Positions 1 through 61,990 of a stretch of 61,990 nt of DNA are shown here, one piece after another (within the stretch, counting starts at the first letter, position 1; every line of letters starts with the position of its first letter). Position numbers and translations under genes: made by a program. This DNA comes from a virus. The stretch is taken from the IMG/VR virus record IMGVR_UViG_3300005537_000027, positions 1-61,990 of that record, one strand, 5' to 3'. The notes beneath the pieces are model-generated. The model was given only the letters and a program-made list of their open reading frames with translations, did not search any database and was not told the DNA's origin.

Positions 1-135
1 CCCGGCGGACGCTGCTACATGGTCAACGTCGCCAGCAACCGGAACGGCGTTGGCTACGGTGAGTGGCTGCATATCGATGGCTTCAGCGAGAACATCATCC
101 GCTACATCTCGGAGTTCGAGAAGGCGCAGGGCTGA
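1..135 (+). CDS. 3' end of an unidentified protein
   Basis: Reading frame 1 is open from the window edge to TGA at 133-135 and gives 44 residues ending in EFEKAQG. The start lies outside the window. The visible part is mixed polar and aromatic, with no membrane segment and no motif I recognise. It is followed after 3 bases by a possible tiny membrane peptide and then by small early genes on the same strand, so it probably belongs to the same rightward operon. Confidence 0.55.
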   Translation, partial: PGGRCYMVNVASNRNGVGYGEWLHIDGFSENIIRYISEFEKAQG

Positions 136-138
136 GCC

Positions 139-225
139 GTGGCAGAGTTCCTTTCGTTTGCGTGGTGCCCACTCTTGCAGATTGGGCTCTTTATCTTCCT
201 AGTCTACTACCACGACGACCTCTAG
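139..225 (+). CDS. Possible 28-residue membrane peptide
   Basis: A GTG-initiated frame of 28 residues containing one hydrophobic segment (LLQIGLFIFLVYY) followed by a short acidic tail HDDL. AGGG lies upstream. It fills the gap between the partial first gene and the next clear gene and resembles the other very short single-span membrane genes in this phage (4322, 41631, 43629, 47802). Only length and hydrophobicity support it. Confidence 0.35.
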   Translation: MAEFLSFAWCPLLQIGLFIFLVYYHDDL

Positions 226-236
226 GAGCCCTGCCA

Positions 237-488
237 GTGGCCAACTACGAAGCCCAGGAGATCCTCTACCAAGCCCTAGCCTCCCCTCTGGGGCTTGTTC
301 TCCAAGTATCCAACTTCACCACCGCGAACCAGGCTCTCTATCGTGCCCGTGCTGCCGTTGGCGATCCTGCACTCGCGGTGCTTCAGTTCCGCCGCAACCC
401 AGACAACCCGAATGAACTCTGGATCGTGAAGGGCGGCAAGGTTGAACTTCCAAAGGAGTCCGAAGACGATGCCTCGCTACGAGAGTGA
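237..488 (+). CDS. Small hypothetical protein, early operon
   Basis: 83 residues from GTG at 237, chosen because AGGAG lies 8 bases upstream and overlaps the stop of the preceding peptide. The sequence is soluble and mixed alpha/beta in character (VANYEAQEILYQAL at the start, ELWIVKGGKVELPKESEDD near the end). Its 3' end overlaps the next gene by 20 bases, as is usual here. I do not recognise a family. Confidence 0.6.
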   Translation: MANYEAQEILYQALASPLGLVLQVSNFTTANQALYRARAAVGDPALAVLQFRRNPDNPNELWIVKGGKVELPKESEDDASLRE

Positions 489-720
489 AGATCTGGTGCG
501 TCGCCACATTTGGCTGTACGCCCGAGACGTAGAGCGGATCGAATTGTTGTTCGGCCGGTCGCTGGGGTTCAGCAAAGCTGCCCGGCTTATGGTCCGGAAG
601 TTTTTGGACTCAGTTGAGGCCAAGGGGCTGCTTGAGGCCCACCACCCGGTGGTCCCCGAGTTAAGCACCACCATTCTCCAGGAACTCGAAGAGTACGATC
701 GGGACGGAAGGAGCAAATAA
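469..720 (+). CDS. Small basic protein, possible ribbon-helix-helix fold
   Basis: 83 residues, from ATG 469 with GGAG about 10 bases upstream. The stretch RRHIWLYARDVERIELLFG followed by SKAARLMVRKFLDSV has the pattern of a short strand and two helices seen in ribbon-helix-helix DNA-binding proteins, where the first strand contacts DNA and the helices dimerise. That would make it a small early regulator, but this is inference from pattern only. The stop codon TAA shares its last base with the next ATG. Confidence 0.6.
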   Translation: MPRYESEDLVRRHIWLYARDVERIELLFGRSLGFSKAARLMVRKFLDSVEAKGLLEAHHPVVPELSTTILQELEEYDRDGRSK

Positions 721-926
721 TGGGCATGCTCGGTGAGGCCAATCCATCGTCCCTGGACGAGTTTTTCGCCAAGGACCCCCTCCAGCTAACCGATCAGGAC
801 TTGGAGGTGATCGTCGCGGAACTCCGCCGGATGCGTGAAAAATTTTTGTCTGCCGGCGGTCCAGCTGCAGAGAAAAGCTCCACGAAAAAGGTCACGCCCA
901 AGAGCCTTAGTGACATCGGACTCTAG
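720..926 (+). CDS. Small protein with the C-terminal LSDIGL tag
   Basis: 68 residues. ATG at 720 overlaps the TAA of the previous gene and is preceded by GGAAGGAG. The body is a predicted helix (LTDQDLEVIVAELRRMREKFL), then a flexible lysine/serine linker, then the last residues PKSLSDIGL. The same terminal octapeptide ends two otherwise unrelated proteins (44196 and 58363) and a variant lies near the end of a third (41229). The tag rather than the body is probably the functional feature. Confidence 0.65.
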   Translation: MGMLGEANPSSLDEFFAKDPLQLTDQDLEVIVAELRRMREKFLSAGGPAAEKSSTKKVTPKSLSDIGL

Positions 927-941
927 TAGGGAGTTGGGATT

Positions 942-1220
942 ATGTGGAGTCGCATCAAGCAGATCTTCTGGGGAACGCTAATCACGGCGGATGAGGAAGG
1001 GAATGTGCTGGCCGGTCCTGATGCCAACAATCCCGCCGCCGGCAACCCCCACTACACCATCAGCCAGCGCCTTGCCGAAGCCCGCGCCGCAGGGTCCCAC
1101 ACCGCGTGTGTGCTTTGCCGAGTCCTGACATGGTGTGCCCGGCGTCTCGGCAGCACCACAACCGACCATTGCGCAGATGCGATGAAAGGGATGCCCCAGA
1201 GCATTCCCACCAACGGGTAA
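942..1220 (+). CDS. Small phage membrane-associated protein, hypothetical
   Basis: 92 residues from ATG 942, with GGGAG upstream in the short gap. It begins WSRIKQIFWGTLITADEEGNVLAG and ends with a cysteine/histidine-containing segment (CVLCRVLTWCARRL ... DHCADAM). This layout, an amphipathic N-terminus, then ISQRLAEAR, then a DHC motif, resembles a widespread family of small phage proteins of unknown role. The helices could associate with the membrane. No enzymatic motif is visible. Confidence 0.6.
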   Translation: MWSRIKQIFWGTLITADEEGNVLAGPDANNPAAGNPHYTISQRLAEARAAGSHTACVLCRVLTWCARRLGSTTTDHCADAMKGMPQSIPTNG

Positions 1221-1227
1221 TCTCGCC

Positions 1228-2166
1228 ATGCCCAATTCCTCATTCTCCACTCAACTTCCTACACTCCAAGTCGCATGGGATAGCACCAGCTTAGGGGCAC
1301 TCAAAACATGCCCGAGGTACTATCAGTATTCGATCGTGGAGGGGTGGGCTCCGAAGCGCCTGAGTGTGCACCTCACCTTTGGCCTGATTTACCACTCGGC
1401 CCTGGAACGCTATGACCACGAGCGCTTCGCCGGCCGGAGCCATGATGAGGCCCAGCGCCTTGCGGTGCTCACCGCACTGGAGGAGAGCTGGAACCATGTG
1501 CTCCGTCGTCCCATCCCCTTCGACGACAAGTACAAGAACCGCTTCACCCTGGTTCGCTCCATCGTTTGGTATTTGGAGCAGTTCACCCACGACCCAATTC
1601 GCACGGTGGGGCTGGCCAACGGCAAACCGGCAGTGGAGCTTTCGTTCCGCTACGAGAATGGGTATGTGTCTGCCGTGACGGGAGAGTCGTATATGTCCTG
1701 TGGGCATATTGACAGGCTGGGGGAACTGAACGACCAGATTTATGTGGTGGACCGCAAGACTACCAAGTCCACAATCAACGCAGACTTCTTCACCAAGTTC
1801 TCCCCTGACAACCAGTTCTCGCAGTACGTCCTGGCGACCAAGATCGTCTATGCGCTGCCGGTGGTGGGGTTGATCGTCGACGCCGCCCAGGTCGCCATCA
1901 CGTTCAGTGCCTTCCAGCGGGGCTTCATCACCCGCAACCCCGACCAGATCGAGGAATGGCACCATGAACTCCAGTACTGGCTGAGGCAAGCCGAGAGTTA
2001 CGCCGTGGCGGGATACTGGCCGATGAACGACAAGTCCTGCGGAAACTATGGCGGATGCCAGTATCGGGAGATCTGCTCCAAGTCCCCCTCCACTCGCCAG
2101 ATGTGGTTGGAGGCCAATTACACCAAGCGGGTGTGGGACCCTCTCCAGGTGAGAGGAGATGTGTGA
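1228..2166 (+). CDS. RecB/Cas4-like PD-(D/E)XK nuclease
   Basis: 312 residues. The N-terminal S-x-L-x3-CPRYYQY box, then FGLIYHSALERY, the catalytic GHIDRLGEL and VVDRKTTKS strands (Asp and D-x-K), and QFSQYVLATK are the standard order of motifs in RecB-like exonucleases of the PDDEXK_1 group. A C-terminal cysteine cluster (CGNYGGCQYREIC) together with the N-terminal CPR cysteine could bind a 4Fe-4S cluster as in Cas4 and AddB. It sits in the replication operon beside a Sak4-like recombinase and an SSB-like protein, so end resection in recombination is the likely role. Confidence 0.88.
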   Translation: MPNSSFSTQLPTLQVAWDSTSLGALKTCPRYYQYSIVEGWAPKRLSVHLTFGLIYHSALERYDHERFAGRSHDEAQRLAVLTALEESWNHVLRRPIPFDDKYKNRFTLVRSIVWYLEQFTHDPIRTVGLANGKPAVELSFRYENGYVSAVTGESYMSCGHIDRLGELNDQIYVVDRKTTKSTINADFFTKFSPDNQFSQYVLATKIVYALPVVGLIVDAAQVAITFSAFQRGFITRNPDQIEEWHHELQYWLRQAESYAVAGYWPMNDKSCGNYGGCQYREICSKSPSTRQMWLEANYTKRVWDPLQVRGDV

Positions 2167-2573
2167 TGCTGATGGGTTCGGAGCTTTGGCACTGGTTGGT
2201 CTCTCGTGCGCAGTACAATCCTGCTACGCAGGAGATTGTTGTGCCCCCTGAGGACCGTGCATTGTGGATGACGCTCGTCGTTCCCCAAGTCAAGTCCGTC
2301 CGCGCAGGCCTCGGTGAGGGAGTTATGGCCAGTATCAATCGAAATGCAACGAGACTTCCGCCACGTGCTGCCCCTGTCATGGTCATGGACGAAAGCGGAG
2401 CTTCCGCCGGCTGTGGCACCAACGCTAACGCCGGAACCGACGACCCGCTCCTGGTCGAGTGCCCCCTGTGTCGAGACCTTGTTCCCAGCACCAAGCCCCC
2501 TTGCACCTCGATCGTCTACTGCAACGCCATGCCAATGAGGACTCGCGATGACCTGGGACAAACCCCCGCCTAA
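2166..2573 (+). CDS. Hypothetical protein with a cysteine-rich C-terminus
   Basis: 135 residues; ATG overlaps the preceding TGA by one base (TGATG). The N-terminus is soluble (SELWHWLVSRAQYNPATQEIVV) and the middle is low complexity. The C-terminal CPLCRDLVPSTKPPC segment has a CxxC spacing that could bind zinc. Its last 26 bases overlap the zinc-finger frame that follows. I do not recognise the family. Confidence 0.55.
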   Translation: MLMGSELWHWLVSRAQYNPATQEIVVPPEDRALWMTLVVPQVKSVRAGLGEGVMASINRNATRLPPRAAPVMVMDESGASAGCGTNANAGTDDPLLVECPLCRDLVPSTKPPCTSIVYCNAMPMRTRDDLGQTPA

Positions 2574-2686
2574 GTCTCCACCAGTCCCTCTACCGAAAGG
2601 TGTGCGCTGGTGCTGTCCCCAGTGCTCCCACCAAAACTACGCACACTGGAGCAATTGTGCCCTGTGCGGTCAGGAGAAGCCCAAAG
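2548..2686 (+). other. RanBP2-type zinc-finger reading frame leading into the Sak4 gene
   Basis: ATG 2548, with GAGGA upstream, opens a frame encoding W-x-CPQC-x3-N-x6-CALCG, the W-x-C-x2-C ... N ... C-x2-C signature of RanBP2-type zinc fingers. The frame fills the gap up to the start of the Sak4-like ATPase at 2687. It stays open in the wrong frame to 3564, but beyond about residue 47 that reading is a shadow of the ATPase. The finger could be a free peptide of uncertain end, or the N-terminal domain of the ATPase reached by a +1 shift near the CCCAAAG at 2680-2686. The finger motif is clear; how it is expressed is not. Confidence 0.5.
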
Positions 2687-3634
2687 ATGCCAGCCCTCAG
2701 CCAACACCAGTCCGCAACATCTACCAAGGTCTTGCTCATTGGGGACTCCGGAGCCGGCAAGACGGGAGCCCTGGCATCCCTTGCTTCGGCTGGGTTCAAC
2801 CTCCGGATTTTGGACTTGGACTCGGGGCTGGACATCCTGTTCAACCTGCTGAACGATCCGAAGTCGCCCTACACCAAGGACTCGATCTCCCGCGTGCAGT
2901 ACATGACGCTCACCGAGCCGATGAAGGTGGTGGGAGGGAAGCTGGTGCCGGTGAAGGTGGATGTGTGGCAGCGAGCGATGAACCTCTTGTACCACTGGAA
3001 AGAGCCCCCTGCGGTGGACCTCGGGCAGCTCACGAGTTGGACATCTTCGGACGTCCTGGTAATCGACTCCCTGTCCACCTTTTCCACAGCCGCGATGAAC
3101 TTCGTGCTCTCGATGAACGGACGTATCGGGCAGCGGCCGCATCAATCAGACTTCGGCCAAGCCCAGGACCTAGTCGAGGGAGCGTTGCAAATGCTGTTCA
3201 ACGACAATATCAAATGCAACGTGGTTGTGACTGCGCACATTGCCTACATCGGGGAGGAGAATGGACCGACCCGAGGCTATCCGAACGCGCTCGGGAAAGC
3301 GCTGCCTCCCAAAATCGGGCGGTACTTCAATACCATGCTTGGTGTGAAGAGCAGCGGGCAAGGGAGCGCCGTGAAGCGGAAGATCCTGACCAACACCTCG
3401 GGAGTGATCGACCTCAAGAACTCCGCGCCTCTGCGGGTGCCACCGGAGCTTCCGCTGGAAACGGGATTGGCCGAGTACTTCAAACTCGTGCGGGGGACAG
3501 CCCCATCGAGCCCGTCTTCCTCGACCTCGCCCAGCGGCTCCCAAACTACGGCTACGGTCGTTAACCCTCAGGCCGGAATGCCCGTCACCCTTCTGGGAGG
3601 CACGAATGTCAAAGCGCCGACCCTGGCATCATAG
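2687..3634 (+). CDS. Sak4-like RecA-fold recombinase/ATPase
   Basis: 315 residues from ATG 2687 (AGGAG about 10 bases upstream). Walker A is GDSGAGKTGAL near residue 19, followed by LRILDLDSGLDIL. Walker B is SDVLVIDSL and a downstream NVVVTAHIAYIG strand matches the sensor of AAA_24/Sak4 proteins. These phage proteins are RecA-like ATPases that anneal or exchange single strands and usually pair with an SSB, which here is two genes downstream (3775). A proline/serine-rich tail ends the protein. A zinc-finger frame lies directly 5' in another frame and may belong to it. Confidence 0.85.
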   Translation: MPALSQHQSATSTKVLLIGDSGAGKTGALASLASAGFNLRILDLDSGLDILFNLLNDPKSPYTKDSISRVQYMTLTEPMKVVGGKLVPVKVDVWQRAMNLLYHWKEPPAVDLGQLTSWTSSDVLVIDSLSTFSTAAMNFVLSMNGRIGQRPHQSDFGQAQDLVEGALQMLFNDNIKCNVVVTAHIAYIGEENGPTRGYPNALGKALPPKIGRYFNTMLGVKSSGQGSAVKRKILTNTSGVIDLKNSAPLRVPPELPLETGLAEYFKLVRGTAPSSPSSSTSPSGSQTTATVVNPQAGMPVTLLGGTNVKAPTLAS

Positions 3635-3854
3635 CCTTCCCACTCCCCTCACCCTGGGGCAAGCAGAGCAGCTGGAGTGGCCCAACACCCAGTTCCTAAC
3701 CCCAGCCATCTTTTTACTCCACGACCCAGAAAGGAGCATCACCAAACTCAAACTCTCACCCAAGGAACCAGATCATGGCCAAGTCAAAGCAACAGACCCA
3801 GCCAGCTCAACCAACCCAACCCAACCCACCGAAAGCACAACCAACCATGAGTGA
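3606..3854 (+). CDS. Possible small hypothetical protein
   Basis: 82 residues. ATG 3606 follows a strong GGGAGG by 5 bases, which is why it is listed. It overlaps the end of the Sak4 gene and the first 80 bases of the SSB-like gene in other frames. The second half is rich in threonine, serine and proline and may be only a shadow of the low-complexity N-terminus of the next gene. It fills an otherwise empty gap from 3635 to 3774. Confidence 0.4.
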   Translation: MSKRRPWHHSLPTPLTLGQAEQLEWPNTQFLTPAIFLLHDPERSITKLKLSPKEPDHGQVKATDPASSTNPTQPTESTTNHE

Positions 3855-4287
3855 CTCCTCCGCTACCGACTTCCGCGCCCTGCTCTCCAAGCCCACGGAG
3901 ACCATCGAGCGGCCGAAGGCCCTTCCGGTCGGCACGTACCTGGGGACTATCTCCAAGTACGAGTACGGCAAGTCGGCCCAGAAGAAGACCCCCTACGTCC
4001 GGTATTTTATCTCCCTCACGGGAGCGGGCGAGGACGTTGACCCTGACGCGATGGAGGGCGTGGACCTCTCCAAGAAGCAGATGCGCAAGGACTACTACCT
4101 GACCGACGACGCCCAGTACCGGGTGAAGGAACTCTGGGAGTCCTGCGGCATCGACGGCACGGGACGCTCGCTCGGCGAGATCCTGCCCGACCTCGTCGGG
4201 ATGCCCGTGATGCTGGAGGTGACCAAGCGCAACTCCGAAGACGGCAAGGATGAGTTCAACGACGTCGGCACTGTCCGGGGTCAGTGA
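3775..4287 (+). CDS. SSB-like single-stranded DNA-binding protein
   Basis: 170 residues. After a low-complexity Q/P/T leader comes FRALLSKPTETIERPKALPVGTY, then strands G-TISKYEYGKSAQKKTPYVRYFISL and a C-terminal GMPVMLEVTKRNSEDGKDEFNDVGTV. This is the layout of phage OB-fold SSB/replication proteins that follow Sak4-type recombinases. ATG 3775 is preferred over the internal ATG 3847 because AGGA precedes it. A rho-independent hairpin follows the stop by 5 bases. Confidence 0.65.
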   Translation: MAKSKQQTQPAQPTQPNPPKAQPTMSDSSATDFRALLSKPTETIERPKALPVGTYLGTISKYEYGKSAQKKTPYVRYFISLTGAGEDVDPDAMEGVDLSKKQMRKDYYLTDDAQYRVKELWESCGIDGTGRSLGEILPDLVGMPVMLEVTKRNSEDGKDEFNDVGTVRGQ

Positions 4288-4292
4288 GAAGG

Positions 4293-4317
4293 AGAGGGGG
4301 TGAAAGCCCCCTCTTTT
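4293..4317 (+). terminator. Rho-independent terminator after the SSB-like gene
   Basis: A perfect 8-bp stem, AGAGGGGG (4293-4300) with CCCCCTCT (4307-4314), has a 6-base loop and is followed by TTTC. It closes the first early transcription block. Confidence 0.75.
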
Positions 4318-4321
4318 CACC

Positions 4322-4429
4322 ATGGCTTGGTTCTTGATGGCGATCCTGATTATGGCAGTTCTCTACATCTTCCTCTGCCTGGGGGATGATGATGACTTCG
4401 GAGATGATGAAGGAGATTGGCCCCAGTGA
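4322..4429 (+). CDS. 35-residue single-span membrane peptide
   Basis: ATG 4322 opens 35 codons: an N-terminal hydrophobic span (MAWFLMAILIMAVLYIFLCL) and a strongly acidic tail rich in aspartate (GDDDDFGDDEGDWPQ). It begins right after the terminator hairpin and its TGA overlaps a GTG start (GTGA). The sharp split between a membrane helix and an acidic tail makes chance unlikely, but the function is unknown. Confidence 0.5.
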   Translation: MAWFLMAILIMAVLYIFLCLGDDDDFGDDEGDWPQ

Positions 4430-4791
4430 CTTCGGTGCATGAACTGCTGTTGGAACTCAATCGGACCTATACCGAAATTCACGAGTTGCGTAGTGCCTTG
4501 GCTGATGCTCTTGTGACTTTCGATATGGGAGCTGAGCACGCCACCAAGTATCACCTCCGCTACTCTGCTGTCATCCACCGCGCAAGGCTGGAGAACCCGA
4601 ATGCTGACAAACGACTTTCAGTTGGTGCCCCTGGCAGCCATTGTTGTGAACCGAGCGGAACGCCAGCGCCGGAAGGTGGACACGACGGGACTGAGGGACT
4701 CGATCCAGCGCAACGGCCTCATCAACCCGATAGTGGTGACGAGGGAGATGGTGCTGGTGGCGGGGGAGCGGAGACTGACGGCGTGCACTGA
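4426..4791 (+). CDS. Small helical protein overlapping the ParB-methyltransferase gene
   Basis: GTG 4426 overlaps the previous stop as GTGA. The first 60 residues (VHELLLELNRTYTEIHELRSAL ... YHLRYSAVIHRARLENPNAD) look like a genuine helical protein. From 4601 on the frame lies beneath the ParB-methyltransferase gene and becomes a glycine/glutamate-rich shadow, so the real protein may be about 60 residues with an unusual overlap, or the tail may be tolerated read-through. Function unknown. Confidence 0.45.
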   Translation: MTSVHELLLELNRTYTEIHELRSALADALVTFDMGAEHATKYHLRYSAVIHRARLENPNADKRLSVGAPGSHCCEPSGTPAPEGGHDGTEGLDPAQRPHQPDSGDEGDGAGGGGAETDGVH

Positions 4792-5998
4792 GCTTGGGCA
4801 TGTCACCATCGCGGTAAGGTTCGCGGAGGACCTCTCGCCGTTCGAGCTCTCGGTGATTGAGCTTGAGGAGAACCTCAAGCGCACGGATCTGAGTTGGCAG
4901 GACGAGGCCCAGGCCATCGCGAAGCTCCACGAGCTTTATTCCAGCGCCGAACCGGGGTGGAGCCAGGCCAAGACCGCACAGGCCCTGAGCATGGCCCCGG
5001 CGCAAGTGTCCACGATCCTGAGAGTGGTGAAGGAGTTCGCCGACCCCCGCATCGCCGGAGCCACCGGCCTCCAACCCGCTTACAACATCATCCAGCGCGC
5101 GGACGAGCGCCGCATTGGTGATGCTATGGGGGACATCGTCCAGGCCAACGCGGATATCTTCGCGGAGCGGCTGGTGGTGGAGACAGGTGGACTTGTGCCG
5201 ACTGATGCAACCGTAGCAATCGGTAAGCCTGTCAACAAGCCTATCTTGGCAGCTACTCCGGTGGCCCCTCCGGAGTCCATCCTCAACACCTCGTTCCTGG
5301 ACTGGGCACCGCAGTACACCGGGCCCAGGTTCTCGTTCATCCACTGCGATTTCCCCTACGGGATGAATGTGTTCGGAGGAGCCATGTCCGGTCGGGACAA
5401 GTGGAACACCTACTCCGACACCCCCGACACCTACTGGGATCTGATCCGCTGCCTCTGCCTGAACCTGGACCGAGTCATGTCCCCCAGCGCCCACCTCATG
5501 TTCTGGTTCTCGATGGAGCACTATGAGGCCACCCGCCGGATCTTCCGAGACCTCGCCCCGTCGCTGGTGTTTTCCCCGTTCCCGCTGCTGTGGCAGAAGT
5601 CCGACAACGTCGGCATCTTGCCGGACTCCAACCGAGGCCCGCGCCGGATCTACGAGACCGCGATGGTCGCCTCCCGCGAGGACCGTTTCATCGTCAAACC
5701 CGTCTCCAACGCCATCGCCGCCCCCACTGACAAGGCCCACCACCCAAGCGCCAAGCCCGTCCCCGTGCTCAAACACTTCTTCCAGATGTACGTGGACGAG
5801 AACACCACGCTGCTCGATCCGACTTGCGGAGGTGCCTCGGCTCTGATCGCCGCTGAGGCTCTGGGCGCCAAGCGTGTCGCTGGGTGTGAAATGGACAAGG
5901 AGCACTGCGCCAACGGCCGTTCCGCTCTCCGCCAGTTCCGCTCCCTCCGTGCCGCCGCGCAGGTGGTCTACGAGAAGGACCGGAAAGATGGTCGCTGA
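4601..5998 (+). CDS. ParB-like N-terminal domain fused to a DNA adenine/cytosine-N4 methyltransferase
   Basis: 465 residues. Residues 7-90 form a ParB/sulfiredoxin-like domain (LRDSIQRNGLINPIVV, then AGERRLTAC with the GERR box). A helix-turn-helix-like linker follows (WSQAKTAQALSMAPAQVSTIL). The C-terminal half is an N6/N4 amino-methyltransferase: catalytic DFPY at 250-253 (a DPPY variant) and the SAM-binding DPTCGGASALIAAEALGA near 405. Such fusions usually modify phage DNA, protecting it from restriction or marking it. The ParB part may guide it to sites. Confidence 0.85.
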   Translation: MLTNDFQLVPLAAIVVNRAERQRRKVDTTGLRDSIQRNGLINPIVVTREMVLVAGERRLTACTELGHVTIAVRFAEDLSPFELSVIELEENLKRTDLSWQDEAQAIAKLHELYSSAEPGWSQAKTAQALSMAPAQVSTILRVVKEFADPRIAGATGLQPAYNIIQRADERRIGDAMGDIVQANADIFAERLVVETGGLVPTDATVAIGKPVNKPILAATPVAPPESILNTSFLDWAPQYTGPRFSFIHCDFPYGMNVFGGAMSGRDKWNTYSDTPDTYWDLIRCLCLNLDRVMSPSAHLMFWFSMEHYEATRRIFRDLAPSLVFSPFPLLWQKSDNVGILPDSNRGPRRIYETAMVASREDRFIVKPVSNAIAAPTDKAHHPSAKPVPVLKHFFQMYVDENTTLLDPTCGGASALIAAEALGAKRVAGCEMDKEHCANGRSALRQFRSLRAAAQVVYEKDRKDGR

Positions 5999-7049
5999 AC
6001 CCTTCGCCCACACCAGCGGACCGCGCGATGCCAAGGTTGTGGTCGTTGGCGAAGCGTGGGGCGAGCAAGAGGAACTCACCGGCCGTCCGTTCGTCGGCGC
6101 ATCCGGCCAGGAACTCACTCGTATGCTCACCGATGCGGGGATCTCCCGCAAGGATCTCCTCCTAACCACCACCCTCGCCATTCGCCCAACCGCGAACAAC
6201 ATGGACTCGCTCTGCGCGAGCAAGAAAGACGTGGGGTTTAATTATGCACTGGCGCCGCTCCGTCAAGGCAAATACCTCCTCCCCGAATACCTCCCGGAAC
6301 TCGCGAGACTGGAAGCGGAACTTACTGCATATCCTCGCAATCTCGTTATCGCACTCGGCGCTACTGCTTGCTGGGCTTTGCTTGGCCGTGGAGCTGTTGG
6401 TACTCTCCGCGGTGTTGTGGCGCATAGTGTGGGGTTAGCCCCAGGGCTCAAAGTCCTTCCCACCTACCACCCCAGCGCCGTGCTGCGCAATTGGGCTCTC
6501 CGTGTGATTGTCATCGCAGACCTAATCAAAGCGAAGCGTGAGAGCGAGTTCCCTGAGATCCGTCGGCCCCAACGCCAAGTCCTGGCCGACCCGAGTCTAG
6601 TCGATATTGAGGACTGGTTTAACCGGGAGGCCAAAGATGCTAGTATTCTTAGTTGTGACATCGAGACTGCTAACCGCGCAATTACTTGCATCGGGTTTGC
6701 CAGCTCCACTACATCCGCTATCTGCATTCCCTTTGCTGATAATCGATACCCTGGTGGAAGCTATTGGCCTGATCACGCTAGTGAGGTCACTGCTTGGCGT
6801 TGGGTGAAAGCGGCGCTGGAATTGCCGTGCCCCAAGCTATTCCAGAATGGTATGTATGATCTGAACTACCTGTATCGCATGGGCTTCCGAGTCCGCAATT
6901 GCCTCCACGACACGATGCTGCTCCATCACTCCATCTTCCCAGAAATGCAGAAGAGCTTGGGGTTCATGGGCAGCATCCACACCAACGAGGCCAGTTGGAA
7001 GCTCATGCGGCACAAGAAGAAGGAAGAGGAGTTGAAACGTGATGAGTGA
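5988..7049 (+). CDS. Uracil-DNA glycosylase domain fused to a PolA-type 3'-5' exonuclease domain
   Basis: 353 residues from ATG 5988, which overlaps the methyltransferase stop and has GAAGGA upstream. Residues 16-175 carry UDG-superfamily motifs (VVVGEAWGEQEE, GRPFVGASGQEL, and PTYHPSAVLR). Residues 215-345 carry DnaQ/PolA exonuclease motifs I (CDIETA) and II (FQNGMYDLNYL). The protein ends at KKEEELKRDE, where family A polymerases would continue into ExoIII and the polymerase. That continuation is found 1.3 kb downstream in the gene at 8364. Pairing base excision with proofreading suggests uracil removal at the fork. Confidence 0.85.
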   Translation: MVAEPFAHTSGPRDAKVVVVGEAWGEQEELTGRPFVGASGQELTRMLTDAGISRKDLLLTTTLAIRPTANNMDSLCASKKDVGFNYALAPLRQGKYLLPEYLPELARLEAELTAYPRNLVIALGATACWALLGRGAVGTLRGVVAHSVGLAPGLKVLPTYHPSAVLRNWALRVIVIADLIKAKRESEFPEIRRPQRQVLADPSLVDIEDWFNREAKDASILSCDIETANRAITCIGFASSTTSAICIPFADNRYPGGSYWPDHASEVTAWRWVKAALELPCPKLFQNGMYDLNYLYRMGFRVRNCLHDTMLLHHSIFPEMQKSLGFMGSIHTNEASWKLMRHKKKEEELKRDE

Positions 7050-7503
7050 CACACCCAAAAATACTCGTGTCCGTTGGTACGATGTAGCCCATCTCAATAC
7101 CGGATGCCTCCGTGAGGCCAATGTAGCACGTCTTCCCAAGTTCAAAAATCGTAAAGGGGAGCCGGCACACTCTGAACCCGATGGTTCTGACTGGGCACTC
7201 AGCGCCTGGGCCAACGCGGTTTGTGGGGAACTCGGCGAAGCTGCCAACCTCATCAAGAAGATCGAGCGGGGCGATTTCACCCTCGACGAAAAGCGTGAGG
7301 AACTGGGCAAGGAACTCGCGGATGTGCTGACGTACTTGGACATCCTCGCTTTCAGAGCAGGGATCGATCTCGGCCGTGCAACCATCGACAAGTTCAACGA
7401 GGTGAGCAAGCGTGTTGGGGCAGCTGTTTATCTGGTAGGGCAGGAGGTCTATGTGGACCATCCCGCAGCCTACCACTACCTCGGGATCAAGAAAGATGAG
7501 TAA
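7042..7503 (+). CDS. MazG-like nucleoside triphosphate pyrophosphohydrolase
   Basis: 153 residues from ATG 7042 (AGAGGAG upstream; GTG 7039 is an alternative). WANAVCGELGEAANLIKK gives the E-x-x-E metal site of MazG helices and KELADVLTYLDILAFRAGIDL gives the second E-x-x-D. The enzyme hydrolyses NTPs or dNTPs to monophosphates; phage copies may lower (p)ppGpp signalling or sanitise nucleotides. It lies between the two halves of the split DNA polymerase. Confidence 0.88.
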   Translation: MSDTPKNTRVRWYDVAHLNTGCLREANVARLPKFKNRKGEPAHSEPDGSDWALSAWANAVCGELGEAANLIKKIERGDFTLDEKREELGKELADVLTYLDILAFRAGIDLGRATIDKFNEVSKRVGAAVYLVGQEVYVDHPAAYHYLGIKKDE

Positions 7504-7717
7504 CCCCACTCCCATCATGATGGATGAGCCTGCCGCTGGTAGCCGCTGGCGTCATCACTCCGGGCGCCTTTACACCGTGCTCTTCCTCACCAACGGTCTC
7601 GACCGCCCGGACTACCCCAGGACCGTGGTATACGTCGGGGCAGTCAACGGTCAGATCTGGTCTGGTCCTCTCCACGACTGGCACCGCAGAATGACGGAGA
7701 TCCCTCATGATGAATAA
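7496..7717 (+). CDS. DUF1653-like small protein
   Basis: 73 residues from ATG 7496, overlapping the MazG stop. The sequence GSRWRHHSGRLYTVLFLTN ... YPRTVVYVGAVNGQIWSGPLHDWHRRM has the strand-rich layout and aromatic positions of DUF1653-type proteins (G-x-Y-x-H/R-Y in the first strand, then a valine-rich strand). Role unknown; it is one of four genes inserted between exonuclease and polymerase. Confidence 0.6.
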   Translation: MSNPTPIMMDEPAAGSRWRHHSGRLYTVLFLTNGLDRPDYPRTVVYVGAVNGQIWSGPLHDWHRRMTEIPHDE

Positions 7718-7898
7718 GTCCTGGCCCAAGTGGACTTGGTCTCCCTTCAGCGGCAGCGACGCCAGCCCCGAGCGCCGTGACAGCGATCTGGTTCAGATCC
7801 TGAGAGGGCTCGACACACGTTTAGAGGCGCTGGAACGCCGGGTGGGGGCTTTGGACGGCGGCACCGTTGCCAACGGGGGCGGATTGGCGGAACCCTAG
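7707..7898 (+). CDS. Small coiled-coil protein
   Basis: 63 residues; ATG overlaps the previous stop. The segment LVQILRGLDTRLEALERRVGAL is a short leucine-heptad coiled coil. The ends are serine/tryptophan and glycine rich. No family recognised. It is followed by 140 bases without a gene that contain the sequence AGGTGTCACCCACC at 7935, a motif repeated at 43351. Confidence 0.5.
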   Translation: MMNKSWPKWTWSPFSGSDASPERRDSDLVQILRGLDTRLEALERRVGALDGGTVANGGGLAEP

Positions 7899-8039
7899 GA
7901 TTTCGCCGCGCCTTGCCCCGTGCCGTGGGGTGGTAGGTGTCACCCACCATGAAACGGGGTTGCCCATCCCTTGCCCCGCATTCCGCCGTTTCCGTCGATG
8001 CGTATCCTGATACCGTTCCCCACCCCGGAGGCTCCGCTC

Positions 8040-8360
8040 ATGCTCTGCGTCATCGTTGCCAGCCCTTTCGCCGGTCCCAACATCTCGATCCGCAGGCGGA
8101 ACGTCGAGTACGCAAAGAACGCGATGGAGGATAGCTTTGCCAGGGGTGAGGCCCCGCTGGTGTCGCACCTCTTGTACCCGCAGGTCCTCGATGACATGGA
8201 TGAGGTGGACCGGAACCTAGCGATCGCCGCGGCCTCGGCCTGGATGGTCAAGGCGGATTTGCTAGCAGTCTACGCCAACCTCGGGATCTCCCCGGGCATG
8301 AAGGCAGAGATTGAACTCGCCACCCTCCTCGGCGTGGTTATCGACCACAGGAGCATCTAA
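8040..8360 (+). CDS. DUF7768-like small protein (nucleoside 2-deoxyribosyltransferase-like fold)
   Basis: 106 residues from ATG 8040, chosen because GGAGG lies 7 bases upstream. CVIVASPFAGPNISIRRRNVEYAKNAMEDSFARGEAPLVSHLLYPQVLDD is a recognisable phage/bacterial family. The ASPFAG start, the N-x-x-Y-A helix and the conserved GEAP-x-SHLLYPQ resemble nucleoside deoxyribosyltransferase-like domains. It may act on nucleotides or modified nucleosides; the catalytic residue is not certain. It lies just upstream of the polymerase half-gene. Confidence 0.7.
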   Translation: MLCVIVASPFAGPNISIRRRNVEYAKNAMEDSFARGEAPLVSHLLYPQVLDDMDEVDRNLAIAAASAWMVKADLLAVYANLGISPGMKAEIELATLLGVVIDHRSI

Positions 8361-8363
8361 CAG

Positions 8364-9839
8364 ATGCTCATTAAAACCCACGAGCTGAAGCCCGACGACC
8401 GCCTACCGCAGAACGACCAAGTCTACAACGGCCTGGACTGCATGGTAACTCTCGAGGTCTTCTATGCCCTGCAAACGCTCTTCAACCAAGAGCCCGAGGT
8501 CTATGGGTTCGAACGTGCACTCCAGGGACCTGCCCTGGAAATGTCCATGCGCGGCTTCCGCATTGACGAGACCGAGAGGCAAATCGGAGCCCAGGCCCTC
8601 CGCACCAAGCTCAAGCACCTTACGATGGTGCTCGATCGCTTGGCCTTTGCGGTCTGGGGGAAAGGACTGAACCCTCGCAGTCCCAAGCAGCTAATCGACT
8701 TCTTCTACGGGGAGATGAAGCTGCCGGAGCACTGGAGCAGCAAGAAGGGCATCCGCCGCCTCTCCACCGATCGGGAGACCTTGGAAAAGCTCTCCATCTA
8801 CTTCCACGCCCTCCCGATCATCAACACCATCCTCGCCATCCGGGACTACGCCAAGCAGCTGGAGGTGTTGGAAACCGAGATAGACGGGGACGGCCGCTTC
8901 CGAACCTCCTTCAACATCGCTGGAACTGAAACCTGGCGTTGGTCCTCCAGCGGGAGCAGCACCGGCACAGGCCGTAACATCCAGAACATTGCCCCCGAAC
9001 TCCGGAAAATGTTCGTAGCGGACCCGGGCTACGTCCTGGTCGGCATTGACCTGGAGCAGGCGGAAAGCCGCGAGGTTGGTTGGCTCTGCGGCACGATCTT
9101 TGGGGACTGGACATATCTGGACGCCTGCTATTCGGGGGACCTTCATGTCACGACCACCAAACTCATCTGGCCCGAACTCCCCTGGACCGGAGACCCCAAG
9201 CTCGATCGTGCGATTGCCGACGAGAAGTTCTACCGAGAGTTTTCTTACCGGGATCTGGCTAAGCGTGGTGGCCATGGTAGTAATTACATGGGCACTCCTT
9301 GGACCATGGCACGGCACCTCAAGGTCGTCCTCCGTATCATGGAGAACTTCCAGCGCGCGTACTTCGGCGCGTATCCTGCAATTCCCAAGTGGCACCAGTG
9401 GGTTGCAACCCAAATCCAAACCACCCACCAACTCACCACTCCCTGGGACGTCACCAGGACCTTCTTCGGTCGTCCCAATGACGACACGACCCTCCGCGAA
9501 GCTATTGCATTTTCCCCCCAGAGTTCAACCGCCATGCGAATGAACCTGGGGCTGTACAAGGTGTGGAAGCACTTCGGGAACGCGATCCAGCTCCTGGCCC
9601 AAGTCCATGATGCGATCTACTTCCAGGTCCCCGTCACCGCCGACCTCCCCGAGGTCTGCAAGACCACCCTGGGACTGATCGACATCCGGCACGAGTACCA
9701 GGGCCATCAGCTGATCGTCCCCGGCGAGTGCAAGACTGGGTACAACTGGGCCAGCTATGACCCAAAGACCAACCCAAATGGACTGAAAAAGGGTACTGCT
9801 CTGCGCCCCCGACTTGAGGGCCTTGATCGGGTGTTCTGA
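8364..9839 (+). CDS. Family A DNA polymerase, palm/fingers part with residual ExoIII motif
   Basis: 491 residues from ATG 8364 (AGGAGC upstream). The protein opens with YNGLDCMVTLEVF (residues 21-33), the ExoIII Y-x3-D motif whose partners ExoI and ExoII are in the gene ending at 7049. Polymerase motif A is VGIDLEQAESREV near residue 228, motif B is KRGGHGSNYMGTPW near 299 and motif C is QVHDAIYF near 414. The enzyme copies the phage genome. Because the exonuclease fold is divided, the two polypeptides probably reassemble. Confidence 0.92.
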   Translation: MLIKTHELKPDDRLPQNDQVYNGLDCMVTLEVFYALQTLFNQEPEVYGFERALQGPALEMSMRGFRIDETERQIGAQALRTKLKHLTMVLDRLAFAVWGKGLNPRSPKQLIDFFYGEMKLPEHWSSKKGIRRLSTDRETLEKLSIYFHALPIINTILAIRDYAKQLEVLETEIDGDGRFRTSFNIAGTETWRWSSSGSSTGTGRNIQNIAPELRKMFVADPGYVLVGIDLEQAESREVGWLCGTIFGDWTYLDACYSGDLHVTTTKLIWPELPWTGDPKLDRAIADEKFYREFSYRDLAKRGGHGSNYMGTPWTMARHLKVVLRIMENFQRAYFGAYPAIPKWHQWVATQIQTTHQLTTPWDVTRTFFGRPNDDTTLREAIAFSPQSSTAMRMNLGLYKVWKHFGNAIQLLAQVHDAIYFQVPVTADLPEVCKTTLGLIDIRHEYQGHQLIVPGECKTGYNWASYDPKTNPNGLKKGTALRPRLEGLDRVF

Positions 9840-9874
9840 CGCAACTGCGCTGCAACTGCGCTGGGAGGACCCGC

Positions 9875-11059
9875 ATGGGTGACTGGATTTCAGAGTGGAT
9901 GCACTCCACCGACAACCTACCAAGTCCCGAGGTCTTCCGCCTTTGGTGTGGGATCTCGGCCGTGGCGGGAGCGCTTGAGCATAGGGTACGAGCCCGTACT
10001 ACCCAAGGGGAGATCTTTCCGAACCTCTATTTGATGCTGGTGGCGCCTCCGGGCGTGGGGAAGTCCAAGGCGATGGAACCCCTGCGCCGCCTGTGGGTTG
10101 GCACAAAGCACGTCAAGGTCGCGCCCAACAGCGTCACCAAGGCCGCACTCCTCGACGTGCTGGAAGAGTCCCACTTCATCTCCCACATCAGCGAGACCGA
10201 GATTATCGAGTACAACGCGCTGAGTGTGGCGTCGAGCGAACTCGGGGTTCTCATCCCCTCGCATGATTTGGAGTTCCTGTCAGTCCTGACCGATATCTAT
10301 GACTGCCCAGATATCTTCGCGGAACGCCGGCGCACCAGCAAAAGCGTGGAGATCGTCCGGCCGCAACTCAACATCATCGCAGGCACTCAGCCCGGCTTCC
10401 TTTCCACCTGGATACCCGAAGAGGCCTGGACCCAGGGTTTCATGTCCAGGGTCATCATGGTGTACTCCGCAGTGAAGCCCCACATGGATCTCTTCGCCGA
10501 GGTCAAGGAGCGATCGCTCGACCATCTACTGGTCGGGCTCAAAGCCATGGTCGATGCTCATGGGATTGTGGAGTGGGAGCTGGAAACCCAGGACGAACTG
10601 GTGAGGTGGTACGAAGGGGGGCTGGAACCCATTCCTATCCACCCGAAGCTCACCAACTACTGCGTCCGGAGGCTCGTCAATCTCATCAAGCTCTGCATCA
10701 TCGCCTCGGTGAGTCGGGTCTCCGGAGTCGGCCCGTTCGTCATCACCCTGGAAGACCTCAACCGCGCCCGAACTTGGCTCCTCTCGGCCGAGATGACCAT
10801 GCCCATTATCTTCCAGGACATGAAGCGCAAGTCCGACGACGAACTCATCCGGGAACTCCACATCTACGCTATGGCAGAGTGGAACCGCACCAAGTCCCTG
10901 GTCCCCGGCTTCAAACTGGGGGCATTCCTCCAGGACAAAGCCCCGTCCATGGTCATCCCCCGCATCATCGAGCAAGCCACCCGCGCCCAATGGATCGTCC
11001 AGCAGCCCGGCACTGACCTTTACATGCCTCGGGCAATGGACCGGAGCTGGAGAGACTAA
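9875..11059 (+). CDS. P-loop ATPase, probable replicative helicase (DUF3987-like)
   Basis: 394 residues. The N-terminus SEWMHSTDNLPSPEVFRLWCGISAVAGALEHRV precedes a Walker A APPGVGKSKAMEPL near residue 60. SSELGVLIPSHDLEFLSVLTDIYDC provides the Walker B-like region, and QLNIIAGTQPGFLSTW is typical of DUF3987-type plasmid and phage helicases. A C-terminal winged-helix-like part follows. Directly after the polymerase in the same operon, it is the best replicative helicase candidate in the window. The bidirectional terminator begins 3 bases after the stop. Confidence 0.75.
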   Translation: MGDWISEWMHSTDNLPSPEVFRLWCGISAVAGALEHRVRARTTQGEIFPNLYLMLVAPPGVGKSKAMEPLRRLWVGTKHVKVAPNSVTKAALLDVLEESHFISHISETEIIEYNALSVASSELGVLIPSHDLEFLSVLTDIYDCPDIFAERRRTSKSVEIVRPQLNIIAGTQPGFLSTWIPEEAWTQGFMSRVIMVYSAVKPHMDLFAEVKERSLDHLLVGLKAMVDAHGIVEWELETQDELVRWYEGGLEPIPIHPKLTNYCVRRLVNLIKLCIIASVSRVSGVGPFVITLEDLNRARTWLLSAEMTMPIIFQDMKRKSDDELIRELHIYAMAEWNRTKSLVPGFKLGAFLQDKAPSMVIPRIIEQATRAQWIVQQPGTDLYMPRAMDRSWRD

Positions 11060-11061
11060 AA

Positions 11062-11091
11062 GGGGGCAGAGCGTTTGATGGCTCTGCCCCC
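11062..11091. terminator. Bidirectional terminator between convergent operons
   Basis: A perfect 11-bp stem (11062-11072 with 11081-11091, GGGGGCAGAGC and its complement) carries an 8-base loop. It separates the rightward replication operon, which ends at 11059, from the leftward late operon, which ends at 11133. Confidence 0.85.
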
Positions 11092-11132
11092 AGGTGTTTG
11101 TGGGCTTATGATTGTGGTAGGTGGCCCCAGTG

Positions 11133-11444
11133 TTACGCCGCAGGCGCAACCGGTGGAACCGGGGTGTTGGCCGTCACCGCTGCCTGCAGAGCCGCCGTCT
11201 GCTGAGTGATCGCATCGATCGCCGCCTGGAGTGCGGTCGGATCAGGAGCCGCCTCAGCCGCCTTCACCGCCGCCGTCAGCGTCCCCAACAGCGTAATTGC
11301 CTCCTGCTGCACCGTTGCCGCAGCCGCCACCGCATTCGCCACGTCCTGAACTGTCGCCATGATCTGCTTCTCCGTCGATAAAATCTCTTCCAGTAGCTCA
11401 ATCACCCGATCAAGCCGATGAGCTTCACCCAAGATCAGTTCCAC
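11133..11444 (-). CDS. Coiled-coil small protein, last gene of the late operon
   Basis: 103 residues from GTG 11444 (AGGAGG 7 bases upstream). It is almost entirely helical, alanine/glutamine rich (ATVQDVANAVAAAATVQQEAITLLGTLTAAV) and ends in a proline/valine tail. Similar short coiled-coil proteins occur beside phage lysis genes and in virions. No membrane span. Its role is unknown; lysis accessory or structural are both possible. Confidence 0.6.
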   Translation of the reverse strand: MELILGEAHRLDRVIELLEEILSTEKQIMATVQDVANAVAAAATVQQEAITLLGTLTAAVKAAEAAPDPTALQAAIDAITQQTAALQAAVTANTPVPPVAPAA

Positions 11445-11455
11445 ATCCGCACCTC

Positions 11456-11800
11456 CTACATAGGCACATTGAACACCGGCAAGTGCAGCGCACCCATCAA
11501 CTTCAAGTGCACCCCATTCGCCAGCACCAGCACCAGCACCGACCCCACGCCGCCTGCCAGGACCCCGATAACGCTGCTCCAGATTTTCGCCTGGACTTCA
11601 ATCATCGAGATGCGGATCTTCATCTCGTTGATTGCCTCCCTAGTCTCCAGCGACATGCTGTTTGTCTTCTCCCTCGCGGCGTCGTTGTATTTGTCAATAC
11701 GCACGCTCAACTCCTTGATGCTCATATCCAAAGAGGCGAGTTGAGCACTGATGAGTCTTCGGCTTTCCAGCCAGCTTGTTACTTCTTCCATTTCAGCCAT
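11456..11800 (-). CDS. XhlA-like coiled coil with C-terminal membrane span, putative lysis accessory
   Basis: 114 residues. An N-terminal coiled coil (SAQLASLDMSIKELSVRIDKY ... ETREAINEMKIRISMIE) is followed by one span (SSVIGVLAGGVGSVLVLVLA) and a short tail. This order matches XhlA-type lysis proteins rather than an Rz i-spanin, which has its span at the N-terminus. It follows the holin and lysozyme in the same operon, supporting a role in membrane disruption. Confidence 0.6.
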   Translation of the reverse strand: MAEMEEVTSWLESRRLISAQLASLDMSIKELSVRIDKYNDAAREKTNSMSLETREAINEMKIRISMIEVQAKIWSSVIGVLAGGVGSVLVLVLANGVHLKLMGALHLPVFNVPM

Positions 11801-11819
11801 TGCCCGCTCCCTCGGATAA

Positions 11820-12245
11820 TCAGTGTCCTTTCGTAGTCCCCTGAACCTTATCGTATGATCGCATTGCTCCTAGTCCCAGCAACCCAAGCAATACCGTGGT
11901 GAGTTGACTGGTATCCAGTGTCGGCAGCTGCGGCACCGTCCCCCCAAGGTTCACCACAACCAAGTTCGCAATCCACCCAAGGAAGGGCTGGAAAACAAAC
12001 TGGTATGCGAAAGCACCCCCACAGCACCACCCAACGAAGGGCCGCCACCCAGCCACAAACACGCTGTTGCTTGCAGCCTCCACCTTATTGATGTCGGTCT
12101 GCGCCGCCGCCGCTTGCACCATCGCATCGAGTTGCGCTTGGGCTGCCGCCGCCTGGGCCTTGGCCTTCTCCACTGGATCGGGGATGTAGTCCAGAACCTT
12201 TTCCACAACGGGAGCAATCATTGGGATCAACGCTAGAATGCCCAT
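11820..12245 (-). CDS. Holin of the 3-TM type
   Basis: 141 residues from ATG 12245, one base after the lysozyme stop and with GGAG upstream. The N-terminus is hydrophobic (GILALIPMIAPVVEKVLDYI), followed by an alanine/glutamine coiled coil (KAKAQAAAAQAQLDAMVQ) and two C-terminal spans in the signature GWRPFVGWCCGGAFAYQFVF ... LLGLLGLGAMRSYDKVQG. This fits the Holin_3TMs family, which permeabilises the inner membrane to release the endolysin. Confidence 0.85.
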   Translation of the reverse strand: MGILALIPMIAPVVEKVLDYIPDPVEKAKAQAAAAQAQLDAMVQAAAAQTDINKVEAASNSVFVAGWRPFVGWCCGGAFAYQFVFQPFLGWIANLVVVNLGGTVPQLPTLDTSQLTTVLLGLLGLGAMRSYDKVQGTTKGH

Positions 12246-12246
12246 C

Positions 12247-12681
12247 TCACGCTCCATACGCCATGGCAATGGCTGAATTCACAAGTTCGTCCGAGTACCA
12301 CTCCGTCCGTCCGTACTTGGTCGGATCACCGTTCTCGAACCGGACGATAGCGTCCACAAACGGCTTGACCGTGGAGCTGTCCAGGGTGATCTCCACATCA
12401 GGCCCCACCCCAAGCGCCTTGCAGATAAACCCTACGTACTCGTCCGTTGGGTTGTCGTCACTGGGAGGTGCCCAGCGTCCAATGAGGGCGCTGACGGAGT
12501 GGAGGTGGTAGCGGGTGTAGTAGGTGTTGAGAATGCGGACAATCGCCCGCAGGCCGTACACCGGATCGCTGAACACCAGATATCCGTTCTGGCCTCCATC
12601 GTCGCCAGTGGCTCCCTGCCACGGTGCTCCCGGTCGGATATTCCCTGGGTTATCGTTTCGTATTCCACGAGGTAGATCCAT
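12247..12681 (-). CDS. Lysozyme-like peptidoglycan hydrolase (endolysin)
   Basis: 144 residues. ATG 12681 is chosen for its GGGAG and because homology begins there. DLPRGIRNDNPGNIRPGAPWQG, DPVYGLRAIVRILNTYYTRY and WAPPSDDNPTDEYVGFICKALGV are the conserved blocks of a phage lysozyme-like family (RGIRNNNPGNIR). No signal peptide is visible, so release would depend on the adjacent holin. It is the only free-standing cell-wall hydrolase seen in the window. Confidence 0.82.
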   Translation of the reverse strand: MDLPRGIRNDNPGNIRPGAPWQGATGDDGGQNGYLVFSDPVYGLRAIVRILNTYYTRYHLHSVSALIGRWAPPSDDNPTDEYVGFICKALGVGPDVEITLDSSTVKPFVDAIVRFENGDPTKYGRTEWYSDELVNSAIAMAYGA

Positions 12682-12699
12682 AGCAACTCTCCCAAACCG

Positions 12700-12743
12700 C
12701 CGTAAAATTACGGATTGACATTTGAGTCCAATTGTGCGATCAT
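12700..12743 (+). promoter_or_regulatory. Sigma70-like promoter with palindromic operator for the plus-strand membrane gene
   Basis: TTGACA at 12715-12720 is a perfect -35 box; 17 bases later GATCAT (12738-12743) is a weak -10. Immediately upstream is a perfect palindrome, CCGTAAAATTACGG (12700-12713), well placed for a repressor or activator. It points rightward, against the late operon, toward the gene at 12781. Confidence 0.5.
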
Positions 12744-12780
12744 CATTCCCCGAGTTCAACTCTTCCCAGGTCCCCCCACC

Positions 12781-13053
12781 ATGAGTCTCGCCCTGCCCAT
12801 CGTCCTTGTCGTTGTGTTTGGAGCATGGGGCTGCCATTGCCTCGGCACCCTCATCCGCTTCGTGGCCTTTATGGCTGCGCTGCTACTCGTAATCGCGGGG
12901 CTTTGGATAGCTCCGCTTTCCGATGATGCCAAAGACCTTTTGCTCCTCGGCACCATCGGCCTTTACCTTATGGTTGGAAAGTGCTACGAACTTTCGGCTC
13001 GTCGTAAAGTTCAGCAGCGGCTCCAGGAGCTACCGCACCGAGGGCATCGATAG
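12781..13053 (+). CDS. Plus-strand membrane protein inside the late operon, possible moron
   Basis: 90 residues with three hydrophobic stretches (LALPIVLVVVFGAWGCHCLG, LIRFVAFMAALLLVIAGLWI, LLLLGTIGLYLMVGK) and a basic C-terminus. It runs opposite to every neighbouring late gene, has its own TTGACA promoter, and its last 86 bases overlap the 3' end of the convergent ejection-protein gene. An isolated promoter-gene unit encoding a membrane protein within the virion operon is typical of lysogenic-conversion or superinfection-exclusion morons, though function is not demonstrated. Confidence 0.6.
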   Translation: MSLALPIVLVVVFGAWGCHCLGTLIRFVAFMAALLLVIAGLWIAPLSDDAKDLLLLGTIGLYLMVGKCYELSARRKVQQRLQELPHRGHR

Positions 13054-14653
13054 CATTGCCCCGGCCCAAGGACTTTTGAATAAGCTGGTTCGCCACCCAG
13101 GGGCTGCTTTGCAGCTCCCGCCGGACCACGTTCCCCACGCTTTGTGCCGTCTGCACACCCAGCGACGTCAGTATCGCCTCATGGGGATCGCTGTGGGCCA
13201 GGAAGTCCAACCCACCAGCCACCAACGGCGGCCGTATGTGATCCATCAGGGAGGAGGACTTCATCCCCCCGCTGGCGTTGGGCGCAGGCAAATACCGCCC
13301 GATCTGCGCCAAATCGCTGAGATCCCCATAGTTCCTGCCGGGCTTGAGCGCCGCTTGCAACCCCTGTGGGTTGATGACTCCGGTCGGACCAGCCGCCACC
13401 GCAGGCTTCTGCAACGCAAGTCCCGCTTGGTACTGCTGCCGGAGTTGCGACCACTTCCCAGCGTCCGCACCCGCATTCGCTTCGAACTGCTCCCGCAACG
13501 CATCAAGGATCTGGGACGAGACATACGACGTGCCGGAGACCTTACTCCGTGCGTCCTTCGCCAGGGCCGATCGGGAGTCTGCCAGGGCCTGCAGCGTGGG
13601 ACCGTCGATCTCCCCAGTGGCGGGGTCGATTGCTCCGTTGATCCGCTGGAAGAGAGACTTGATGCGAGACCGCTCAGCGGTGTCCGTCGTCGAAACCACC
13701 TTCCCACCCGGCCCGAGCGTGACGCTGGGCTGGAAGTCATTCATCGCATCGGAGTAAATCCCTCCGAGTTTCTGCACAAACGGTGGATCGGCCACGAGGC
13801 TATGCTGCCCCATGAGCGTGTCCATGTCCTGCCCCACCCGATTGAGATGAGCGCTGACCGTATCAGGGGTAATAACGTTGTCCTTCATCCCCACCGCGTC
13901 AGTCACCTTCTTGGTGAAGTCCTTGATCTGTTCCACACTCCCGCCTGTCGCACCCTCGGTGGATAGTTGCGAGGGCAAGAGTTGGATGCCGAACTTGTTC
14001 TTGGCGTACTGGGCCATGTTCGCGACAGCCGGGTCAACCACAGGCAACAGGTAGTTGCTCAGTGCCCCTGCGCCAGCGCCCACCGCACCACCAAGCCCAG
14101 CCCCCATCGCGGCCTGCTTCCACACGGGCTCGTCCGAGGTGGAGGAGGTCAACGCCGCAGCGCCGGCACCCTGGATTGCACCCGTTACACCAGCTCCCAA
14201 CACGCCTGAACCGACCTTGGGAACTGCCCCAAGAAACGGCGCTGTTGCCAGTACCTGCCCGCCAAACCGACCCCACTGCCCGGAGTCACTCTTCCCCTCA
14301 GGCGAGACTTCGAACGCCGCGGTCGCAGCTTTGTCCCGAGCCACCTGGGGAGTGGGGTCCAGACCGTCGGCAACGTCCAGGGCCTTGAGCGCAGGCACCT
14401 TATTGTCCACCCAGTCGGAGAACTTCGTGAGCGTGTTGCCGACGTCCCTGATGCCCTGCTTGCCACCAGCCCACAGAGACCCCAGCATGGTTGGTGCCGC
14501 CGCTTGCGCAGGTGCCCCCATCGGAGCGGGGATCGAGGGAGCAAACACCTTGGACTCAAACGGATCAGGCACAGGTGCAGGCGTAGCGGCAGCGGAAGAG
14601 GTATCCCCTCCGTTCCCACTTCCAAACACCCTGTCCTCGAAAGCATCAGCCAT
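12968..14653 (-). CDS. Ejection (internal virion) protein
   Basis: 561 residues with GGGAG before ATG. It has a disordered proline/alanine start, glycine/alanine-rich hydrophobic helices (GSGVLGAGVTGAIQGAGAAAL; AAMGAGLGGAVGAGAGAL) that could insert in a membrane, and long helices later (LQALADSRSALAKDARSKV). With the two genes upstream of it, it forms a trio matching the ejection proteins of P22-like phages, which leave the head with the DNA and make a channel across the envelope. Confidence 0.7.
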   Translation of the reverse strand: MADAFEDRVFGSGNGGDTSSAAATPAPVPDPFESKVFAPSIPAPMGAPAQAAAPTMLGSLWAGGKQGIRDVGNTLTKFSDWVDNKVPALKALDVADGLDPTPQVARDKAATAAFEVSPEGKSDSGQWGRFGGQVLATAPFLGAVPKVGSGVLGAGVTGAIQGAGAAALTSSTSDEPVWKQAAMGAGLGGAVGAGAGALSNYLLPVVDPAVANMAQYAKNKFGIQLLPSQLSTEGATGGSVEQIKDFTKKVTDAVGMKDNVITPDTVSAHLNRVGQDMDTLMGQHSLVADPPFVQKLGGIYSDAMNDFQPSVTLGPGGKVVSTTDTAERSRIKSLFQRINGAIDPATGEIDGPTLQALADSRSALAKDARSKVSGTSYVSSQILDALREQFEANAGADAGKWSQLRQQYQAGLALQKPAVAAGPTGVINPQGLQAALKPGRNYGDLSDLAQIGRYLPAPNASGGMKSSSLMDHIRPPLVAGGLDFLAHSDPHEAILTSLGVQTAQSVGNVVRRELQSSPWVANQLIQKSLGRGNAIDALGAVAPGAAAELYDEPKVRSTFQP

Positions 14654-14658
14654 TGCCG

Positions 14659-16620
14659 TTACTCCCCAATCACGCCGGTAGTGACCCCCAGCTCATGACT
14701 GGCCTGGAACTGACTCTTCTGCGTCGGGGAGAGCCCCTTGTAGTACTCATGCGCGTTCTTGTTGTCCAAGTCAGTCGCGAACGCATGAGGATCGACCTTG
14801 GGAGCATGTTGCGCCATCCAAGCGTTGTACTGCGCCCCAGCCGTGTTCTGATCCGGGTTCTCCCGCATAAACTGCTGCGTGAGCGCCTGGTTCATTCTCG
14901 CCATCGCGATCTGCGCCCCGAGCACAGTCTTTGCCGCCGCCGGGCTGATATCCACAGTCGGATTGGCCGCTTCGCGAGTGTTCAACTCCTCCACGCTCTT
15001 GTTCTTGTTCTGGATGATGAGGCCCTGGAGGTACTTGTTCGCCTCTTCACGATTGGTGATCTGGGGCTCGGTCATGATAAAGGGGATCAGGTCCGCAATC
15101 ATCGGAGGCGTCAGGCTGCGGATAACTGCCGAAGCCCGATAGAGGGGCTCAGACCCACGGCCGGTACTGGGGGTGTCGCTGGAGAGGGCCTTGTAAGCCT
15201 GCTCCATCGGGAAGACATTCTGCTTGTAAGTGCGCGTGTCCTGGAGCGCACTGTTGTACGCAGTGGTGGACGCGTTGATGGCCTGCTCAGCGCCAGGAGG
15301 CAGACCAATGACCTGCGAGTTCCCACCGGGCCTGACCGCTGCAGCCGGGGCCGCTGGCGCCGCTTGTGCAACCGGAGCCCCACCTTGCGCCGCCGGAGGC
15401 GCTCCCGGCGAACCCTGCCATGCGCTGAAGTCCAGCGGCTTCCCCTGCCATCCCGGTGCCAAGCGGCCGTTCAAATTCGACTGGATCTTGGTCAACAACT
15501 GCGCCCCGGTCACGCCCTGGAGCCCGTTGGCCTTAACCGCCTCGCTGCTCAAGAACTCGCTCACCGGCAAGTTGGGGTTCCTAAGAATGCTCTCCGCCCC
15601 CGTCGGACCCGCGAGGTGGGCAAGCGAGACCACGTCTGCAGTGGGCCGAAATCCCGCCTGCGCCAGCGTCGCAGCGTTCTTCGAGGCGTAGTCCTGAGCC
15701 ACCTCGGAAGACCACTTCGGATCGTAGCGCAGACTGGCGATCTGCGTATCACTCATCCCCTGGACATTGGTGGGGTAGTCCTTTTTCATCCTATCGACAA
15801 AAGTCGACTCGTTGAACTGATGCACACCAGCGGCGGTGGAGTTGGGGTTCTTGGCGTGGGCCTGCATCCCACTCTCAATATCCCCCTGAGCGTTGGCCCA
15901 GTCCTTGCTGGAGACCGTGTTCGGAGTGGCCGTGGGTGCGGTGCCTGCCCCTCCGGGAGCTTCCGTGGTCATGCCCGGAGGCGGTGCGCCGTTGCCCGTG
16001 TAAACCATCCCAGGCGACCCAACCAGCGTCGAGGGCACACCGGGCTGTTGTGCCAACGGCAGAGTGGTAGGAGCACCCACCGAGTTCGGGGCACCAGGAC
16101 CACGCTGGAGTTGGGCCTCCGGCGAGGCCTGGTTGGGAACATAACTGGAGGGACCGGAAAGCAGCTGCCCACTCAGCGGATCGCGAGTCGCACCGTAAAG
16201 CTGATTTGCTCCGGTGTTGATATCAACGGCCTGAGGCGTCCCATACTTCGCCCGAGTGTTGGGGTCCATCATAGCCGCATTGGTCATGGCCTTGACGCCA
16301 TTCCAAGCCTTGGCATCCTTCGTGGCATCCCCGGTGGGCTGCGGCAGGTTTCCAGCCATGGCCAAGGCCATGCGGTTGGTGACAGGATCGCCCAGCAATC
16401 CCGCCGCCTGCGTCAAAGCCGCTCGCGCATCATCCGGCGTCGAGTCCGACTTCATAATCGTCGAAGCCAGCGCGTTCCGGAGGAAGTTCGCCTTGTCCTG
16501 CTGCATTTGCAGGTTGGTCGCAGCGATGGATGCCTGCCCCCGCTGGATCTCAGTCGCCTCAAGCGCCTGCTTCATCACATCGGGGATATACTGAGGAGCA
16601 AGAGGGAGACTCACCGACAT
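14659..16620 (-). CDS. Ejection protein with internal lytic transglycosylase domain
   Basis: 653 residues. Residues 240-375 form an SLT-like domain: IESGM with the predicted catalytic Glu at 249, then N-S-T-AAGVHQFNESTFV, the G-x-x-Q-F/T block, and the helical QIASLRYDPKWSSEVAQDYA and LAHLAGPTGAESIL repeats. Proline/alanine-rich linkers flank it. Such a virion-borne enzyme opens peptidoglycan locally during DNA entry. Position between two other ejection proteins supports this. Confidence 0.82.
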   Translation of the reverse strand: MSVSLPLAPQYIPDVMKQALEATEIQRGQASIAATNLQMQQDKANFLRNALASTIMKSDSTPDDARAALTQAAGLLGDPVTNRMALAMAGNLPQPTGDATKDAKAWNGVKAMTNAAMMDPNTRAKYGTPQAVDINTGANQLYGATRDPLSGQLLSGPSSYVPNQASPEAQLQRGPGAPNSVGAPTTLPLAQQPGVPSTLVGSPGMVYTGNGAPPPGMTTEAPGGAGTAPTATPNTVSSKDWANAQGDIESGMQAHAKNPNSTAAGVHQFNESTFVDRMKKDYPTNVQGMSDTQIASLRYDPKWSSEVAQDYASKNAATLAQAGFRPTADVVSLAHLAGPTGAESILRNPNLPVSEFLSSEAVKANGLQGVTGAQLLTKIQSNLNGRLAPGWQGKPLDFSAWQGSPGAPPAAQGGAPVAQAAPAAPAAAVRPGGNSQVIGLPPGAEQAINASTTAYNSALQDTRTYKQNVFPMEQAYKALSSDTPSTGRGSEPLYRASAVIRSLTPPMIADLIPFIMTEPQITNREEANKYLQGLIIQNKNKSVEELNTREAANPTVDISPAAAKTVLGAQIAMARMNQALTQQFMRENPDQNTAGAQYNAWMAQHAPKVDPHAFATDLDNKNAHEYYKGLSPTQKSQFQASHELGVTTGVIGE

Positions 16621-16632
16621 ATCAAATCTCCA

Positions 16633-17424
16633 TTAATACGGGTTAGCACCCATGCCAATTCCAGCCAAAGCGTCGATCGCGGAGCCACCACTGGAAGGCG
16701 CGGTGGCCGGACCGAAGAGTGCGTTGTAACCGGAGCTAATCGCGTTGCCGAGGAACCCGCCGCCGGAGAGCGAGCTACCCGCCCCATTCGGGCTCATAGC
16801 CGCGCCCATCAGCCCCGCCGCTCCCGTAACGCCACCTGCGAAGGAGTTTGCTCCCATCGCATTATACGCACCGCTCAGCCCCGCGCCCTGCATACCCCAG
16901 CCGCCCATCGTGGACCCTGCGCCGACTTCCTGGTTGCCCTGCTGCAGCGCGCCCTGGAGTCCCGTCGTGGCCATACCGGTGAGCATGTTGTAGCCCTGGA
17001 GGTTCTGGGCCATGTAGTTCTGGAGCTGCTGGTTGTAGGTCTGGTCAGCAAGCCCAGTGGCGTACTGGTCCCCGGCCTGGATCGCCGCACCGCTCACCCC
17101 CAGTCCCCTGGCCGTCTGGCTATTCTGCGTGGCCTTGAGACCCTGGTTGAGAGTGAACTGGTAGCCGGGTGTCTGGGTCAAGTCCCCCGGTGTGAAGGGC
17201 TTGATGTAACTCTGGAGGTTCTGGGCGAGCGGCGCCAGAGCCTTGTTGAAGGTGCCGATATACGGGTTGGTGTTCGAGTTCGCTAGGTCGAGTTGGCTCT
17301 GCAGCTCCTTCGTCCAAGTCCCGACCGCGTTGTTGGCGATGCCCTGCGAACCGCTAGAGCCTCCGCCCGCAAGCGCTCCGCCAACGATGCTGCCAACAGC
17401 GCCGATTGCTGCACCCCAGGGCAT
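16633..17424 (-). CDS. Ejection protein, glycine/asparagine-rich (P22 gp7-like position)
   Basis: 263 residues; ATG 17424 overlaps the cupin stop (TGATG), with AGGAG upstream. It has an N-terminal glycine-rich hydrophobic segment (GAAIGAVGSIVGGALAGGG), a glutamine/asparagine-rich helical centre (LADQTYNQQLQNYMAQNLQ) and a glycine-rich C-terminal half. This composition and gene order match the small ejection protein of short-tailed phages. Confidence 0.65.
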   Translation of the reverse strand: MPWGAAIGAVGSIVGGALAGGGSSGSQGIANNAVGTWTKELQSQLDLANSNTNPYIGTFNKALAPLAQNLQSYIKPFTPGDLTQTPGYQFTLNQGLKATQNSQTARGLGVSGAAIQAGDQYATGLADQTYNQQLQNYMAQNLQGYNMLTGMATTGLQGALQQGNQEVGAGSTMGGWGMQGAGLSGAYNAMGANSFAGGVTGAAGLMGAAMSPNGAGSSLSGGGFLGNAISSGYNALFGPATAPSSGGSAIDALAGIGMGANPY

Positions 17425-17777
17425 CACACGTCTCCTATGATCTGGTGTTCTTCCAGGACCTCAACGACAGGCCCGTGAGTCAGGTTATGGATGCAATAAA
17501 GCACAGTGTTGTCTTCGAGGGTCTTGAACAGGTGCTTGGTGCCTTTGGCGATGAGCACCGGGTGCGGGGCTGCGAACGTTCCGATGGACTCTCCATCCAC
17601 CCAGATCTCGACACTCCCAGCCGCTACCAGCGTGGTGTGGTCGTACTTATGGGAGTGCTGCGGTAGCAACGTCCCAGCGTACTTGACCGACATCTGCTTG
17701 ATGAAGACCTCATCAGCAGTCCGGAAGTCCACCTCAACCGTGGCGTCAGAGGGAAGTTTCACGTACTCTATCATCAT
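17424..17777 (-). CDS. Cupin-fold protein
   Basis: 117 residues from ATG 17777, which overlaps the stop of the oxygenase gene (ATGA). The HSHKYDHTTLVAAGSVEIWVDGE motif gives the paired metal-binding histidines of a small cupin, and LIAKGTKHLFKTL gives the second motif with its His. Tight coupling to a 2-oxoglutarate oxygenase suggests the two work on the same substrate or that the cupin is a companion sensor or epimerase-like enzyme. It is unusual between tail and ejection genes. Confidence 0.8.
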   Translation of the reverse strand: MMIEYVKLPSDATVEVDFRTADEVFIKQMSVKYAGTLLPQHSHKYDHTTLVAAGSVEIWVDGESIGTFAAPHPVLIAKGTKHLFKTLEDNTVLYCIHNLTHGPVVEVLEEHQIIGDV

Positions 17778-18310
17778 TCCACTCGCATACAAACGATCAG
17801 GGTGATCCGGTCGACAGCCCCAGCGTTGTGCACTGAGTGAACCTTAAGGTTGTCAAAGTACCAAGCCTCACCAGCCCGCATGTTCACCTGCTCGTCTTCG
17901 CAGCAGTTCACACAATGCTCATTGCTCTGGATCGGCACATAGACCTTGACGTTGAGGTTCTCGGCGTGCCAAGTCCCCTTATCGTCATGGGGGAGAATTT
18001 CACCCCCTGGCGGTATCCGAGTGATGAGCACCCCACCCAGGAACGTCGCTCCCACATGCTGCATCAACCCAAACACCAGCGGGCGCAACGCCGGCAGAAT
18101 ATGCCACGCTTCCAGCCACCCGGGGAAAAATGGCTGCGCTCCACGCTCACCCTCTTTCCACCTCACCCAGATATCATCCATGGCGCTGTGGGGAGAGCCC
18201 TCCGCATCCTTACGCGCACGGTGGGCGTTCCAGAGTTGTGGGTTCAACATCAGCTGGAACCGCAGGGGCTCCACGTTAATGCCTGAAAGCAACTGATGGA
18301 AGTTACGCAT
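17774..18310 (-). CDS. Aspartyl/asparaginyl beta-hydroxylase-like 2OG-Fe(II) oxygenase
   Basis: 178 residues from ATG 18310 (GAGGAG about 9 bases upstream). The C-terminal half has ITRIPPGGEILPHDDKGTWH, where H-x-D-like residues would bind iron, then KVYVPIQSNEHCVNCCEDE, RAGEAWYFDNLKVHSVHNAG with the distal His, and DRITLIVCM. This is the AspH-like double-stranded beta helix. It would hydroxylate a protein side chain using 2-oxoglutarate and oxygen. The neighbours suggest a virion protein as the target. Confidence 0.82.
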   Translation of the reverse strand: MRNFHQLLSGINVEPLRFQLMLNPQLWNAHRARKDAEGSPHSAMDDIWVRWKEGERGAQPFFPGWLEAWHILPALRPLVFGLMQHVGATFLGGVLITRIPPGGEILPHDDKGTWHAENLNVKVYVPIQSNEHCVNCCEDEQVNMRAGEAWYFDNLKVHSVHNAGAVDRITLIVCMRVE

Positions 18311-18404
18311 TACCGAGTTCTCCTCAGCGGAAGGGTAACACCGTCCCGCCAGCAATCAACCCACCACGACACACGCCCCACCCAAGCTGTGGTCCCAGAT
18401 CCCC

Positions 18405-19007
18405 TTAAGCGCCAATCAGCCCGTGAGTGGTGAGGTCAACCTCCAACGCCGCCAAGCGCGTGCTCAGCACTTGGATCTGGGTGACAAGGGCCTGGACTTC
18501 AGCCTGGGTAGGAGGGTTGGAGATGGACTGAGTCCACGAGGCGTTGAAGGTGCCACGAGAAGGGCTGCCGGTGGGAGCGGTCCAACCGGTCTGCCGTGCT
18601 CCCACCACCTTGTTCGCACCCACATCTACCTCGGTTACGAGGATGGCAGTGCTGGGCTGGAGGAAATCCCCCGTGTTGTTGAGGGCTGCGCTGCCCAGAC
18701 CCAGGTTCGCCCGAGCCGTGCTGGGGCTCGGGATGTCGTCCAGGTTCTTCGCCCGCAGCAACGCGAGGGAACTTGCCGCGAGGGCCGCATCCGCACTGGC
18801 CTGGGCTGCCGCTGCCGCAGCCTTTGCCGCTGCCGCCGAGTCAACCGCGCTTTGCGTAACCACCCCCAGCGACTGCCCAGTGCGTATCCACAGCGCCCGC
18901 ATGAGAGCATACCACCCGCTGGTGATTTTACCGTCGCTGAGAGCAACAAGCGGCGAGTCCGCACTGGGAAGCCCCTGGAGGGCAGCACTGGAAACTGGAT
19001 TGGCCAT
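18405..19007 (-). CDS. Short tail-fibre-like coiled-coil protein
   Basis: 200 residues (AGGAG before ATG). An N-terminal SDGKITSGWYALMRALWIRTG block is followed by an alanine-rich coiled coil (AKAAAAAAQASADAALAASSLALL), then ARANLGLGSAALNN, a fibre motif, then WTAPTGSPSRGTFNASW and a final heptad helix (VQALVTQIQVLSTRLAALE). This is the usual order of a trimeric phage tail-fibre or tail-tip protein. Confidence 0.72.
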   Translation of the reverse strand: MANPVSSAALQGLPSADSPLVALSDGKITSGWYALMRALWIRTGQSLGVVTQSAVDSAAAAKAAAAAAQASADAALAASSLALLRAKNLDDIPSPSTARANLGLGSAALNNTGDFLQPSTAILVTEVDVGANKVVGARQTGWTAPTGSPSRGTFNASWTQSISNPPTQAEVQALVTQIQVLSTRLAALEVDLTTHGLIGA

Positions 19008-19016
19008 GGGGGACTC

Positions 19017-20306
19017 CTAGGTCTTCGAGGGTGTGATATCGATCCAGGCCCCCTGGAGAGCGGTAGGACCTGCATTCCAACTCAGCTCATACACCCGATC
19101 CCTGGCCATACCCAGGCGACGCCACTGGATCGATGTGTAGTAGTTGCCGTTGTCCCCCATCGTCTGTGGAACGTACGGACCCCAGGTAGCACCTCTGGTG
19201 TCACTCCAGCGCAATTGCACATTCTGACCGCTTGGAGCATCGCCAACCTGCAAGTCCGCCACAAAGCGGTTGTGGACAAGGCGGTGGGCCTCGTCGAGCA
19301 GATGAGGAAACGAGCGGAGGAACTTCATCGGCCCGCCGAAGTCCGTCTGCACCGTAGGGTCAAGCGCGTAGAGGTTCGCGTTCTCCCAGTCCCCCACCAC
19401 GACCTTGCCGTAAGCGAACGCGCAGCAGTTCATCCGATGCCGATGCTCCACCCCGTTGCCATCCAACCAGCATCGCTCGTGCCAAAACCCAGTGGTCGCG
19501 TCGTAAACCCAGGTCTTGTCCGCAGTCGGGAAGGTCAACACATAGAACCCATGGCCTTCCTGCTGGTAAAACATCCCAATCGCATCGGAGATGGTGGAGT
19601 ACCCGCTGATAGCGGTTTCGATGGCGTGGGTGCTGATGCGGGAGGCAGTGAAGTTCGCTCCGGTGCCTTCCAGCACCATAGCAGTGCCATTGAGGTTCTG
19701 GCTGAGCCAGAAAACCGACTCACCACCCTTGGCCACCGAGTATTTCGCTGCACACCCATGGTTCAGGAAGTTCCCTTGCACCCGCTCGAACGGGAACGTG
19801 CCACCCGACTGCCCACCCGAGTTAAAGAAGAACTCCGTGGTGTATCTGCCGAAGAGCCAGATGAACGAATGGATGACCGAGAGCGTTACAATGCTGTCCG
19901 CGTAGGTCTCCTTGCCGGCGAAGTCCAACGCCCCGAATGTGGTGGCCTCGCTCCCAGAGCAGTAAAACAATGGGGTATTGGGCTTGTTCAGGATGAGAAA
20001 GGTATCCATGAAATCAGCCTTGTCCGCCCCGTAAAACCCAGTTTCATCCGGGTTTGCACTGGTGGGATCGATCTGAGTCATGGTGTTGGTGTTGAGGTCC
20101 ACCAACCACCCGTTGGCACTCCCATCCACCAGAATGAGCGTCACCCCGTTGTCGGCCATGCTTACCGGGGTGGTGCCTCCAGGAATGCTCCCCAGCGCGG
20201 TGAACGTCCAAGTCGCATCCACCCAATAGAGGGTGTTGGTGTCCACAGCATAGAGCACGCCCGTAGAGGCTGTGTAGAGTCCGCGCATGGGGCCATTTCT
20301 GGGCAT
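19017..20306 (-). CDS. P22 gp10-like tail hub protein lacking its usual N-terminal module
   Basis: 429 residues. MRGLYTASTGVLYAVDTNTLYWV, TPVSMADNGVTLILVDG, FYGADKADFMDTFLILNKP and later propeller-like blocks match phage packaged-DNA stabilisation/tail hub proteins. In relatives I know, about 60 residues ending in a Y-PTPGL motif precede PxRGLYTAS. Here that module is absent and is found instead at the N-termini of the two genes directly upstream (21984 and 24014). It starts 8 bases after the previous stop with GAGG upstream. Confidence 0.78.
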   Translation of the reverse strand: MPRNGPMRGLYTASTGVLYAVDTNTLYWVDATWTFTALGSIPGGTTPVSMADNGVTLILVDGSANGWLVDLNTNTMTQIDPTSANPDETGFYGADKADFMDTFLILNKPNTPLFYCSGSEATTFGALDFAGKETYADSIVTLSVIHSFIWLFGRYTTEFFFNSGGQSGGTFPFERVQGNFLNHGCAAKYSVAKGGESVFWLSQNLNGTAMVLEGTGANFTASRISTHAIETAISGYSTISDAIGMFYQQEGHGFYVLTFPTADKTWVYDATTGFWHERCWLDGNGVEHRHRMNCCAFAYGKVVVGDWENANLYALDPTVQTDFGGPMKFLRSFPHLLDEAHRLVHNRFVADLQVGDAPSGQNVQLRWSDTRGATWGPYVPQTMGDNGNYYTSIQWRRLGMARDRVYELSWNAGPTALQGAWIDITPSKT

Positions 20307-20313
20307 TTCATCC

Positions 20314-21984
20314 TCACGGGAGAGTAATGGTGCTGTAGGTGCTCATGTAGACATAGGTGTACGTTCCACCCACAGCTACACCATACATATTCAAGTACCC
20401 CGTCACAGGGTCAATCCAGAAAATCTGCTCGTTGTCATCGTAGAAGTGTAGAGCGGTGGGATCGAGGTCCTTGTATTGGTAGACCCAGCAACCCCCAGCC
20501 ACACCCTGGACGAACTTCTCAAGTCCCGGATAATACACAAACGGACGAAGAGCCTGATACTTCGCGGTTGTCAGGGAAAGCCCGGTGATGGACTCCATCC
20601 CATTCATAGTCATTCCCACTACCCAAGTCCCATCCCCGACATTCTTGAGCAGCCCAGGCTTGGGCATATATGCGTCGTAAGTGGCGCCTGCAGTGTGGGT
20701 GCGGATGTTGCTGTACTCATCGGTAAAAGGAAGCACCGAGGCACCAGTACCATCCACCCAGTTCGCATTATCCACAGTATACATCGGGGTTGCAGTCGCC
20801 CCAGCGATGTTGGTCCACTGCACCAAGCCCAGTTGGATTTTCAGCATCGCCCCCAGCGGGTAAGTGGGCTGGAGGATCGCTGCCTCTGGGTTGCTATTGC
20901 TAAGCCCCTGCTGTGCCCAATCCATCTCCAGCCGATTGAGATAGATATAGAGATTGGTGTGGTTGTTCGGCCCTGGCAGGCAAAAGCCCCCCTGCGTGTT
21001 GGGGTTGCCTTCGGACTGCCCACCAGTCTGCAAGAAGAAGTTGGTGGAGAGATTGAGCGTACCAATCGGATAGTATGTCTGGTTGTTGATGAGTCCAGGA
21101 GTAGTAATCGGCTGGATTGCCCCGAATGAGTCCAGGTTATAGGTCTTGCCGATGATCTGGTCCACCGATGGGAGGACCGTGATCTCGGAATGAGTCCCAG
21201 CAACAGCAAACGCCCCGATGTAGAGTATCGGATCGCTAGTGGACTGCCCACCGGCCACCGTGACCTTGTTCAAGCGCCCGAGATACGGGCTGTTGAGCAG
21301 TCCGCTGAAATACACTCCCGCAACAAATGTCGGGCGTCCAGTGGGATTGGGTCGCAGCAAGCACCACCAGTAGTTGAAGGAGGAAGAACTCCCCTCTGGC
21401 TGGAAATGTGCCAACAAGTACTGTCCGCCGCAGATCGGCGCGACGTAGAGCACGTTCCCATAGTTAGCGGCGTAAATGGGCGGAGCACTCCATTCCGAAG
21501 CCAACCACGAGTTAATCATCGTGACCAGATCCGAGATCTGGATATTCCACAGCAGCGCCCCATCACTCGGCCTGAACCCATATGCCTGATAGCCTGGGAA
21601 TGAGTTCAGCACCAAGTTTCCATACATATCAGGCTCAGACGCATGGGCATCTGGGTAGTTCCCAGTCAGATAGGTGTTCTTCCACTTGAACTGGCTGATG
21701 CACGCACCAAGCGAAACCCCACGCGAAAGCTCCACATCCGAGGTCGGGAAGAACTTCGCATGGAGGGGCTTGATCGTACCGCCAAGGTTAACCAACCCCG
21801 GAGTCGGATAATACGTATAGCTCTCCTTGGGCAAGAACCCAGTGATGACATTCGCACTCTGCTGGTCCTGCTGCTCCCCCTGCATCCGTGGCATCGCCTC
21901 AGCGTAGAGGTTGAGACACCTCTGCACCCCAGCAATAAGGCTCTGGGCCTGATAACTCCCACCTCGGAGATAAACCTTACTCAC
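20314..21984 (-). CDS. Tail protein carrying a hub-type N-terminal module
   Basis: 556 residues from GTG 21984, which overlaps the previous stop (GTGA) and has GGGAGG upstream. Residues 1-68 (YLRGGSYQAQSLIAGVQRCLNLY ... YYPTPGL) are the N-terminal module expected on the gp10-like hub. The rest is beta-rich, glycine/asparagine/tyrosine rich and typical of a receptor-binding or fibre protein, ending in a short strand-rich tail (YTYVYMSTYSTITLP). It is probably a fibre anchored through the hub module. Confidence 0.7.
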   Translation of the reverse strand: MSKVYLRGGSYQAQSLIAGVQRCLNLYAEAMPRMQGEQQDQQSANVITGFLPKESYTYYPTPGLVNLGGTIKPLHAKFFPTSDVELSRGVSLGACISQFKWKNTYLTGNYPDAHASEPDMYGNLVLNSFPGYQAYGFRPSDGALLWNIQISDLVTMINSWLASEWSAPPIYAANYGNVLYVAPICGGQYLLAHFQPEGSSSSFNYWWCLLRPNPTGRPTFVAGVYFSGLLNSPYLGRLNKVTVAGGQSTSDPILYIGAFAVAGTHSEITVLPSVDQIIGKTYNLDSFGAIQPITTPGLINNQTYYPIGTLNLSTNFFLQTGGQSEGNPNTQGGFCLPGPNNHTNLYIYLNRLEMDWAQQGLSNSNPEAAILQPTYPLGAMLKIQLGLVQWTNIAGATATPMYTVDNANWVDGTGASVLPFTDEYSNIRTHTAGATYDAYMPKPGLLKNVGDGTWVVGMTMNGMESITGLSLTTAKYQALRPFVYYPGLEKFVQGVAGGCWVYQYKDLDPTALHFYDDNEQIFWIDPVTGYLNMYGVAVGGTYTYVYMSTYSTITLP

Positions 21985-24014
21985 GGCAGCAAGCCTCCCA
22001 GTGGGTTATTGGTGGGGAAGTTAGCGCGCACAGTCGCATCATCGATGTTGTAGCTGCGCTGCCCAGTCCTCGGATCGTAAGTAGCGTTGCCGGTCCAAGT
22101 GATGCTCGTGCACCTCGCGTGGAGTACCGCCGTGTTGTACTGGAGCCAGTTCGTGGTGCCGCTGGTGCTGGTGGACTTATTGTTGGTGAAGGTGCAGTTG
22201 TTGCTGTCCACACAGCAGATGTCCCCACGCTCCGTTCCGGTGAGGTTCTGGTCCTGCATGTTGTTGTATGCAGTGTTATTGGTGACAGTGCAGTTCCGAG
22301 ATTGAAAAATATGCACTCCTCGGCCGCCGTTGGTGTAGCAGGTATTGTTGTGGATGAGGCCCTGGTAAGGGTACGCAACTCCCTTCTGATAGGGGTTGTT
22401 GCCCTGCGACCCCAGCCAGTCATCCATAATGATGCCGTTGCCATCAGTATGCCCCGAGCCCGGAACTCCATACTCCCCGTTGTTGTAGCAGATATTGTTC
22501 TGGACGATGATGTGGTAGGTGGCAGCGAGGTCCGCCGCGGATGGAGTATACGCAGTCGCACCAGGCTCGTAGATGCTGATACCCGAGGTCTGGAAGGTGT
22601 TGTAAACTGCGTTGTTGTAGCAGATATTCCCATCCAGCGTGTACCAGTCCTTGAAGAGCGCGCCGATCCCATTGCCGCCGCAGTCATGGCACTTGTTATT
22701 GAGGGCGTTGTTGTGGTGGCCCTGGAAATAGATCCCGTTCTCAGTGGTAAGGGGAGAAGTCCGACCGGCGTTACCTCCGTCGACCTCAAACCCATCCAGC
22801 ATAATGTAATTGCCAGTGACCACAATGATGGACTGCGCGCCGGTGTTCACCCGGATGACAGCACCGAAGGGCGTCGTGCTCCGGTAGACCACATACCCCG
22901 TGAGGCTGTTGGTGTTGCCGCCCGCTGTGAGCCCGTAGCCGGTGGTAAAGTACACCCCTGGCGCCACGTTGACCACGTCGCCGGCCTGGAGCTTTCCACT
23001 ATTATTGGCGCCCTGGATCGTAGCCCACGGCAGAGTCTGGGTCCCAGTCCCGCTTGTATCGCTGCCGTTGGTGGCAACGTACCAGTTCCGCACAGCGGTA
23101 TAATACCCAGTCCCGGCCCCATTGGGGGTAAGCGTAGCGCCAAGCTTCGAGGTCGGCGAGATCGTCGCTGCCATCCTTCCCAGCGAGTGCAGCGTACCGG
23201 CTTGGGCGCTCTTCGGAACCACAGCGGCACTGAGCTGCCGTTTCCTCCCCACAGCCACCGCCTGAGCACTCCTCGGCACAAGCGCAGCACTGGCCGGACG
23301 CTTCCGCCCGAGAGTACCCGCAACCGCACTCGTCGGGACAATGGCCCCACCATTCAGGTGCGAGTTAAGGGCTGTTGCCGCCAGGGCACTCGTCGATGCC
23401 ACCGCTTCCGCCAGCGGCCGTGCCCGGTGGGAGGTGGCCGCTTGTGCACTGGTCGGAGCAATCGCCCACGTGAGGGCTCCCTTCTTGTGCATAATAGCAA
23501 CTAGGTGAGACATTGGAAGGAGTCCTTCTGCAATGTGCCCAGCTGCCAGGATGTCACCAATCGCCCCAACTTGGAACGAACTCGGGCTGATGTCCTCGCT
23601 CAGTGGGCGGGAGCGCGCAAGAGTGCCACTGAGCGCACTCACCGGGTTGATGTTCTCCAGTAGGTTTTTTCCGAGCGCAGGGCTCCAAACACTCGTCATG
23701 TTGTAGTTGATGACAAGTGGACGCAAGCGCCGTAGCGTCGCGACCAGAGTACTTTTGGGTGCCCACGAGATGGAAAGGGCCGCAGGCCTCCAGCGCACCA
23801 ACGCCGCGTTCACCTGCGACGTAGGCTTGAACCCCATCGACATGGCCTGAAACGGGGTGCTCAGCGGCACCAGTCCCGGTGCAGGCAAATGTATCGCCGG
23901 ACTCGGTTCCCCTTGCTCCAGTGGCGTCCGCTGGAGAAACAGGTTCAAGCACCGCTGAGCGCTCGCAATGACGCTCCGTGCTTGATACGTGCCTCCTAGC
24001 AGATTGATCTTCAT
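21981..24014 (-). CDS. Tailspike-like protein: hub module, PTS repeats and right-handed beta-helix
   Basis: 677 residues. Residues 1-50 (LLGGTYQARSVIASAQRCLNLF ... LPAPGL) repeat the hub N-terminal module. Residues about 60-300 hold roughly a dozen 19-residue repeats built on PTS-x-L-x-A-x-L-x-R-x-R-x-L. From about 305 a parallel beta-helix begins (NWYVATNGSDTSGTGTQTLPW; TPFGAVIRVN; NNICYNNGEYGV; NNTCYTNGGRG), the fold of many polysaccharide-degrading tailspikes. It follows the preceding repeat protein directly. Confidence 0.75.
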   Translation of the reverse strand: MKINLLGGTYQARSVIASAQRCLNLFLQRTPLEQGEPSPAIHLPAPGLVPLSTPFQAMSMGFKPTSQVNAALVRWRPAALSISWAPKSTLVATLRRLRPLVINYNMTSVWSPALGKNLLENINPVSALSGTLARSRPLSEDISPSSFQVGAIGDILAAGHIAEGLLPMSHLVAIMHKKGALTWAIAPTSAQAATSHRARPLAEAVASTSALAATALNSHLNGGAIVPTSAVAGTLGRKRPASAALVPRSAQAVAVGRKRQLSAAVVPKSAQAGTLHSLGRMAATISPTSKLGATLTPNGAGTGYYTAVRNWYVATNGSDTSGTGTQTLPWATIQGANNSGKLQAGDVVNVAPGVYFTTGYGLTAGGNTNSLTGYVVYRSTTPFGAVIRVNTGAQSIIVVTGNYIMLDGFEVDGGNAGRTSPLTTENGIYFQGHHNNALNNKCHDCGGNGIGALFKDWYTLDGNICYNNAVYNTFQTSGISIYEPGATAYTPSAADLAATYHIIVQNNICYNNGEYGVPGSGHTDGNGIIMDDWLGSQGNNPYQKGVAYPYQGLIHNNTCYTNGGRGVHIFQSRNCTVTNNTAYNNMQDQNLTGTERGDICCVDSNNCTFTNNKSTSTSGTTNWLQYNTAVLHARCTSITWTGNATYDPRTGQRSYNIDDATVRANFPTNNPLGGLLP

Positions 24015-24827
24015 TCAGTCCACCATTGTAAGCGAAGGGCGCCTGCGAGAACCCATGACAACTGGCGAGCCCACTGTCGAGGTGGGGGTGATGTTCGCGC
24101 TAAGGCCCTTGAGTCGAACTTGAGCCACAGCCAAAACCGAACGCGGAGCGATCGCACACACCAAGGTCCGATTGCGCAGCTGCGCGGAAAGTATACTGGT
24201 ATTCGGTCCAATGTTGATGTAGAGGCCTTTGTGTTGGCCTGCCCCCAGGAGCGAGGTTGGGGTCATCGCCACACTAAGGGCTCGGTATCTCTGCACCGTC
24301 ACCGCCAGGACGCTGGTGGGAGTGGGAGTCCAGATAATCGTCCGGCCCTTGGTAATCCCATCCACAAGCGCAATGTGCGAGGCCAATGCAGCGGTCAGTG
24401 GAATGTTCCTGGAGAGACCCCCTACCAGCAAACTCGTTGGGTTAAACGCCGGTGCAAGTGCTCGGGACCTTGTTAGTGCAGCGGCTAGTACGCTCGTCGG
24501 CGCAATTGCCTCAGCAAGAACATGCGTGCCTTTGAGCGTAGCGGCCAGTGCACTCGACGGGACAATGGACTCTTGAAGCGCCCGTCCCCGAGCGATACTC
24601 GCCGCAACCACACTGGTCGGCGCAATCGCCCCGCTGACCGCTCTTGCCCCATGCAGCGCAAGCGCCAGCACACTGCTCGGTGCCAGCGTCGCCGTGAGTG
24701 CCCTCGCTACCCCGCCAGTGTCCGCCAAATACGCAGCGTTTGGCAGCAAATACTGCTGGTCTTCGTTGTTCTCAGTAACGTACGCCACACCACCTGGAGT
24801 GGGAATGGCATATTGCTTATTCCCCAT
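24015..24827 (-). CDS. Virion protein made of 19-residue PTS repeats
   Basis: 270 residues with AGGAGG upstream. After a 45-residue start (QYAIPTPGGVAYVTENNEDQ) nearly the whole protein is about eleven repeats of A-I-A-PTS-x-LAA-x-L-x-R-x-R-AL-x-A. The same repeats fill residues 60-300 of the next gene. Their regular spacing of hydrophobic and charged residues suggests a solenoid or fibrous stalk. I do not recognise the family. The stop is adjacent to the next ATG. Confidence 0.65.
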   Translation of the reverse strand: MGNKQYAIPTPGGVAYVTENNEDQQYLLPNAAYLADTGGVARALTATLAPSSVLALALHGARAVSGAIAPTSVVAASIARGRALQESIVPSSALAATLKGTHVLAEAIAPTSVLAAALTRSRALAPAFNPTSLLVGGLSRNIPLTAALASHIALVDGITKGRTIIWTPTPTSVLAVTVQRYRALSVAMTPTSLLGAGQHKGLYINIGPNTSILSAQLRNRTLVCAIAPRSVLAVAQVRLKGLSANITPTSTVGSPVVMGSRRRPSLTMVD

Positions 24828-24836
24828 GTCCCCCTC

Positions 24837-26375
24837 CTAGGTCAGCGTGATGAGGGGATCCACGTAAACTGTGGTCGAGGCCTTGGCTACTTTCACCTGC
24901 GCCCGCACCAACCCAGCAAGCTGTGCGGTGAAACTCACCGTCAGTTTCTGTGTGACCGGCGTCGCGGGCGAACTATCCCAACCAGCCGCCGAGCTTGTCT
25001 GGGCTGCGTGCGTGGTCAAACGAGTGGTGATAGTGTTGTTCACAAACGAAGCGATGGGAGTACTCGAACTCCCCAGATAGTCCACTTCCACCCAGATATC
25101 ATCATTATTCAGCGTGCCGCTGCTAATAAACTCAATCGTGAGGGTCTTGGAACTCCCAGTGGTGGGGTTCCAGATAAACAGTGGGAAGCACTCAAACGGG
25201 TTGTTGATACTGGCGTTAGCGGTCGTCACGACCTTGTGCGAGACCTTTTGCACGCCGTCGCTGGCGCCACCAGTCCTGGTGATGGTGGTCTCAGTCGTCA
25301 GGTCGCCCTGGTAGCGATGGCGCTCATTCCGATAGCCCGTGGCTGCGCTATCACAGTTAACCACATCCAGCTTAAAGTCATCTGGAGCCGTGGGCGAACC
25401 CCCGATGATGCTCAGGGTCGCCGACAGCTTACAATTCGAGAGCGTGGCCATAAAGATGCTCGAAATACCCGCACCCAGTATCGTCTTACCCGAGGTCAGA
25501 GAACTGAAGTCAAACCCTCTAGCATCAAGCGCCCCCAGCATATTAGTGCTGGTAATCAGCGTTGTTGGGATCGTTGCACCGCTAACCGAGCCCCCAACCA
25601 GAGTTACATACGCATCCAGGATCTGGATAAAGTGACCAACTGCAGCGAACTGAAACGTCGGATTGTCCAGGACAATTTTCGAGACATTCGTCTGGCCAAA
25701 GACAATACTCATAGCTCCAGTCCCACCCAGGACGAAGGAGCAGTTTTTCATGTAGTACGAGTTGGCAGAGCCAGACCCAACGTTCAAGTTCCCATTTGCG
25801 TCCGATCCGGTTCCTCTCGTAAACGTAAACCCTTGCCAAAACCCTCCACCAGCAACCCCAAGCGCCACGATGCCGCTGCTCGTAACATTCGCAGCCGCAC
25901 CATTGGTGATGTCTCCCGCAGCAGGCGGGATGCTCCCGGTGGTTCGGTTGACCGAGAAGAAGCTGGAAAGCACCCCAGGGCTCGTGAGCGTGAGGCTACC
26001 AGTGGTGGTCTGCGTGTGGTCGCTGGAGACAAAGCCTCGGTCTCCGTTCGCCATCCACGAGCACATGTTTTGGATGAGCGCGTGAGGAGCGGTCCAAGTG
26101 TTGGTCACGCCCCCATTCTGCTGCTGCCCGGAGTTACCCGTGCACTCAGTCCAGGTCACGCCCGAGTCCGTGGTCGTCCCAGCTTTGGTCAGCGTCCAGG
26201 TCGGCTCGGTGCCCCCACTAACTCCAGTCGTAATCGCGCTTACACGAAAGCACCGCTCGTTCCCAACAGTGGGCGTAGCCAGCTGGCGCACGATCGCACC
26301 AACCGCATAGGTATGGCTCGCCGCCCATTGCGCAACCGCCGTATACGCAACACTTGAGCAGTACCAGTCCGCCAT
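24837..26375 (-). CDS. Beta-helix-like tail protein
   Basis: 512 residues. The N-terminus (VAQWAASHTYAVGAIVRQLA ... VSGGTEPTW ... GVTWTECTG) is a small carbohydrate-binding-like module seen repeatedly in phage fibres. The middle is a parallel beta-helix-like series rich in short valine/glycine strands (NCSFVLGGTGAMSIVFGQTNVSKIVLDNPTF). The C-terminal part is a beta-sandwich-like region. It is likely a fibre or spike that contacts the cell surface. Confidence 0.7.
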   Translation of the reverse strand: MADWYCSSVAYTAVAQWAASHTYAVGAIVRQLATPTVGNERCFRVSAITTGVSGGTEPTWTLTKAGTTTDSGVTWTECTGNSGQQQNGGVTNTWTAPHALIQNMCSWMANGDRGFVSSDHTQTTTGSLTLTSPGVLSSFFSVNRTTGSIPPAAGDITNGAAANVTSSGIVALGVAGGGFWQGFTFTRGTGSDANGNLNVGSGSANSYYMKNCSFVLGGTGAMSIVFGQTNVSKIVLDNPTFQFAAVGHFIQILDAYVTLVGGSVSGATIPTTLITSTNMLGALDARGFDFSSLTSGKTILGAGISSIFMATLSNCKLSATLSIIGGSPTAPDDFKLDVVNCDSAATGYRNERHRYQGDLTTETTITRTGGASDGVQKVSHKVVTTANASINNPFECFPLFIWNPTTGSSKTLTIEFISSGTLNNDDIWVEVDYLGSSSTPIASFVNNTITTRLTTHAAQTSSAAGWDSSPATPVTQKLTVSFTAQLAGLVRAQVKVAKASTTVYVDPLITLT

Positions 26376-26858
26376 TTACTGGCCTCGCTGAGTTAGGCCG
26401 CTGAGAAGGAGTGTGGATTGAGCGTTGAGGGTGTTGCGGAGGGCAGTCAGCTCGCTCGAAGGCGAGGCATAGCCGAACGCCAGGGCCAAGTCCGCATCCG
26501 CAAGTGCCGACAGATACTCGCCCAGCAAGACCGCCGTCAGTGCCGTCGCCCCAGCATACGTTGTGCGAACCTCCGCGTTCACCGCCGCCTGGGTCGTGTA
26601 CTGCAGCGTCACCACTGGAGGATAAACCGTGGAGATCTGCCCGATGTTTGCCTGGAGTTCCGCAGCCGGAAGGCTCTGCTCCAGCGCTGCAGCATTTGCT
26701 GCCAATATCGCGTTGTAGTCCGCCCCGCTGTCAGCCAAATACGTGACCGAATGCACCACCCCAACCAAGTCAGTGTGATGTTCAGTCACGTATTTCCGGC
26801 CGTCAACCTGCGTGCCGCCCACATCAGCGATGGTGGAGGAGACTATGATCCCAGTCAT
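26376..26858 (-). CDS. Virion-associated hypothetical protein
   Basis: 160 residues (GGGAG before ATG). It starts with beta strands (VDGRKYVTEHHTDLVGVVHSVTYLADSGADY) and continues as helices rich in alanine and leucine. Proteins with the K-Y-V-T-E-x-H-T-D sequence occur in the structural modules of other phages between adaptor and fibre genes. No enzymatic motif. A stop codon overlaps the next gene start. Confidence 0.6.
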   Translation of the reverse strand: MTGIIVSSTIADVGGTQVDGRKYVTEHHTDLVGVVHSVTYLADSGADYNAILAANAAALEQSLPAAELQANIGQISTVYPPVVTLQYTTQAAVNAEVRTTYAGATALTAVLLGEYLSALADADLALAFGYASPSSELTALRNTLNAQSTLLLSGLTQRGQ

Positions 26859-26883
26859 GGCCAGTCTCCCTCCCCACCACCTA

Positions 26884-27273
26884 TTAGGTCAGCGTGATGG
26901 TGAGAGCGCCGATGGCGATCGTGGCAGTGTCACCGACCGAATACGCCACGCTGCTGGCAACCGTGCCCTGAGCCAGACACGTGCCGGTGGTGAGGCTGTC
27001 CCAGATCGTGATGTCCGTGACCGTGCCCCAGTTGCTGGTGGTATCCGGACCGAACGACAGCGCACCGGAGTTGCTCGCCACATTACCGCTGACGGTGAAC
27101 GTGACCGCCTGCCGAGCATACCCGTTGCCGCTGATCTCATTCGAGGCACCCGCACCACCGTTCGCGCCGGTGTGCAGAGCCACATACCAAGTGGTCGGGC
27201 GCGTCGGGCTGGAAGTGGTGAAAATCCAGTTCAGCACCCGGTTTTCCGCAGTCGCAGTGAAAGTCCCAGCCAT
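26884..27273 (-). CDS. Small virion protein of the LHT/GYAR type
   Basis: 129 residues (GGGAG before ATG). The WYVALHTGANG, SGNGYARQAVTF and WGTVTDITIWDSLTTG blocks define a common phage structural family, found beside adaptor and fibre genes and thought to be a fibre or decoration subunit. It is beta-rich with no charged motif. Position between the gp4-like adaptor and the fibre genes fits. Confidence 0.68.
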   Translation of the reverse strand: MAGTFTATAENRVLNWIFTTSSPTRPTTWYVALHTGANGGAGASNEISGNGYARQAVTFTVSGNVASNSGALSFGPDTTSNWGTVTDITIWDSLTTGTCLAQGTVASSVAYSVGDTATIAIGALTITLT

Positions 27274-27284
27274 AGTTAACTCCC

Positions 27285-28361
27285 TTAGGAAGTACGCAAC
27301 CCGAGCAAGGTCACGTAAGCGTTAGTCGGAGCGCCGACCACGGTGTCGATTACCAGGGTGATAACCGCCCCAGTGCTAACGTTCGTGAAGGGTCCAGCAC
27401 TGGGATAGAGCTGGGCTGCAGCGTTGCCGGTGATCGGGACCGAGGACAGCCCACCCACCAACTGCCCGTTGATGAGGATGCTGGCGTTGAAGCTACCGCC
27501 CGCGTCACCCCCATAGATCTCAGCACCCGTGACGGTGAACTGGTATGGGGCACTGCCCAGCAGCGTGTAGGTCCCCGACGTAACCAGCGCACCACCGGCC
27601 CAGTTCTCCGTAATGGCCACTCCCGCAGGGCTCGTGCCACCTCCGAAGAGGCCCTGACCGAAAGAGCCCTTGCCCACACCCGGCAGACCGGGGGGCATCT
27701 GGAGGCGTGCCAACTGCAGGTCCGCGCCTCGGATCACGTTCAGGGCGTCCGTACAGAGCGCGTTCAGTTCCGGGTCTGGGGGAAGCTGATAGCTGACTCG
27801 CAACCTCCGTGCGAGGTTGAAGTAGAGCGCAGCGTAGTATTCCTCCGGCAGCGAAATCACATCGTTGGCCGTGGCGAACTGCTGCAGCGCATCCTTCACC
27901 GCAAGGTGGATCTCGAACTGCCCAGACCCCGGCGTAGGGGTGAACCACAAGGTCCCCAGGGGGTAGCCCGGATCGTAAAACACCGTCTGTGGGAAGGAGT
28001 TATACTGCTTGAGCACGATGTTATTATAGGTCTCGCGAGCATCAATAATCTCCAGCCCATAGTCCGCCCGGAGTTGAATGCTCGTAACCAGCTGTCGCAC
28101 AAAGGCACTTTCCAGCCGGTCAGGACGAAAGGGGATGTTGAAATCCCCTCCCGGCCCGATCGTGTACGAGGTATTGCCATTTGCCGTAAGCGCAAGGTCC
28201 ACCAGATGATACACCAACCACCGCTTACGCCGCCACTGGGAGAGCATCCAGTTCAGCTGCGTCAGCGCATCGTTGGTGTCATCCGGGAGTGCCGTTTGGC
28301 CGACGCCCAGCACACCAGCCGTCTTGAGCGCCATTGTGATGATATCGCCGGCCACTGGCAT
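27285..28361 (-). CDS. P22 gp4-like head-tail adaptor with extra C-terminal domain
   Basis: 358 residues. The first 220 (DIITMALKTAGVLGVGQTALPDDTNDALTQLNWMLSQWRRKRWL ... ARRLRVSYQLPPDPELNAL) match tail accessory factors that bind under the portal in P22-like phages. The last 130 form a glycine/threonine-rich beta domain (ENWAGGALVTSGTYTLLGS ...) not usual in gp4, possibly a fused decoration or fibre-attachment domain. Confidence 0.75.
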   Translation of the reverse strand: MPVAGDIITMALKTAGVLGVGQTALPDDTNDALTQLNWMLSQWRRKRWLVYHLVDLALTANGNTSYTIGPGGDFNIPFRPDRLESAFVRQLVTSIQLRADYGLEIIDARETYNNIVLKQYNSFPQTVFYDPGYPLGTLWFTPTPGSGQFEIHLAVKDALQQFATANDVISLPEEYYAALYFNLARRLRVSYQLPPDPELNALCTDALNVIRGADLQLARLQMPPGLPGVGKGSFGQGLFGGGTSPAGVAITENWAGGALVTSGTYTLLGSAPYQFTVTGAEIYGGDAGGSFNASILINGQLVGGLSSVPITGNAAAQLYPSAGPFTNVSTGAVITLVIDTVVGAPTNAYVTLLGLRTS

Positions 28362-28367
28362 TTGTCA

Positions 28368-28637
28368 TTACCCCTTGCGAGCAACTGCGACCGCAGGCGG
28401 AACCCCACCCCCAGCCGAGACCTTGCCGAGTTCTGCAGCCACCGTAGCCACTGCCGCCGCTGCCGGCTCTTCCAGCACGGTATGGGCTGCCAGCCACGCG
28501 GTCTCCTCGTCCAGGTTTTGCACGATGGCAGACTCTCCACCCGCAGTCACCATCTTCGGATATTCCCGATACTCGTAGTCCGGGAACTCCATGTGCGAGT
28601 AAATGTTGTTGGACTTGACTCTGGACTCGGAAGCCAT
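28368..28637 (-). CDS. Hypothetical virion-operon protein
   Basis: 89 residues with GGAG before ATG. Tyrosine/glutamate-rich N-terminus (IYSHMEFPDYEYREYPKMV), then an alanine-rich helix. Gene position between the coat-associated protein and the adaptor is typical of small conserved phage proteins of unknown role. Confidence 0.6.
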   Translation of the reverse strand: MASESRVKSNNIYSHMEFPDYEYREYPKMVTAGGESAIVQNLDEETAWLAAHTVLEEPAAAAVATVAAELGKVSAGGGVPPAVAVARKG

Positions 28638-28651
28638 CTTTCACTCCGGGG

Positions 28652-29014
28652 TTAGTGAGTGTACCAATTGCCAGGGCCGGTACACACGAAAGCCACCATC
28701 GTTCCAGCTGCCACAGCAAAGGCAGCATTCGCGCTGAGGGCGTTGATCTTGTCGCCAGTGGCAGGGAAAACGTTCATGGAGGCAGCGGAAGCATTCGCCA
28801 CCCTCAATGTGCTCCCAATGAAACTCCCAGCGGACGCCGGGAGCACCGCACTATCCGCAGCCGTACCAACCGTGGTAAACCTGCTGATGTCCTTGGTGAT
28901 GGGAGTGGCGCCAGCTTGGCCACCACCCGCAAGCGCCGTCATACCGTCCTGCACAACCGGCGCAAGATCGGACGCCTGCATCAAGCGATATCCGGGGATC
29001 GAGGGACCGGGCAT
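28652..29014 (-). CDS. Putative head decoration or coat-associated protein
   Basis: 120 residues (GGAG before ATG). The C-terminal two thirds (STLRVANASAASMNVFPATGDKINALSANAAFAVAAGTMVAFVCTGPGNWYTH) is a short beta domain seen in phage structural proteins, with the V-F-P-A-x-G-D-x-I-N sequence. It lies between coat and adaptor genes, after a hairpin that may reduce its expression relative to coat. Confidence 0.6.
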   Translation of the reverse strand: MPGPSIPGYRLMQASDLAPVVQDGMTALAGGGQAGATPITKDISRFTTVGTAADSAVLPASAGSFIGSTLRVANASAASMNVFPATGDKINALSANAAFAVAAGTMVAFVCTGPGNWYTH

Positions 29015-29050
29015 TTTGAAATCTCCTCTGATTGGCGCAACGCAAAAGCG

Positions 29051-29072
29051 CCAGGGGGCATTTGCCCCCTGG
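29051..29072 (-). terminator. Hairpin just downstream of the coat gene
   Basis: A perfect 9-bp stem, CCAGGGGGC (29051-29059) with GCCCCCTGG (29064-29072), and a 4-base loop starts 9 bases past the coat stop. On the minus strand a short CGCTTTTGCG tract follows. It could act as a partial terminator or as an mRNA-stabilising hairpin that raises coat yield. Confidence 0.65.
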
Positions 29073-29080
29073 TCTCAGCC

Positions 29081-30286
29081 TTACGGAACCGTGTCGGGAA
29101 CCACCACCGCCCACTCCGGACGGACATAGAGGTAGCCGTAGAGGATATCCATACGAGTGATGAACTCGTCCGTCAGCACCGCGTACGCAGTGACCATACG
29201 CATCGACAGCCCGTCGAACGCCTCACGCGCGGCCTCATGCACCCCACGAGGCAGCTCCAGGTCCGCCGTCGCCATCGTGATGGCCTCGGGGACAAACGCG
29301 AAGTTCTTACGGTAGGTGCCGGTCGCCACCAGGGAGATAGCCGCGCTGTTCGCAGGCAGGGCCGCCACCGTCTGGTACTGCACCGGATTGCCGGCGCTCG
29401 GCCCGATGATCGCGGGGTAGAGCGAGACGCTCGTCGCCGCATTCGCCGCAGCCGCCGTGACCACGAACTGGGCCAGGGCGCCAGTGTCGGTCTTGGTGAT
29501 GCGGTTCACCGCGTTGACACCAGCAATCGTGATGATGTCACCCACGACCAGCGTGCCAGTGATGGCGTTCGTGGTCAGCGTCAGGCCAGTCTGGTTCGCA
29601 CCATTGACCGTGCCGGCCGAGAACGTGCCGCTGACATGCACCAGCGCCGTCTGATCCGTCATCCACTCCAACCCAAGCGCGGTCTTCATGATGCCGGTTT
29701 CGTACTGCTTGCTGATCGCAGGCGCCGGATTGAACAAGCCCGACAGGCTCGCGATCACCTTCGCCTCGGTGAACGGCGAGTTGACGACCTTGCGCTCGGT
29801 CATCGGAGCCGACATGTTGGTCAGCACCGCACCAGCCGTCAGGTAGGTGGTCGCGTTGGGCACGCCCACCGTCTGCGAGGTGATGTTGCCCGCCATGTTG
29901 CTGACGCCGCCCTCACAGCCGCTCATGATGTCGGCCGCGACGTTGCCCGCGAGGTTGTTGACCGCCGGCCGCAGGATGCGCTTCGAGTAGTCGTCGAGTT
30001 GCATCGCTCGCTCAAGCGAGCTGAACTGCACGTCCACGCCCTTCTGGGTAGCCAGGGTCAGCGTGGTGTTCTTTTCCGTGGTGTCCTGCGGCGAGGCGGT
30101 CGCACCCGTACGGACCGTGAAGTCGTTCGGCAGGCGGATGCGCAGTGCCGTGCCGATCTTCGCGCCGCTCCGAGCAAACGAGTCGTCATACTGACGGTCG
30201 ATGCTCATCATGAAGGCGTTGGAGTTCTTCCAGAGGCGGATCGCCTCTCGAGTAATCATGTTGATAGTGAGTATGGTGTTGGCCAT
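29081..30286 (-). CDS. Major capsid protein, P22 coat family
   Basis: 401 residues, GGGAG before ATG. The start ANTILTINMITREAIRLWKNSNAFMMSIDRQYDDSFARSGAKIGTALRIRLPNDF is the signature of P22 gp5-like coats. An internal valine/threonine-rich domain (TLTTNAITGTLVVGDIITIAGV) corresponds to the inserted I-domain of this family, and the end LYVRPEWAVVV is the usual C-terminus. It forms the HK97-fold icosahedral shell with the scaffold encoded upstream. Confidence 0.9.
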   Translation of the reverse strand: MANTILTINMITREAIRLWKNSNAFMMSIDRQYDDSFARSGAKIGTALRIRLPNDFTVRTGATASPQDTTEKNTTLTLATQKGVDVQFSSLERAMQLDDYSKRILRPAVNNLAGNVAADIMSGCEGGVSNMAGNITSQTVGVPNATTYLTAGAVLTNMSAPMTERKVVNSPFTEAKVIASLSGLFNPAPAISKQYETGIMKTALGLEWMTDQTALVHVSGTFSAGTVNGANQTGLTLTTNAITGTLVVGDIITIAGVNAVNRITKTDTGALAQFVVTAAAANAATSVSLYPAIIGPSAGNPVQYQTVAALPANSAAISLVATGTYRKNFAFVPEAITMATADLELPRGVHEAAREAFDGLSMRMVTAYAVLTDEFITRMDILYGYLYVRPEWAVVVPDTVP

Positions 30287-30287
30287 A

Positions 30288-30336
30288 GTCCGACTCCCAA
30301 TAGGCGCTCAGTGGCGCTCGGTGGTTTGAGTCGGAC
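30288..30336 (-). repeat. Inverted repeat in the scaffold-coat gap
   Basis: GTCCGACTC (30288-30296) and GAGTCGGAC (30328-30336) form a 9-bp stem with a 31-base loop immediately upstream of the coat ribosome site, in a 150-base gene-free gap. It could control coat translation relative to scaffold. Confidence 0.5.
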
Positions 30337-30437
30337 GGGACTCGGTACTCTTGGCGTCCTAGGCACTGGGTTTAGGCCACCCGGCAGGCCAACACGAGCT
30401 TAAGGGGCTCGGACCCTGTAGGCACGCGGAGCGGGCG

Positions 30438-31238
30438 CTAGGCCCGCTGCCTCTTCTCAAGTTCCTGTTCCCGCCAAGCCATCCACTCCTTCACAGTCAT
30501 CTGTTCCGGAGTCTTCTCCACCACACTCCCGCTGGAGGTGAGGGGCTTGATCGGCGCAGGCGCGGCAGAGGTCTTCGGGGTGGCGGTGAGCTTCGCGCTC
30601 AGCTTCGCCAGGGCCACTGCCTGCCGGGTAGGGGAAAGGCCCAAGATCCGGCTCGCCTCGTCCATGTCCTGGGTCAGTTCGTAGAGGATCTGGTGGGGGT
30701 TGCCGGCCTCAATCGCGGCCTCGATGAACTGGGGCGTCAGTCCGCCCAGGTTCTGGTAGGAGCGCAGCGCGACATCGAAGTCCGCATACTGCGCTTTGCC
30801 CTTGTCGTAGATGTCGTTGCAGTTCTTGTCGAATTCCCGCTGGGAGGCCAGCGCAGCAGCGCGCTGCTCAACCGTCAGGTCCTCAACCGGCTTCGCCGTG
30901 CCCGGGGCCTTCGGAGCCTCACCCTTGGCGATCGCCTCAAGCGCCTCCTTGTGCTCCTTCACCTGCTGCTCAAGCGCCGCCGCTGCGCGGCGTGCCTCAT
31001 GCTTTTCGCGAGTGAGTTCGTCGATCCGCTTCTGAAACCAAGGCACCTGTGCAGGCTTCTTGGGCTCGGGCTCCACCGCCTTAGTCTCAACCGCAGGGGT
31101 CTCGACTTGTGCCTCAACCGCGGGGGTCTCGACACTCGGCTCTTCTGGGGTTGGTGTTCCACCATCCTCGGTCTGGCTCTGGGGCGTGGGGGTGCCCTCG
31201 GCTTCCGGTGCAAGGCTGGTTGAAAGACTGGTGTCTGC
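30438..31238 (-). CDS. Capsid scaffolding protein
   Basis: 266 residues from GTG 31238, chosen because GGAG lies 7 bases upstream. The first 75 residues are acidic and repetitive (VETPAVEAQVETPAVETKAVE), followed by a coiled coil (KRIDELTREKHEARRAAAALEQQVKEHKEALEAI), helices (DFDVALRSYQNLGGLTPQFIEAA) and a basic C-terminal helix (MTVKEWMAWREQELEKRQRA). An acidic start, helical core and basic coat-binding end, immediately upstream of the coat gene, define a scaffold. Confidence 0.8.
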   Translation of the reverse strand, partial: ADTSLSTSLAPEAEGTPTPQSQTEDGGTPTPEEPSVETPAVEAQVETPAVETKAVEPEPKKPAQVPWFQKRIDELTREKHEARRAAAALEQQVKEHKEALEAIAKGEAPKAPGTAKPVEDLTVEQRAAALASQREFDKNCNDIYDKGKAQYADFDVALRSYQNLGGLTPQFIEAAIEAGNPHQILYELTQDMDEASRILGLSPTRQAVALAKLSAKLTATPKTSAAPAPIKPLTSSGSVVEKTPEQMTVKEWMAWREQELEKRQRA

Positions 31239-31334
31239 CACGTTGGATCTCCACGAGGGCGCTTGAGGGGAAGGGTACAACCGACGGCGAGGTGGGTCCA
31301 GCCCACTTGCGCCCGACTCGGGTGGTTTGTGGGT

Positions 31335-31640
31335 CTAGTTCACGGTCTGAGGTACGTTTAGTTTAATGCGCTTGCGGTTGTATCGTAGCTCGTTGTCCTT
31401 GATGAGGGCCTCGGCCACCTTTTGCTTTTCACCCTCCGGGAGGAGCGAGCCTTCGCCCAGCGACTTGGCCAGGGCCATCCGGGCCTCCTCGATCAGCCTA
31501 GGCCAAGTGTTGGCCACAAACCTGCCAACGTTCCGGTTGGCCCTATACCAGTGGTCGTCCATGGCCAGATTATCATAGATCTCATGGGCCATCGCGATAG
31601 CGACCTCCTTGAGCATGGGATGGCAGACTGTTCCCATCAT
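31335..31640 (-). CDS. Hypothetical helical protein in the head operon
   Basis: 101 residues; its ATGATG overlaps the stop of the preceding gene. It is helical and basic at the end (ELRYNRKRIKLNV) and contains EIYDNLAMDDHWYRANRNVGRFVANTWPRLIEEARMALAKSLGEGSLLPEGEKQ, a small phage family found near scaffold genes, function unknown to me. Confidence 0.6.
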   Translation of the reverse strand: MMGTVCHPMLKEVAIAMAHEIYDNLAMDDHWYRANRNVGRFVANTWPRLIEEARMALAKSLGEGSLLPEGEKQKVAEALIKDNELRYNRKRIKLNVPQTVN

Positions 31641-32890
31641 TGGCCTCCTATGGGTTTACGAGGGGGATAGTGGAAAATCTGGTTGCCGCTCTGGCCTTCG
31701 GTCGGCAGGGAGGAGGTGTCGCCGGTGCGGAGGCGAGCCTGGACGTTCCGGGACTCCACCTCGCCGCTCAGCTGCCGGTAGTTCCGGCTAGCGCCACCTG
31801 CAAGCTCATTCAGCCGTTGAGTCTCGGCCTGGAGGGTCTGGAAATCCTGCAGCAGTCCAGGGGTTTTAGCAGCTTGCTTATAGGCCATCTCCTCATGTGG
31901 GTATAGCTGCACCCCCATGGCCTGCTTGTCTAGAGCATTTTGCAGTGTGAAAGGGTTGACCGGGCCGAGTTTGTCCGTGACCGTCTTCCAGGCCTGCCGA
32001 GCGGCAGTTTGCTGCTGCTGGAAGTCCGTGGGGAGGAACATCGAGGGGTTTCCACCCGCTGCAAAGCCCTCAGCGCCCTGGATTTTGTGCTGGATTTCGT
32101 GCATCAGCGTCGACATGACCTCATCCGGAGGTCCAGAAGTCAGCCCGATGCTGCCGTCAGTGTAAACCGCCCCGTTTAGCCCGTCGAAACGAGAAAATGG
32201 CCCAGTATTTCGTACTACCGTGTCCTTGAGCCCCGGGTACGCCTTGAAAAGCTCCGGATGGTCCAGAATATCACCCAGAGTCCGGGTTTGTGTGAACGGG
32301 ATGTGGAACTCCTGCGAGGTCGTACTAGCCCCCTCAGGGGCCTCTCTGGCCTCCGCAACGCTCATGACCTTGGTTTTCATCGGCGCAGCATCGGTCCACT
32401 TCGCCCCAGTGTCTGGGATCTCGTTTTTCCACATATTATCAGTGCCGCGATACCACCCAGTTTGCTGCCAGATCTCCTCTGGCGACGCGCCAGCCCCTGC
32501 CTCCATCTTTTGCGCGGTTTTGAGCGCAGCGCGATCGGCAGTCCCGGAGCCCCAGCCACCAAAAACCCGTGCGGTAGCGGCATCTGCCGGCCCTGCAGCA
32601 CCACCCGCTCCCAGTGCAATCAGCGCATTGGTGGCGTCGGGAGTGACCTGTCCGGTTCTCGGACCGTCCAACAGGTCCACTACCCCACTCCCAATCGAGC
32701 GTGCCCAGTCCGGTATCCCAGGCCCGACGTTGGTCATGGTGCCATTGGGGCCAGCTTGACCCCGAATAGGCAAAACCGAGCCATAGGTGTACCCTGGGGT
32801 GGGTGCCAACACCCCTCTCAGCGAGTTGATAAAGTCATCCTGCGGGGCTTGTGGTGTGGCTGCAGCCAGCAACTCGTTGTCATCCGCCAT
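31637..32890 (-). CDS. LPD23-like polyvalent-domain protein with a HExxH motif
   Basis: 417 residues from ATG 32890 (TGATG overlap with the portal stop). Residues 140-280 carry EIWQQTGWYRGTDNMWKNEIPD, LGDILDHPELFKAYPGLKDT, then STLMHEIQHKIQGAEGFAAGGNP. The HEIQH sequence is a zinc-metallopeptidase HExxH motif with a downstream Glu, and the whole is the arrangement of an LPD-type domain known from polyvalent proteins delivered with DNA by phages and conjugative elements. A virion-packaged effector delivered at infection is plausible. A helical tail ends the protein. Confidence 0.75.
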   Translation of the reverse strand: MADDNELLAAATPQAPQDDFINSLRGVLAPTPGYTYGSVLPIRGQAGPNGTMTNVGPGIPDWARSIGSGVVDLLDGPRTGQVTPDATNALIALGAGGAAGPADAATARVFGGWGSGTADRAALKTAQKMEAGAGASPEEIWQQTGWYRGTDNMWKNEIPDTGAKWTDAAPMKTKVMSVAEAREAPEGASTTSQEFHIPFTQTRTLGDILDHPELFKAYPGLKDTVVRNTGPFSRFDGLNGAVYTDGSIGLTSGPPDEVMSTLMHEIQHKIQGAEGFAAGGNPSMFLPTDFQQQQTAARQAWKTVTDKLGPVNPFTLQNALDKQAMGVQLYPHEEMAYKQAAKTPGLLQDFQTLQAETQRLNELAGGASRNYRQLSGEVESRNVQARLRTGDTSSLPTEGQSGNQIFHYPPRKPIGGQ

Positions 32891-35085
32891 CACATACCCC
32901 CAAGTTTACCATCCGGCCCGATCCCCGGAGGCGGGGCAACACCCAAGTGCTGCTGAGTGGTGGCACCTGGAGGAGCCGTGGGGGTGAGTGTCAAGCCAGG
33001 CGGGGCCGAAGGCGCCCCGCCTGAGGAGTTCTGAGCTTCGTCTGGAGCATTTTCTCGCTGAATACTCGCCAAGTGGGTCTGGAGGGAGTCGCCCACGAGC
33101 TGGTGGATAATGGTGGCAAGGCCCTGCTGGTCCATCGGCAGGGTTTTGGCCAGGGCTGCCATGCGCTTGGTCTCGGCCTCGTAGGCGTCAATGTCCCGCA
33201 TTTGGTCCTTGGAGACGAGCTTCTCCTTGAGCATCTTGATCTCGGCGCCGCTGACCATGAGCTGCTGAGCGAGTTGGTGGATCTGGGCCTGCGCTTGTTG
33301 CATCGGGAGATCGGGGGCCTCGCCGAGGGCCTGCGGAGGCACCATACGCTTGAGCCTGATCGCCGCTTCGTCGGCACCCGGGAAATCCCCTGCGCGGAAC
33401 AAGATATCGCCGATGAGCGAGGCCATTTCCGGAGCCTGGGTGAGGATCAGAGTGAAGGCGTTGAAGGCCTCCTCCCGGCGAGTGGCGTACGCAGGGCCGA
33501 CATCAGCCTGGACCTCGTACTTGCCGATATTCGGGTTCAGGACCCTGGCCGCGGTCTTCCCCAGGTGGTTGAGCTTCTGCTGGAATGCGACCTGGGCCTG
33601 GGGGTTGACCTCGACTTCCTGGGTCGTACCGTCTTCCGCCATGATCAGCAGCACTCGCCGAGTGTCATAGATCTTGGGGATGAGGTCGAGGATGATCTTC
33701 CCAGTGTGGCGGATGGCCAGAGCCAGGTTGTCGATGTAGTGGTAGGTGCTGTTGTCGCCCTTGCGCTGCCTCGCGAGGATGGCCTGCCCGGTGCGCTCCG
33801 AGCCCTGCTGCCCCATCTGGGGTTCGTACTGGCCGGAGACCATCTGCATTTCCATGCCAGCGGTCTGCATGCCCTGCAAGTACGCCTGGGCCATCACCGG
33901 AGGTTCCTGGCGGGTAGGCGGGGGCAGGGGCTGACCATCGTCCGAGAAGGCATTATAGGGCAGTACCGCGTGGTTCTCCCGATTAGCGGTCTCCCAGTAA
34001 GTCTCCTGCCCTTCGATGCTCTCCGCTGCAGCCATATAGGGCATCTTCGCCTGGAGGGCGACCTGCTCCACCGCGCTTGAGGTCCAGTAGTTGTACATGC
34101 GCTGGGCGTCCTTGAGTGCGCGAGTGTGGCCCTTCCGATCCAGCCGACCTTCGATCAGGGTCTCCTCGCCGATGACGCGGACCAGCGGGATGTACTTCCC
34201 AGGCCAGATCTTCTTCTCCTTGATCTTGTCCCCCACGACCTTGTACCACTCGATCGTGCAGGTGGTGGTGTCGCGGAGTTGGGTATCCGGGTCGTCGAGG
34301 ATCCCCTCCAGAAGTTCCGATGGCACCGCGCTCTTGAGTACGCCCACCCGCTGCTTGGTGAGAGGGTGGGTGAAGCTCACGAGGATATCGGGAGTCTCGA
34401 CCTTGCGGAAGTACTCGGCGATGCGGACTCGATCCCCCCTGATCCAAGCGTCGTCGTTACCAAACGGAGCCGTGGGGATGTCGTCCTTGAGTTCCGGGTA
34501 CTCCTTCTCGAACTCGTCCTTGTCCATGTCAGTGAACACGAAGGCGAACTTGGCATCGCTGCCATCGCGCTTGCGGATGTCTGGGTCCAGATACACCGAG
34601 AGGGGGTTCGGGACCTCCAGGATGAAGATGTCCTGGTCCATGGACTTCTCGTCCACGTAGTCCGTGGCAACGCGCCAGTAACCCCAGCCAGCTTTGACCT
34701 GGAACTCGGTCGCCATGTCGTAGGCGACGGAGGCCCCAGATTGGTACTCAATATACCGCATGATCCCTTCCAGGACCTGAGCCGACTCGTAGCTGGCCCC
34801 GCCACCCACCGGCCGGATGCTGATCCCAGCCTTGTTCTGCTTCGAGTCGTTGATGATCTGGAGGCAGTGCTGGCGGGTCTTGTTGATGGTCAAGCAGGGG
34901 CGCTGATTGCCCACCCGGCCCTGCCAGAGTTCGTCCGGCCACTGCCAGTTGTTCTCCGAGTCCCCGTTGGCGAACTTCAGGTCCTCCAGAAACAGTATCC
35001 GTGCCATGCCCTCGAAGTCCTGGCACTTCTTAAACCGCTCTTTCGCCTCTTTGACGATGGTCTCGTCGCTTTGCTTCTTAGTCAT
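32890..35085 (-). CDS. Portal protein, P22 type
   Basis: 731 residues from ATG 35085 (GGTGAGC upstream). NWQWPDELWQGRVGNQRPCLTINKTRQHCLQIINDSKQNK, followed by EYQSGASVAYDMATEFQVKAGWGYWRV and EVPNPLSVYLDPDIRKRDGSDAKFAFV, is the conserved core of P22-like portals. MSGQYEPQMGQQGSERTGQAI is a further portal motif. A proline-rich C-terminus follows. Twelve copies form the DNA entry vertex and terminase dock. Confidence 0.9.
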   Translation of the reverse strand: MTKKQSDETIVKEAKERFKKCQDFEGMARILFLEDLKFANGDSENNWQWPDELWQGRVGNQRPCLTINKTRQHCLQIINDSKQNKAGISIRPVGGGASYESAQVLEGIMRYIEYQSGASVAYDMATEFQVKAGWGYWRVATDYVDEKSMDQDIFILEVPNPLSVYLDPDIRKRDGSDAKFAFVFTDMDKDEFEKEYPELKDDIPTAPFGNDDAWIRGDRVRIAEYFRKVETPDILVSFTHPLTKQRVGVLKSAVPSELLEGILDDPDTQLRDTTTCTIEWYKVVGDKIKEKKIWPGKYIPLVRVIGEETLIEGRLDRKGHTRALKDAQRMYNYWTSSAVEQVALQAKMPYMAAAESIEGQETYWETANRENHAVLPYNAFSDDGQPLPPPTRQEPPVMAQAYLQGMQTAGMEMQMVSGQYEPQMGQQGSERTGQAILARQRKGDNSTYHYIDNLALAIRHTGKIILDLIPKIYDTRRVLLIMAEDGTTQEVEVNPQAQVAFQQKLNHLGKTAARVLNPNIGKYEVQADVGPAYATRREEAFNAFTLILTQAPEMASLIGDILFRAGDFPGADEAAIRLKRMVPPQALGEAPDLPMQQAQAQIHQLAQQLMVSGAEIKMLKEKLVSKDQMRDIDAYEAETKRMAALAKTLPMDQQGLATIIHQLVGDSLQTHLASIQRENAPDEAQNSSGGAPSAPPGLTLTPTAPPGATTQQHLGVAPPPGIGPDGKLGGM

Positions 35086-35290
35086 TTTGCTCACCTTCGA
35101 TCTGGAGGCGATCACGGAATTGAGCCCAGGCCTCAAGGGACTTGGTCACAGCAAGATCCCAGCGCAGATACGCAGCACACCGCTCCTTGGAACCCTTCGG
35201 ATAGGAGGTGATGACCTCTTTCCGAGCCTCCACGAGTTGTGCATGGCGCACGAGGAGGGCTTGGATCTTCTGCACAGTGCCAGACATCAT
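35078..35290 (-). CDS. Small helical protein between terminase and portal genes
   Basis: 70 residues, overlapping the terminase stop at its start and the portal start at its end. It is a helical hairpin by pattern (VQKIQALLVRHAQLVEARKEVI ... CAAYLRWDLAVTKSLEAWAQFRDRL). Translational coupling to both neighbours suggests a packaging accessory. No known family recognised. Confidence 0.65.
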   Translation of the reverse strand: MMSGTVQKIQALLVRHAQLVEARKEVITSYPKGSKERCAAYLRWDLAVTKSLEAWAQFRDRLQIEGEQND

Positions 35291-36633
35291 TGCTTCATCC
35301 AGCCTAGAGGGTTGGGTGGGGTGTTGTCACGACGGAGGCGGAGAGTGGACTTGATGTTATCCAGCACGGTGGCGCCGCCCCGACCAGGGCGCTCCTTAAG
35401 GCCGACTGCCAAGTAGCGGAAGCCGTCCGCGCCGTGGGATGCCCAGTCATGGACTGGTTGACGGGAGAGGGTGCCCTCGGCCCGACCAGCAGTGGGCTCG
35501 CTCACGACTTCGTAGCGGTAATGGCGAAGGGCGTTGAGCCCTTGCTCGCACTTGATCTTGTCAAACCAGATGCTGGGGAACATCGTGCGGACTGCGTTGA
35601 TGCCGTCCTCTAGGCGCAGGCGGGGCACGATCCGGACTTTCTTGCCCGAAGCTCGGATGATCTCCTCCACGGACTTGCCAGTGCCTAGGCTCTTGGCCTT
35701 GGCGTCAGGCGGCAGCCAGAACGTGTCGTAGATGTAGGGGCGGTTCTGGCACTCCATCAAGTACCAACCGATGGGCTTCTGGGAGTTCTCCAAGTAGTCA
35801 ATCACTCGGATCTCGAACCCCACCTGCTGGGCGAACCAAACGCAGGTGCTGTCAGCCCAGCCCAAGTCCCAGAACGTATGCACAGGCTTCAGCGGCTCAT
35901 ACGGCACACTCCCAATATGGCCGTTGACAGTCGCCACCCGGAGTTCCTTGGCGTAGACCGCCCCCTCCAGCATGAGCTTGCAGTGGCCTTCCCAGACATT
36001 CAAGTACCCGTCGGGGTCCGTGGCCTGCATGTGGTCCTTGGCAGCCCGCATGGGCTCCGTGAACCAGGGATTGTCGCGCCAGGAGATCTCCACCACAACC
36101 GCGCCCGGAGGTGGGTGGAGGACCCACCGCTGGTAGGTGTCATCCGTTTCGAGTTCCGGGTTGAAGGAGATCCAGATCTCGGAGCCAGGTTTGCGGATCG
36201 TCGGTATCAATATGTCCCAAGAGGACTTGGTGACGGCCTGGGCCTCTTCCACCCAGCACACGTCCACACCCTCGTAGGACTTGATCTTCCGGGTGTTCTG
36301 GCGGATGCCCTCGAACGAGAACTCCGTCCCGACTTTGGAGCGGATGTTGGACTGGAGGATCTCGTATTCGCCCTGGAGGCCCAGGAGTTCGATCTGGTCC
36401 GACAGGAGCTTGTGCACCGAGTCCTTGATCGAAACCTGGAGTTCGCGGGCACAGAGAATGCGAATGGGGCGCTTGGCGCCTTCGATGAGCAGCGCCCGGG
36501 CGATCCCCCAGGATTTCATCCCGCCCCGGCCACCGTAGAGCACCTTGTACTGGTGGGGCTCGAAGAGCACACGGAGCTTGGAGGGGAACTGGACCGCAGA
36601 GACGGCAGGGGCCACAGTACTCGGGATGCTCAT
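35287..36633 (-). CDS. terL: Terminase large subunit
   Basis: 448 residues from ATG 36633 (ATGA overlap, GGAGG upstream). The packaging ATPase has Walker A GGRGGMKS at 34-41 and Walker B VDVCWVEEA at 123-131. The nuclease domain opens with HTFWDLGWADSTCVWF near 243 and has a second acidic cluster around DGINAVRTMFPSIWFD. The sequence is of the PBSX/Terminase_3 type. It cleaves concatemers and pumps DNA through the portal. Confidence 0.92.
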   Translation of the reverse strand: MSIPSTVAPAVSAVQFPSKLRVLFEPHQYKVLYGGRGGMKSWGIARALLIEGAKRPIRILCARELQVSIKDSVHKLLSDQIELLGLQGEYEILQSNIRSKVGTEFSFEGIRQNTRKIKSYEGVDVCWVEEAQAVTKSSWDILIPTIRKPGSEIWISFNPELETDDTYQRWVLHPPPGAVVVEISWRDNPWFTEPMRAAKDHMQATDPDGYLNVWEGHCKLMLEGAVYAKELRVATVNGHIGSVPYEPLKPVHTFWDLGWADSTCVWFAQQVGFEIRVIDYLENSQKPIGWYLMECQNRPYIYDTFWLPPDAKAKSLGTGKSVEEIIRASGKKVRIVPRLRLEDGINAVRTMFPSIWFDKIKCEQGLNALRHYRYEVVSEPTAGRAEGTLSRQPVHDWASHGADGFRYLAVGLKERPGRGGATVLDNIKSTLRLRRDNTPPNPLGWMKQ

Positions 36634-37145
36634 GCTCGCCTCCGCAGCCACGAGGTTACGGTCCCAGCACTTGTGGGCTTATCTTCGTGATTGGTGTGTC
36701 CAGCCCCCGGCCACGGCAGATGCCAGACCGCCGCTCCGGGTGCCCGCAGCGCCTCTTCCAGCGAGTGCACCACTCCGCTCGACTGGGGAGTCAGGGCCTG
36801 TGCAGCCACAACGCCCCGCATTGGCTTGCCATAGACCATTTCCAGCACGGGTTTGTAGAGCAAGTAGAGCTGCCGCCGTGCCTCCGGAGTGTCGGTGAGC
36901 TTACACTCCAGCACCACCACTTCGCTTGGGCGGACCTGGAACAAATCCGGCTGACAGTAGCCCAGACCATGGAAGTCCTCGAATTGGAACCACTGCCCGT
37001 GGACCCAGCCGGAACCCAGGGCCTTGGCTACCGCCCGCTCATACCGAAGGCCTTTGAGCCTCGCCCCACTTGAGCGCGAAGCGGCGTGAGGGCACTCTGC
37101 CTCCATCGCCCACTTCAGCCCTACGATAGTACGAGACCTGGCCAC
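36630..37145 (-). CDS. PD-(D/E)XK family endonuclease, resolvase-like
   Basis: 171 residues from GTG 37145 (GGAG 8 bases upstream). RYERAVAKAL then WFQFEDFHGLGYCQPDLFQV and EVVVLECKLTDTPEA supply Glu, PD and E-x-K of the restriction-endonuclease fold, close to archaeal Hjc/VRR-NUC resolvases. Located between the terminase subunits and overlapping terL by ATGA, it may debranch replicating DNA before packaging. Confidence 0.78.
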   Translation of the reverse strand: MARSRTIVGLKWAMEAECPHAASRSSGARLKGLRYERAVAKALGSGWVHGQWFQFEDFHGLGYCQPDLFQVRPSEVVVLECKLTDTPEARRQLYLLYKPVLEMVYGKPMRGVVAAQALTPQSSGVVHSLEEALRAPGAAVWHLPWPGAGHTNHEDKPTSAGTVTSWLRRRA

Positions 37146-37149
37146 AGCG

Positions 37150-37374
37150 CTACTCCACCTGGGTAAAGTCGACGTAGTAGGACTTGCCGATCACCAGCTG
37201 CGCCGCGGCCGCGGGGTTGTCGATCTGGAACTCCGCAAACCCGTTCGGAGTGGCCTTTTGGAACGAGAGGTCCTCAGCGATGCGCTGGTCGTACTCACAG
37301 CGGAAAATCGCCTTGGCGCCGCCCCAACTCTGGGCGAACACCCCATCCAGTCTCATCTTGCAGCGGATACCCAT
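37150..37374 (-). CDS. Small conserved phage protein, beta-rich
   Basis: 74 residues from ATG 37374 (GGAG upstream), beginning MGIRCKMRLDGVFAQSWGGAKAIFRCEYDQ and ending IDNPAAAAQLVIGKSYYVDFTQVE. The strand pattern and F-I-N-PxA-x-x-QL-x-x-G-x-x-YYVDF end match a small family encoded near phage packaging genes, function unknown. Its stop is 2 bases before the next GTG. Confidence 0.65.
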   Translation of the reverse strand: MGIRCKMRLDGVFAQSWGGAKAIFRCEYDQRIAEDLSFQKATPNGFAEFQIDNPAAAAQLVIGKSYYVDFTQVE

Positions 37375-37385
37375 GGTCCTGCTCC

Positions 37386-37589
37386 TCACTTCTTCCCAAG
37401 CACACGGTTGGCCTTGGAGTCGATCTTGCACTCCTCGGTCTTGCTCATGCGGCCTTTGTGCTCCGCTTCGCTAGCGCGGGCCTTGGCATTCTTGGCGTGG
37501 GCCTTGTCCTCCACCGGGTAAGAGCGCCCCGGTCCTGCGAACTGCGAGTCCATGAGCTTGTTGCGGCCTTTGGCCGTGAGTTTCGCCAT
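37386..37589 (-). CDS. Small protein of the KFAGPGRSYPV family
   Basis: 67 residues from ATG 37589, chosen because GGGAGG precedes it and known relatives begin MAKLTAK. DSQFAGPGRSYPVEDKAHAKNAKARASEAEHKG is a short conserved phage motif (F-A-GPxRSYPxxDxxHAxNAxAR) also found attached to virion proteins. The frame stays open upstream to a GTG at 37691 that overlaps the small-terminase stop, so a 101-residue form is possible. Confidence 0.65.
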   Translation of the reverse strand: MAKLTAKGRNKLMDSQFAGPGRSYPVEDKAHAKNAKARASEAEHKGRMSKTEECKIDSKANRVLGKK

Positions 37590-37687
37590 CTTCGCCTCCC
37601 GAGCAAGTTCACCAATAAATCTGTTGCGCTGCCGATGCCCCAGCATCGCTTGGCGATCAGCTTCTTCCAGCGGAACGTAGCGGAGAG

Positions 37688-38326
37688 TCACTCCTCCACC
37701 TCCAGGTCGATCACTTGTGGCCCCTGGGGTTGACGCTCGATCGTAACTCCCGTCGGCTGGGGCGCATCCACGAACTGCACCGTCACGCTCACGCCCCCTG
37801 CCGGACCACCGCCCTGGCCCTGGCCACCGGAGCCCTTCGGCCCCATGCCCGTGCGATCCAGCGCCAGTTCCGCGATCTCCTTCACCTCTCGGTTGGAGAG
37901 TTTCTCCGGGGCCTCCTCCAGGCGCTGCTGGAGTTCCTCCACCGCGGTCAGGCCCAGGGTGGAGAGGCGCTGGTGGACGTCGTGGTAGATCGCCTCCTTT
38001 TGGGTCTTGTAGTACTCGATGAGTTCCTGGAAAGCGGGGTCGCCCTTGAGGATGCTGATGCGGCTCTGCGAGTAGCCCGTGAGCGCGCTCACCTCCACCT
38101 GCTTGATGCCATCCGCCAGCAGCTTCGCGATGAGGTGATGGGCGCTTCGCAGCGTGGTGATCGAGGGCGTGGTGCTCCCCACCGGAGGGCGCTCCACCAG
38201 CACCTTGAGGTCTCCCTCCCCCAGTTCCCGAGTCACCACCATGCTCAGCGGCGTGCCACGCTTCCCGCCTCTGGCTCCGCCGATGTCCAGCACCTGGACC
38301 GTTCCGCCGCTCTCCTGGTCGTCCAC
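37688..38326 (-). CDS. Terminase small subunit (putative)
   Basis: 212 residues from GTG 38326, which follows GGAG. ITTLRSAHHLIAKLLADGIKQVEVSALTGYSQSRISILKGDPAFQELIEYYKTQ is a helix-turn-helix DNA-binding segment; a coiled coil follows (LTAVEELQQRLEEAPEKLSNREVKEIAELAL) and then a glycine-rich linker and acidic end. This is the standard small-terminase plan, and it is the first gene of the leftward packaging operon. An upstream extension to ATG 38380 cannot be excluded. Confidence 0.72.
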   Translation of the reverse strand: MDDQESGGTVQVLDIGGARGGKRGTPLSMVVTRELGEGDLKVLVERPPVGSTTPSITTLRSAHHLIAKLLADGIKQVEVSALTGYSQSRISILKGDPAFQELIEYYKTQKEAIYHDVHQRLSTLGLTAVEELQQRLEEAPEKLSNREVKEIAELALDRTGMGPKGSGGQGQGGGPAGGVSVTVQFVDAPQPTGVTIERQPQGPQVIDLEVEE

Positions 38327-38690
38327 CGCCTTTACTCCGCTGCGCCCCAGCACCCAAGTGCACCTGAGGCCTGCCCCCATCCTAGGCGCGCGTGGGGAGA
38401 GGCTCAAGCACCTGCGCGGGAGCACTGGTGGGTTTGTGGGTCGAGTCGCCCCGGCTGGGGGTCGAGGTCCTATAGATGGGTCTTTGTGGGTCGGTATAAA
38501 ACTGGTCAGGCACAAAGGTCGATGTGGCTAGGCATCTCGGCACGAAGTCCCTTCGGGCAGGCCCCCCGTCAGTTCCCATCCCAGCCCAGGCTGCTCGGGC
38601 CAGGGTCCTGGGGGATGCGCCCAGCGCTCGCCCAGCGGTTGCTTGCAGCTGCAACCACCAGCTCCAGGTGAGTGGGGCTCAGGAGCGGTT

Positions 38691-38935
38691 GCTAACAACT
38701 GGTGGCACCAGCTTTGCACCCTGCATCTTTGGCACCAGCGGTAGGCTCCAGCTGCACACACCAGCTATGCGTAAGCCCTTCGAGTTGACGCTTGCCATGA
38801 ACAACTGGTGCACAAAGCGGGAACGTTTGCGAACTCCCTTGCGGCCCTTAGTATGGTGCCAGCCCCACCCGGTAGGCCACTCCACGGGCCGGAAAACGCC
38901 CTTTCCGGGCATGTTGGCACCAGCGGTAAACCCCA
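38691..38935. repeat. Short direct repeats around GGCACCAGC
   Basis: Within 250 bases the sequence AACAACTGGTG occurs twice (near 38694 and 38802), TTGGCACCAGCGGTA occurs twice (near 38729 and 38912), and another GGCACCAGC lies at about 38704. Spaced repeats of this kind resemble iterons for an initiator or regulator. Confidence 0.5.
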
Positions 38936-39014
38936 CCTAAACCACACCCTAGGCCACATGGATAGCGGTTAGCAGCAGGAAACCCAATGACTCCAACCAC
39001 TTAGCATTTGTGCC

Positions 39015-39243
39015 CACCTTATGCCCGGTTTGTGACAAGTGGCTCCCCAGCGTGTTATGTGGGGCTCGGACGGTAGGCTCGGACGTGGCCATATTTAGTT
39101 GCAAAATCATATTTTTTTTTTACTATTTCAAACCTATCGATACCCACCTCCCATTATCATTTGCACCAGCAAATGTCCGTGACGTCCGAGCCGTTCACAC
39201 ATACACGCTAGGTGCCCGACCGTCACAACGGGGGCATAAGGTG
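39015..39243. repeat. Nested inverted repeat around an AT-rich core
   Basis: Outer arms are 39015-39036 and 39222-39243: 22 bases matching at 19 positions in inverted orientation (CACCTTATGCCC against GGGCATAAGGTG, TGTGAC against GTCACA). Inner arms are GGCTCGGACGT (39076-39086) and ACGTCCGAGCC (39182-39192). The left inner arm is also directly duplicated at 39063. All arms share a centre near 39130, inside an AT-rich tract (39091-39170). Confidence 0.6.
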
Positions 39244-39502
39244 CCCACAACGGCCCACAAGGGCCTGACCAACTGGGACCACAGGCACGCCAACTGGGAC
39301 CAAACTATTTTCGCCGAGCCCCAACTTTTTTGCATTGTGGGCCTTGAACCTATGGAAACCCACCCCACATGGTATTGTGTAGAACATTGGTGGGTCCGGG
39401 GCGTATCGCGCCCAGTGTGTTCCGTGCCCCCACCGCACACGCTCTTTGACATTGTTGGTCCGACGAGTCGCACAAGGCGCGCCTTCCCGAAGGGAGCGTG
39501 CC

Positions 39503-39787
39503 ATGAGTCTCAACCGAGACATGACTGAGCTTTATCGCCAATTGGGGCTTGACCCTAAGCGGCACCTACCGGATGCGGGCTTACCACCCCGCTTCATTGC
39601 CGGAACGTTGGTTTGGGTTGCGCCGGTGACTACCAAGCGCAACCGTTTCACCCACAGGGTGATATGCCAATGCCCCGTATGCGGCACCACACTTTCCGCC
39701 GGGCGGTTGTTCCAGCACCGCGACACCGAGCGGTGTGCCGATAACCTGTTCTATGCCGGCAATCGCACTCCAAAGGTGCGGTCATGA
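39503..39787 (+). CDS. Small protein with a CxxC zinc-knuckle-like motif
   Basis: 94 residues from ATG 39503 (GGGAG upstream), first gene of the rightward accessory operon. FTHRVICQCPVCGTTLSAGRLFQHRDTERC has CQCPVC and a later H-x5-C, which could bind zinc. The stop overlaps the next ATG (ATGA). Function unknown. Confidence 0.6.
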   Translation: MSLNRDMTELYRQLGLDPKRHLPDAGLPPRFIAGTLVWVAPVTTKRNRFTHRVICQCPVCGTTLSAGRLFQHRDTERCADNLFYAGNRTPKVRS

Positions 39788-40026
39788 TCGGCCCCGTTGC
39801 GGGGTATGTCATGGATTGCATCGAGCAGGGCATCAACCCCGACCAGTACTTTCAAGCGTATTTCATGGCCAAAAGCCGGGGGTTGCCCTGGCGCGAATGC
39901 CAGGACATCGCAAACATGGCAGATCTGGCCATGCGTTGCGACCAGAGCCATATGGTTCCCAGTTTCCGCATCACCAAGCCCCTTTCCGCTAACGCATGGC
40001 TTGCCTCGTATTGGGCAGGCCACTAG
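39784..40026 (+). CDS. Hypothetical helical protein
   Basis: 80 residues in ATGA overlap with the preceding gene. It reads VAGYVMDCIEQGINPDQYFQAYFMAKSRGLPWRECQDIANMADLAMRCDQS, a compact helical protein with evenly spaced aromatic residues. No family recognised. Confidence 0.6.
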   Translation: MIGPVAGYVMDCIEQGINPDQYFQAYFMAKSRGLPWRECQDIANMADLAMRCDQSHMVPSFRITKPLSANAWLASYWAGH

Positions 40027-40159
40027 CCCACCTCACCCCGCGCGCCTTATGTGACTCGTCGGCCAGCCCAGGCCATTCGCTTTGCGAGTGTCCGTTATTT
40101 CTCATCGTCAAACCCCGTCACCATGCCGCACAAGGAGCGCAAGCTCGGAGTGCACCGCA

Positions 40160-40435
40160 ATGCCGAACTATTTCTCTTTCACCCGGAAGGGTGAAACCAA
40201 GCCCACCACATTCGACAAGATTGACGAAGAGCTTTGCGCCCTTATGGGGCAGCCAGTTCATCCGACCAAGTTTCTATATGGCTGGTATGACTTTTTCGGA
40301 GAGGCTGTGGCCGTTGGTATGAAGCTGGATGATCCCCGCTTCGACAAGTGGCTCGAAGGCAACCCGGAAAGGTTGAAAATCCGAGACTATCTTCGCGACA
40401 ACTTCACAACCAACGCTTGGTATCAACCCCACTAA
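40160..40435 (+). CDS. Hypothetical small protein
   Basis: 91 residues from ATG 40160 (GGAG upstream). NYFSFTRKGETKPTTFDKIDEELCALMG ... FLYGWYDFFGEAVAVGMKLDDPRFDKWLEGNPERLKIRDYL is a soluble alpha/beta protein with many aromatic residues. Similar small proteins with a Y-G-W-Y-D-x-x-x sequence occur in other phages. Role unknown. Confidence 0.6.
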   Translation: MPNYFSFTRKGETKPTTFDKIDEELCALMGQPVHPTKFLYGWYDFFGEAVAVGMKLDDPRFDKWLEGNPERLKIRDYLRDNFTTNAWYQPH

Positions 40436-40488
40436 CCCGCCAACCTGCGCTCCTTCTGTGGCATGGTGATACTTCCCAGGAGAGCACC

Positions 40489-41229
40489 ATGGACACGAAC
40501 AATACTCTTGCTTCGCAGGCTCCCGCCGCAACGGCCAAAACCCCGTTCCGGTTCGAGCCCGAGCGCTTCCGGCACTCCACCATTTACAAGGAGGATCTGC
40601 CGGTTGCCGCCATCGACTACCTGCTGGGCTATGGCTACTCCAAGTCCATGCAGGACAAAATCGCCGGTCAGGTGAAGCTGCGGAAGAGCATCGACTCGGA
40701 CAAGGCCCTCACGGAGCGCGCGGTCAAATACATCAAGGATAACATGCAGAAGGGCATGACCAAGGCCCAAATCGACGCGGTCCGCGCCAAGGCCGCCGGG
40801 CTCTATGGCTTCGAATACGCCACGGAGTACGAGATCGACAAGGGCACGGGCAAGCCGAACATGGCGAAGCCCACCCGGTTCGACGAGGCTCGCATCACGG
40901 CCGAGTGCAACGATATGTTGGACTCGCGTCACGCGGACATCCTCGCGGGCACGGTCAACACCCGCGCGGCAGCGGCCGCTCCCAAAGTCGATCCCATCAC
41001 CAAGCATATGATGGAGTCGGCACTGGCCACGGTCACGGCGGCGATTACGGCCAAGGGCATGACCCTGCCGGCCGAGGATCTGGAGGGCTATGCCCAGGTC
41101 TACTTCGAAAGCCACTACGCGCAGTTGCGCGCGGCGGCCGAGTTGGCGTTGACGCCGGCAAAGGTCGAGTCCCGCAAGGTCTTTTCCCTCGCGGACATCG
41201 GCCTGGAGGAGGAAGAAGACGCGGCCTAA
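40489..41229 (+). CDS. Phage protein with internal LADIGL motif near the C-terminus
   Basis: 246 residues, AGGAG before ATG. The body is helical and lysine/alanine rich (DYLLGYGYSKSMQDKIAGQVKLRKSIDSDKALTERAVKYI), with no recognised catalytic motif. Near the end is VFSLADIGLEEEEDAA, the F-x-L-(S/A)-D-I-G-L element that ends three other proteins of this phage, here followed by an acidic octapeptide. Strong codon bias and an isolated terminator suggest a well expressed product. Confidence 0.7.
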   Translation: MDTNNTLASQAPAATAKTPFRFEPERFRHSTIYKEDLPVAAIDYLLGYGYSKSMQDKIAGQVKLRKSIDSDKALTERAVKYIKDNMQKGMTKAQIDAVRAKAAGLYGFEYATEYEIDKGTGKPNMAKPTRFDEARITAECNDMLDSRHADILAGTVNTRAAAAAPKVDPITKHMMESALATVTAAITAKGMTLPAEDLEGYAQVYFESHYAQLRAAAELALTPAKVESRKVFSLADIGLEEEEDAA

Positions 41230-41240
41230 CGGCCGAGCGG

Positions 41241-41266
41241 AGGGGGTGGCGCAAGTCACCCCCTTT
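41241..41266 (+). terminator. Rho-independent terminator
   Basis: AGGGGGTG (41241-41248) pairs with CACCCCCT (41257-41264) across an 8-base loop and is followed by TT and C. It lies 12 bases after the stop at 41229. Confidence 0.7.
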
Positions 41267-41320
41267 CCTACTCCAGCGCCATCGCCAGCCATGGGCACAC
41301 GCCCATGAAAGGAGCTTCCC

Positions 41321-41617
41321 ATGACTCGCCTTCAAATCGCCAAAGGGCTGCTGCTTGTGTTGGCCGCAGCCCAATTCGCGGACGTGCTATCCACCAAAGC
41401 TGCGCTCATGCACGTTGGCACGAGCGAAGCCAACCCCCTGATACGTCAGTTGATGCAATGGCTCGGCCAGTATTGGTGGCTGCCGAAAATCGGCCTTGCA
41501 GCGTTTTTCGCCGCATATGCCCTGCGCATTGCCCGCGTCACCCGCACCAGACTGGTGATGCTTGGCACACTGACCAAGGTCTATGCCCTGGTCATTCTTT
41601 CCAACCTGACGCTCTGA
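41321..41617 (+). CDS. DUF5658-like membrane protein
   Basis: 98 residues (AGGAG upstream) with three likely spans (LLLVLAAAQFADVLSTKAAL, WWLPKIGLAAFFAAYALRI, LVMLGTLTKVYALVILSNL). QFADVLSTKAALMHVGTSEANPLIRQLM has the D-x-x-ST ... E-x-NP sequence of DUF5658-type small membrane proteins. Role in the phage unknown; membrane remodelling or exclusion are possibilities. Confidence 0.65.
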   Translation: MTRLQIAKGLLLVLAAAQFADVLSTKAALMHVGTSEANPLIRQLMQWLGQYWWLPKIGLAAFFAAYALRIARVTRTRLVMLGTLTKVYALVILSNLTL

Positions 41618-41630
41618 CGCGGCGTTCGCC

Positions 41631-41765
41631 ATGATCGTCTACAGTGTGGCGATGTTTGTAATGTTCGCCCTTGTCGTCAGGCTATCCATTCGGATAGTTA
41701 ACACGATCCACCAACTGGCAGAAGCTCGTCGCCAGCGCCGCAACCCTTACAAACCCTGGAAATGA
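41631..41765 (+). CDS. 44-residue membrane peptide
   Basis: ATG 41631 starts MIVYSVAMFVMFALVVRLSI, one membrane helix, followed by a basic tail (RIVNTIHQLAEARRQRRNPYKPWK). It lies between the DUF5658-like gene and a strong terminator with no other gene in the space. The topology suggests a single-pass protein with its basic end in the cytoplasm. Confidence 0.55.
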   Translation: MIVYSVAMFVMFALVVRLSIRIVNTIHQLAEARRQRRNPYKPWK

Positions 41766-41772
41766 TGCGAAG

Positions 41773-41800
41773 CCCCAGCACCCAATTGTGCTGGGGTTTT
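41773..41800 (+). terminator. Rho-independent terminator
   Basis: A perfect 9-bp stem (CCCCAGCAC 41773-41781 with GTGCTGGGG 41788-41796), a 6-base loop and TTTT. It ends the transcription unit of the two membrane genes. Confidence 0.85.
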
Positions 41801-41999
41801 GTGCTCTGGGGTGCCGGGGCAGGAGTTACCTTGGACACTCACCCCGAAGGGCGCAGGGACACGCGAAGCGTGCTCGTCACACCTATCACAACCATAAGCA
41901 CACCAACGCAACCCACCGTTTGCTTTGCCGTCCGCCACATGCCACAATCCACCCATCCCGAGCGTATCCCGCTCCCACTTCCACCCCGCGAGCTTCATC

Positions 42000-42203
42000 A
42001 TGCCATTTGCCTGGGTACTCATCATCATCGCCGCCACAGGTGCGCCAGAGCGGCCAGATCTTCCACACCCTGCAGCCTCGGTTCAATTCGCTACTCGCGA
42101 GACTTGTGAGATGGCTGGGGATTGGGTCACGCGCCAGGGACTCCGCTCCCAGTGTTTCTCCACCGGCGTAGCGATCTTTTCCAGGCTGAGCGAAAGCCGC
42201 TGA
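42000..42203 (+). CDS. Small exported or membrane-anchored protein
   Basis: 67 residues beginning MPFAWVLIIIAATGAPERP, a short signal-like hydrophobic start, followed by VQFATRETCEMAGDWVTRQGLRSQCFSTGVAIF. Two cysteines spaced like small periplasmic phage proteins suggest a disulfide in the periplasm. The ribosome site is weak. It follows 199 bases with no clear gene. Confidence 0.5.
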   Translation: MPFAWVLIIIAATGAPERPDLPHPAASVQFATRETCEMAGDWVTRQGLRSQCFSTGVAIFSRLSESR

Positions 42204-42247
42204 GCCCCCGGTCCGGGGGAGCGTTTACCACCAACTCGGAGTTCCAA

Positions 42248-42721
42248 ATGCCAATCAGCAAAGAGCGGATGCAGTCCCTTATCTCCGCTGCGCAGGAATA
42301 CGTGGAGAGTTCCCGCGCGCTTCGTCGCGAGGTGATTTTCATCGTCAATCGAGTGAGGCTCGGAGCCATGACCCAGGAAGACGCCCTGGCTGCGCTTCTC
42401 GAGTCCGCCCACGTCAACACCCCTAGCGAAGAGGCAGTTGCCACAATCGCAAACGAGGATCAATGGCAGCGCCGAACCGCCTCCACAAACGAGATGAAGC
42501 GGAGGTGGATGGCCCAGCAACGAGCCATCGCCAAAGGCGAACCCCTCCCCGACGATCTCCTCCCCTACAAATCTCGCTCCATAAGCGCCACCAGACTGGC
42601 GATGGAGGAAGAGGCTCGACAGGCCATGGCACAAGCCGGCCGTCAGCCCAGTGCAGAGGAGATCCTCGCCCAGGCGATGGCCGAGGCTACCATCGCCCCC
42701 AAGCTCACGGGTGAGCGATGA
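42248..42721 (+). CDS. Hypothetical helical protein
   Basis: 157 residues from ATG 42248 (GGAG upstream). It is wholly helical and charged (SKERMQSLISAAQEYVESSRALRREVIFIVNRVRLGAMTQEDALAAL; RLAMEEEARQAMAQAGRQPSAEEILAQAMAEA). No family recognised. ATGA overlap joins it to the next gene. Confidence 0.6.
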   Translation: MPISKERMQSLISAAQEYVESSRALRREVIFIVNRVRLGAMTQEDALAALLESAHVNTPSEEAVATIANEDQWQRRTASTNEMKRRWMAQQRAIAKGEPLPDDLLPYKSRSISATRLAMEEEARQAMAQAGRQPSAEEILAQAMAEATIAPKLTGER

Positions 42722-43311
42722 GCCAAGTCGAGGCCCCAGGTGGGTCCAAGCCCCAGTCTCGCAAAGTGGGGCTCTTCGACCCAGACCACATGCCTCCGCT
42801 CGCACGGGGTGAACCTCTCAACGGCCGCACTGTCATCTACTCCTCCATCATCGCCAAGCGGGGGTTCTTGCTCCGCGAGGAGAAGGAGGGGCTACTGGAA
42901 GGGACAATGGTACTCGTGGACGCAAGCTTCGATTTCACCATCAACGCCACTATCACCGAGCGTACTGAGGCCCGTGCGCTGATCAAACGATCGCTCAACG
43001 CATTTCGGCGAGGCAAGGCCAGAGCGGCCCAACTCCAACTCCAGGTCCAAATCACAGTCCAAGTCGAGCCCACCCCCGGCCCGGCATTGCTCCAACTACC
43101 AGCTGCACCCGAGCCCGCCAAAGCTCCTCCCCCAGCACCCTCGCGAGTCGGTCCGCAACCCTCTCGTGCCGCCTACACCGCTGCGCTTCGTGCGGCCCGC
43201 TCACCGGAACAAATCGCAGCGGATCGGGAACGGGATGCAGAGCGAAAGCGGGCGGCGAGGGCGAAGGCGGCGCAGGCTCGGGAGGGCGAGGCTGGAGGGG
43301 ATGGCGCGTAG
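42718..43311 (+). CDS. Hypothetical protein with basic coiled-coil tail
   Basis: 197 residues. An N-terminal alpha/beta part (NGRTVIYSSIIAKRGFLLREEKEGLLEGTMVLVDASFDFTINATI) is followed by a proline-rich linker and a highly charged helix (EQIAADRERDAERKRAARAKAAQAREGE). The tail could bind nucleic acid. Translationally coupled to the gene before it. Confidence 0.6.
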   Translation: MSQVEAPGGSKPQSRKVGLFDPDHMPPLARGEPLNGRTVIYSSIIAKRGFLLREEKEGLLEGTMVLVDASFDFTINATITERTEARALIKRSLNAFRRGKARAAQLQLQVQITVQVEPTPGPALLQLPAAPEPAKAPPPAPSRVGPQPSRAAYTAALRAARSPEQIAADRERDAERKRAARAKAAQAREGEAGGDGA

Positions 43312-43628
43312 GGCCGGATTGCGGACCGCCACGGCCCCGGGTGGATTTTAGGGTGTCACCCACGCGGGAAAGGGGGATGGCACATGGGCGCGCGGCAATC
43401 CGCCAATTCCGGGCAATCCACCACCCGGATACCCCTTGCCGACCCGCCCACCGTGGCCACACCCTATCCGCGCGTCGGCATCAAAAGGAACGCGCCCGCG
43501 TGGCACAAATTTTCTTGAAAGTCAACCCTTGTTTTCACACGCCAAAGGTGGGACAATAAGCCCATACAACCTCGCCCAGCATCGGCCCCAGGCTCGCCCG
43601 GTGGCCCAGTACCGAAAGAGGCAACGAG
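43312..43628 (+). other. Gene-free interval with a possible promoter
   Basis: 317 bases without a credible gene. GGGTGTCACCCAC at 43351-43363 repeats a motif found at 7935 and is partly palindromic. A weak promoter is possible: TTGTTT (43529-43534), a 17-base spacer and GACAAT (43552-43557), which would serve the rightward genes from 43629 on. I see nothing else in it. Confidence 0.3.
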
Positions 43629-43715
43629 ATGATGAGATTTTGGCAGGAATGGGGACCCCGCATACTCGCGTATCTGGGCACGGTTGTCGTGCTGGTGCTA
43701 ACGTCGGGAGCTTGA
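43629..43715 (+). CDS. 28-residue membrane peptide
   Basis: ATGATG at 43629 begins MMRFWQEWGPRILAYLGTVV and continues VLVLTSGA, a single membrane helix with a tryptophan/arginine-rich start. It sits one base before the next ATG. Very short, supported only by hydrophobicity, spacing and AGG upstream. Confidence 0.4.
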   Translation: MMRFWQEWGPRILAYLGTVVVLVLTSGA

Positions 43716-43716
43716 A

Positions 43717-44196
43717 ATGCCCACCCCAACTTCCCTTTCGCTAACGCTGGAGTTCAACCTCGGACCGCGCCATTTCCGCGTCTGGTCCGATCCGCTCCAG
43801 CCCCACCAGTTGACCATCCAGGAGACCACGGCCCGGAACCTCTCCACGTTCCAAATGGGGTTCCCCCGCGCGTGGCCCGCGTATGAGATGGAGCACCTCA
43901 TCAAGCAGGCGGTGGTTGTGATAACCAACCGGGACCACTCGCAGGCCCTTCTCGCCAACGCGAACGACCGGCCCGTGCACCTCATCGCACCCAGGCGTCC
44001 AAGCGCCGCCAACCGATGCCCGACGTGCAAAGGCTGGGCCAAAGCCTACCGACTGGAGCACGGCCACTCGTGCCCGACGTGCCTTGGCACCGGGGCCAAA
44101 CCTGCGGTCGAAGCCAAACCCACCCCCGTGCCGGCCGGCAAGCGTAAGCTCGCCAAGACCCAACGGGAGTTCAAGCTAAGCGATATCGGACTTTAG
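43717..44196 (+). CDS. DnaJ-type zinc-finger protein with C-terminal FKLSDIGL tag
   Basis: 159 residues. N-terminal beta/alpha part (LTLEFNLGPRHFRVWSDPL), then a two-half zinc finger of DnaJ type (CPTCKGWAKAYRLEHGHSCPTCLGTG, near residues 100-125), a proline/alanine linker, and the end REFKLSDIGL. The tag is encoded with different synonymous codons from those in the other tagged genes. Possibly a nucleic-acid or chaperone adaptor whose tag recruits it to a phage complex. Confidence 0.72.
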   Translation: MPTPTSLSLTLEFNLGPRHFRVWSDPLQPHQLTIQETTARNLSTFQMGFPRAWPAYEMEHLIKQAVVVITNRDHSQALLANANDRPVHLIAPRRPSAANRCPTCKGWAKAYRLEHGHSCPTCLGTGAKPAVEAKPTPVPAGKRKLAKTQREFKLSDIGL

Positions 44197-44200
44197 TACC

Positions 44201-44377
44201 ATGGGCTTTATCGCAGACGAGATCACCATCCCATCAGCCAAGCCAGAACCCGATACCCAGGACACCTGTTCTGTGTGCGAGGGTGGCGGATGGATTGCAT
44301 TTGGACTCGGGCACGGCGACCCTCACTTCCGGGTGTGCGATCAGTGTTTCAACCCGGAGGGGCACCCCTGCCCGTAA
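44201..44377 (+). CDS. Small zinc-finger protein
   Basis: 58 residues from ATG 44201, 4 bases after the previous stop. DTCSVCEGGGWIAFGLGHGD then FRVCDQCFNPEGHPCP gives two CxxC pairs, a zinc-ribbon of the kind common in small phage proteins. No other feature. Confidence 0.6.
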   Translation: MGFIADEITIPSAKPEPDTQDTCSVCEGGGWIAFGLGHGDPHFRVCDQCFNPEGHPCP

Positions 44378-44433
44378 GAACCTTCCCCAACCTGTGCCTA
44401 GCGCCCAGGCCATCCCACAAGGAGCATTCCACC

Positions 44434-44619
44434 ATGTTTCGCATCGATGAAACTGCCCTCCCCCACGACGGCCAGTACGGCGTCTGGGTCCACGACACCA
44501 AGGGCAAGAAAGTGCTCGCGGTGCTCGCCGACACCCCCGAAAAGGCCAAGGAGCGCGCTCGATCCATCGTCGGTCTCCTCAGGGAGACCCTCGCCCCCAA
44601 TCCGCACCTGGAGTTCTAG
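44434..44619 (+). CDS. Small hypothetical protein
   Basis: 61 residues (AGGAG upstream). YGVWVHDTKGKKVLAVLADTPEKAKERARSIVGLLRETL is a short strand-strand-helix protein. No family recognised. A 10-bp hairpin follows 20 bases downstream. Confidence 0.55.
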   Translation: MFRIDETALPHDGQYGVWVHDTKGKKVLAVLADTPEKAKERARSIVGLLRETLAPNPHLEF

Positions 44620-44639
44620 CCCAGGCGCCCAGGTCGATC

Positions 44640-44666
44640 GAGGTGTCACTATCGCGGTGACACCTC
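44640..44666 (+). terminator. Intergenic hairpin with GTGTCAC arms
   Basis: A perfect 10-bp stem, GAGGTGTCAC (44640-44649) with GTGACACCTC (44657-44666), and a 7-base loop. No T-run follows, so it may be a processing or stability element or an operator rather than a terminator. The arm shares GGTGTCAC with 7935 and 43351. Confidence 0.5.
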
Positions 44667-44692
44667 ACCCTCAAGTGGAGCTTCCCCCCATT

Positions 44693-44905
44693 ATGCCCAG
44701 ACTGAAAATCCACCCCTCCATCAACCTCGACCGCATCACCGAGGCCTGCGAGAGCAGCATGACCTCCCTCGACAACCCGGGGTTTTGTGTAGCCTGTGGC
44801 GAAGACGCCGAGGGCGTTGAACCCGACGCCGAGCGCTATGAGTGCGAGGTCTGCGGGGCCAAGGCAGTTTACGGCGCCGAGCAACTGCTGCTGATGCTGG
44901 CATAG
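44693..44905 (+). CDS. Small zinc-ribbon protein
   Basis: 70 residues. INLDRITEACESSMTSLDNPGFCVACGEDAEGVEPDAERYECEVCGAKAVYGAEQLLL has the FC-x-x-CG ... YEC-x-x-C zinc-ribbon of a widespread small phage/bacterial family of unknown role. Confidence 0.68.
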   Translation: MPRLKIHPSINLDRITEACESSMTSLDNPGFCVACGEDAEGVEPDAERYECEVCGAKAVYGAEQLLLMLA

Positions 44906-44909
44906 CGCC

Positions 44910-45227
44910 ATGGCCACCAACACTGGTATATGCAGGCACGGGTGGCCCTATGGCTCGGGCTGCTCCGAATGCCTATCCGAAGCTGCGGCTCGGCTCCAAC
45001 CCATGCCCATCTTCATCAAGGAGCCCTCCCCCGTGGCCACTCTTCTCCTCCCCACTTGGTCCGAGTGCGCAGCGGCTGTCCGTGCGGGCAACGCTACCGC
45101 CCTCCAGTTCTTCATCTACTCCGAGGAGCCCACTTCCCCCGAGGACATTGAGTTTCGCAACTCCCTCCTCGGCCTCCTTCACGAACTCACCACCTCCAAT
45201 TGGATCGATCCCAGCCAACCTTCTTAG
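44910..45227 (+). CDS. Hypothetical protein with N-terminal cysteine/histidine cluster
   Basis: 105 residues from ATG 44910. It begins with CRHGWPYGSGCSECLSE, a short possible zinc site, then a helical domain (LPTWSECAAAVRAGNATALQFFIYSEEPTSPEDIEFRNSLLGLLHELTTSNW). An internal ATG at 45003 is an alternative start without the cluster. Confidence 0.55.
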   Translation: MATNTGICRHGWPYGSGCSECLSEAAARLQPMPIFIKEPSPVATLLLPTWSECAAAVRAGNATALQFFIYSEEPTSPEDIEFRNSLLGLLHELTTSNWIDPSQPS

Positions 45228-45238
45228 TGGAGCACATC

Positions 45239-45433
45239 ATGGCCCAGGCCCTGACCGACCCTGTTCGCTGCACGTTCAGCAACCCGGAAACCGGCAACGC
45301 CGTTGCTATCGAGATCCATGTCTTTGACGACGAGATGCTTTCCCTTCTCACTGCCCTCCACCTCCCGCTCGACCATCCCGTGCTTGCCCTGGCCATCGCG
45401 GAAAGCCGAGGCGGGGTGGTCGGTCGGGCCTGA
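45239..45433 (+). CDS. Small hypothetical protein
   Basis: 64 residues (GGAG upstream). VRCTFSNPETGNAVAIEIHVFDDEMLSLLTALHLPLDHPVLALAIAES is a beta-strand and helix mini-domain with no recognised family. A 10-bp hairpin follows at 45462. Confidence 0.55.
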   Translation: MAQALTDPVRCTFSNPETGNAVAIEIHVFDDEMLSLLTALHLPLDHPVLALAIAESRGGVVGRA

Positions 45434-45461
45434 GCCCCCAGAGGCCGAGGTTCTAGCCTAG

Positions 45462-45489
45462 GGCCACCAGCCCCCATTCGCTGGTGGTC
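45462..45489 (+). terminator. Intergenic hairpin before the AAA+ gene
   Basis: GGCCACCAGC (45462-45471) pairs with GCTGGTGGTC (45480-45489) over 10 positions including one G-T wobble, with an 8-base loop. No T-run. It may be a weak terminator or a 5' mRNA element of the ATPase gene. Confidence 0.5.
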
Positions 45490-45529
45490 CGTGGGTGGAA
45501 CTTCCCCCACCACAACAAGGAAACTCCAA

Positions 45530-47167
45530 ATGGCAACTAACGGCAAAGCTTCCCCTCAGGCCACCACCCAGGCGCTTTCGGCCCAAGACGCCCTGATGTC
45601 GCTCATCACCTCCGCCCTCCAGGGCAAGGGGACGGACTGGGCGCACCAAGACACCGAGATCCTTCGCGAGGGGACCAAGATCGTTCTCCCCTCCACTCCC
45701 GGTCCGATGCCCATCCCGGCGGCGATCGCAGCCCTTCAGCGCAAGCAGAAGGACGAAGAAACCGAGATGGCCGTGCACGAAGTCATCGACACTTACCCGA
45801 TGGACGGTGCAGTGGCGTTCGTCAAGGCGCTTCGCGAGATCTACGGCTGGGCCAGCCCGACGCCGATCATGAGCTGGTTCGGTCCGCAGCCTCCGGAACT
45901 CCTGACGGTCCAGACCGGCCCGGATACCAAGGTCCAGGTCCCCTGGGGCGAGTTCACTGTCCCCGGCATCGAGAACACCATCGGGGTCTCCACCCAGCAT
46001 ACCGACACCGGCCCTCACTTCGTCATCTACGGCAGGGTCAAGAAGCGCGAGCAGTTCGTGTTGCTGGAACTCGCCCAGCGCACCCGCGAGATCCTCGCCC
46101 GCGAGAGCATCTACAAGGGCCAGGCCATTCGCCTGCGCACGGACTCGGACGGGGACATCGACCACAACAAGCCGCCGGAGTTCCTCCCCACCTCCTACAT
46201 CCGGCCGTCGGAGCTGATCCTCAACGCGGATGAACTCGACCAAGTCGACACCGCGCTCTGGACCCCCATCCGACACACCGCCGAGTGCGTCAAGCACGGC
46301 ATCCCGCTCAAGCGCGGGGTCCTGCTGGAAGGCACCTACGGCACGGGTAAGACCATGACCGCCAACGTTACCTCCAAGGTCTGCGTCCAGCACGGGTGGA
46401 CATTCATTCTCCTCGACGATGTCCGGGCACTCGAAGATGCCCTGCTCTTCGCCAAGCGCTACTCCCCCGCAGTCGTCTTCGCCGAAGACATCGACCGGCT
46501 GCTGGAAGACCGGGACCAGGAGGCCAACGACCTCCTCAACACCATCGACGGCGTGCTGACCAAGAACTCCCAGGTCATCACCGTGCTCACCACGAACTTT
46601 GTCGAGAAGATCGACAAGGCGATGCTGCGGCCGGGTCGCCTGGACGCGGTGATCTCCATCCGCACCCCCGACGCCCACAGCGTCGCACGGCTGATCCACC
46701 TCTACGCTCGGGGCCTGATGGCCGAAGGCGAGGATCTCGCGGACGTCGGCACGGTACTGGCGGGCAACATCCCCGCTACCATCCGCGAGGTGGTCGAACG
46801 TAGCAAACTGGCCATGATCGCCGGTGGCAGGACCCAGATCACTGCCAACGACCTCATGATCAGCGCGAAGGGGATGAAAGACCACCTCACCCTGCTGGCC
46901 GAAGGCCCCAAGGTGCAGTCGCCGGCCGAACGCCTGGGCTCGGTGCTTATCAACGCGCTCGGCTCGCCCGACGCCCTTGCCGCCGATCTGCTCCGGCAGG
47001 AGGCCCAGGCCCTCAAGCTCCAGGTCTACGAACTCCGCAAGAACGTGGTTCAGACCGGCGCCCAGTCCGACCATGTGGCACGGACGTCCACCGCTGTCCT
47101 CGCCGAGGGCCACAAGCAGATCAACAAGAAACTCGACACGGTTGTCGAAGCAGTCGTCGGCAACTAA
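45530..47167 (+). CDS. AAA+ ATPase, FtsH/Cdc48-like ATPase domain
   Basis: 545 residues from ATG 45530. An N-terminal 230-residue domain of unknown type precedes the ATPase core: Walker A LLEGTYGTGKTMTA near residue 265, Walker B AVVFAEDIDRLLED, and sensor/arginine-finger region LTTNFVEKIDKAMLRPGRLDAVI. A helical C-terminus with a coiled coil (LLRQEAQALKLQVYELRKNV) ends it. No protease domain is present, so it is probably an unfoldase or remodeller of a host or phage complex. Confidence 0.85.
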   Translation: MATNGKASPQATTQALSAQDALMSLITSALQGKGTDWAHQDTEILREGTKIVLPSTPGPMPIPAAIAALQRKQKDEETEMAVHEVIDTYPMDGAVAFVKALREIYGWASPTPIMSWFGPQPPELLTVQTGPDTKVQVPWGEFTVPGIENTIGVSTQHTDTGPHFVIYGRVKKREQFVLLELAQRTREILARESIYKGQAIRLRTDSDGDIDHNKPPEFLPTSYIRPSELILNADELDQVDTALWTPIRHTAECVKHGIPLKRGVLLEGTYGTGKTMTANVTSKVCVQHGWTFILLDDVRALEDALLFAKRYSPAVVFAEDIDRLLEDRDQEANDLLNTIDGVLTKNSQVITVLTTNFVEKIDKAMLRPGRLDAVISIRTPDAHSVARLIHLYARGLMAEGEDLADVGTVLAGNIPATIREVVERSKLAMIAGGRTQITANDLMISAKGMKDHLTLLAEGPKVQSPAERLGSVLINALGSPDALAADLLRQEAQALKLQVYELRKNVVQTGAQSDHVARTSTAVLAEGHKQINKKLDTVVEAVVGN

Positions 47168-47192
47168 CACCGCACTTGTGCGCTCGCGCGCA

Positions 47193-47215
47193 GAGCACCC
47201 CTTCTTGGGGTGCTC
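47193..47215 (+). terminator. Hairpin after the AAA+ gene
   Basis: GAGCACCCC (47193-47201) with GGGGTGCTC (47207-47215), a perfect 9-bp stem with a 5-base loop. No T-run, so possibly only partial termination. Confidence 0.6.
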
Positions 47216-47263
47216 AACGGACGAGCCCACGCCCACGTCCGACCCTAAACGTAGGAGGCTAAG

Positions 47264-47785
47264 GTGACATTCATCGCAGATGGTATCTCGCTCCCCCAGG
47301 CCAAGGCGGCACTGGCGCCGGGTCAACTCCCCGACAAGCCCTCGGAACTCATTCTGGTGGCCCTGGCGGACTTGGAAAAGGTCGAGGCCAGCGCCTGCTA
47401 TAGGGTGGACATGGGTGTTTATCACGAACCTGCCCAGAGGTATGAGGGCAGGTCTCTGCGTATCTCGGCCGAAGATATCAACGATGAACGCTGTCTCGTG
47501 TGCTTCGCCGGCAGCGTCATGGCCATGACCCTCGACGCTCCTTCCGACCAAAAGCTCTGGCCGGTGGACTTTGGTGATAACTCCGATAAGCTCGAAGCTC
47601 TGGACTCCTTCCGTTGTGGGGACCTGGAGAACGGGTTCATCGAACTCGGGATCGTCACGGAGGACAAGGGGATGCCCAACGACCTCCCCACCTGTCTGGA
47701 GATCTGCCCCTACGCCATCGAACCTGCGACGTTCAAAGCCGATATGCGGGATATGGCCCAGATGCTCGCCGAGGCGGGCTACTAA
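47264..47785 (+). CDS. Hypothetical protein with CFAGSVMA motif
   Basis: 173 residues from GTG 47264 (GGAGG upstream). RVDMGVYHEP, then RCLVCFAGSVMAMTLDAP and a helical C-terminus. The V-C-x-AG-x-V-MA-x-TL motif is shared by small phage proteins of unknown role and recalls the C-I-x-GWM motif of the two genes at 48419 and 55060, which may be distant relatives. Confidence 0.6.
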   Translation: MTFIADGISLPQAKAALAPGQLPDKPSELILVALADLEKVEASACYRVDMGVYHEPAQRYEGRSLRISAEDINDERCLVCFAGSVMAMTLDAPSDQKLWPVDFGDNSDKLEALDSFRCGDLENGFIELGIVTEDKGMPNDLPTCLEICPYAIEPATFKADMRDMAQMLAEAGY

Positions 47786-47801
47786 CCAGCGGGGGTTCAC
47801 C

Positions 47802-47885
47802 ATGCTCAACCTCACGAACTTTGCAAGCGCGATCATCGCTTGGGAGCTGCTGGTGCTCCTGGTCGTGGGGGCCTGTCAGTTTTAG
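47802..47885 (+). CDS. 27-residue membrane peptide
   Basis: ATG 47802 starts MLNLTNFASAIIAWELLVLL and ends VVGACQF: one amphipathic and one hydrophobic segment. It occupies a gap and follows a GGGGG-rich stretch. Supported by composition and position only. Confidence 0.4.
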   Translation: MLNLTNFASAIIAWELLVLLVVGACQF

Positions 47886-48021
47886 TCACACTTGCAGCCG
47901 TACCTTGGGGGATCTCGTGGACCTTACCATGAACTTTGCAGTTAAAGCGGCCATCGCCCGCCTATACCAAATCCAACTCTACCGAGCCACCCGGACTCGG
48001 CGTCAACAGGAGGTTAGTTTG

Positions 48022-48429
48022 ATGATTGCTGACAACATCACCCCGCTCGTGCCGAAGCCCCTGCTGCCCTACCAGGAGCTGCTCCTCCAGGCGGCGGACC
48101 TGATCGCCCTCAAGGGGTTGGCCAAGTGCACCCAGCAGGATGACGAAGGTCGGGTGTGCCTCCACGGCGCGCTCTCGATCGCCGACAGCGGCCAGCCCTA
48201 CACCGCCTCTCCCACCTACGGCAAGGCCTGCTACGCGGTGGCCAAGACACTGGTGGCGAAGGGCGTGGACAAGAACACGATCGGCTGTGGCCACGTCGAG
48301 GCCTACCCCGGCATGGCCTACTGGAACAACGCCTCCGAGCGGACCCAGGAGGAGGTGATCGAGACCCTCCGCGAAGCCGCCAGGGCGGATTACCCCGTGG
48401 AAGAACTGGAGTTCCCCCATGCCTTTTGA
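48022..48429 (+). CDS. DUF6197-like protein
   Basis: 135 residues from ATG 48022 (AGGAGG, 8 bases). LLLQAADLIALKGLAKCTQQDDEGRVCLHGALSIAD then AVAKTLVAKGVDKNTIGCGH and WNNASERTQEEVIETLREAARA match the DUF6197 pattern: a helix, a GRxCLxGAL motif, and a terminal W-N-N helix. Function unknown. An in-frame ATG at 47930 is a weaker alternative start. Confidence 0.65.
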   Translation: MIADNITPLVPKPLLPYQELLLQAADLIALKGLAKCTQQDDEGRVCLHGALSIADSGQPYTASPTYGKACYAVAKTLVAKGVDKNTIGCGHVEAYPGMAYWNNASERTQEEVIETLREAARADYPVEELEFPHAF

Positions 48430-48808
48430 CTCAACCCCAGCCGCTCCGCTGGTCTGCCCTGCGTGGTTGACTGAGAGGGAGTTCCAGGCCCTGGTCAAGA
48501 CCCGCGATGCCCTCCGGACTGAGGACGCGATCGCGACTCTCTTCGACATGCGGGCGTTCGAGAGAGCTACTATCTGCGGCACAGCACAGTGCATTGGGGG
48601 CTGGATGACCAGCTTCATGGGCATCCTTGGTCCGGAGCGCGTGGAGGTCTGGGAAGACCCCAGGTTCAGCGTTCTGTTCAACTACGAACCTCGTGTCGGC
48701 TCCATCATCATCCCTGTGATGTATGCCACTGCAGCCCAAGCTGCGCAGGCCATCGACAATTACCTCTCTCACGGAGACCCGAGATGGAAGGAGGTGATGC
48801 ACGGGTAG
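48419..48808 (+). CDS. Hypothetical protein, paralogue of the gene at 55060
   Basis: 129 residues overlapping the previous stop. It shares with the protein at 55060 the sequence FDMxxFER ... CIxGWM ... LF ... AxxAAQAxQAIDNYxxxGDPxW. This points to one duplicated family of single-domain proteins. The CI-GWM core recalls host proteins of unknown role in phage accessory regions. Confidence 0.6.
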   Translation: MPFDSTPAAPLVCPAWLTEREFQALVKTRDALRTEDAIATLFDMRAFERATICGTAQCIGGWMTSFMGILGPERVEVWEDPRFSVLFNYEPRVGSIIIPVMYATAAQAAQAIDNYLSHGDPRWKEVMHG

Positions 48809-48907
48809 GGCTCGACCCACCCACCACAATTGAAAGCCCACAAGTACTCCTCACTACCTGCACCTTAGCCAGCCCAATTCCCGCTGGCGCCACTGAGGAG
48901 ACCAAAC

Positions 48908-49222
48908 ATGCGAGCCATCGTGATTAACTCCACCACTCGCCTCGTAATCGAGGTTAACATCCTGGGCGATCGTCAGTCCATTGCCAATGCAGTTGGCGGT
49001 AAGCCAAAGCTGGTTTGGAAACTCGCCAACGGAGATGTGGTGTTTGTTAGCGAAGAGGCGAACAAGAACCATGGCAAGCACTACTTCATTCTCCAGGATG
49101 TAGGATCTCCCTACGAGGGGAATGGTGTGGTGGTCGGAACGGACGAGCACGGGGACTTGGTAGACGCAGCCACCCCGCTACCGCGAGCCAAAGCCACCAC
49201 CACCTTTGTCACCAACTTATAG
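48908..49222 (+). CDS. Hypothetical beta-rich protein upstream of the hammerhead ribozyme
   Basis: 104 residues. AIVINSTTRLVIEVNILGDRQSIANAVGG ... LANGDVVFVSEEANKNHGKHYFIL ... GNGVVVGTDEHGDLVDAA resembles small DUF3846-type phage proteins. The last base of its stop codon is also the first base of the hammerhead, so cleavage would trim its mRNA 24 bases after the stop. Confidence 0.6.
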   Translation: MRAIVINSTTRLVIEVNILGDRQSIANAVGGKPKLVWKLANGDVVFVSEEANKNHGKHYFILQDVGSPYEGNGVVVGTDEHGDLVDAATPLPRAKATTTFVTNL

Positions 49223-49275
49223 GACGAAACGGGGCTATGCCCCGTCGCACCCTGCATGGGGTGCCTGATGAGTCC
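49222..49275 (+). ncRNA. Type II hammerhead ribozyme
   Basis: All conserved parts are present in type II order. Stem II: GGAC 49222-49225 with GTCC 49272-49275. Core GAAA 49226-49229, whose last A pairs with T 49245. Stem III: ACGGGGC with GCCCCGT, loop TAT. Cleavage site GTC ends at C 49246. Stem I: GCACCC 49247-49252 with GGGTGC 49259-49264. Core CTGATGA 49265-49271. Self-cleavage is predicted between 49246 and 49247. Confidence 0.85.
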
Positions 49276-49292
49276 CAGGGAGGTCCCAGTCC

Positions 49293-49541
49293 ATGACATC
49301 GCCCCAGAATTTTGATGCTGCCACGGCGTCGGCCGAGGAGAAACAGCAGAAAGCCTGTGAGGAGATCATCGATCTCGGCATGAGGCTTAACAAGGAAGCC
49401 CAGATCGGAGCCCCTGCGTTTCTGCTCGGAGCGCTGCGCTTCCTGTGCCTCACCATCGACGTGCTTGAAGAGGACCACGCCGAGGTCGCCAACATCATCC
49501 GCCTCACCGCGGTACTCTCACTCGGAAAGGGAACGAAATGA
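49293..49541 (+). CDS. Small helical protein, first of four in tandem
   Basis: 82 residues, starting 18 bases after the ribozyme, with GGGAGG upstream. Fully helical (EEKQQKACEEIIDLGMRLNKEAQIGAPAFLLGALRFLCLTIDVL). With the next three genes it forms a tandem set of similar size and composition joined by ATGA overlaps, probably duplicates of one ancestor. Function unknown. Confidence 0.6.
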   Translation: MTSPQNFDAATASAEEKQQKACEEIIDLGMRLNKEAQIGAPAFLLGALRFLCLTIDVLEEDHAEVANIIRLTAVLSLGKGTK

Positions 49542-49768
49542 CTCCAGCGCAAATAACCGCTGTCAACGACGCCTTTGACTTGCTCAAGGGCGCCACTAAC
49601 GGCAAGTCCACCGAGCTGCTCAAGCTCACCACCGCCATGGCTGTGGCAGCAATCCGCTGCTGCGCCGTCGAGGGCAGGGAGACCGAACTCGCCATCACGT
49701 TCGGCCTTAAGCTCTTCCAGTGCTTCGGCGTCCAAGACGAAGCCGAGAGCAAGGGGTCTGTCCAATGA
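49538..49768 (+). CDS. Small helical protein, second of four in tandem
   Basis: 76 residues in ATGA overlap with both neighbours. VNDAFDLLKGATNGKSTELLKLTTAMAVAAIRCCAVEGRETELAITFGLKLFQCF is helical with the same length and hydrophobic spacing as its neighbours. Confidence 0.6.
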   Translation: MTPAQITAVNDAFDLLKGATNGKSTELLKLTTAMAVAAIRCCAVEGRETELAITFGLKLFQCFGVQDEAESKGSVQ

Positions 49769-49989
49769 TCTCCCCGGAGCAGGGCAACGCCCTCATGAGC
49801 CAGATCGCCGAGATGTGCGATCATGATCCCAACACCATCCTCACGGTGTGCCTGGATCTCACCACCAGTTTCATCGACGTGTTTATGGTCGACGCTCCGG
49901 CCGAGGCCAAGCGCGAGATCGCGGAGGGGTTGGGCGCGAGCCTTCTCGCCTCCATCACCAGGGAGGATGCAGATGTCCGTAAGCAATGA
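49765..49989 (+). CDS. Small helical protein, third of four in tandem
   Basis: 74 residues. GNALMSQIAEMCDHDPNTILTVCLDLTTSFIDVFMVDAPAEAKREIAEGLGASLLASI aligns by eye with the next gene (QALCEQIAKLCNNDGGEVFDLFSDLMATFIAQ), which supports duplication. Confidence 0.6.
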   Translation: MISPEQGNALMSQIAEMCDHDPNTILTVCLDLTTSFIDVFMVDAPAEAKREIAEGLGASLLASITREDADVRKQ

Positions 49990-50224
49990 AGACGCCCAGG
50001 CGCTGTGTGAGCAGATCGCAAAGCTCTGCAACAACGACGGCGGCGAGGTCTTTGACCTTTTCTCGGACCTGATGGCGACGTTCATTGCTCAGCGCGTCTC
50101 CGGCGGTAAGGTCGAGCAGCAACTCGCAGTCCAGATCTTCCTCACCCAGCTTCGCCAGAAGCTCGGCCACGAGCCACCGGACCCGATGGTGATCCACCCC
50201 GCCCAGCCCCAGACCCAGCAATAG
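49973..50224 (+). CDS. Small helical protein, fourth of four in tandem
   Basis: 83 residues from ATG 49973 (GGAGG upstream). Same helical pattern as the third gene, then a proline/glutamine-rich tail (HPAQPQTQQ). The set may form hetero-oligomers. No function is visible. Confidence 0.6.
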   Translation: MSVSNEDAQALCEQIAKLCNNDGGEVFDLFSDLMATFIAQRVSGGKVEQQLAVQIFLTQLRQKLGHEPPDPMVIHPAQPQTQQ

Positions 50225-50300
50225 CCCCAGCAGCACCTTCCCACGCACCTTAACCACAACTAACTTCCATGCACCTGCGGGTGCGGAGCCCAGACCACAA

Positions 50301-50717
50301 ATGGCACGGTTGACTTGTACTCTCGTTGGAATGCACTTCCGGCCTCCGGCCAAAGCCATCCTGGCGAATTTGCCAGCCGGTGCTCAGCTCGACCTAGTCC
50401 CTGAGCCCGACAATATGTACGACGAGCACGCTGTCAAGGTGGTGGTGGACCCTGGCGAGGTCCCCTCTACCCAATACGAAGAACTCGACAACGCCATGGC
50501 TGGACAAGGCCACGACTCTGCCGAGTTCCTCAAAGGTCCCCCGTTCCATCTGGGGTATATTGGTTCCAAGCCCGGTAGGAAAGGTCCCATGCCAGGGATC
50601 ACATACGCGCCGGATCTCGCCCCCGTCCTGGCCCAGGCGGATGACTACAAAGCCGAACTCGGGTTTGACCTGAGCGGCGACCCGATCGTCTACGTCACAA
50701 TCATGGCTCACGAGTAG
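50301..50717 (+). CDS. HIRAN-domain protein
   Basis: 138 residues. LTCTLVGMHFRPPAKAILANLPAGAQLDLVPEPDNMYDEHAVKVVV and later FHLGYIGSKPGRKG are the conserved blocks of a HIRAN domain, which in helicases such as HLTF binds 3' DNA ends. As a free-standing domain it may recognise DNA ends or damage. It lies upstream of the transposase-like gene, the repeat array and the UvrD-like helicase. Confidence 0.75.
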   Translation: MARLTCTLVGMHFRPPAKAILANLPAGAQLDLVPEPDNMYDEHAVKVVVDPGEVPSTQYEELDNAMAGQGHDSAEFLKGPPFHLGYIGSKPGRKGPMPGITYAPDLAPVLAQADDYKAELGFDLSGDPIVYVTIMAHE

Positions 50718-50739
50718 CCAAACCAGGGAGCACATCGAA

Positions 50740-51600
50740 ATGGCTGAAAGTACCCGCCCGGACCTTGATCCGGTAGCACGCCTCACCCGCGACTTGCGCA
50801 ACGCTGCCAGAACCCTTTCGAGCGACGAGGCCAGATTTCTGGTCGACGCATACTACGCGATGCAACGAGACCGCATTCGCGCCGCCCACCAGGAACGGAC
50901 CCTCGCCGAGGGCTCCGAACCGCACGACACCATGCAGTGGTTGTTGGTGCAACGCGAGACCCTGGAAAAGCAGGTCGCTCGCGCGCTCGACGTCTACAGC
51001 AACGCGCATCCCGCTGGGGAATGGGCGCGGTCTATCTGCGGCATCGGCCCGATCATCGCGGCCGGGCTGCTGGCCCATATCGACATCACCAAAGCCCCCA
51101 GCGTCGGGCACATTTGGCGTTTCGCCGGCCTCGATCCCACGGTCAAGTGGGAGAAGGGTCAGAAGCGGCCCTGGAACGGTGCGCTCAAGCGTCTCTGCTG
51201 GCTCATCGGGGAGAGCTTCACCAAGGTCTCCTCGAACGAGAACGACACCTACGGGAAGATCTACAAGGCCCGGAAGGAACTCGAAACCCAGCGTAACGAG
51301 GCGGGGCATTACGCGGACCAAGCCAAGGCTGCCCTGGCCGCGAAGAAGTTCGGAGCGGACACGCAGGCCCGGAAACACTACGAGGCCGGCCGTCTCCCGC
51401 CGGCACGTATTCATCTCCGTGCGCAGCGGTATGCGGTGAAGCTCTTCCTCGCGCACTTCCACCATGTGTACTACGAGATCCACTTCGGCAAGGCTCCGCC
51501 GATGCCCTATATTTTCACCGCCGAGGCCGCGATCACCCACGGCCAGCACGTTCACTATATCGCGCCCCCGAACTGGCCGATCGCCCAAGCGGCGGAGTAG
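50740..51600 (+). CDS. IS110-family C-terminal (Transposase_20) helix-hairpin-helix protein without the RuvC-like domain
   Basis: 286 residues (GGGAG upstream). Residues 95-165 hold the helix-hairpin-helix and following strands of IS110/IS116 transposases (ICGIGPIIAAGLLAHID, then WRFAGLDPTVKWEKG and ALKRLCWLIGES). The N-terminal 90 residues are helical and lack the DEDD RuvC-like fold of active IS110 enzymes. The position of the catalytic serine (SG before the arginine-rich helix) reads KWEKG. It is therefore probably a DNA- or RNA-binding derivative, not a working transposase. The repeat array begins 24 bases after its stop. Confidence 0.78.
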   Translation: MAESTRPDLDPVARLTRDLRNAARTLSSDEARFLVDAYYAMQRDRIRAAHQERTLAEGSEPHDTMQWLLVQRETLEKQVARALDVYSNAHPAGEWARSICGIGPIIAAGLLAHIDITKAPSVGHIWRFAGLDPTVKWEKGQKRPWNGALKRLCWLIGESFTKVSSNENDTYGKIYKARKELETQRNEAGHYADQAKAALAAKKFGADTQARKHYEAGRLPPARIHLRAQRYAVKLFLAHFHHVYYEIHFGKAPPMPYIFTAEAAITHGQHVHYIAPPNWPIAQAAE

Positions 51601-51624
51601 CCCAGGCGCCCAGCCGGAAGGATG

Positions 51625-53294
51625 GAGTGTACCTACGAAGCTGAGCGAACCGCGATTCTGGAGTGTACCATAGCTGCCGAGTGAGCCTGCATATCTGAGT
51701 GTTCCGAGCTTCGCAAGTGAGCCAGCTAGGGGTTGATTGTACCGTGAAGTGGGAGCGAGCCGTTGAACTTGAGTGTACCACAGCTTGAGAGCGAGCCAAT
51801 GGAGTTGAGTGCACCAAAACATTGGAGCGAGTCGCCGTATTAGAGCGCACCGTGTACGAAGAGCGAGCCAGAACTTAAGAGTGTTCCGAAGTATGTGAGC
51901 GAGCCCGAACCCGTGAGTGTATCGAAATTGCCGAGCGAGCCTTAGGCATTGAGAGCGCCGTGCAAGTGGAGCGAGCCGTCGAGCAAGAGTGTACCATTGC
52001 AAAGGAGCGAACCGGGTGATTTGAGTGTACCCGCGTTGCGGAGTGAACCTTGAGACGGAGTGTGCCGTAGAGCTGAGTGAGCCGCAAGTTGTGAGAGTTC
52101 CGTTGGTAGCGAGCGAACCGAGCGTATGTGAGCACCGATATTGTAGAGTGAGCCATGTAGGTGTAGTGTACCACGCCACATGAGCGAGCCATTAATCTTG
52201 AGCGTTCCATTGTCAGGGAGCGAGCCGCTCGTAAGGAGTGTTCCGTATCGCGTGAGCGAGCCACTGGTTACGAGTGTACCGCGTTATGAGAGCGAGTCAT
52301 TTGTGATGAGTGTACCAAAACCTATGAACGAGCCATATGCTCAGAGCGCACCGTATCTAGAGAGCGAGCCATATGCTCAGAGTGTTCCGTTCCTCTTGAG
52401 CGAGCCATTGATCTGTAGTGTACCGTGGTATGAGAGCGAGCCTTTTGCCCAGAGCGCACCGTCATTTGCGAGCGAACCAAGCAGCATGAGCGCCCCGAAC
52501 GTGCTGAGTGAGACGAATAACTCGAGAGTACCGTAAAAAGGGATCGAGCCATGATCGTTGAGAGTACCATTGTGAATGAGCGAGCCAGCTTGTTAGAGAG
52601 TCCCGTATCCTGAGAGCGAGCCAACTTGCTAGAGTGTCCCATCACTGGCGAGCGAGCCTTAATTGCAGAGCGTACCGTAAAGTGTGATCGAGCCGTAGCT
52701 GTAGACGAGCGAACCACAAGCGCCGAGAGTACCATCATTGACGAGTGAGCCACCAGCGCTGAGTGTACCGTGACCCCGAAGCGAGCCCTATCAGCCACGA
52801 GTGTACCGTTGTCCGGGAGCGAACCATAACATATGAGCGTCCCGAAGCCTATGAGTGAGCCAACGGCAATGAGTGTGCCGTACCCTGTGAGCGAGCCGAA
52901 CACCGAGAGAGTACCAGCCCGCATGAGCGAGCCACTGTCCTTGGAGTGTACCATACCACGGGAGCGAGACAAACTGGTCGAGAGTACCGTGTCAAAGGAT
53001 CGAACCGAGAGTTTTGCGTGTACCGCTGTGCCTGAGTGAGCCGACAGCTTTGAGCATACCGAAACGCTTGAGCAAGCCGTTATGGCCGATTGTACCACTT
53101 CACCTGAGCGAGCCATGCTGTTCGAGTGTACCATTCCACGGGAGCGAGCCAGAACGTCCGAGCGTACCGTTCCATTTGAGCGAGCCATGATGTCCGAGAG
53201 CACCATTCCATCTGAGCGAGCCGTTATGTCCTAGCGTACCGTTCCGCCTGAGCGAACCTTCTTCGCCGAGAGCGCCATCTTCGCCGAGTCACCC
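51625..53294. repeat. 18-bp tandem array: alternating GAGYGTACC / GAGCGAGCC with 9-nt variable segments
   Basis: About 93 units of 18 bp. Odd units carry GAGYGTACC (variants GAGTGTTCC, GAGCGCACC, GAGAGTACC), even units GAGCGAGCC (variants GAGTGAGCC, GAGCGAACC); the next base is usually a purine, then about 8 variable bases. A pair is 36 bp. The phase is kept for long runs, with isolated 1-3-base slips. A few variable segments recur (ATATGCTCA twice). Stops interrupt the reading frames of both strands, so a single protein is unlikely. It lies between the transposase-like and helicase genes and ends 15 bases before the helicase ATG. Confidence 0.92.
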
Positions 53295-53309
53295 CTACCG
53301 GAGCTAAGA

Positions 53310-54830
53310 ATGGATTTCACCCCAACCGACGAGCAAGCCGCAATAGTCCAGGCCGCGCTCACCACCACTGACTCGTTGATGGTTGTCTCTTACGCTGGGT
53401 GCACCAAGACCACAGCACTTAAGCTCGTGGCCAACGCCCTTCCACCGGGACCGGCTCTGGCCTTGGCCTTCAGCGTTCCTACCAAGAAGGAACTTGAGCG
53501 CCACTTCCCTGCCCATATCACGATCATGACCCTCAATGGGCTCGGCCATCGTGCCTGGGCTAAGGCCGTCAACAAGCCCCTTGTCGTGGACGACCGTAAG
53601 GTTGGGCGCCTTATCACTCGTGTCGCCCGAGAGGAGAGCTTCGATCTCTCCTCTGAGCAATGGACCGCAGTCCGTGCCCTGGTCAACAGCGCCCAGGTCA
53701 ACGGTCTTGTCCCTTCCTCCTACCCCCACAAGGGTCTCGTGGCAGACCGCCCAGAGATCTGGATGGACATGGCCGATATGCTGATGCTACCGGACGCCGA
53801 GCCCCTACTCCCGCTGGCCCGAGCCACCCTGGTCGCTGCCATCCAGGAGGCATTCCAGGGCACCATCTCCTACGCCGACCAGATCTACATGAGCGCGCTG
53901 TTCAACGGCGCCTTCCCCCGCTACCCGCTCGTCATGGTCGACGAAGCCCAAGACCTCTCCCCTCTCAACCACGTCCAGATCAAGCGCGCAGCGCTCGGCA
54001 GGCTCATCGTAGTGGGAGACCCCAAGCAGGCCATTTATGGCTGGCGCGGGGCAGACCACACCTCGATGGACACCCTGCGGACGCTCCGCAAGGACTGGAC
54101 TGACCTAGCGCTCACCCAGACCTTCCGATGCCCCTCGGAGGTGGTGGCCCGGCAGCAGGTTCACGCCCCTGGTTTCACCGCTGCCCCAAAGAACCCGGCC
54201 GGGCTTGTGCTGGAGTGGCACCATCAACACACCCCCTGGACCTGGGCCTTGGTGGACCAGCCCCGGAAGACCATCGGCGTGCTTTGCCGCAACAACGCCC
54301 CACTGCTCGGACTGGCCATGAAGCTCATCCGCCAGGGGGTAGGGTGCGTTATGGCAGGGCGGGACATCGGCAAGGGCCTTGTGGCTCTTGCCCGTAAAAT
54401 CGTTCCTGTGGACTCCATCCCCGCCGAGGAGTGCAAAGCCCTCATCAACCAATGGGCGGATGATGAGATCATCCTGGCCAAGGCCAACGACAAACTCGAA
54501 AAGGTCGCCGGGATCGAGGACCGCCGAGATTGCCTTCTGGTTGTGCTGGAAACTGGAGTGGCCGACGCGGGGACTCTCCGCAACATTCTCACGGACTTGT
54601 TCTCCCGTGAGGCCGGCCGAGTCACCCTTTCCAGCATCCACCGAGCCAAGGGCTTGGAATGGGACATCGTGGTTCACCTGGACCCGTGGCGTATCCCCTC
54701 CAAGCAGGCTCGCAAAGCCGCCCAGCTCGGCGACCAGCGCCCCCTCCAGCAGGAGTTGAACCTGCGCTACGTGTGCGAAACCCGAACCAAGCACACCCTT
54801 ATCCTGGCCAACCTGGAGGACTTCACATGA
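53310..54830 (+). CDS. UvrD/PcrA-like SF1 helicase
   Basis: 506 residues. Motif I is VVSYAGCTKTTALKL, where the usual G-x-G-K-T reads G-C-T-K-T; motif II VMVDEAQDLSPLN; motif III VVGDPKQAIYGWRGA; motif IV region LTQTFRCPSEVV; motif V VTLSSIHRAKGLEWD; motif VI LRYVCETRTKHTLIL. It is shorter than PcrA (about 720), lacking much of the 1B/2B insertions. A 3'-5' unwinding role in replication or repair is likely. Its ribosome site GGAG follows the last repeat of the array. Confidence 0.88.
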   Translation: MDFTPTDEQAAIVQAALTTTDSLMVVSYAGCTKTTALKLVANALPPGPALALAFSVPTKKELERHFPAHITIMTLNGLGHRAWAKAVNKPLVVDDRKVGRLITRVAREESFDLSSEQWTAVRALVNSAQVNGLVPSSYPHKGLVADRPEIWMDMADMLMLPDAEPLLPLARATLVAAIQEAFQGTISYADQIYMSALFNGAFPRYPLVMVDEAQDLSPLNHVQIKRAALGRLIVVGDPKQAIYGWRGADHTSMDTLRTLRKDWTDLALTQTFRCPSEVVARQQVHAPGFTAAPKNPAGLVLEWHHQHTPWTWALVDQPRKTIGVLCRNNAPLLGLAMKLIRQGVGCVMAGRDIGKGLVALARKIVPVDSIPAEECKALINQWADDEIILAKANDKLEKVAGIEDRRDCLLVVLETGVADAGTLRNILTDLFSREAGRVTLSSIHRAKGLEWDIVVHLDPWRIPSKQARKAAQLGDQRPLQQELNLRYVCETRTKHTLILANLEDFT

Positions 54831-55030
54831 GCGAGGAGATCAAGTACTTCGTCATCCAAGGCAATGATTTCCCGAGCAAGATTGTGCGGGGCACCGAGGC
54901 TCAGGTCAAGGCGCTCGTCGACAAGCTCGATGGGGATGAGATCGAGCGTGTGAAGGCGATAGGGGGGATGTATAACCGCTGTCGCATCTACTGGCGCTAC
55001 TATGAGTTTCTCGTGGAAGACTTGGCATAA
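54827..55030 (+). CDS. Small hypothetical protein coupled to the helicase
   Basis: 67 residues in ATGA overlap with the helicase stop. KYFVIQGNDFPSKIVRGTEAQVKALVDKLDGDEIERVKAI is a small strand-helix protein ending in an aromatic segment (CRIYWRYYEFLVEDLA). No family recognised. Confidence 0.55.
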   Translation: MSEEIKYFVIQGNDFPSKIVRGTEAQVKALVDKLDGDEIERVKAIGGMYNRCRIYWRYYEFLVEDLA

Positions 55031-55059
55031 GCCACCCTCCCTTTTAGCAAGGAGCAGCA

Positions 55060-55434
55060 ATGCAACACAATGCCATCCCGCGTACCTGGGCGCAGGAGCA
55101 CCTCGCCTCAGAGTACCTGGAGGTTCTTCTCCGCGTTCGGGACGATCTTGCCTCTGGCAAGATCCCAGCCTATCGGTTTGATATGGCTGTCTACGAGCGT
55201 ACCGTGTGGAAGTGGGGCCTTTTCCCAGTCAAAGCCCGTTGCATCGCTGGGTGGATGTCCCACTACGCTCGTGATCGCATCGGCGTCTGCACCTACGCCG
55301 CGCAACTCTACAAGAAGGAGGATCGGATCAGTTCCCTGTTCTACGGAACAAAAGTGGCCACAGTGGCCCAGGCAGTCCAAGCGATCGACAATTTCATCCA
55401 GTACGGCGATGCGTATTGGGATGCAGTAAATTAA
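55060..55434 (+). CDS. Hypothetical protein, paralogue of the gene at 48419
   Basis: 124 residues (AAGGAG upstream). YRFDMAVYERTVWKWG ... ARCIAGWMSHYARDRIG ... SSLFYGTKVATVAQAVQAIDNFIQYGDAYWDAV matches the protein at 48419 motif for motif. Two copies 6.6 kb apart suggest duplication within the accessory arm. Confidence 0.6.
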   Translation: MQHNAIPRTWAQEHLASEYLEVLLRVRDDLASGKIPAYRFDMAVYERTVWKWGLFPVKARCIAGWMSHYARDRIGVCTYAAQLYKKEDRISSLFYGTKVATVAQAVQAIDNFIQYGDAYWDAVN

Positions 55435-55450
55435 CTCGGAGTACTCTACC

Positions 55451-55735
55451 ATGGCTCGCAAGTCCCCCACAATCGGTTCAGGCCGGTCCACCAAGCCCAA
55501 GTCCGACTATCGGTTTATCGACAAGGACCCGATCGTCGACATCCTCCGCACCATGATCGGAGGCAAACAGCCCAGAGGCACGATCGAGCGTCTTGCGGCC
55601 GAGGCCAGACTATCTCCATCGACAATCACCAAGCTCTTCTACGGGGACACCAAGCGTCCCCAGAACATGACGGTGGATGCCCTGCTGCGAGCCATGGGGT
55701 ATGAACGCCAAATCGTCAGGAAGGAGTCCGAGTGA
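55451..55735 (+). CDS. Cro/C1-like helix-turn-helix protein
   Basis: 94 residues. IVDILRTMIGGKQPRGTIERLAAEARLSPSTITKLFYGDTKRPQNMTVDALLRAMGYE is a five-helix HTH_XRE domain, with the recognition helix around SPSTITKLFYG. The N-terminal basic stretch may contact DNA. Likely a small transcriptional regulator of accessory or host genes. Confidence 0.75.
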   Translation: MARKSPTIGSGRSTKPKSDYRFIDKDPIVDILRTMIGGKQPRGTIERLAAEARLSPSTITKLFYGDTKRPQNMTVDALLRAMGYERQIVRKESE

Positions 55736-56019
55736 TGGCAGACATGAACTTCGACACCCTCCCAGCCCCGCACATGCGCCGAGCGGTGGAGGACTACATC
55801 TTCCGGGGTGCCCCTCCGGGAAGCTTCCTAACCGCCTTTCTCTGCAACGACTTGAGATGGGCCTGTGCCGAGGCCGACCACATCAACCAGCGGCTGATTT
55901 GGGAATGGTGTCACTGGTTCTGGAATAACGCCCCCCAAGGCTGTTGGGGGAGTCGCGAAAGCTTTTCCGCCTGGACAGCCGTGGGCGGTCTCACGGGGAA
56001 GGACCCACAAGATGACTGA
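55735..56019 (+). CDS. Hypothetical tryptophan-rich protein
   Basis: 94 residues from ATG 55735 (TGATG overlap; AAGGAG upstream). MRRAVEDYIFRGAPPGSFLTAFLCNDLRWACAEADHINQRLIWEWCHWFWNNAPQGCWGSRESFSAW is a compact helical domain seen in other phages (G-S-F-L-T-A-F-L-C-N-D-L). Function unknown. Confidence 0.65.
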   Translation: MADMNFDTLPAPHMRRAVEDYIFRGAPPGSFLTAFLCNDLRWACAEADHINQRLIWEWCHWFWNNAPQGCWGSRESFSAWTAVGGLTGKDPQDD

Positions 56020-56461
56020 CTTGGACAAGGCAATGCAGGCAGCATTGTCGGTTGCTCGGGAGTACTACGAGACCAACGAGTACCTCATGCCGATTTGCTT
56101 GTTCGAAACCGAGGACAAGGTCGTTCATGTCACCATCGACGTGGAGGACGCGGACCAGAAAGAACTCTCGCTCCGCATCATCCGGGAGTTGCTCGTCACG
56201 ACTTCGGCCGAGTACTACATCATCATGTCCGAGGCCTGGGGTGCTCCGCCCTCCGAAGACCCGCCGAGCGAAAACCCCTTGCGGCGGGAGATGCTCATCA
56301 TCAACGGGGTGGAGCGGAAGGGCGGCAAGCGTTGCATGGTCTTCCGTATCTTCCGGGACGAGATGGGAGCGGTGAAGGAACTCAAGGACGAGGGGATCAA
56401 AATCTTCTCCGGCAGGTTTTTCGAACTCTTTGAGCCCGAAGGCATGGCAGGTCGAGCATGA
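56012..56461 (+). CDS. Hypothetical acidic protein
   Basis: 149 residues overlapping both neighbours. Strand-rich (LFETEDKVVHVTIDVEDADQKELSLRIIRELL ... KRCMVFRIFRDEMGAVKELKDEGIKIFSGRFFELF). Soluble, no recognised motif. The gene is in an ATGA-coupled cluster with 56458 and 56652. Confidence 0.6.
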   Translation: MTDLDKAMQAALSVAREYYETNEYLMPICLFETEDKVVHVTIDVEDADQKELSLRIIRELLVTTSAEYYIIMSEAWGAPPSEDPPSENPLRREMLIINGVERKGGKRCMVFRIFRDEMGAVKELKDEGIKIFSGRFFELFEPEGMAGRA

Positions 56462-56655
56462 CGAAGGAGGAAATGCGCGAGTTGTACTCGCGATTGGGAG
56501 CCGCTGCCGAAGACACCACCGAGCGCGTGATGGGCAACGGCTTCACCGGACTTTCCAGGGATACTGTTTATGATCTCGGGCAGGTGGTAGGGACCATTCT
56601 TCGGGCTCGCGCCAACCTCGCCAAAGACATCGAGAAGGAGGAGCCAAAGCCATGA
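56458..56655 (+). CDS. Small helical protein
   Basis: 65 residues, ATGA coupled at both ends. TKEEMRELYSRLGAAAEDTTERVMGNGFTGLSRDTVYDLGQVVGTILRARANLAKDIEKE is a helical protein with no recognised family. Confidence 0.6.
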   Translation: MTKEEMRELYSRLGAAAEDTTERVMGNGFTGLSRDTVYDLGQVVGTILRARANLAKDIEKEEPKP

Positions 56656-56984
56656 GCCGTCTGAGTTCCAACGCCGTCGCGCAGTTCCTGCGGCAGCTCA
56701 TCACCGAGACCAGATCCGCCACCGAGGACGAGTCGGTTGGGGTGGTGATTTACCTCGGCCGCAAGTACAACAGTGCTCCCGCGGAGTTCAAGATCACGAT
56801 CGTCGGAGGCAACTACGGCGAGGAGACCGATGTCAAGGGGGTGGACTTCGAGGAGATGCTCTCCGAGTACCGCCGCCGCAAGGGCTTCGACCAGCGCCAG
56901 AAGCACGCCCTCCTATCCGGCCCCGCTGTGGTTGAAGCCGAGTGTGAGGTCGTGCCCGAGGCGCCCGACGAGATGCAGTTCTGA
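56652..56984 (+). CDS. Small hypothetical protein
   Basis: 110 residues. VGVVIYLGRKYNSAPAEFKITIVGGNYGEETDVKGVDFEEMLSEYRRRKGFDQRQKHALL is a beta-alpha protein. The acidic C-terminus (EAECEVVPEAPDEMQF) recalls acidic tails of SSB-associated proteins, but nothing specific can be said. Confidence 0.6.
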   Translation: MSRLSSNAVAQFLRQLITETRSATEDESVGVVIYLGRKYNSAPAEFKITIVGGNYGEETDVKGVDFEEMLSEYRRRKGFDQRQKHALLSGPAVVEAECEVVPEAPDEMQF

Positions 56985-56996
56985 CGGAGGCCTGCT

Positions 56997-57224
56997 GTGC
57001 GACACACTATCACCGCCCGTTACGTCTGCGCTGACGAGACCGAACTCCCGGTCGAGATCACATTCCAGTACTACCCGGTCTCGAACTCGGTCCGCTTTAT
57101 CTGGGCTCACCCCCAGTCCCACACTCCTGTTAGCGCGGGCACCAGAGTCGAAATCGAGAAGTGGGCCATTCACTGGTTGGCGGAACACGCCAGCGAAGCC
57201 GTGCATTTGGCCGAGGAAACCTAG
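56997..57224 (+). CDS. Small beta-rich protein
   Basis: 75 residues from GTG 56997 (GGAGG upstream). HTITARYVCADETELPVEITFQYYPVSNSVRFIWAHP, then a helix. No family recognised. Confidence 0.55.
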   Translation: MRHTITARYVCADETELPVEITFQYYPVSNSVRFIWAHPQSHTPVSAGTRVEIEKWAIHWLAEHASEAVHLAEET

Positions 57225-57227
57225 TCC

Positions 57228-61990: not shown

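Follow-up and report, generated by a model that had tools for sequence, protein, structure and literature searches.

A viral genome in which several proteins with different bodies end in the same short peptide raises the question of what holds that peptide in place. The window analyzed here is a virus record of 61,990 bases, and LSDIGL followed directly by a stop codon closes three of its ORFs, with stops at 926 (68 aa), 44196 (159 aa) and 58363 (116 aa), as the first-pass annotation had reported. The tail-bearing proteins are called P0001, P0002, P0003 and P0004 by stop position (Table 1). P0002 had been named as a fourth carrier, with the motif followed by an acidic tail. Its ORF (stop 41229) closes with SLADIGLEEEEDAA and a stop, which places SLADIGL seven residues ahead of the protein end. 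Motif and acidic tail are thus present, but P0002 is a looser case than the other three, as its orthologue in the related record G001 ends differently (LDLSTLFGDEPDEG...) and the one in G007 is without a tail. The difference in G001 led to a chance match being considered for P0002, and this was dropped when tails were found on family members ending in VEIDLSDLGL (G008), SLDLDDLID (G014) and EIDIDDLF (G019). Because these members carry the tail, the P0002 family, judged by its protein ends, does belong to the tail-bearing set.

Table 1. Tail-bearing proteins and associated genes, with positions in the window unless a locus is named.
Feature	Position	Strand	Details
P0001, 68 aa	720..926	+	tail KSLSDIGL; LSDIGL codons 906-923
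PD-(D/E)XK exonuclease adjoining P0001	1228..2166	+	no tail; Pfam PF12705 6.1e-15, phrog_1218; bait for relatives
Sak4-like recombinase (start uncertain), candidate hub	2600..3634	+	no tail; phrog_124 7.1e-17
170-aa core protein after Sak4, putative SSB by position only	3775..4287	+	no tail; 21/21 records
Presumed family A DNA polymerase part, candidate hub	8364..9839	+	no tail; 82% identical in G001; 20/21 records
P0002, ~246 aa from internal ATG (ORF from 40348)	40489..41229	+	SLADIGL, then EEEEDAA; LADIGL codons 41188-41205
P0003, 159 aa, zinc-finger-like	43717..44196	+	tail FKLSDIGL; LSDIGL codons 44176-44193
P0004, 116 aa	58013..58363	+	tail FKLSDIGL; LSDIGL codons 58343-58360
Gene 66, distant relative of P0002	59255..59851	+	in the window only LVLDDLIAKATAG near its end; core, 21/21 records
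HNH endonuclease of G024, mobile	L131:9860-10405	minus	C-terminal extension ending EITLDDLTGV; sub-threshold Pfam match

Whole-protein homology as the source of the shared end is ruled out. When the carriers were checked for full-length relationship by profile comparison, hhalign aligned the P0001 and P0003 families over KSLSDIGL/FKLSDIGL alone, P0003 and P0004 likewise over the tail alone, and the remaining pairs gave nothing credible. After removal of the last 20 residues, BLAST at E 0.01 separated 24 proteins into 11 body families and 61 listed carriers into 18, a count that treats the gene 66 and P0002 families separately although they are distant relatives. Family searches add little to this picture. 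For the four window proteins, the sole result in Pfam and PHROGs was a weak zinc finger match of the DnaJ/zf_Rg type in P0003; ten further proteins (eight carriers from relatives and two from the phage Kuura) gave a weak HNH match, weak zinc-finger matches in the P0003 protein of G007 and nothing else credible; and gene 66 had no match to any Pfam or PHROGs family at E 0.01. A small carrier of G013 is presumably ribbon-helix-helix-like, and its family search gave no credible match. Neither the DNA nor the proteins of the window matched any phage in GenBank. The predicted folds also differ, since the model of a P0002-family member is all-alpha apart from two short strands (mean pLDDT 91.9), with its last ten residues as coil at a pLDDT of about 73, and the AF2 model of P0004 is alpha+beta (mean pLDDT 91.0). 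In the P0004 model the protein's own tail has a pLDDT near 84, and binding of the tail in cis is conceivable on this model. The two models had no Foldseek match among solved structures at E <= 0.001 (the best Z scores, 3.8 and 4.5, are uninformative), and P0004, the only one of the two searched against viral models, had no convincing match there.

The closest relatives separate the tail clearly from the residues that precede it. G001, a 63,215-base record found via P0003, is collinear with the window except for the start point and has counterparts for most window genes. Its orthologues of P0001, P0003 and P0004 are 57%, 47% and 38% identical to those of the window and end in PKSLSDIGL, ALSLADIGL and LRLSDIGL, respectively; the corresponding ends in G007 are SLSDIGL, SLTDIGL and KLSDIGL. 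The peptide is therefore present on the orthologues of all three proteins in both relatives, where its loss had been looked for, and exact LSDIGL was found only in the window, G001 and G007. In P0003 and P0004, the alignment of window and G001 is poor and gapped ahead of the tail, and the ungapped linker codons that could be compared are non-synonymous in 24/30 cases for P0003, in 22/30 for P0004 and, less often, in 12/30 for P0001. Of the codon pairs among the three window tails, 5 are identical, 13 differ synonymously and 0 non-synonymously; with nine tails from three phages, the corresponding numbers are 60, 141 and 15. The first-pass annotation had argued from synonymous codon differences that the peptide itself is selected, and the 141 synonymous vs 15 non-synonymous pairs support it; this codon usage indicates that what selection keeps is the peptide, not the DNA. 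As in other short linear motifs, a conserved short peptide stands behind a variable, probably disordered linker.

Comparison with G001 also informs on other parts of the window. A gene for a TROVE/Ro60-like RNA-binding protein (window 60846-61990 + 1-135; PF05731 1.6e-13, phrog_850) is interrupted at the ends of the window but complete in G001, and the record is therefore probably circular or permuted. An IS110-type transposase-like gene (window 50740-51600; PF02371, phrog_4285) is 82% identical in G001 and thus seems to belong to the genome stably instead of being a transient insertion. An AAA+ ATPase gene (window 45491-47167; phrog_10440 2e-122) has no counterpart in G001, and a small HIRAN-like protein (window 50301-50717; PF08797, sub-threshold) is encoded in 16/21 related records.

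The position of the motif within proteins excludes a chance origin. In a set of 21 related phage records with 10,354 ORFs and 976,670 residues, which took all ORFs of at least 35 aa, real or not, and included G025, a contig of an Acidobacteria MAG, the motif class [LIVMF]x[DE][LIM]G[LIFM] occurs 24 times directly at the stop codon, 18 times at distances of 1-29 residues combined and 34 times further in, each single distance above 0 and below 30 having 0-2 occurrences. These 24 exact C-terminal occurrences also answer the suggestion that the motif be sought at protein ends throughout the phage and its relatives. Reordering the motif classes in 720 ways gave a median of 0 occurrences at the C-terminus; 24 were obtained with the six equivalent orders and 9 with the best of the others. 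Furthermore, all 24 C-terminal motifs share the strand of P0001, and the opposite strand has 0, with similar numbers of ORFs on the two (5318 and 5036). This strand is called early by inference from the replication genes that it carries. Looser acidic-hydrophobic tails follow the same direction, with 62/3339 early-strand ORFs, 19/2950 ORFs of the other strand and 112/20,000 pseudo-C-termini. Some carriers are ORFs without homologue support (e.g. G001 46386-46775), and a search at the DNA level for D[..]G[LF] followed by a stop matched only 15/26 records, one of them a whole bacterial genome.

Beyond the closest relatives, the tail is a real, group-wide feature whose spelling changes with the lineage. 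With the exonuclease next to P0001 as bait, 327 relatives were found in viral contigs, of which 80 loci were kept (some family members coming from near-identical contigs), together with three places in bacterial assemblies. The P0001 family comprises 85 ORFs in a profile search of 91 stretches, the profile containing its own tail; a tail-trimmed profile gave 129 matches including doubtful ones, which were left out of the counts. Members consist of an N-terminal domain, a linker that is often Lys/Ala/Pro-rich and a tail spelled by lineage as SLDDLGL, NLDDLGL, TIEDLGL, SLADLGL, SADDLLKDIDLNF, SVDELLSGLD, SLDDLFKDL, DLSDLDD or GDIDL, and more distant relatives use SLADLGL, DDLFKDL, LDDLLGDF and DELLEGLE. 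The P0004 family has 36 members by a profile with the last 20 residues removed, all of which have a tail of the type by eye, those of L073, L112 and G009 only loosely. The group extends to the isolate Kuura, whose P0001 homologue (E 1.2e-8) ends in LNIDDLFSE and a second protein, of 221 aa, in LSIDDLLSTL. Kuura is reported as a Caulobacter podophage, isolated on Caulobacter sp. B15 (PMC9959647).

Within one phage, the proteins tend toward a common spelling. SLADLGL was found on three proteins of G025 and TIEDLGL on two non-homologous ORFs of L098; NLDDLGL, SLDDLGL and GLEDLGL occur together in G019, and TLADLGL and TLKDLGL on non-homologous ORFs of G023. Comparison of the P0001 tail of each phage with all its other C-termini revealed several carriers apiece in G013 and G018, those of G013 ending in SADELLSDILGD, SLADLLGDD, LDLDELLGDF and SITDLIGE. 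The same holds for other spellings, with PELDLSDLDD and PELNLDDLED in G002, LSVDELLSGLD and LDFDELLEGLE in G014, pairs of the DDLFKDL type in G003, G004 and G006, and ELSLDDLGL, EISLEDLM and EITLDDLTGV in G024. In G015 the second carrier is only loose (P0004 end ITLAGLGL), and in G005, G009, G020 and G021 this comparison revealed no convincing second carrier. To quantify the agreement, P0001 and P0004 tails were subjected to a permutation test, after thinning at a P0001 identity of 60% (36 loci to 10 clusters) or by hand (9 or 13 representatives). P0004 tails are closer to the P0001 tail of their own phage than to those of other phages: for the last 8 residues in 9 phages, with one picked from each cluster, the observed value is 21.4 vs 15.3 (sd 1.5; p = 4e-5), with p values of 0.001 for 10 and 0.0014 for 12 residues in the same 9 phages and of 6e-5 for 10 residues in 13 phages. 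The test with 10 clusters agrees. Shared composition may be part of this signal, because an effect, albeit a weaker one, is likewise seen in the sequence ahead of the tails (p = 0.018).

Orthologues differ in whether they carry the tail at all, as described for short linear motifs. One core family (cluster 6) has it in 5/20 members, and the HNH endonuclease of G024 has acquired it as an extension that is missing from 4/4 aligned homologues (405 phage records hold homologues; five were fetched, and the fifth, without annotation, was left out). Judged from these alignments, the tail is gained and lost in small families.

Based on these features, LSDIGL is probably how this lineage spells a C-terminal docking motif that is in use across a large group of PolA/Sak4 phages, the podophage Kuura included. 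A docking motif for a co-evolving partner is suggested because the peptide is C-terminal and short, follows a flexible linker, sits on unrelated bodies, has a lineage-bound spelling and was gained by a mobile gene. In the proposed mechanism, the tail would be attached in each phage, via a flexible linker often rich in Lys, Ala and Pro, to a number of small early proteins whose bodies are unrelated, and all carriers would bind one pocket on one partner. As the pocket shifts between lineages the tails would follow, and would thereby stay similar within one phage and diverge from phage to phage. That the tails have a common partner is likely. There is about an even chance that this partner is a phage replication or recombination protein (polymerase, primase/helicase, methylase or Sak4), with the tails holding accessory proteins, which probably bind DNA, at the phage DNA during its replication.

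Several other readings of the tails have to be weighed against docking on a phage partner. Docking onto the host sliding clamp (beta), in the manner of the C-terminal RQLVLGL of Pol IV, is suggested by the end x-[LI]-G-L with its free carboxylate and by carriers that look like small accessory proteins. According to PMC11139829, the clamp motif is Q-phi-x-[LM]-x-[FL], its Gln matters yet is not strictly needed, and the terminal carboxylate of Pol IV contacts Arg152. However, position 1 of the tails is L, I or V rather than Gln, position 2 is usually S, D, E or A rather than aliphatic, and LDDLLGDF, DELLEGLE and DDLFKDL do not fit. The host beta-clamp pocket is conserved, and such a pocket does not predict lineage-specific co-variation, which leaves this reading unlikely. 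An equally unlikely alternative is that the tails are mimics of the SSB C-terminus (DDDIPF type) that bind in trans to SSB receptors, perhaps the Sak4 of the phage. Their acidic-hydrophobic ends and the place of Sak4 among the core proteins would suit this, as would the SSB-like core protein, which is without an acidic tail of this kind in 21/21 records; a precedent is reported for HK620, where the cognate SSB requires its final six residues (NDYPPF) for binding to Sak4 (PMC5928155). Nevertheless, the tails have no Pro-Phe end, their carriers are many unrelated proteins rather than SSB, and the divergence of the tails does not follow that of Sak4 (partial value -0.25).

Readings that dispense with a docking partner fare worse. 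C-terminal position and hydrophobic ends would be compatible with degradation signals for a host protease, but a C-degron calls for fixed C-terminal residues, and here the end residues vary between lineages (L, I, F, D, E, A, V). In addition, the motif is also present 2-11 residues ahead of the end, the conserved positions include an acidic one and a lineage spelling would not be expected. This candidate was rejected and is very improbable. Hardly any weight is left for a gene-level artefact, that is, recent copying of the tail between genes, or DNA signals, such as a ribosome-binding site for the following gene, from which the peptide would result by coincidence. Several carriers do lie within one operon-like block, yet 13/18 codon pairs of the window differ synonymously, the tails persist at 38-57% protein identity, and the DNA downstream of the three window stops differs; both forms of the artefact were rejected.

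For docking on a phage partner, natural hub candidates are the tail-less early core proteins present in nearly all records, namely Sak4, the SSB-like protein, polymerase, primase, helicase, methylase and exonuclease. The 170-aa SSB-like protein had no family match. The family A polymerase is encoded in two genes with a DUF7768 gene between them (window 5874-7049, 8019-8360 and 8364-9839), the first of which we take to contain a uracil-DNA-glycosylase-like part ahead of an exonuclease-like part. The gene at window 4601-5998, presumably an apparent fusion of a ParB-like domain with a DNA methylase, has relatives in 19/21 records. When tail distance was correlated with nine core proteins across 17 records, the partial values ranged from -0.37 to 0.38, with the methylase highest, and did not single out any one candidate. 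A clamp recognizable by sequence was rejected, as both clamp models were without a match in 16 genomes: the bacterial-type model has matches in 10/14 control genomes, and the T4-type model PF02916, for which the controls are weaker, passed its cut-off in 0/14. This search used sequence alone on records that may be incomplete, and a diverged clamp could escape it. The first-pass annotation had proposed a docking motif on one partner, such as a clamp, polymerase, protease adaptor or phage compartment. The short linear motif on unrelated proteins and its selection at the peptide level held up, but the named partners are not established. The clamp models had no match in these 16 genomes, and the varying end residues argue against a C-degron. 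A more speculative extension, which we hold tentatively and consider somewhat less probable than its opposite, is a clamp-less 'tool belt', in which a single fast-evolving phage hub, whose pocket sets a lineage-specific docking code, would bring together at the replicating phage DNA as many as about seven small early proteins in each phage, of zinc-finger, ribbon-helix-helix-like and nuclease types, the code being acquired even by a mobile endonuclease.

Small early phage proteins are mostly without known function, and a shared, lineage-coded tail makes them one set. The tail names this carrier set from sequence alone in any relative, and one peptide could pull the set down. No description of the tail motif was found in the open-access literature, as judged by title and the start of the abstract.

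Among known systems, the beta-clamp motif of Pol IV and Hda is similarly a short peptide and can be a C-terminal LGL with a free carboxylate (PMC11139829). In contrast, the tails are without Gln at position 1 and without an aliphatic residue at position 2, and agree with the published motif only toward its end (x-[LI]-x-[LF]). The SSB tip (DDDIPF; NDYPPF in HK620) is likewise a C-terminus of acidic-hydrophobic type and serves to recruit partners, Sak4 among them (PMC5928155), whereas the tails occur on many other proteins, are absent from the SSB-like core protein and end in PF in zero listed carriers. Docking by a C-terminal tail is also reported for T7, where the acidic C-terminal tails of gp4 on the gp5 polymerase link proteins of the replisome to a polymerase of family A (PMC12593628); here, the tail is a short hydrophobic stretch containing one or two acidic residues and is absent from the polymerase, Sak4 and SSB-like core genes. 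The nearest precedent would be the binding of gp43, gp55 and gp33 of T4 to the gp45 clamp. The C-termini of these three are reported to be highly similar and interchangeable, and not conserved among all T4 relatives (PMC2988020). The two systems differ in that the tails studied here occur on 18 body families in 61 listed carriers, which are small early proteins without known function and not polymerase or transcription factors, and in that a gp45-type clamp was not recognized by sequence search in 16 genomes. They share the main trait, in that unrelated proteins of one phage have similar hydrophobic-acidic C-termini. If the docking reading is correct, these phages would be evolving a private docking code of the kind described for three T4 proteins and a clamp.

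Follow-up and report, generated by a model that had tools for sequence, protein, structure and literature searches.

A type II hammerhead ribozyme at a phage gene junction, a probable self-cleaving punctuation mark in accessory mRNA

The window, i.e. the whole stretch of DNA analyzed, is a 61,990-base virus record from a phage whose portal protein is P22-like. Sequence inspection, a structural descriptor, and a covariance model identified a whole type II hammerhead ribozyme of 54 bases on its plus strand (49222–49275). On balance, this element is probably a self-cleaving punctuation mark in the phage's accessory mRNA. By comparative sequence analysis, the ribozyme is complete, its pairing is under selection, and it is conserved at its junction in related phages; it is built onto the stop codon of the upstream gene, with a putative ribosome-binding site directly behind it. 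If the assignment is true, phages employ self-cutting RNA as gene punctuation.

Anatomy and detection of the ribozyme

The ribozyme RNA reads GGAC-GAA-ACGGGGC-UAU-GCCCCGU-C/GCACCC-UGCAUG-GGGUGC-CUGAUGA-GUCC, with the slash at the predicted cut. Its 5′ strand GGAC (49222–49225) forms the 4 bp of stem II with GTCC (49272–49275), a helix that covaries in relatives, and is followed by the core bases G12, A13, and A14 (GAA, 49226–49228), assigned from sequence and alignment. Stem III (49229–49245), supported by sequence, folding, and the model, is a hairpin of 7 bp between ACGGGGC (49229–49235) and GCCCCGT (49239–49245) with the loop TAT; it takes in A15.1-U16.1 and C15.2-G16.2. H17 is C49246, and the hammerhead rule predicts cleavage after this base, between 49246 and 49247, in agreement with the site named in the initial annotation. 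Stem I (49247–49264; sequence and model) is a second hairpin, in which GCACCC (49247–49252) and GGGTGC (49259–49264) form 6 bp around the loop TGCATG, with an extra wobble pair possible between T49253 and G49258. The core strand CUGAUGA (49265–49271), again assigned from sequence and alignment, leads into the 3′ strand of stem II. Stem II is open in this permutation and stems III and I are closed, the predicted cut lying between the two closed hairpins. The following class features were found: the cores CUGAUGA and GAA, A15.1-U16.1, an H17 other than G, and the three-stem permutation with stem II open. The MFE fold contained all three stems together at a z value of −1.74.

A descriptor scan for the three hammerhead types on both strands retrieved a single hammerhead in the window. 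Order-1 Markov sequence with the composition of the window, 128 Mb in all, gave 0 matches to the type II descriptor; the 95% upper bound of the chance expectation was about 0.003 per window. A covariance model derived from 80 viral type II hammerheads other than that of the window assigned 60.7 bits to the element (E = 5.2e-17), and the runner-up in the window scored 9.5 bits. A type II hammerhead with an intact core and three stems, as initially read from the letters, is thereby confirmed at 49222–49275 at the level of sequence.

Searches with the Rfam model RF02276 (Hammerhead_II) at gathering and lax thresholds reported no hammerhead in the window. In four other stretches (L079, L061, L005, and L100) the Rfam model found only two ribozymes, whereas the descriptor found many more with good cores. 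The Rfam model is insensitive to the subgroup to which the window's ribozyme belongs and seems to be tied to another one; if so, many examples escape the type II model that Rfam now provides. The RF02276 cut-off is a property of the model and does not define the class, and membership therefore rests on core, permutation, and covariation.

Viral type II hammerheads were collected by a search with the exact core pattern, giving at least 239 descriptor matches in at least 119 stretches, of which a single one holds up to 12 hammerheads among the matches listed. In an alignment of 80 viral type II ribozymes from the matches listed, 96.2% of the pair cells form, and 421 cells were changed on both sides, compared with 130 after shuffling and no more than 75 when the register was slid. 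Position counts were determined for 197 non-redundant viral type II hammerheads among the matches listed, including the window's own; gene calls were simple open reading frames (ORFs), and kinship was handled by removal of similar sequences. The first six pairs of stem I were present in 192 of the 197 listed, loops I of 5–6 nt started with U in all 170 listed cases and usually ended with G, and the base preceding the ribozyme, A(−1), was found in 182 of the 197 listed. The loop UGCAUG of the window fits the viral type II pattern (U first, usually AUG or G last). The 6-bp stem I, the U-initial loop I, and A(−1) are signs of the subgroup that the initial annotation had left unused. Just after stem II the window has C; A is commoner at this position, and C also occurs in 32 of the 197 listed.

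A pseudoknot between loop I and the 3′ tail was considered and rejected: the true loop–tail pairing was not longer than that obtained with tails swapped among ribozymes. A pseudoknot of 4 or more bp is absent in the window and in most viral type II matches listed; in the window, loop I and tail can form no more than 2–3 bp while stem I stays closed, and the pairing CCUG/CAGG needs its partial opening. As a separate observation, a cluster of three type II ribozymes is shared by L172 and L174, and L185 has one of the three; these assemblies are assigned to Phycicoccus jejuensis, Streptomyces iakyrus, and an Eggerthellaceae MAG, and probably represent one phage contig spread by contamination.

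Position at the gene junction and conservation in relatives

The upstream gene (48908–49222, plus strand) is an ORF of 104 amino acids with a weak match to DUF3846 (PF12957, E = 4e-4, below the cut-off). Its TAG stop codon occupies 49220–49222, and its final base is the first base of the ribozyme, a 1-base overlap already recognized in the initial annotation; the middle base of the stop (49221, plus strand) is the A(−1) defined by comparison with viral type II hammerheads. On the other side, a Shine–Dalgarno-like AGGGAGG (49277–49283, plus strand) begins two bases past the ribozyme end, 9 nt before the ATG at 49293. This start codon belongs to an ORF of 82 amino acids (49293–49541, plus strand), the first in a run of four small ORFs (82, 76, 74, and about 85 amino acids), of which the first three are linked by ATGA overlaps. 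An intrinsic terminator was rejected, as no G+C-rich hairpin followed by a U run occurs within 49222–49293.

No phage relatives of the region 48400–50800 were found at the DNA level, and no IMG/VR relatives of the 104- and 82-residue proteins were found. Sequence patterns of the AAA ATPase, taken from 45491–47164, gave no match in IMG/VR, and isolate phages yielded only homologues below 60%; the ATPase itself (45491–47167) is related, at about 40%, to Klebsiella, Erwinia, and Pseudomonas phage proteins that carry FtsH-like or 26S-proteasome-regulator-like annotations. Elsewhere in the window, the ORF at 52180–52536 contains imperfect SEPLxxSVP repeats, and the protein encoded at 4601–5998 has a ParB N-terminal domain fused to an N6/N4 DNA methylase domain.

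A search with the portal protein retrieved two records of 58 and 63 kb with 71% portal identity, the closest relatives found. Each contained exactly one match to the covariance model, with E values of 3.5e-15 and 8.1e-17; strand and the transposase-like gene downstream are the same, and all three ribozymes sit between a DUF6197-type gene and a HIRAN-like gene. The stem sequences differ across the window and both relatives, and every stem still pairs; stem I is different in all three (GCACCC/GGGUGC, ACGAGG/CCUCGU, and ACGACG/CGUCGU). The initial annotation had made its proposal depend on conserved stems in relatives, and in both of them the stems have been rewritten with pairing intact. In G003, one of the two relatives, the ribozyme likewise begins on the final base of a TAG stop, that of a DUF6197-type gene. 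The 104-residue gene was looked for in both relatives and not found, and past the ribozyme both have a gene of about 470 residues; the junction element has persisted while neighboring genes turned over. The neighborhoods of relatives of the transposase-like gene (50 loci) contained no hammerhead. In G003 (L321), a 9-bp hairpin, GAGCGGGCC-TTC-GGCCCGCTC, was observed directly 3′ of the ribozyme at approximately 23400–23425, resembling the hairpin added in RiboJ.

The placement on a stop codon is a regular feature of the collection. The upstream stop ended at −3 to +1 of the ribozyme in 115 of the 197 listed, versus 18 of 888 control AGGAC sites taken from the same sequences, and the commonest register among the viral type II matches listed was +1 (TA[G]), as in the window. 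At −30 to +10, a stop of a same-strand ORF was present in 158 of the 197 listed, versus 37 of the 197 on the opposite strand and 12.4% at random. A search for upstream stops inside the 5′ strand of the ribozyme is uninformative because GGACGAAAC is stop-free in every frame. A(−1) was retained in 72 of the 80 listed ribozymes with a stop elsewhere; as it is kept even away from stops, the ribozyme itself needs this A. With the stop codon providing it, the overlap of stop and ribozyme is economical. A Shine–Dalgarno-like site was present between ribozyme and start codon in 131 of 139 cases among the matches listed, and the ribozyme often fills the gap from the stop codon to the ribosome-binding site. 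As a counterpoint, the compactness of phage genomes could by itself bring ribozyme and stop codon this close together.

The neighboring proteins were diverse and included anti-restriction proteins, ATPases, resolvases, and unknowns. No recurrent neighbor gene family was found, the maximum being 2 of 63 per side among the matches listed, which argues that the element serves the junction and not a particular gene. Neither the stop-codon register nor the type III hairpins described below were reported in the open-access literature searched. The element itself is known in kind; the regularities of position and hairpins are the new part.

The predicted cleaved ends and alternative explanations

Once transcribed, the ribozyme would cut after C49246. 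The upstream mRNA would end 24 bases past its stop codon, its terminus consisting of the stem III hairpin and a 2′,3′-cyclic phosphate, and this end would resist 3′ exonucleases. A hairpin plus a cyclic phosphate is resistant to 3′ exonucleases, and a 5′-OH alters RNA decay. The downstream mRNA would start at G49247 with a 5′-OH and the stem I hairpin, a fixed leader independent of the upstream sequence. Both halves could then decay and be translated independently, and gene cassettes could be exchanged at the junction with their neighbors undisturbed.

The upstream cleavage product of type I and II hammerheads ends in the stem III hairpin, whereas that of type III ends unpaired; type III ribozymes should therefore need another hairpin if the hairpin matters. 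This idea came from a first set of type I and III ribozymes, in which stable hairpins end at the 5′ edge of type III ribozymes among the matches listed, and it was afterwards tested anew on a second set that differs in the sequence of stem II. By the original 6-bp criterion, such hairpins were present in the second set in 3 of 15 type III versus 2 of 48 type I ribozymes listed. With a 5-bp criterion, the counts for type III among the matches listed were 10 of 15 in set 1, 5 of 15 in set 2, and 15 of 29 after removal of redundancy. The corresponding values for the other listed ribozymes were 6 of 91 (type I), 10 of 118 (type II), and 16 of 209 (both), versus 7.4% at random; the difference between type III and types I plus II was significant among the matches listed (Fisher p = 4e-8, 5-bp criterion). 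About half of the type III ribozymes listed have no extra hairpin by the criterion used. No excess was found at the 3′ edge (3 of 91, 3 of 118, and 0 of 29 for types I, II, and III among the matches listed).

Given the 5′-edge excess in type III and the negative mirror test at the 3′ edge of type I, the compensated feature appears to be the hairpin that closes the upstream message at its 3′ end. This pattern in the sequences supports a role in 3′-end formation and mRNA separation, and less one at the downstream 5′ end; selection has probably acted mainly on the hairpin-capped 3′ end that the upstream message would gain. The extra hairpins might instead guard folding of the ribozyme, although type I has none. 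As an observation in its own right, a recurrent hairpin, GTGTCTTCAAAGACAC, occurs with close variants 5′ of type III ribozymes in many viral contigs (L217, L226, L242, L296, and others); mobility or a function of its own is possible for this unit.

A more general proposal, which we put forward tentatively, is that all three types of phage hammerhead act as self-cleaving 3′-end formers, an alternative to terminators, with stop codon, hairpin, and self-cut as the unit. The hairpin would be stem III in types I and II and a separately recruited one in type III, and the element of the window would be one instance. The position rule and the type III compensation turn an unclear role into a specific question, whether the ribozyme determines where the upstream message ends and how long it lasts.

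Among the alternatives, a natural insulator of the RiboJ kind, in which a clean 5′-OH leader and the stem I hairpin uncouple the downstream genes from upstream translation and structure, survives best and is nevertheless unlikely. It would account for the Shine–Dalgarno-like sites that follow the ribozymes (131 of 139 among the matches listed) and for the hairpin directly behind the G003 ribozyme, as in RiboJ. It is difficult to reconcile with the lack of a general hairpin excess at the 3′ edge among the matches listed, with the unpaired 5′ end of type I that stays uncompensated, and with the finding that the tightest positional rule applies to the upstream stop and not to the start codon.

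The tight stop register places the 5′ strand of the ribozyme within the footprint of a terminating ribosome. Cutting might accordingly be gated by ribosomes: one terminating at the TAG would cover GGACGAAAC, and cleavage would report that the upstream gene is untranslated. The 115 of 197 listed ribozymes with stops at −3 to +1 are in line with such gating, which we consider improbable since compactness and the conserved A(−1) account for the register without it, and most type III ribozymes listed lie 20–55 nt past the upstream stop, beyond the footprint.

A translational switch, in which the folded ribozyme masks the Shine–Dalgarno site at 49277–49283 and cutting frees it, is suggested by the start of this site two bases past stem II and by the CCUG/CAGG pairing of loop I and tail, possible only with stem I partly open. 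It is very improbable given the predicted accessibility of the ribosome-binding site, which was 0.51 uncut versus 0.54 cut in the window and 0.516 versus 0.561 for 130 other ribozymes among the matches listed (25 up, 15 down).

A chance fold or a decayed, inactive ribozyme would fit the z value of only −1.74 and the C in place of the commoner A just after stem II, but is extremely improbable in view of fewer than about 0.003 chance matches expected per window, a model E value of 5e-17 with all core bases intact, and the syntenic copies with compensated stems in relatives.

Comparison with known systems

Type II hammerheads were described in phages and prophages, frequently in series between genes, and processing of long phage transcripts was proposed as their role (Perreault 2011, PMC3088659). 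In the same study, other hammerheads self-cleaved in vitro and in E. coli, and a phage-associated triple hammerhead array self-cleaved in vivo in E. coli. A later paper reported an enrichment of hammerheads near Mu-like phage genes, the reason for which is unknown (PMC10085705). The statement in the initial annotation that the roles of phage hammerheads are unclear was fair, and the present results narrow them towards gene-junction punctuation.

The published type II ribozymes (PMC3088659; RF02276) are like that of the window in the open stem II, the closed stems I and III, the core, and the cut site. Their consensus (PMC3088659) differs by a pseudoknot between loop I and the 3′ tail, with at least 4 bp in most members, which the window and most viral type II matches listed lack; these have instead a 6-bp stem I, a U-initial loop of 5–6 nt, and A(−1). 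The stop-codon register is not mentioned in the main text of PMC3088659. Phage type I and III hammerheads (IMG/VR) share the core and the intergenic sites, and a stop codon is often adjacent to type I as well; they differ in the open stem, and type III has no built-in hairpin before the cut but often a separate one.

RiboJ (PMC7536230) is likewise a hammerhead between genetic parts that gives a standard 5′ leader, and its cleavage in E. coli is high; in vivo, most hammerhead insulators in synthetic circuits cut about 84–94% of the mRNA, and uncut mRNA is taken to decay faster in the accompanying model (PMC7536230). Unlike the window's ribozyme, RiboJ is engineered, follows a promoter instead of sitting on a stop codon, and carries an added 3′ hairpin; its purpose is given as normalization of the 5′ UTR, not as formation of an upstream 3′ end. 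The theta (HDV-like) ribozymes of gut phages (PMC10879173) have an HDV-like fold and lie beside tRNA 3′ ends, not between protein genes, but they too are phage ribozymes, for which the making of a defined RNA 3′ end has been proposed.

What the first reader, a model, noticed from the sequence alone, without database searches (positions are those of the whole stretch)
51625..53294. 1.67-kb array of alternating 9-mers with 9-nt variable segments
About 93 units of 18 bp keep a strict A-B-A-B order: GAGYGTACC, 9 variable bases, GAGCGAGCC, 9 variable bases. The constant parts are held against drift while the variable parts are nearly all different, with a few recurring (ATATGCTCA twice; GTTATGGCC and GTTATGTCC). 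Phase slips of 1-3 bases and stop codons argue against one repeated protein. A long regular ladder of constant and hypervariable blocks in a compact phage genome must cost fitness unless useful. Possible roles: a dense binding array for a phage or host DNA-binding protein, a transcribed RNA scaffold or sponge exposing many 9-nt segments, or an origin. I know of no named element with this design.
Basis: seen in the sequence. Interest (0 to 1): 0.92.

Follow-up and report, generated by a model that had tools for sequence, protein, structure and literature searches.

The report
Phage TIGR guide-RNA array with TasA
The striped 1.67-kb stretch is a phage's library of about 46 short paired guide RNAs next to the gene for the protein that carries them, a long member of the TIGR-Tas family of RNA-guided DNA-binding systems described in 2025, whose natural targets are still unknown.

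Summary
The array occupies window 51612-53290 on the + strand: 94 alternating 9-mers separated by variable segments that are almost always 9 nt. The ORF ending 11 nt upstream (50740-51600) is a solo Nop-domain TasA: profile hits to TasR and TasH, and an AlphaFold model whose best Foldseek hits are TasR and TasH.

The strongest evidence is internal. GAGCGAGCC is the edge repeat. Its positions 7 and 8 base-pair with positions 4 and 3 of the next edge repeat 36 nt downstream (47/47 and 46/47 pairs, with compensatory changes) and with no other copy. That is the signature of 36-nt tigRNAs cut inside each edge. GAGYGTACC is the loop repeat. Forty-three of 50 IMG/VR relatives gave clear arrays with diverged repeats.

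Guides show no targets above chance in the phage itself, in relatives, or in limited viral and host scans; self-regulation is disfavoured. Most likely role, inferred: nuclease-free, RNA-guided binding of competitor DNA. Verdict: a new, unusually long member of a known kind; target and function remain open.

The parts
50740..51600 (+). tasA: solo Nop-domain (Transposase_20-related) Tas protein, 286 aa, no nuclease domain
   Evidence: Pfam PF02371 E 4.5e-5; PHROG 4285 E 1.5e-50; PDB TasR 9mty 3e-14 and TasH 21kl 2e-8, 2.8e-24 and 4.4e-13 with a family profile; AlphaFold model pLDDT 85.6, top 11 Foldseek hits all TasR/TasH
51612..53290 (+). TIGR array: 48 edge repeats (consensus GAGCGAGCC, first and last truncated), 46 loop repeats (GAGYGTACC), 46 regular dual-spacer units plus one loop-less unit
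   Evidence: parsing and covariation
51607..51615 (+). first, 5'-truncated edge repeat (CGCCC|AGCC)
   Evidence: matches the description of TIGR array starts in PMC12045711
53286..53294 (+). last, 3'-truncated edge repeat (GAGT then non-consensus); its T pairs with A7 of the edge at 53250
52686..52724 (+). irregular unit: edge GATCGAGCC, 12 nt, edge GAGCGAACC, spacer; the loop repeat and one spacer are missing
53070..53285 (+). 3'-terminal cluster of units with related spacers (A: GTTATGGCC, ATGATGTCC, GTTATGTCC; B: ATTCCATCT, GTTCCATTT, GTTCCGCCT), suggesting duplication then divergence
   Evidence: TRF period-72 rows
53310..54830 (+). neighbouring UvrD/Rep-like helicase, ATG 15 nt after the last repeat-like 9-mer; not a conserved partner of tasA in relatives
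   Evidence: Pfam PF00580 5.7e-14; neighbourhood clustering

Best explanation
This is a TIGR-TasA locus. A transcript running from tasA through the array is cut once inside each edge repeat (GAGCG|AGCC) into 36-nt tigRNAs of the form AGCC - spacer A - GAGYGUACC loop - spacer B - GAGCG. The ends of each tigRNA pair through edge positions 7-4' and 8-3'. A TasA dimer holds the edge and loop box C/D-like motifs and presents two short guides, one for each strand of a DNA target lying side by side. TasA has no nuclease domain, so it most likely binds and bends or blocks the target, silencing competing mobile DNA or phages, rather than cutting it. Shown here: protein family and fold; array architecture; unit boundaries by covariation; conservation in relatives. 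Inferred from the published system: processing, dimer loading, dual-strand DNA targeting. Speculative: the competitor-silencing role. The confidence given is for the identity as a TIGR-TasA locus producing dual-guide tigRNAs; for the competitor-silencing role alone it is about 0.35.
For: TasA homology to TasR/TasH by sequence and fold. Array directly beside tasA in the window, and array calls in 43 of 50 IMG/VR relatives with diverged edge/loop sequences, plus arrays beside homologues in bacterial genomes such as Acidobacteriaceae KBS 96 and Halomonas sp. NO4. Edge position 7 pairs with position 4 of the next edge in 47/47 cases (37 GC, 9 AU, 1 GU; shuffle mean 39.9; none of 20,000 shuffles reaches 47), and position 8 with position 3 in 46/47. 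No excess at lag 0, 2 or 3, none for the loop repeat, and the same rule in relatives. In 55 tasA loci no neighbouring gene is shared widely, so tasA plus array is the conserved unit. Guides show no match to the phage's own genome above chance. Units retained in related phages differ at about 3% of spacer sites against 5-28% of 4-fold sites in tasA, while other units are missing or unrelated.
Against: No expression or processing data. No natural target found for any guide, so the DNA-silencing role rests on analogy. No predicted rho-independent terminator after the array, unlike typical TIGR arrays: the helicase gene starts within 20 nt. The low divergence of retained spacers is partly selected by how homologous units were recognised, and local recombination could also explain it. 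The Foldseek TM-scores (0.5-0.6 on the query) are moderate.
Confidence: 0.93

Rival explanations
1. TIGR-TasA regulates the phage's own genes: the guides bind sites in its own genome.
For: TasA lacks a nuclease, so self-binding would not cut the genome; the locus lies in a block of same-strand genes.
Against: 46 guides against the 62-kb genome give no hit with 2 or fewer mismatches in the expected geometry, and with 3 mismatches not more than permuted guide pairs (3 hits against 1-8 in controls). Spacer GC is 0.43-0.47 against 0.61 for the phage. The record may be incomplete, so a missing part was not searched.
Confidence: 0.05
2. Guides act on the host chromosome (host take-over, counter-defence, or help for an integrase).
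For: Suggested in PMC12045711 as possible roles; tasA homologues sit in bacterial genomes.
Against: Five guides of the KBS 96 array have no exact target in that 6.7-Mb genome. The window's host is unknown, so this was not tested for its own guides.
Confidence: 0.2
3. A DNA element: a dense binding array or replication origin for a phage or host protein.
For: Regular spacing and conserved 9-mers.
Against: Compensatory changes link each edge only to the next edge copy, as RNA pairing within one unit predicts; tasA adjacency is conserved; arrays occur in several places in some phages (L028, L029, L038).
Confidence: 0.02
4. A translated repeat protein on either strand.
For: Antisense ORFs of 294 and 492 aa overlap the array.
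Against: The 36-nt period alone keeps frames open; spacer-length changes of 8, 10, 11 and 12 nt shift the frame; one ORF runs antisense across tasA itself.
Confidence: 0.01

Closest known systems
TIGR-TasA, dual-repeat type (e.g. Flavonifractor plautii FpTIGR; Faure et al. 2025, PMC12045711)
   Same: Solo Nop-domain protein beside an array of two alternating ~9-10-nt repeats with 8-9-nt spacers, 36-nt unit, truncated first and last edge repeats, box C-like CCR end, covarying edge pair.
   Different: About 46 units where 5-15 are usual; repeats GAGCGAGCC/GAGYGTACC start with GAG rather than UG; no terminator, array followed at once by a helicase gene.
TIGR-TasR and TIGR-TasH (PDB 9mty; 21kl, 9w02-9w04)
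   Same: Nop/coiled-coil core and array logic; best sequence and fold matches.
   Different: No RuvC or HNH domain in this protein.
IS110-family transposase with bridge RNA (IS621, 8wt6)
   Same: Related C-terminal domain (Pfam Transposase_20) and a dual-guide RNA.
   Different: No DEDD catalytic domain (PF01548 absent); multi-unit array instead of one bridge RNA.
Box C/D snoRNP
   Same: Nop domain and paired guides held by C/D motifs (per PMC12045711).
   Different: Guides in a tandem array with compact 9-10-nt repeats; K-turns, L7 and fibrillarin were not looked for beyond the family scans and none appeared.
CRISPR arrays, type IV and V-M
   Same: Repeat/spacer array; possible nuclease-free interference with mobile elements.
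   Different: Two alternating short repeats, two short guides per unit, no cas or adaptation genes seen; units change throughout the array rather than at one end.

Membership tests
TIGR-Tas (dual-repeat) | Nop-domain Tas protein encoded beside the array | tested here: met
   array starts 11 nt after the tasA stop codon
TIGR-Tas (dual-repeat) | Two distinct alternating 8-12-nt repeats separated by ~9-nt spacers, units repeated | tested here: met
TIGR-Tas (dual-repeat) | Array begins and ends with truncated edge repeats | tested here: met
   edges at 51607 and 53286 keep the half that pairs
TIGR-Tas (dual-repeat) | Edge repeat pair supported by covariation | tested here: met
TIGR-Tas (dual-repeat) | Box C (CCA) and box D (UG) motifs, covarying between edge and loop | tested here: inconclusive
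   both repeats end CC followed by a purine (box C-like) and both start GAG; no conserved UG. The paper states that the motifs can diverge but almost always covary between edge and loop.
TIGR-Tas (dual-repeat) | Rho-independent terminator after the array (described as typical, not defining) | tested here: not met
   none at the array end
TIGR-Tas (dual-repeat) | Transcription and processing into 36-nt tigRNAs bound by Tas | not testable with these tools
   needs RNA sequencing
TIGR-Tas (dual-repeat) | Tandem-spacer recognition of both DNA strands | not testable with these tools
   no natural target found
TasA subtype | No RuvC or HNH domain | tested here: met
   286 aa; only PF02371 found; matched part begins where the TasR nuclease has ended (residue 37 here = 116 in TasR)
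IS110 transposon | N-terminal DEDD transposase domain | tested here: not met
   no PF01548 in the record
CRISPR | Single repeat type and cas genes | tested here: not met
   two repeat types; no Cas family among the proteins scanned

The most novel reading that the evidence does not exclude
A nuclease-free TasA armed with about 46 guides acts as a phage-borne, multi-target, RNA-guided silencer of rival mobile DNA, keeping useful guides under selection and replacing others, without any adaptation machinery.
Probability: 0.35. Interest if true: 0.75.

Novelty: new member of a known kind. Interest (0 to 1): 0.45.

Why it matters
The function and natural targets of TasA, and how TIGR arrays gain guides, are stated as open in the discovery paper. 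This phage carries a much longer array than usual, and related phages carry dozens of comparable arrays with partly shared units, so guide retention and turnover can be measured. The unit-by-unit edge covariation gives a simple sequence test for where a tigRNA begins and ends in any array.

Tried and rejected
Target search for the window's 46 guides in its own genome and in 50 related loci, in four geometries with permuted-pair controls: no excess. The same for all guides of all relatives, with 9+9 and 8+8 nt and gaps 0-4: no excess. Whole-IMG/VR exact scans of five guide pairs: 0-8 hits each; the hits looked at shared no target gene apart from one related pair of contigs. Exact targets of five guides of the KBS 96 array in its host genome: none. 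Shared units between the window and relatives: none (one search found only a single matching spacer in L096). Rfam: no hit. A conserved helper gene next to tasA: none, the helicase is not conserved. I first labelled GAGCGAGCC as the loop; covariation reversed this. L023 (206 repeats) does not show the edge-pair rule in my parse, probably because its repeats are in another register; not resolved.

Full report
Observation. A dynamic-programming parse of 51601-53320 finds two alternating 9-mers with 9-nt variable segments in 85 of 95 intervals; a refined parse gives 48 copies of GAGCGAGCC-type and 46 of GAGYGTACC-type repeats. Self-identity at a lag of 36 reaches 0.70 and is confined to this stretch of the window. 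A strict two-repeat pattern occurs six times and never in 100 dinucleotide shuffles. Spacers of 8, 10, 11 and 12 nt occur, and one unit (52686-52724) lacks its loop repeat.

Protein. The ORF 50740-51600 on the same strand ends 11 nt before the first repeat half. It matches Pfam Transposase_20, PHROG 4285 'transposase', and by phmmer the solved TasR (9mty, 3e-14) and TasH (21kl, 2e-8); with a 23-member family profile these become 2.8e-24 and 4.4e-13. No DEDD, RuvC or HNH domain was found. The AlphaFold model (pLDDT 85.6) has TasR and TasH as its first 11 Foldseek matches, followed by IS621 and ISCro4. By the definitions in PMC12045711 this is TasA.

Which repeat is which. In the published system the tigRNA runs from the middle of one edge repeat to the middle of the next, and the two edge halves pair. 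I tested this inside the array. In GAGCGAGCC, position 7 of copy i and position 4 of copy i+1 form a standard pair in 47 of 47 cases: 37 G-C, 9 A-U, 1 G-U. None of 20,000 shuffles reaches 47 (mean 39.9). Position 8 with position 3 of the next copy pairs in 46 of 47, including compensatory A-U (two) and U-A changes, for example 52506 GAGTGAGAC followed by 52542 GATCGAGCC, and 52290 GAGCGAGTC followed by 52326 GAACGAGCC. There is no excess within a copy or at two or three copies' distance, and none for GAGYGTACC. So GAGCGAGCC is the edge, GAGYGTACC the loop, and the tigRNA is AGCC-A-GAGYGUACC-B-GAGCG. The truncated first and last edges obey the same rule. The same covariation is seen in relatives such as L004-L006, L009-L014, L025 and L042. 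This speaks against a pure DNA-binding array, an origin or a translated repeat as the main explanation.

Relatives. A scan of IMG/VR with the protein gave 50 loci; 43 gave array calls with a score above 100, the repeats diverging but keeping the edge rule in most. Some contigs hold several arrays (L028, L029, L038). A scan of bacterial genomes gave homologues in, for example, Acidobacteriaceae bacterium KBS 96, Halomonas sp. NO4 and Candidatus Propionivibrio, also beside arrays. Among 55 tasA loci no neighbouring gene is widely shared, so tasA and array are the unit; the UvrD-like helicase after the window's array is local. The window's phage has a P22-like portal protein, a terminase and a family A DNA polymerase.

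Guides. The first spacer base is a purine in more than 90% of all guides, so the repeat is best read as 10 nt and the guide as 8 nt plus the box C purine. The window's spacers are poorer in G+C (0.43-0.47) than the phage (0.61). Related phages share collinear units. Units recognised as homologous (two or fewer spacer mismatches) differ at 42 of 1260 spacer sites and 55 of 1260 repeat sites, whereas 4-fold sites in tasA differ by 5-28%; other units are missing or unrelated. This suggests that retained guides are under constraint while others turn over, with the caveat that recognition of homologous units favours similar spacers and that recombination was not excluded.

Targets. With the geometry that follows from the published 3' overhangs (spacer A, 0-2 nt, reverse complement of spacer B), the window's guides have no target in its own genome or in relatives beyond permuted controls. 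Nor do all guides together in 1.4 Mb (the exact hits of that geometry are the loci fetched by pattern), five guide pairs in all IMG/VR, or five guides of KBS 96 in their host genome. Self-targeting is therefore unlikely; host and competitor targets remain open.

Verdict. A new, unusually long member of the TIGR-TasA family. Processing and DNA binding are inferred from the published members; silencing of rival DNA is my best guess for its role, not shown.

Noticed in passing
window 60846-61988 (+), runs off the end: TROVE (Ro60-like) RNA-binding protein with a VWA-like domain: Pfam PF05731 1.6e-13, PHROG 850 3e-40. No Y RNA was reported by Rfam in the window.
   Followed up: partly
window 5874-7049 and 8364-9839 (+): Uracil-DNA glycosylase domain fused to a 3'-5' exonuclease-like domain, followed after 1.3 kb (MazG-like, DUF7768 genes) by a family A DNA polymerase domain; together they match one long PHROG polymerase (phrog_17) in two parts.
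   Followed up: partly
window 4601-5998 (+): ParB-like N-terminal domain fused to an N6/N4 DNA methylase; ParB-like genes were reported in operons with some tasA genes, but here it lies 45 kb away.
   Followed up: no
window 53070-53285: The last units share related spacers in both A and B, as if one tigRNA had been duplicated and diverged.
   Followed up: partly
window 51625-53285, spacer B positions 2 and 5: Spacer B of this array is C or T at position 5 in 83% of units and T at position 2 in 61%, a bias not seen in the pooled relatives.
   Followed up: no
L023 10930-14733: A 3.8-kb array with about 206 repeats, the longest seen, with a 36/37-nt period and divergent repeats that do not fit the edge-pair rule in my register.
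   Followed up: no
L060 11600-12100; L062 5400-5900: Arrays with 35- and 34-nt periods, GAGCGAGCC-like repeats and a different second repeat (GATGTAGCA; GATGYTCA) in Chloroflexi and Woesearchaeota genome bins.
   Followed up: no
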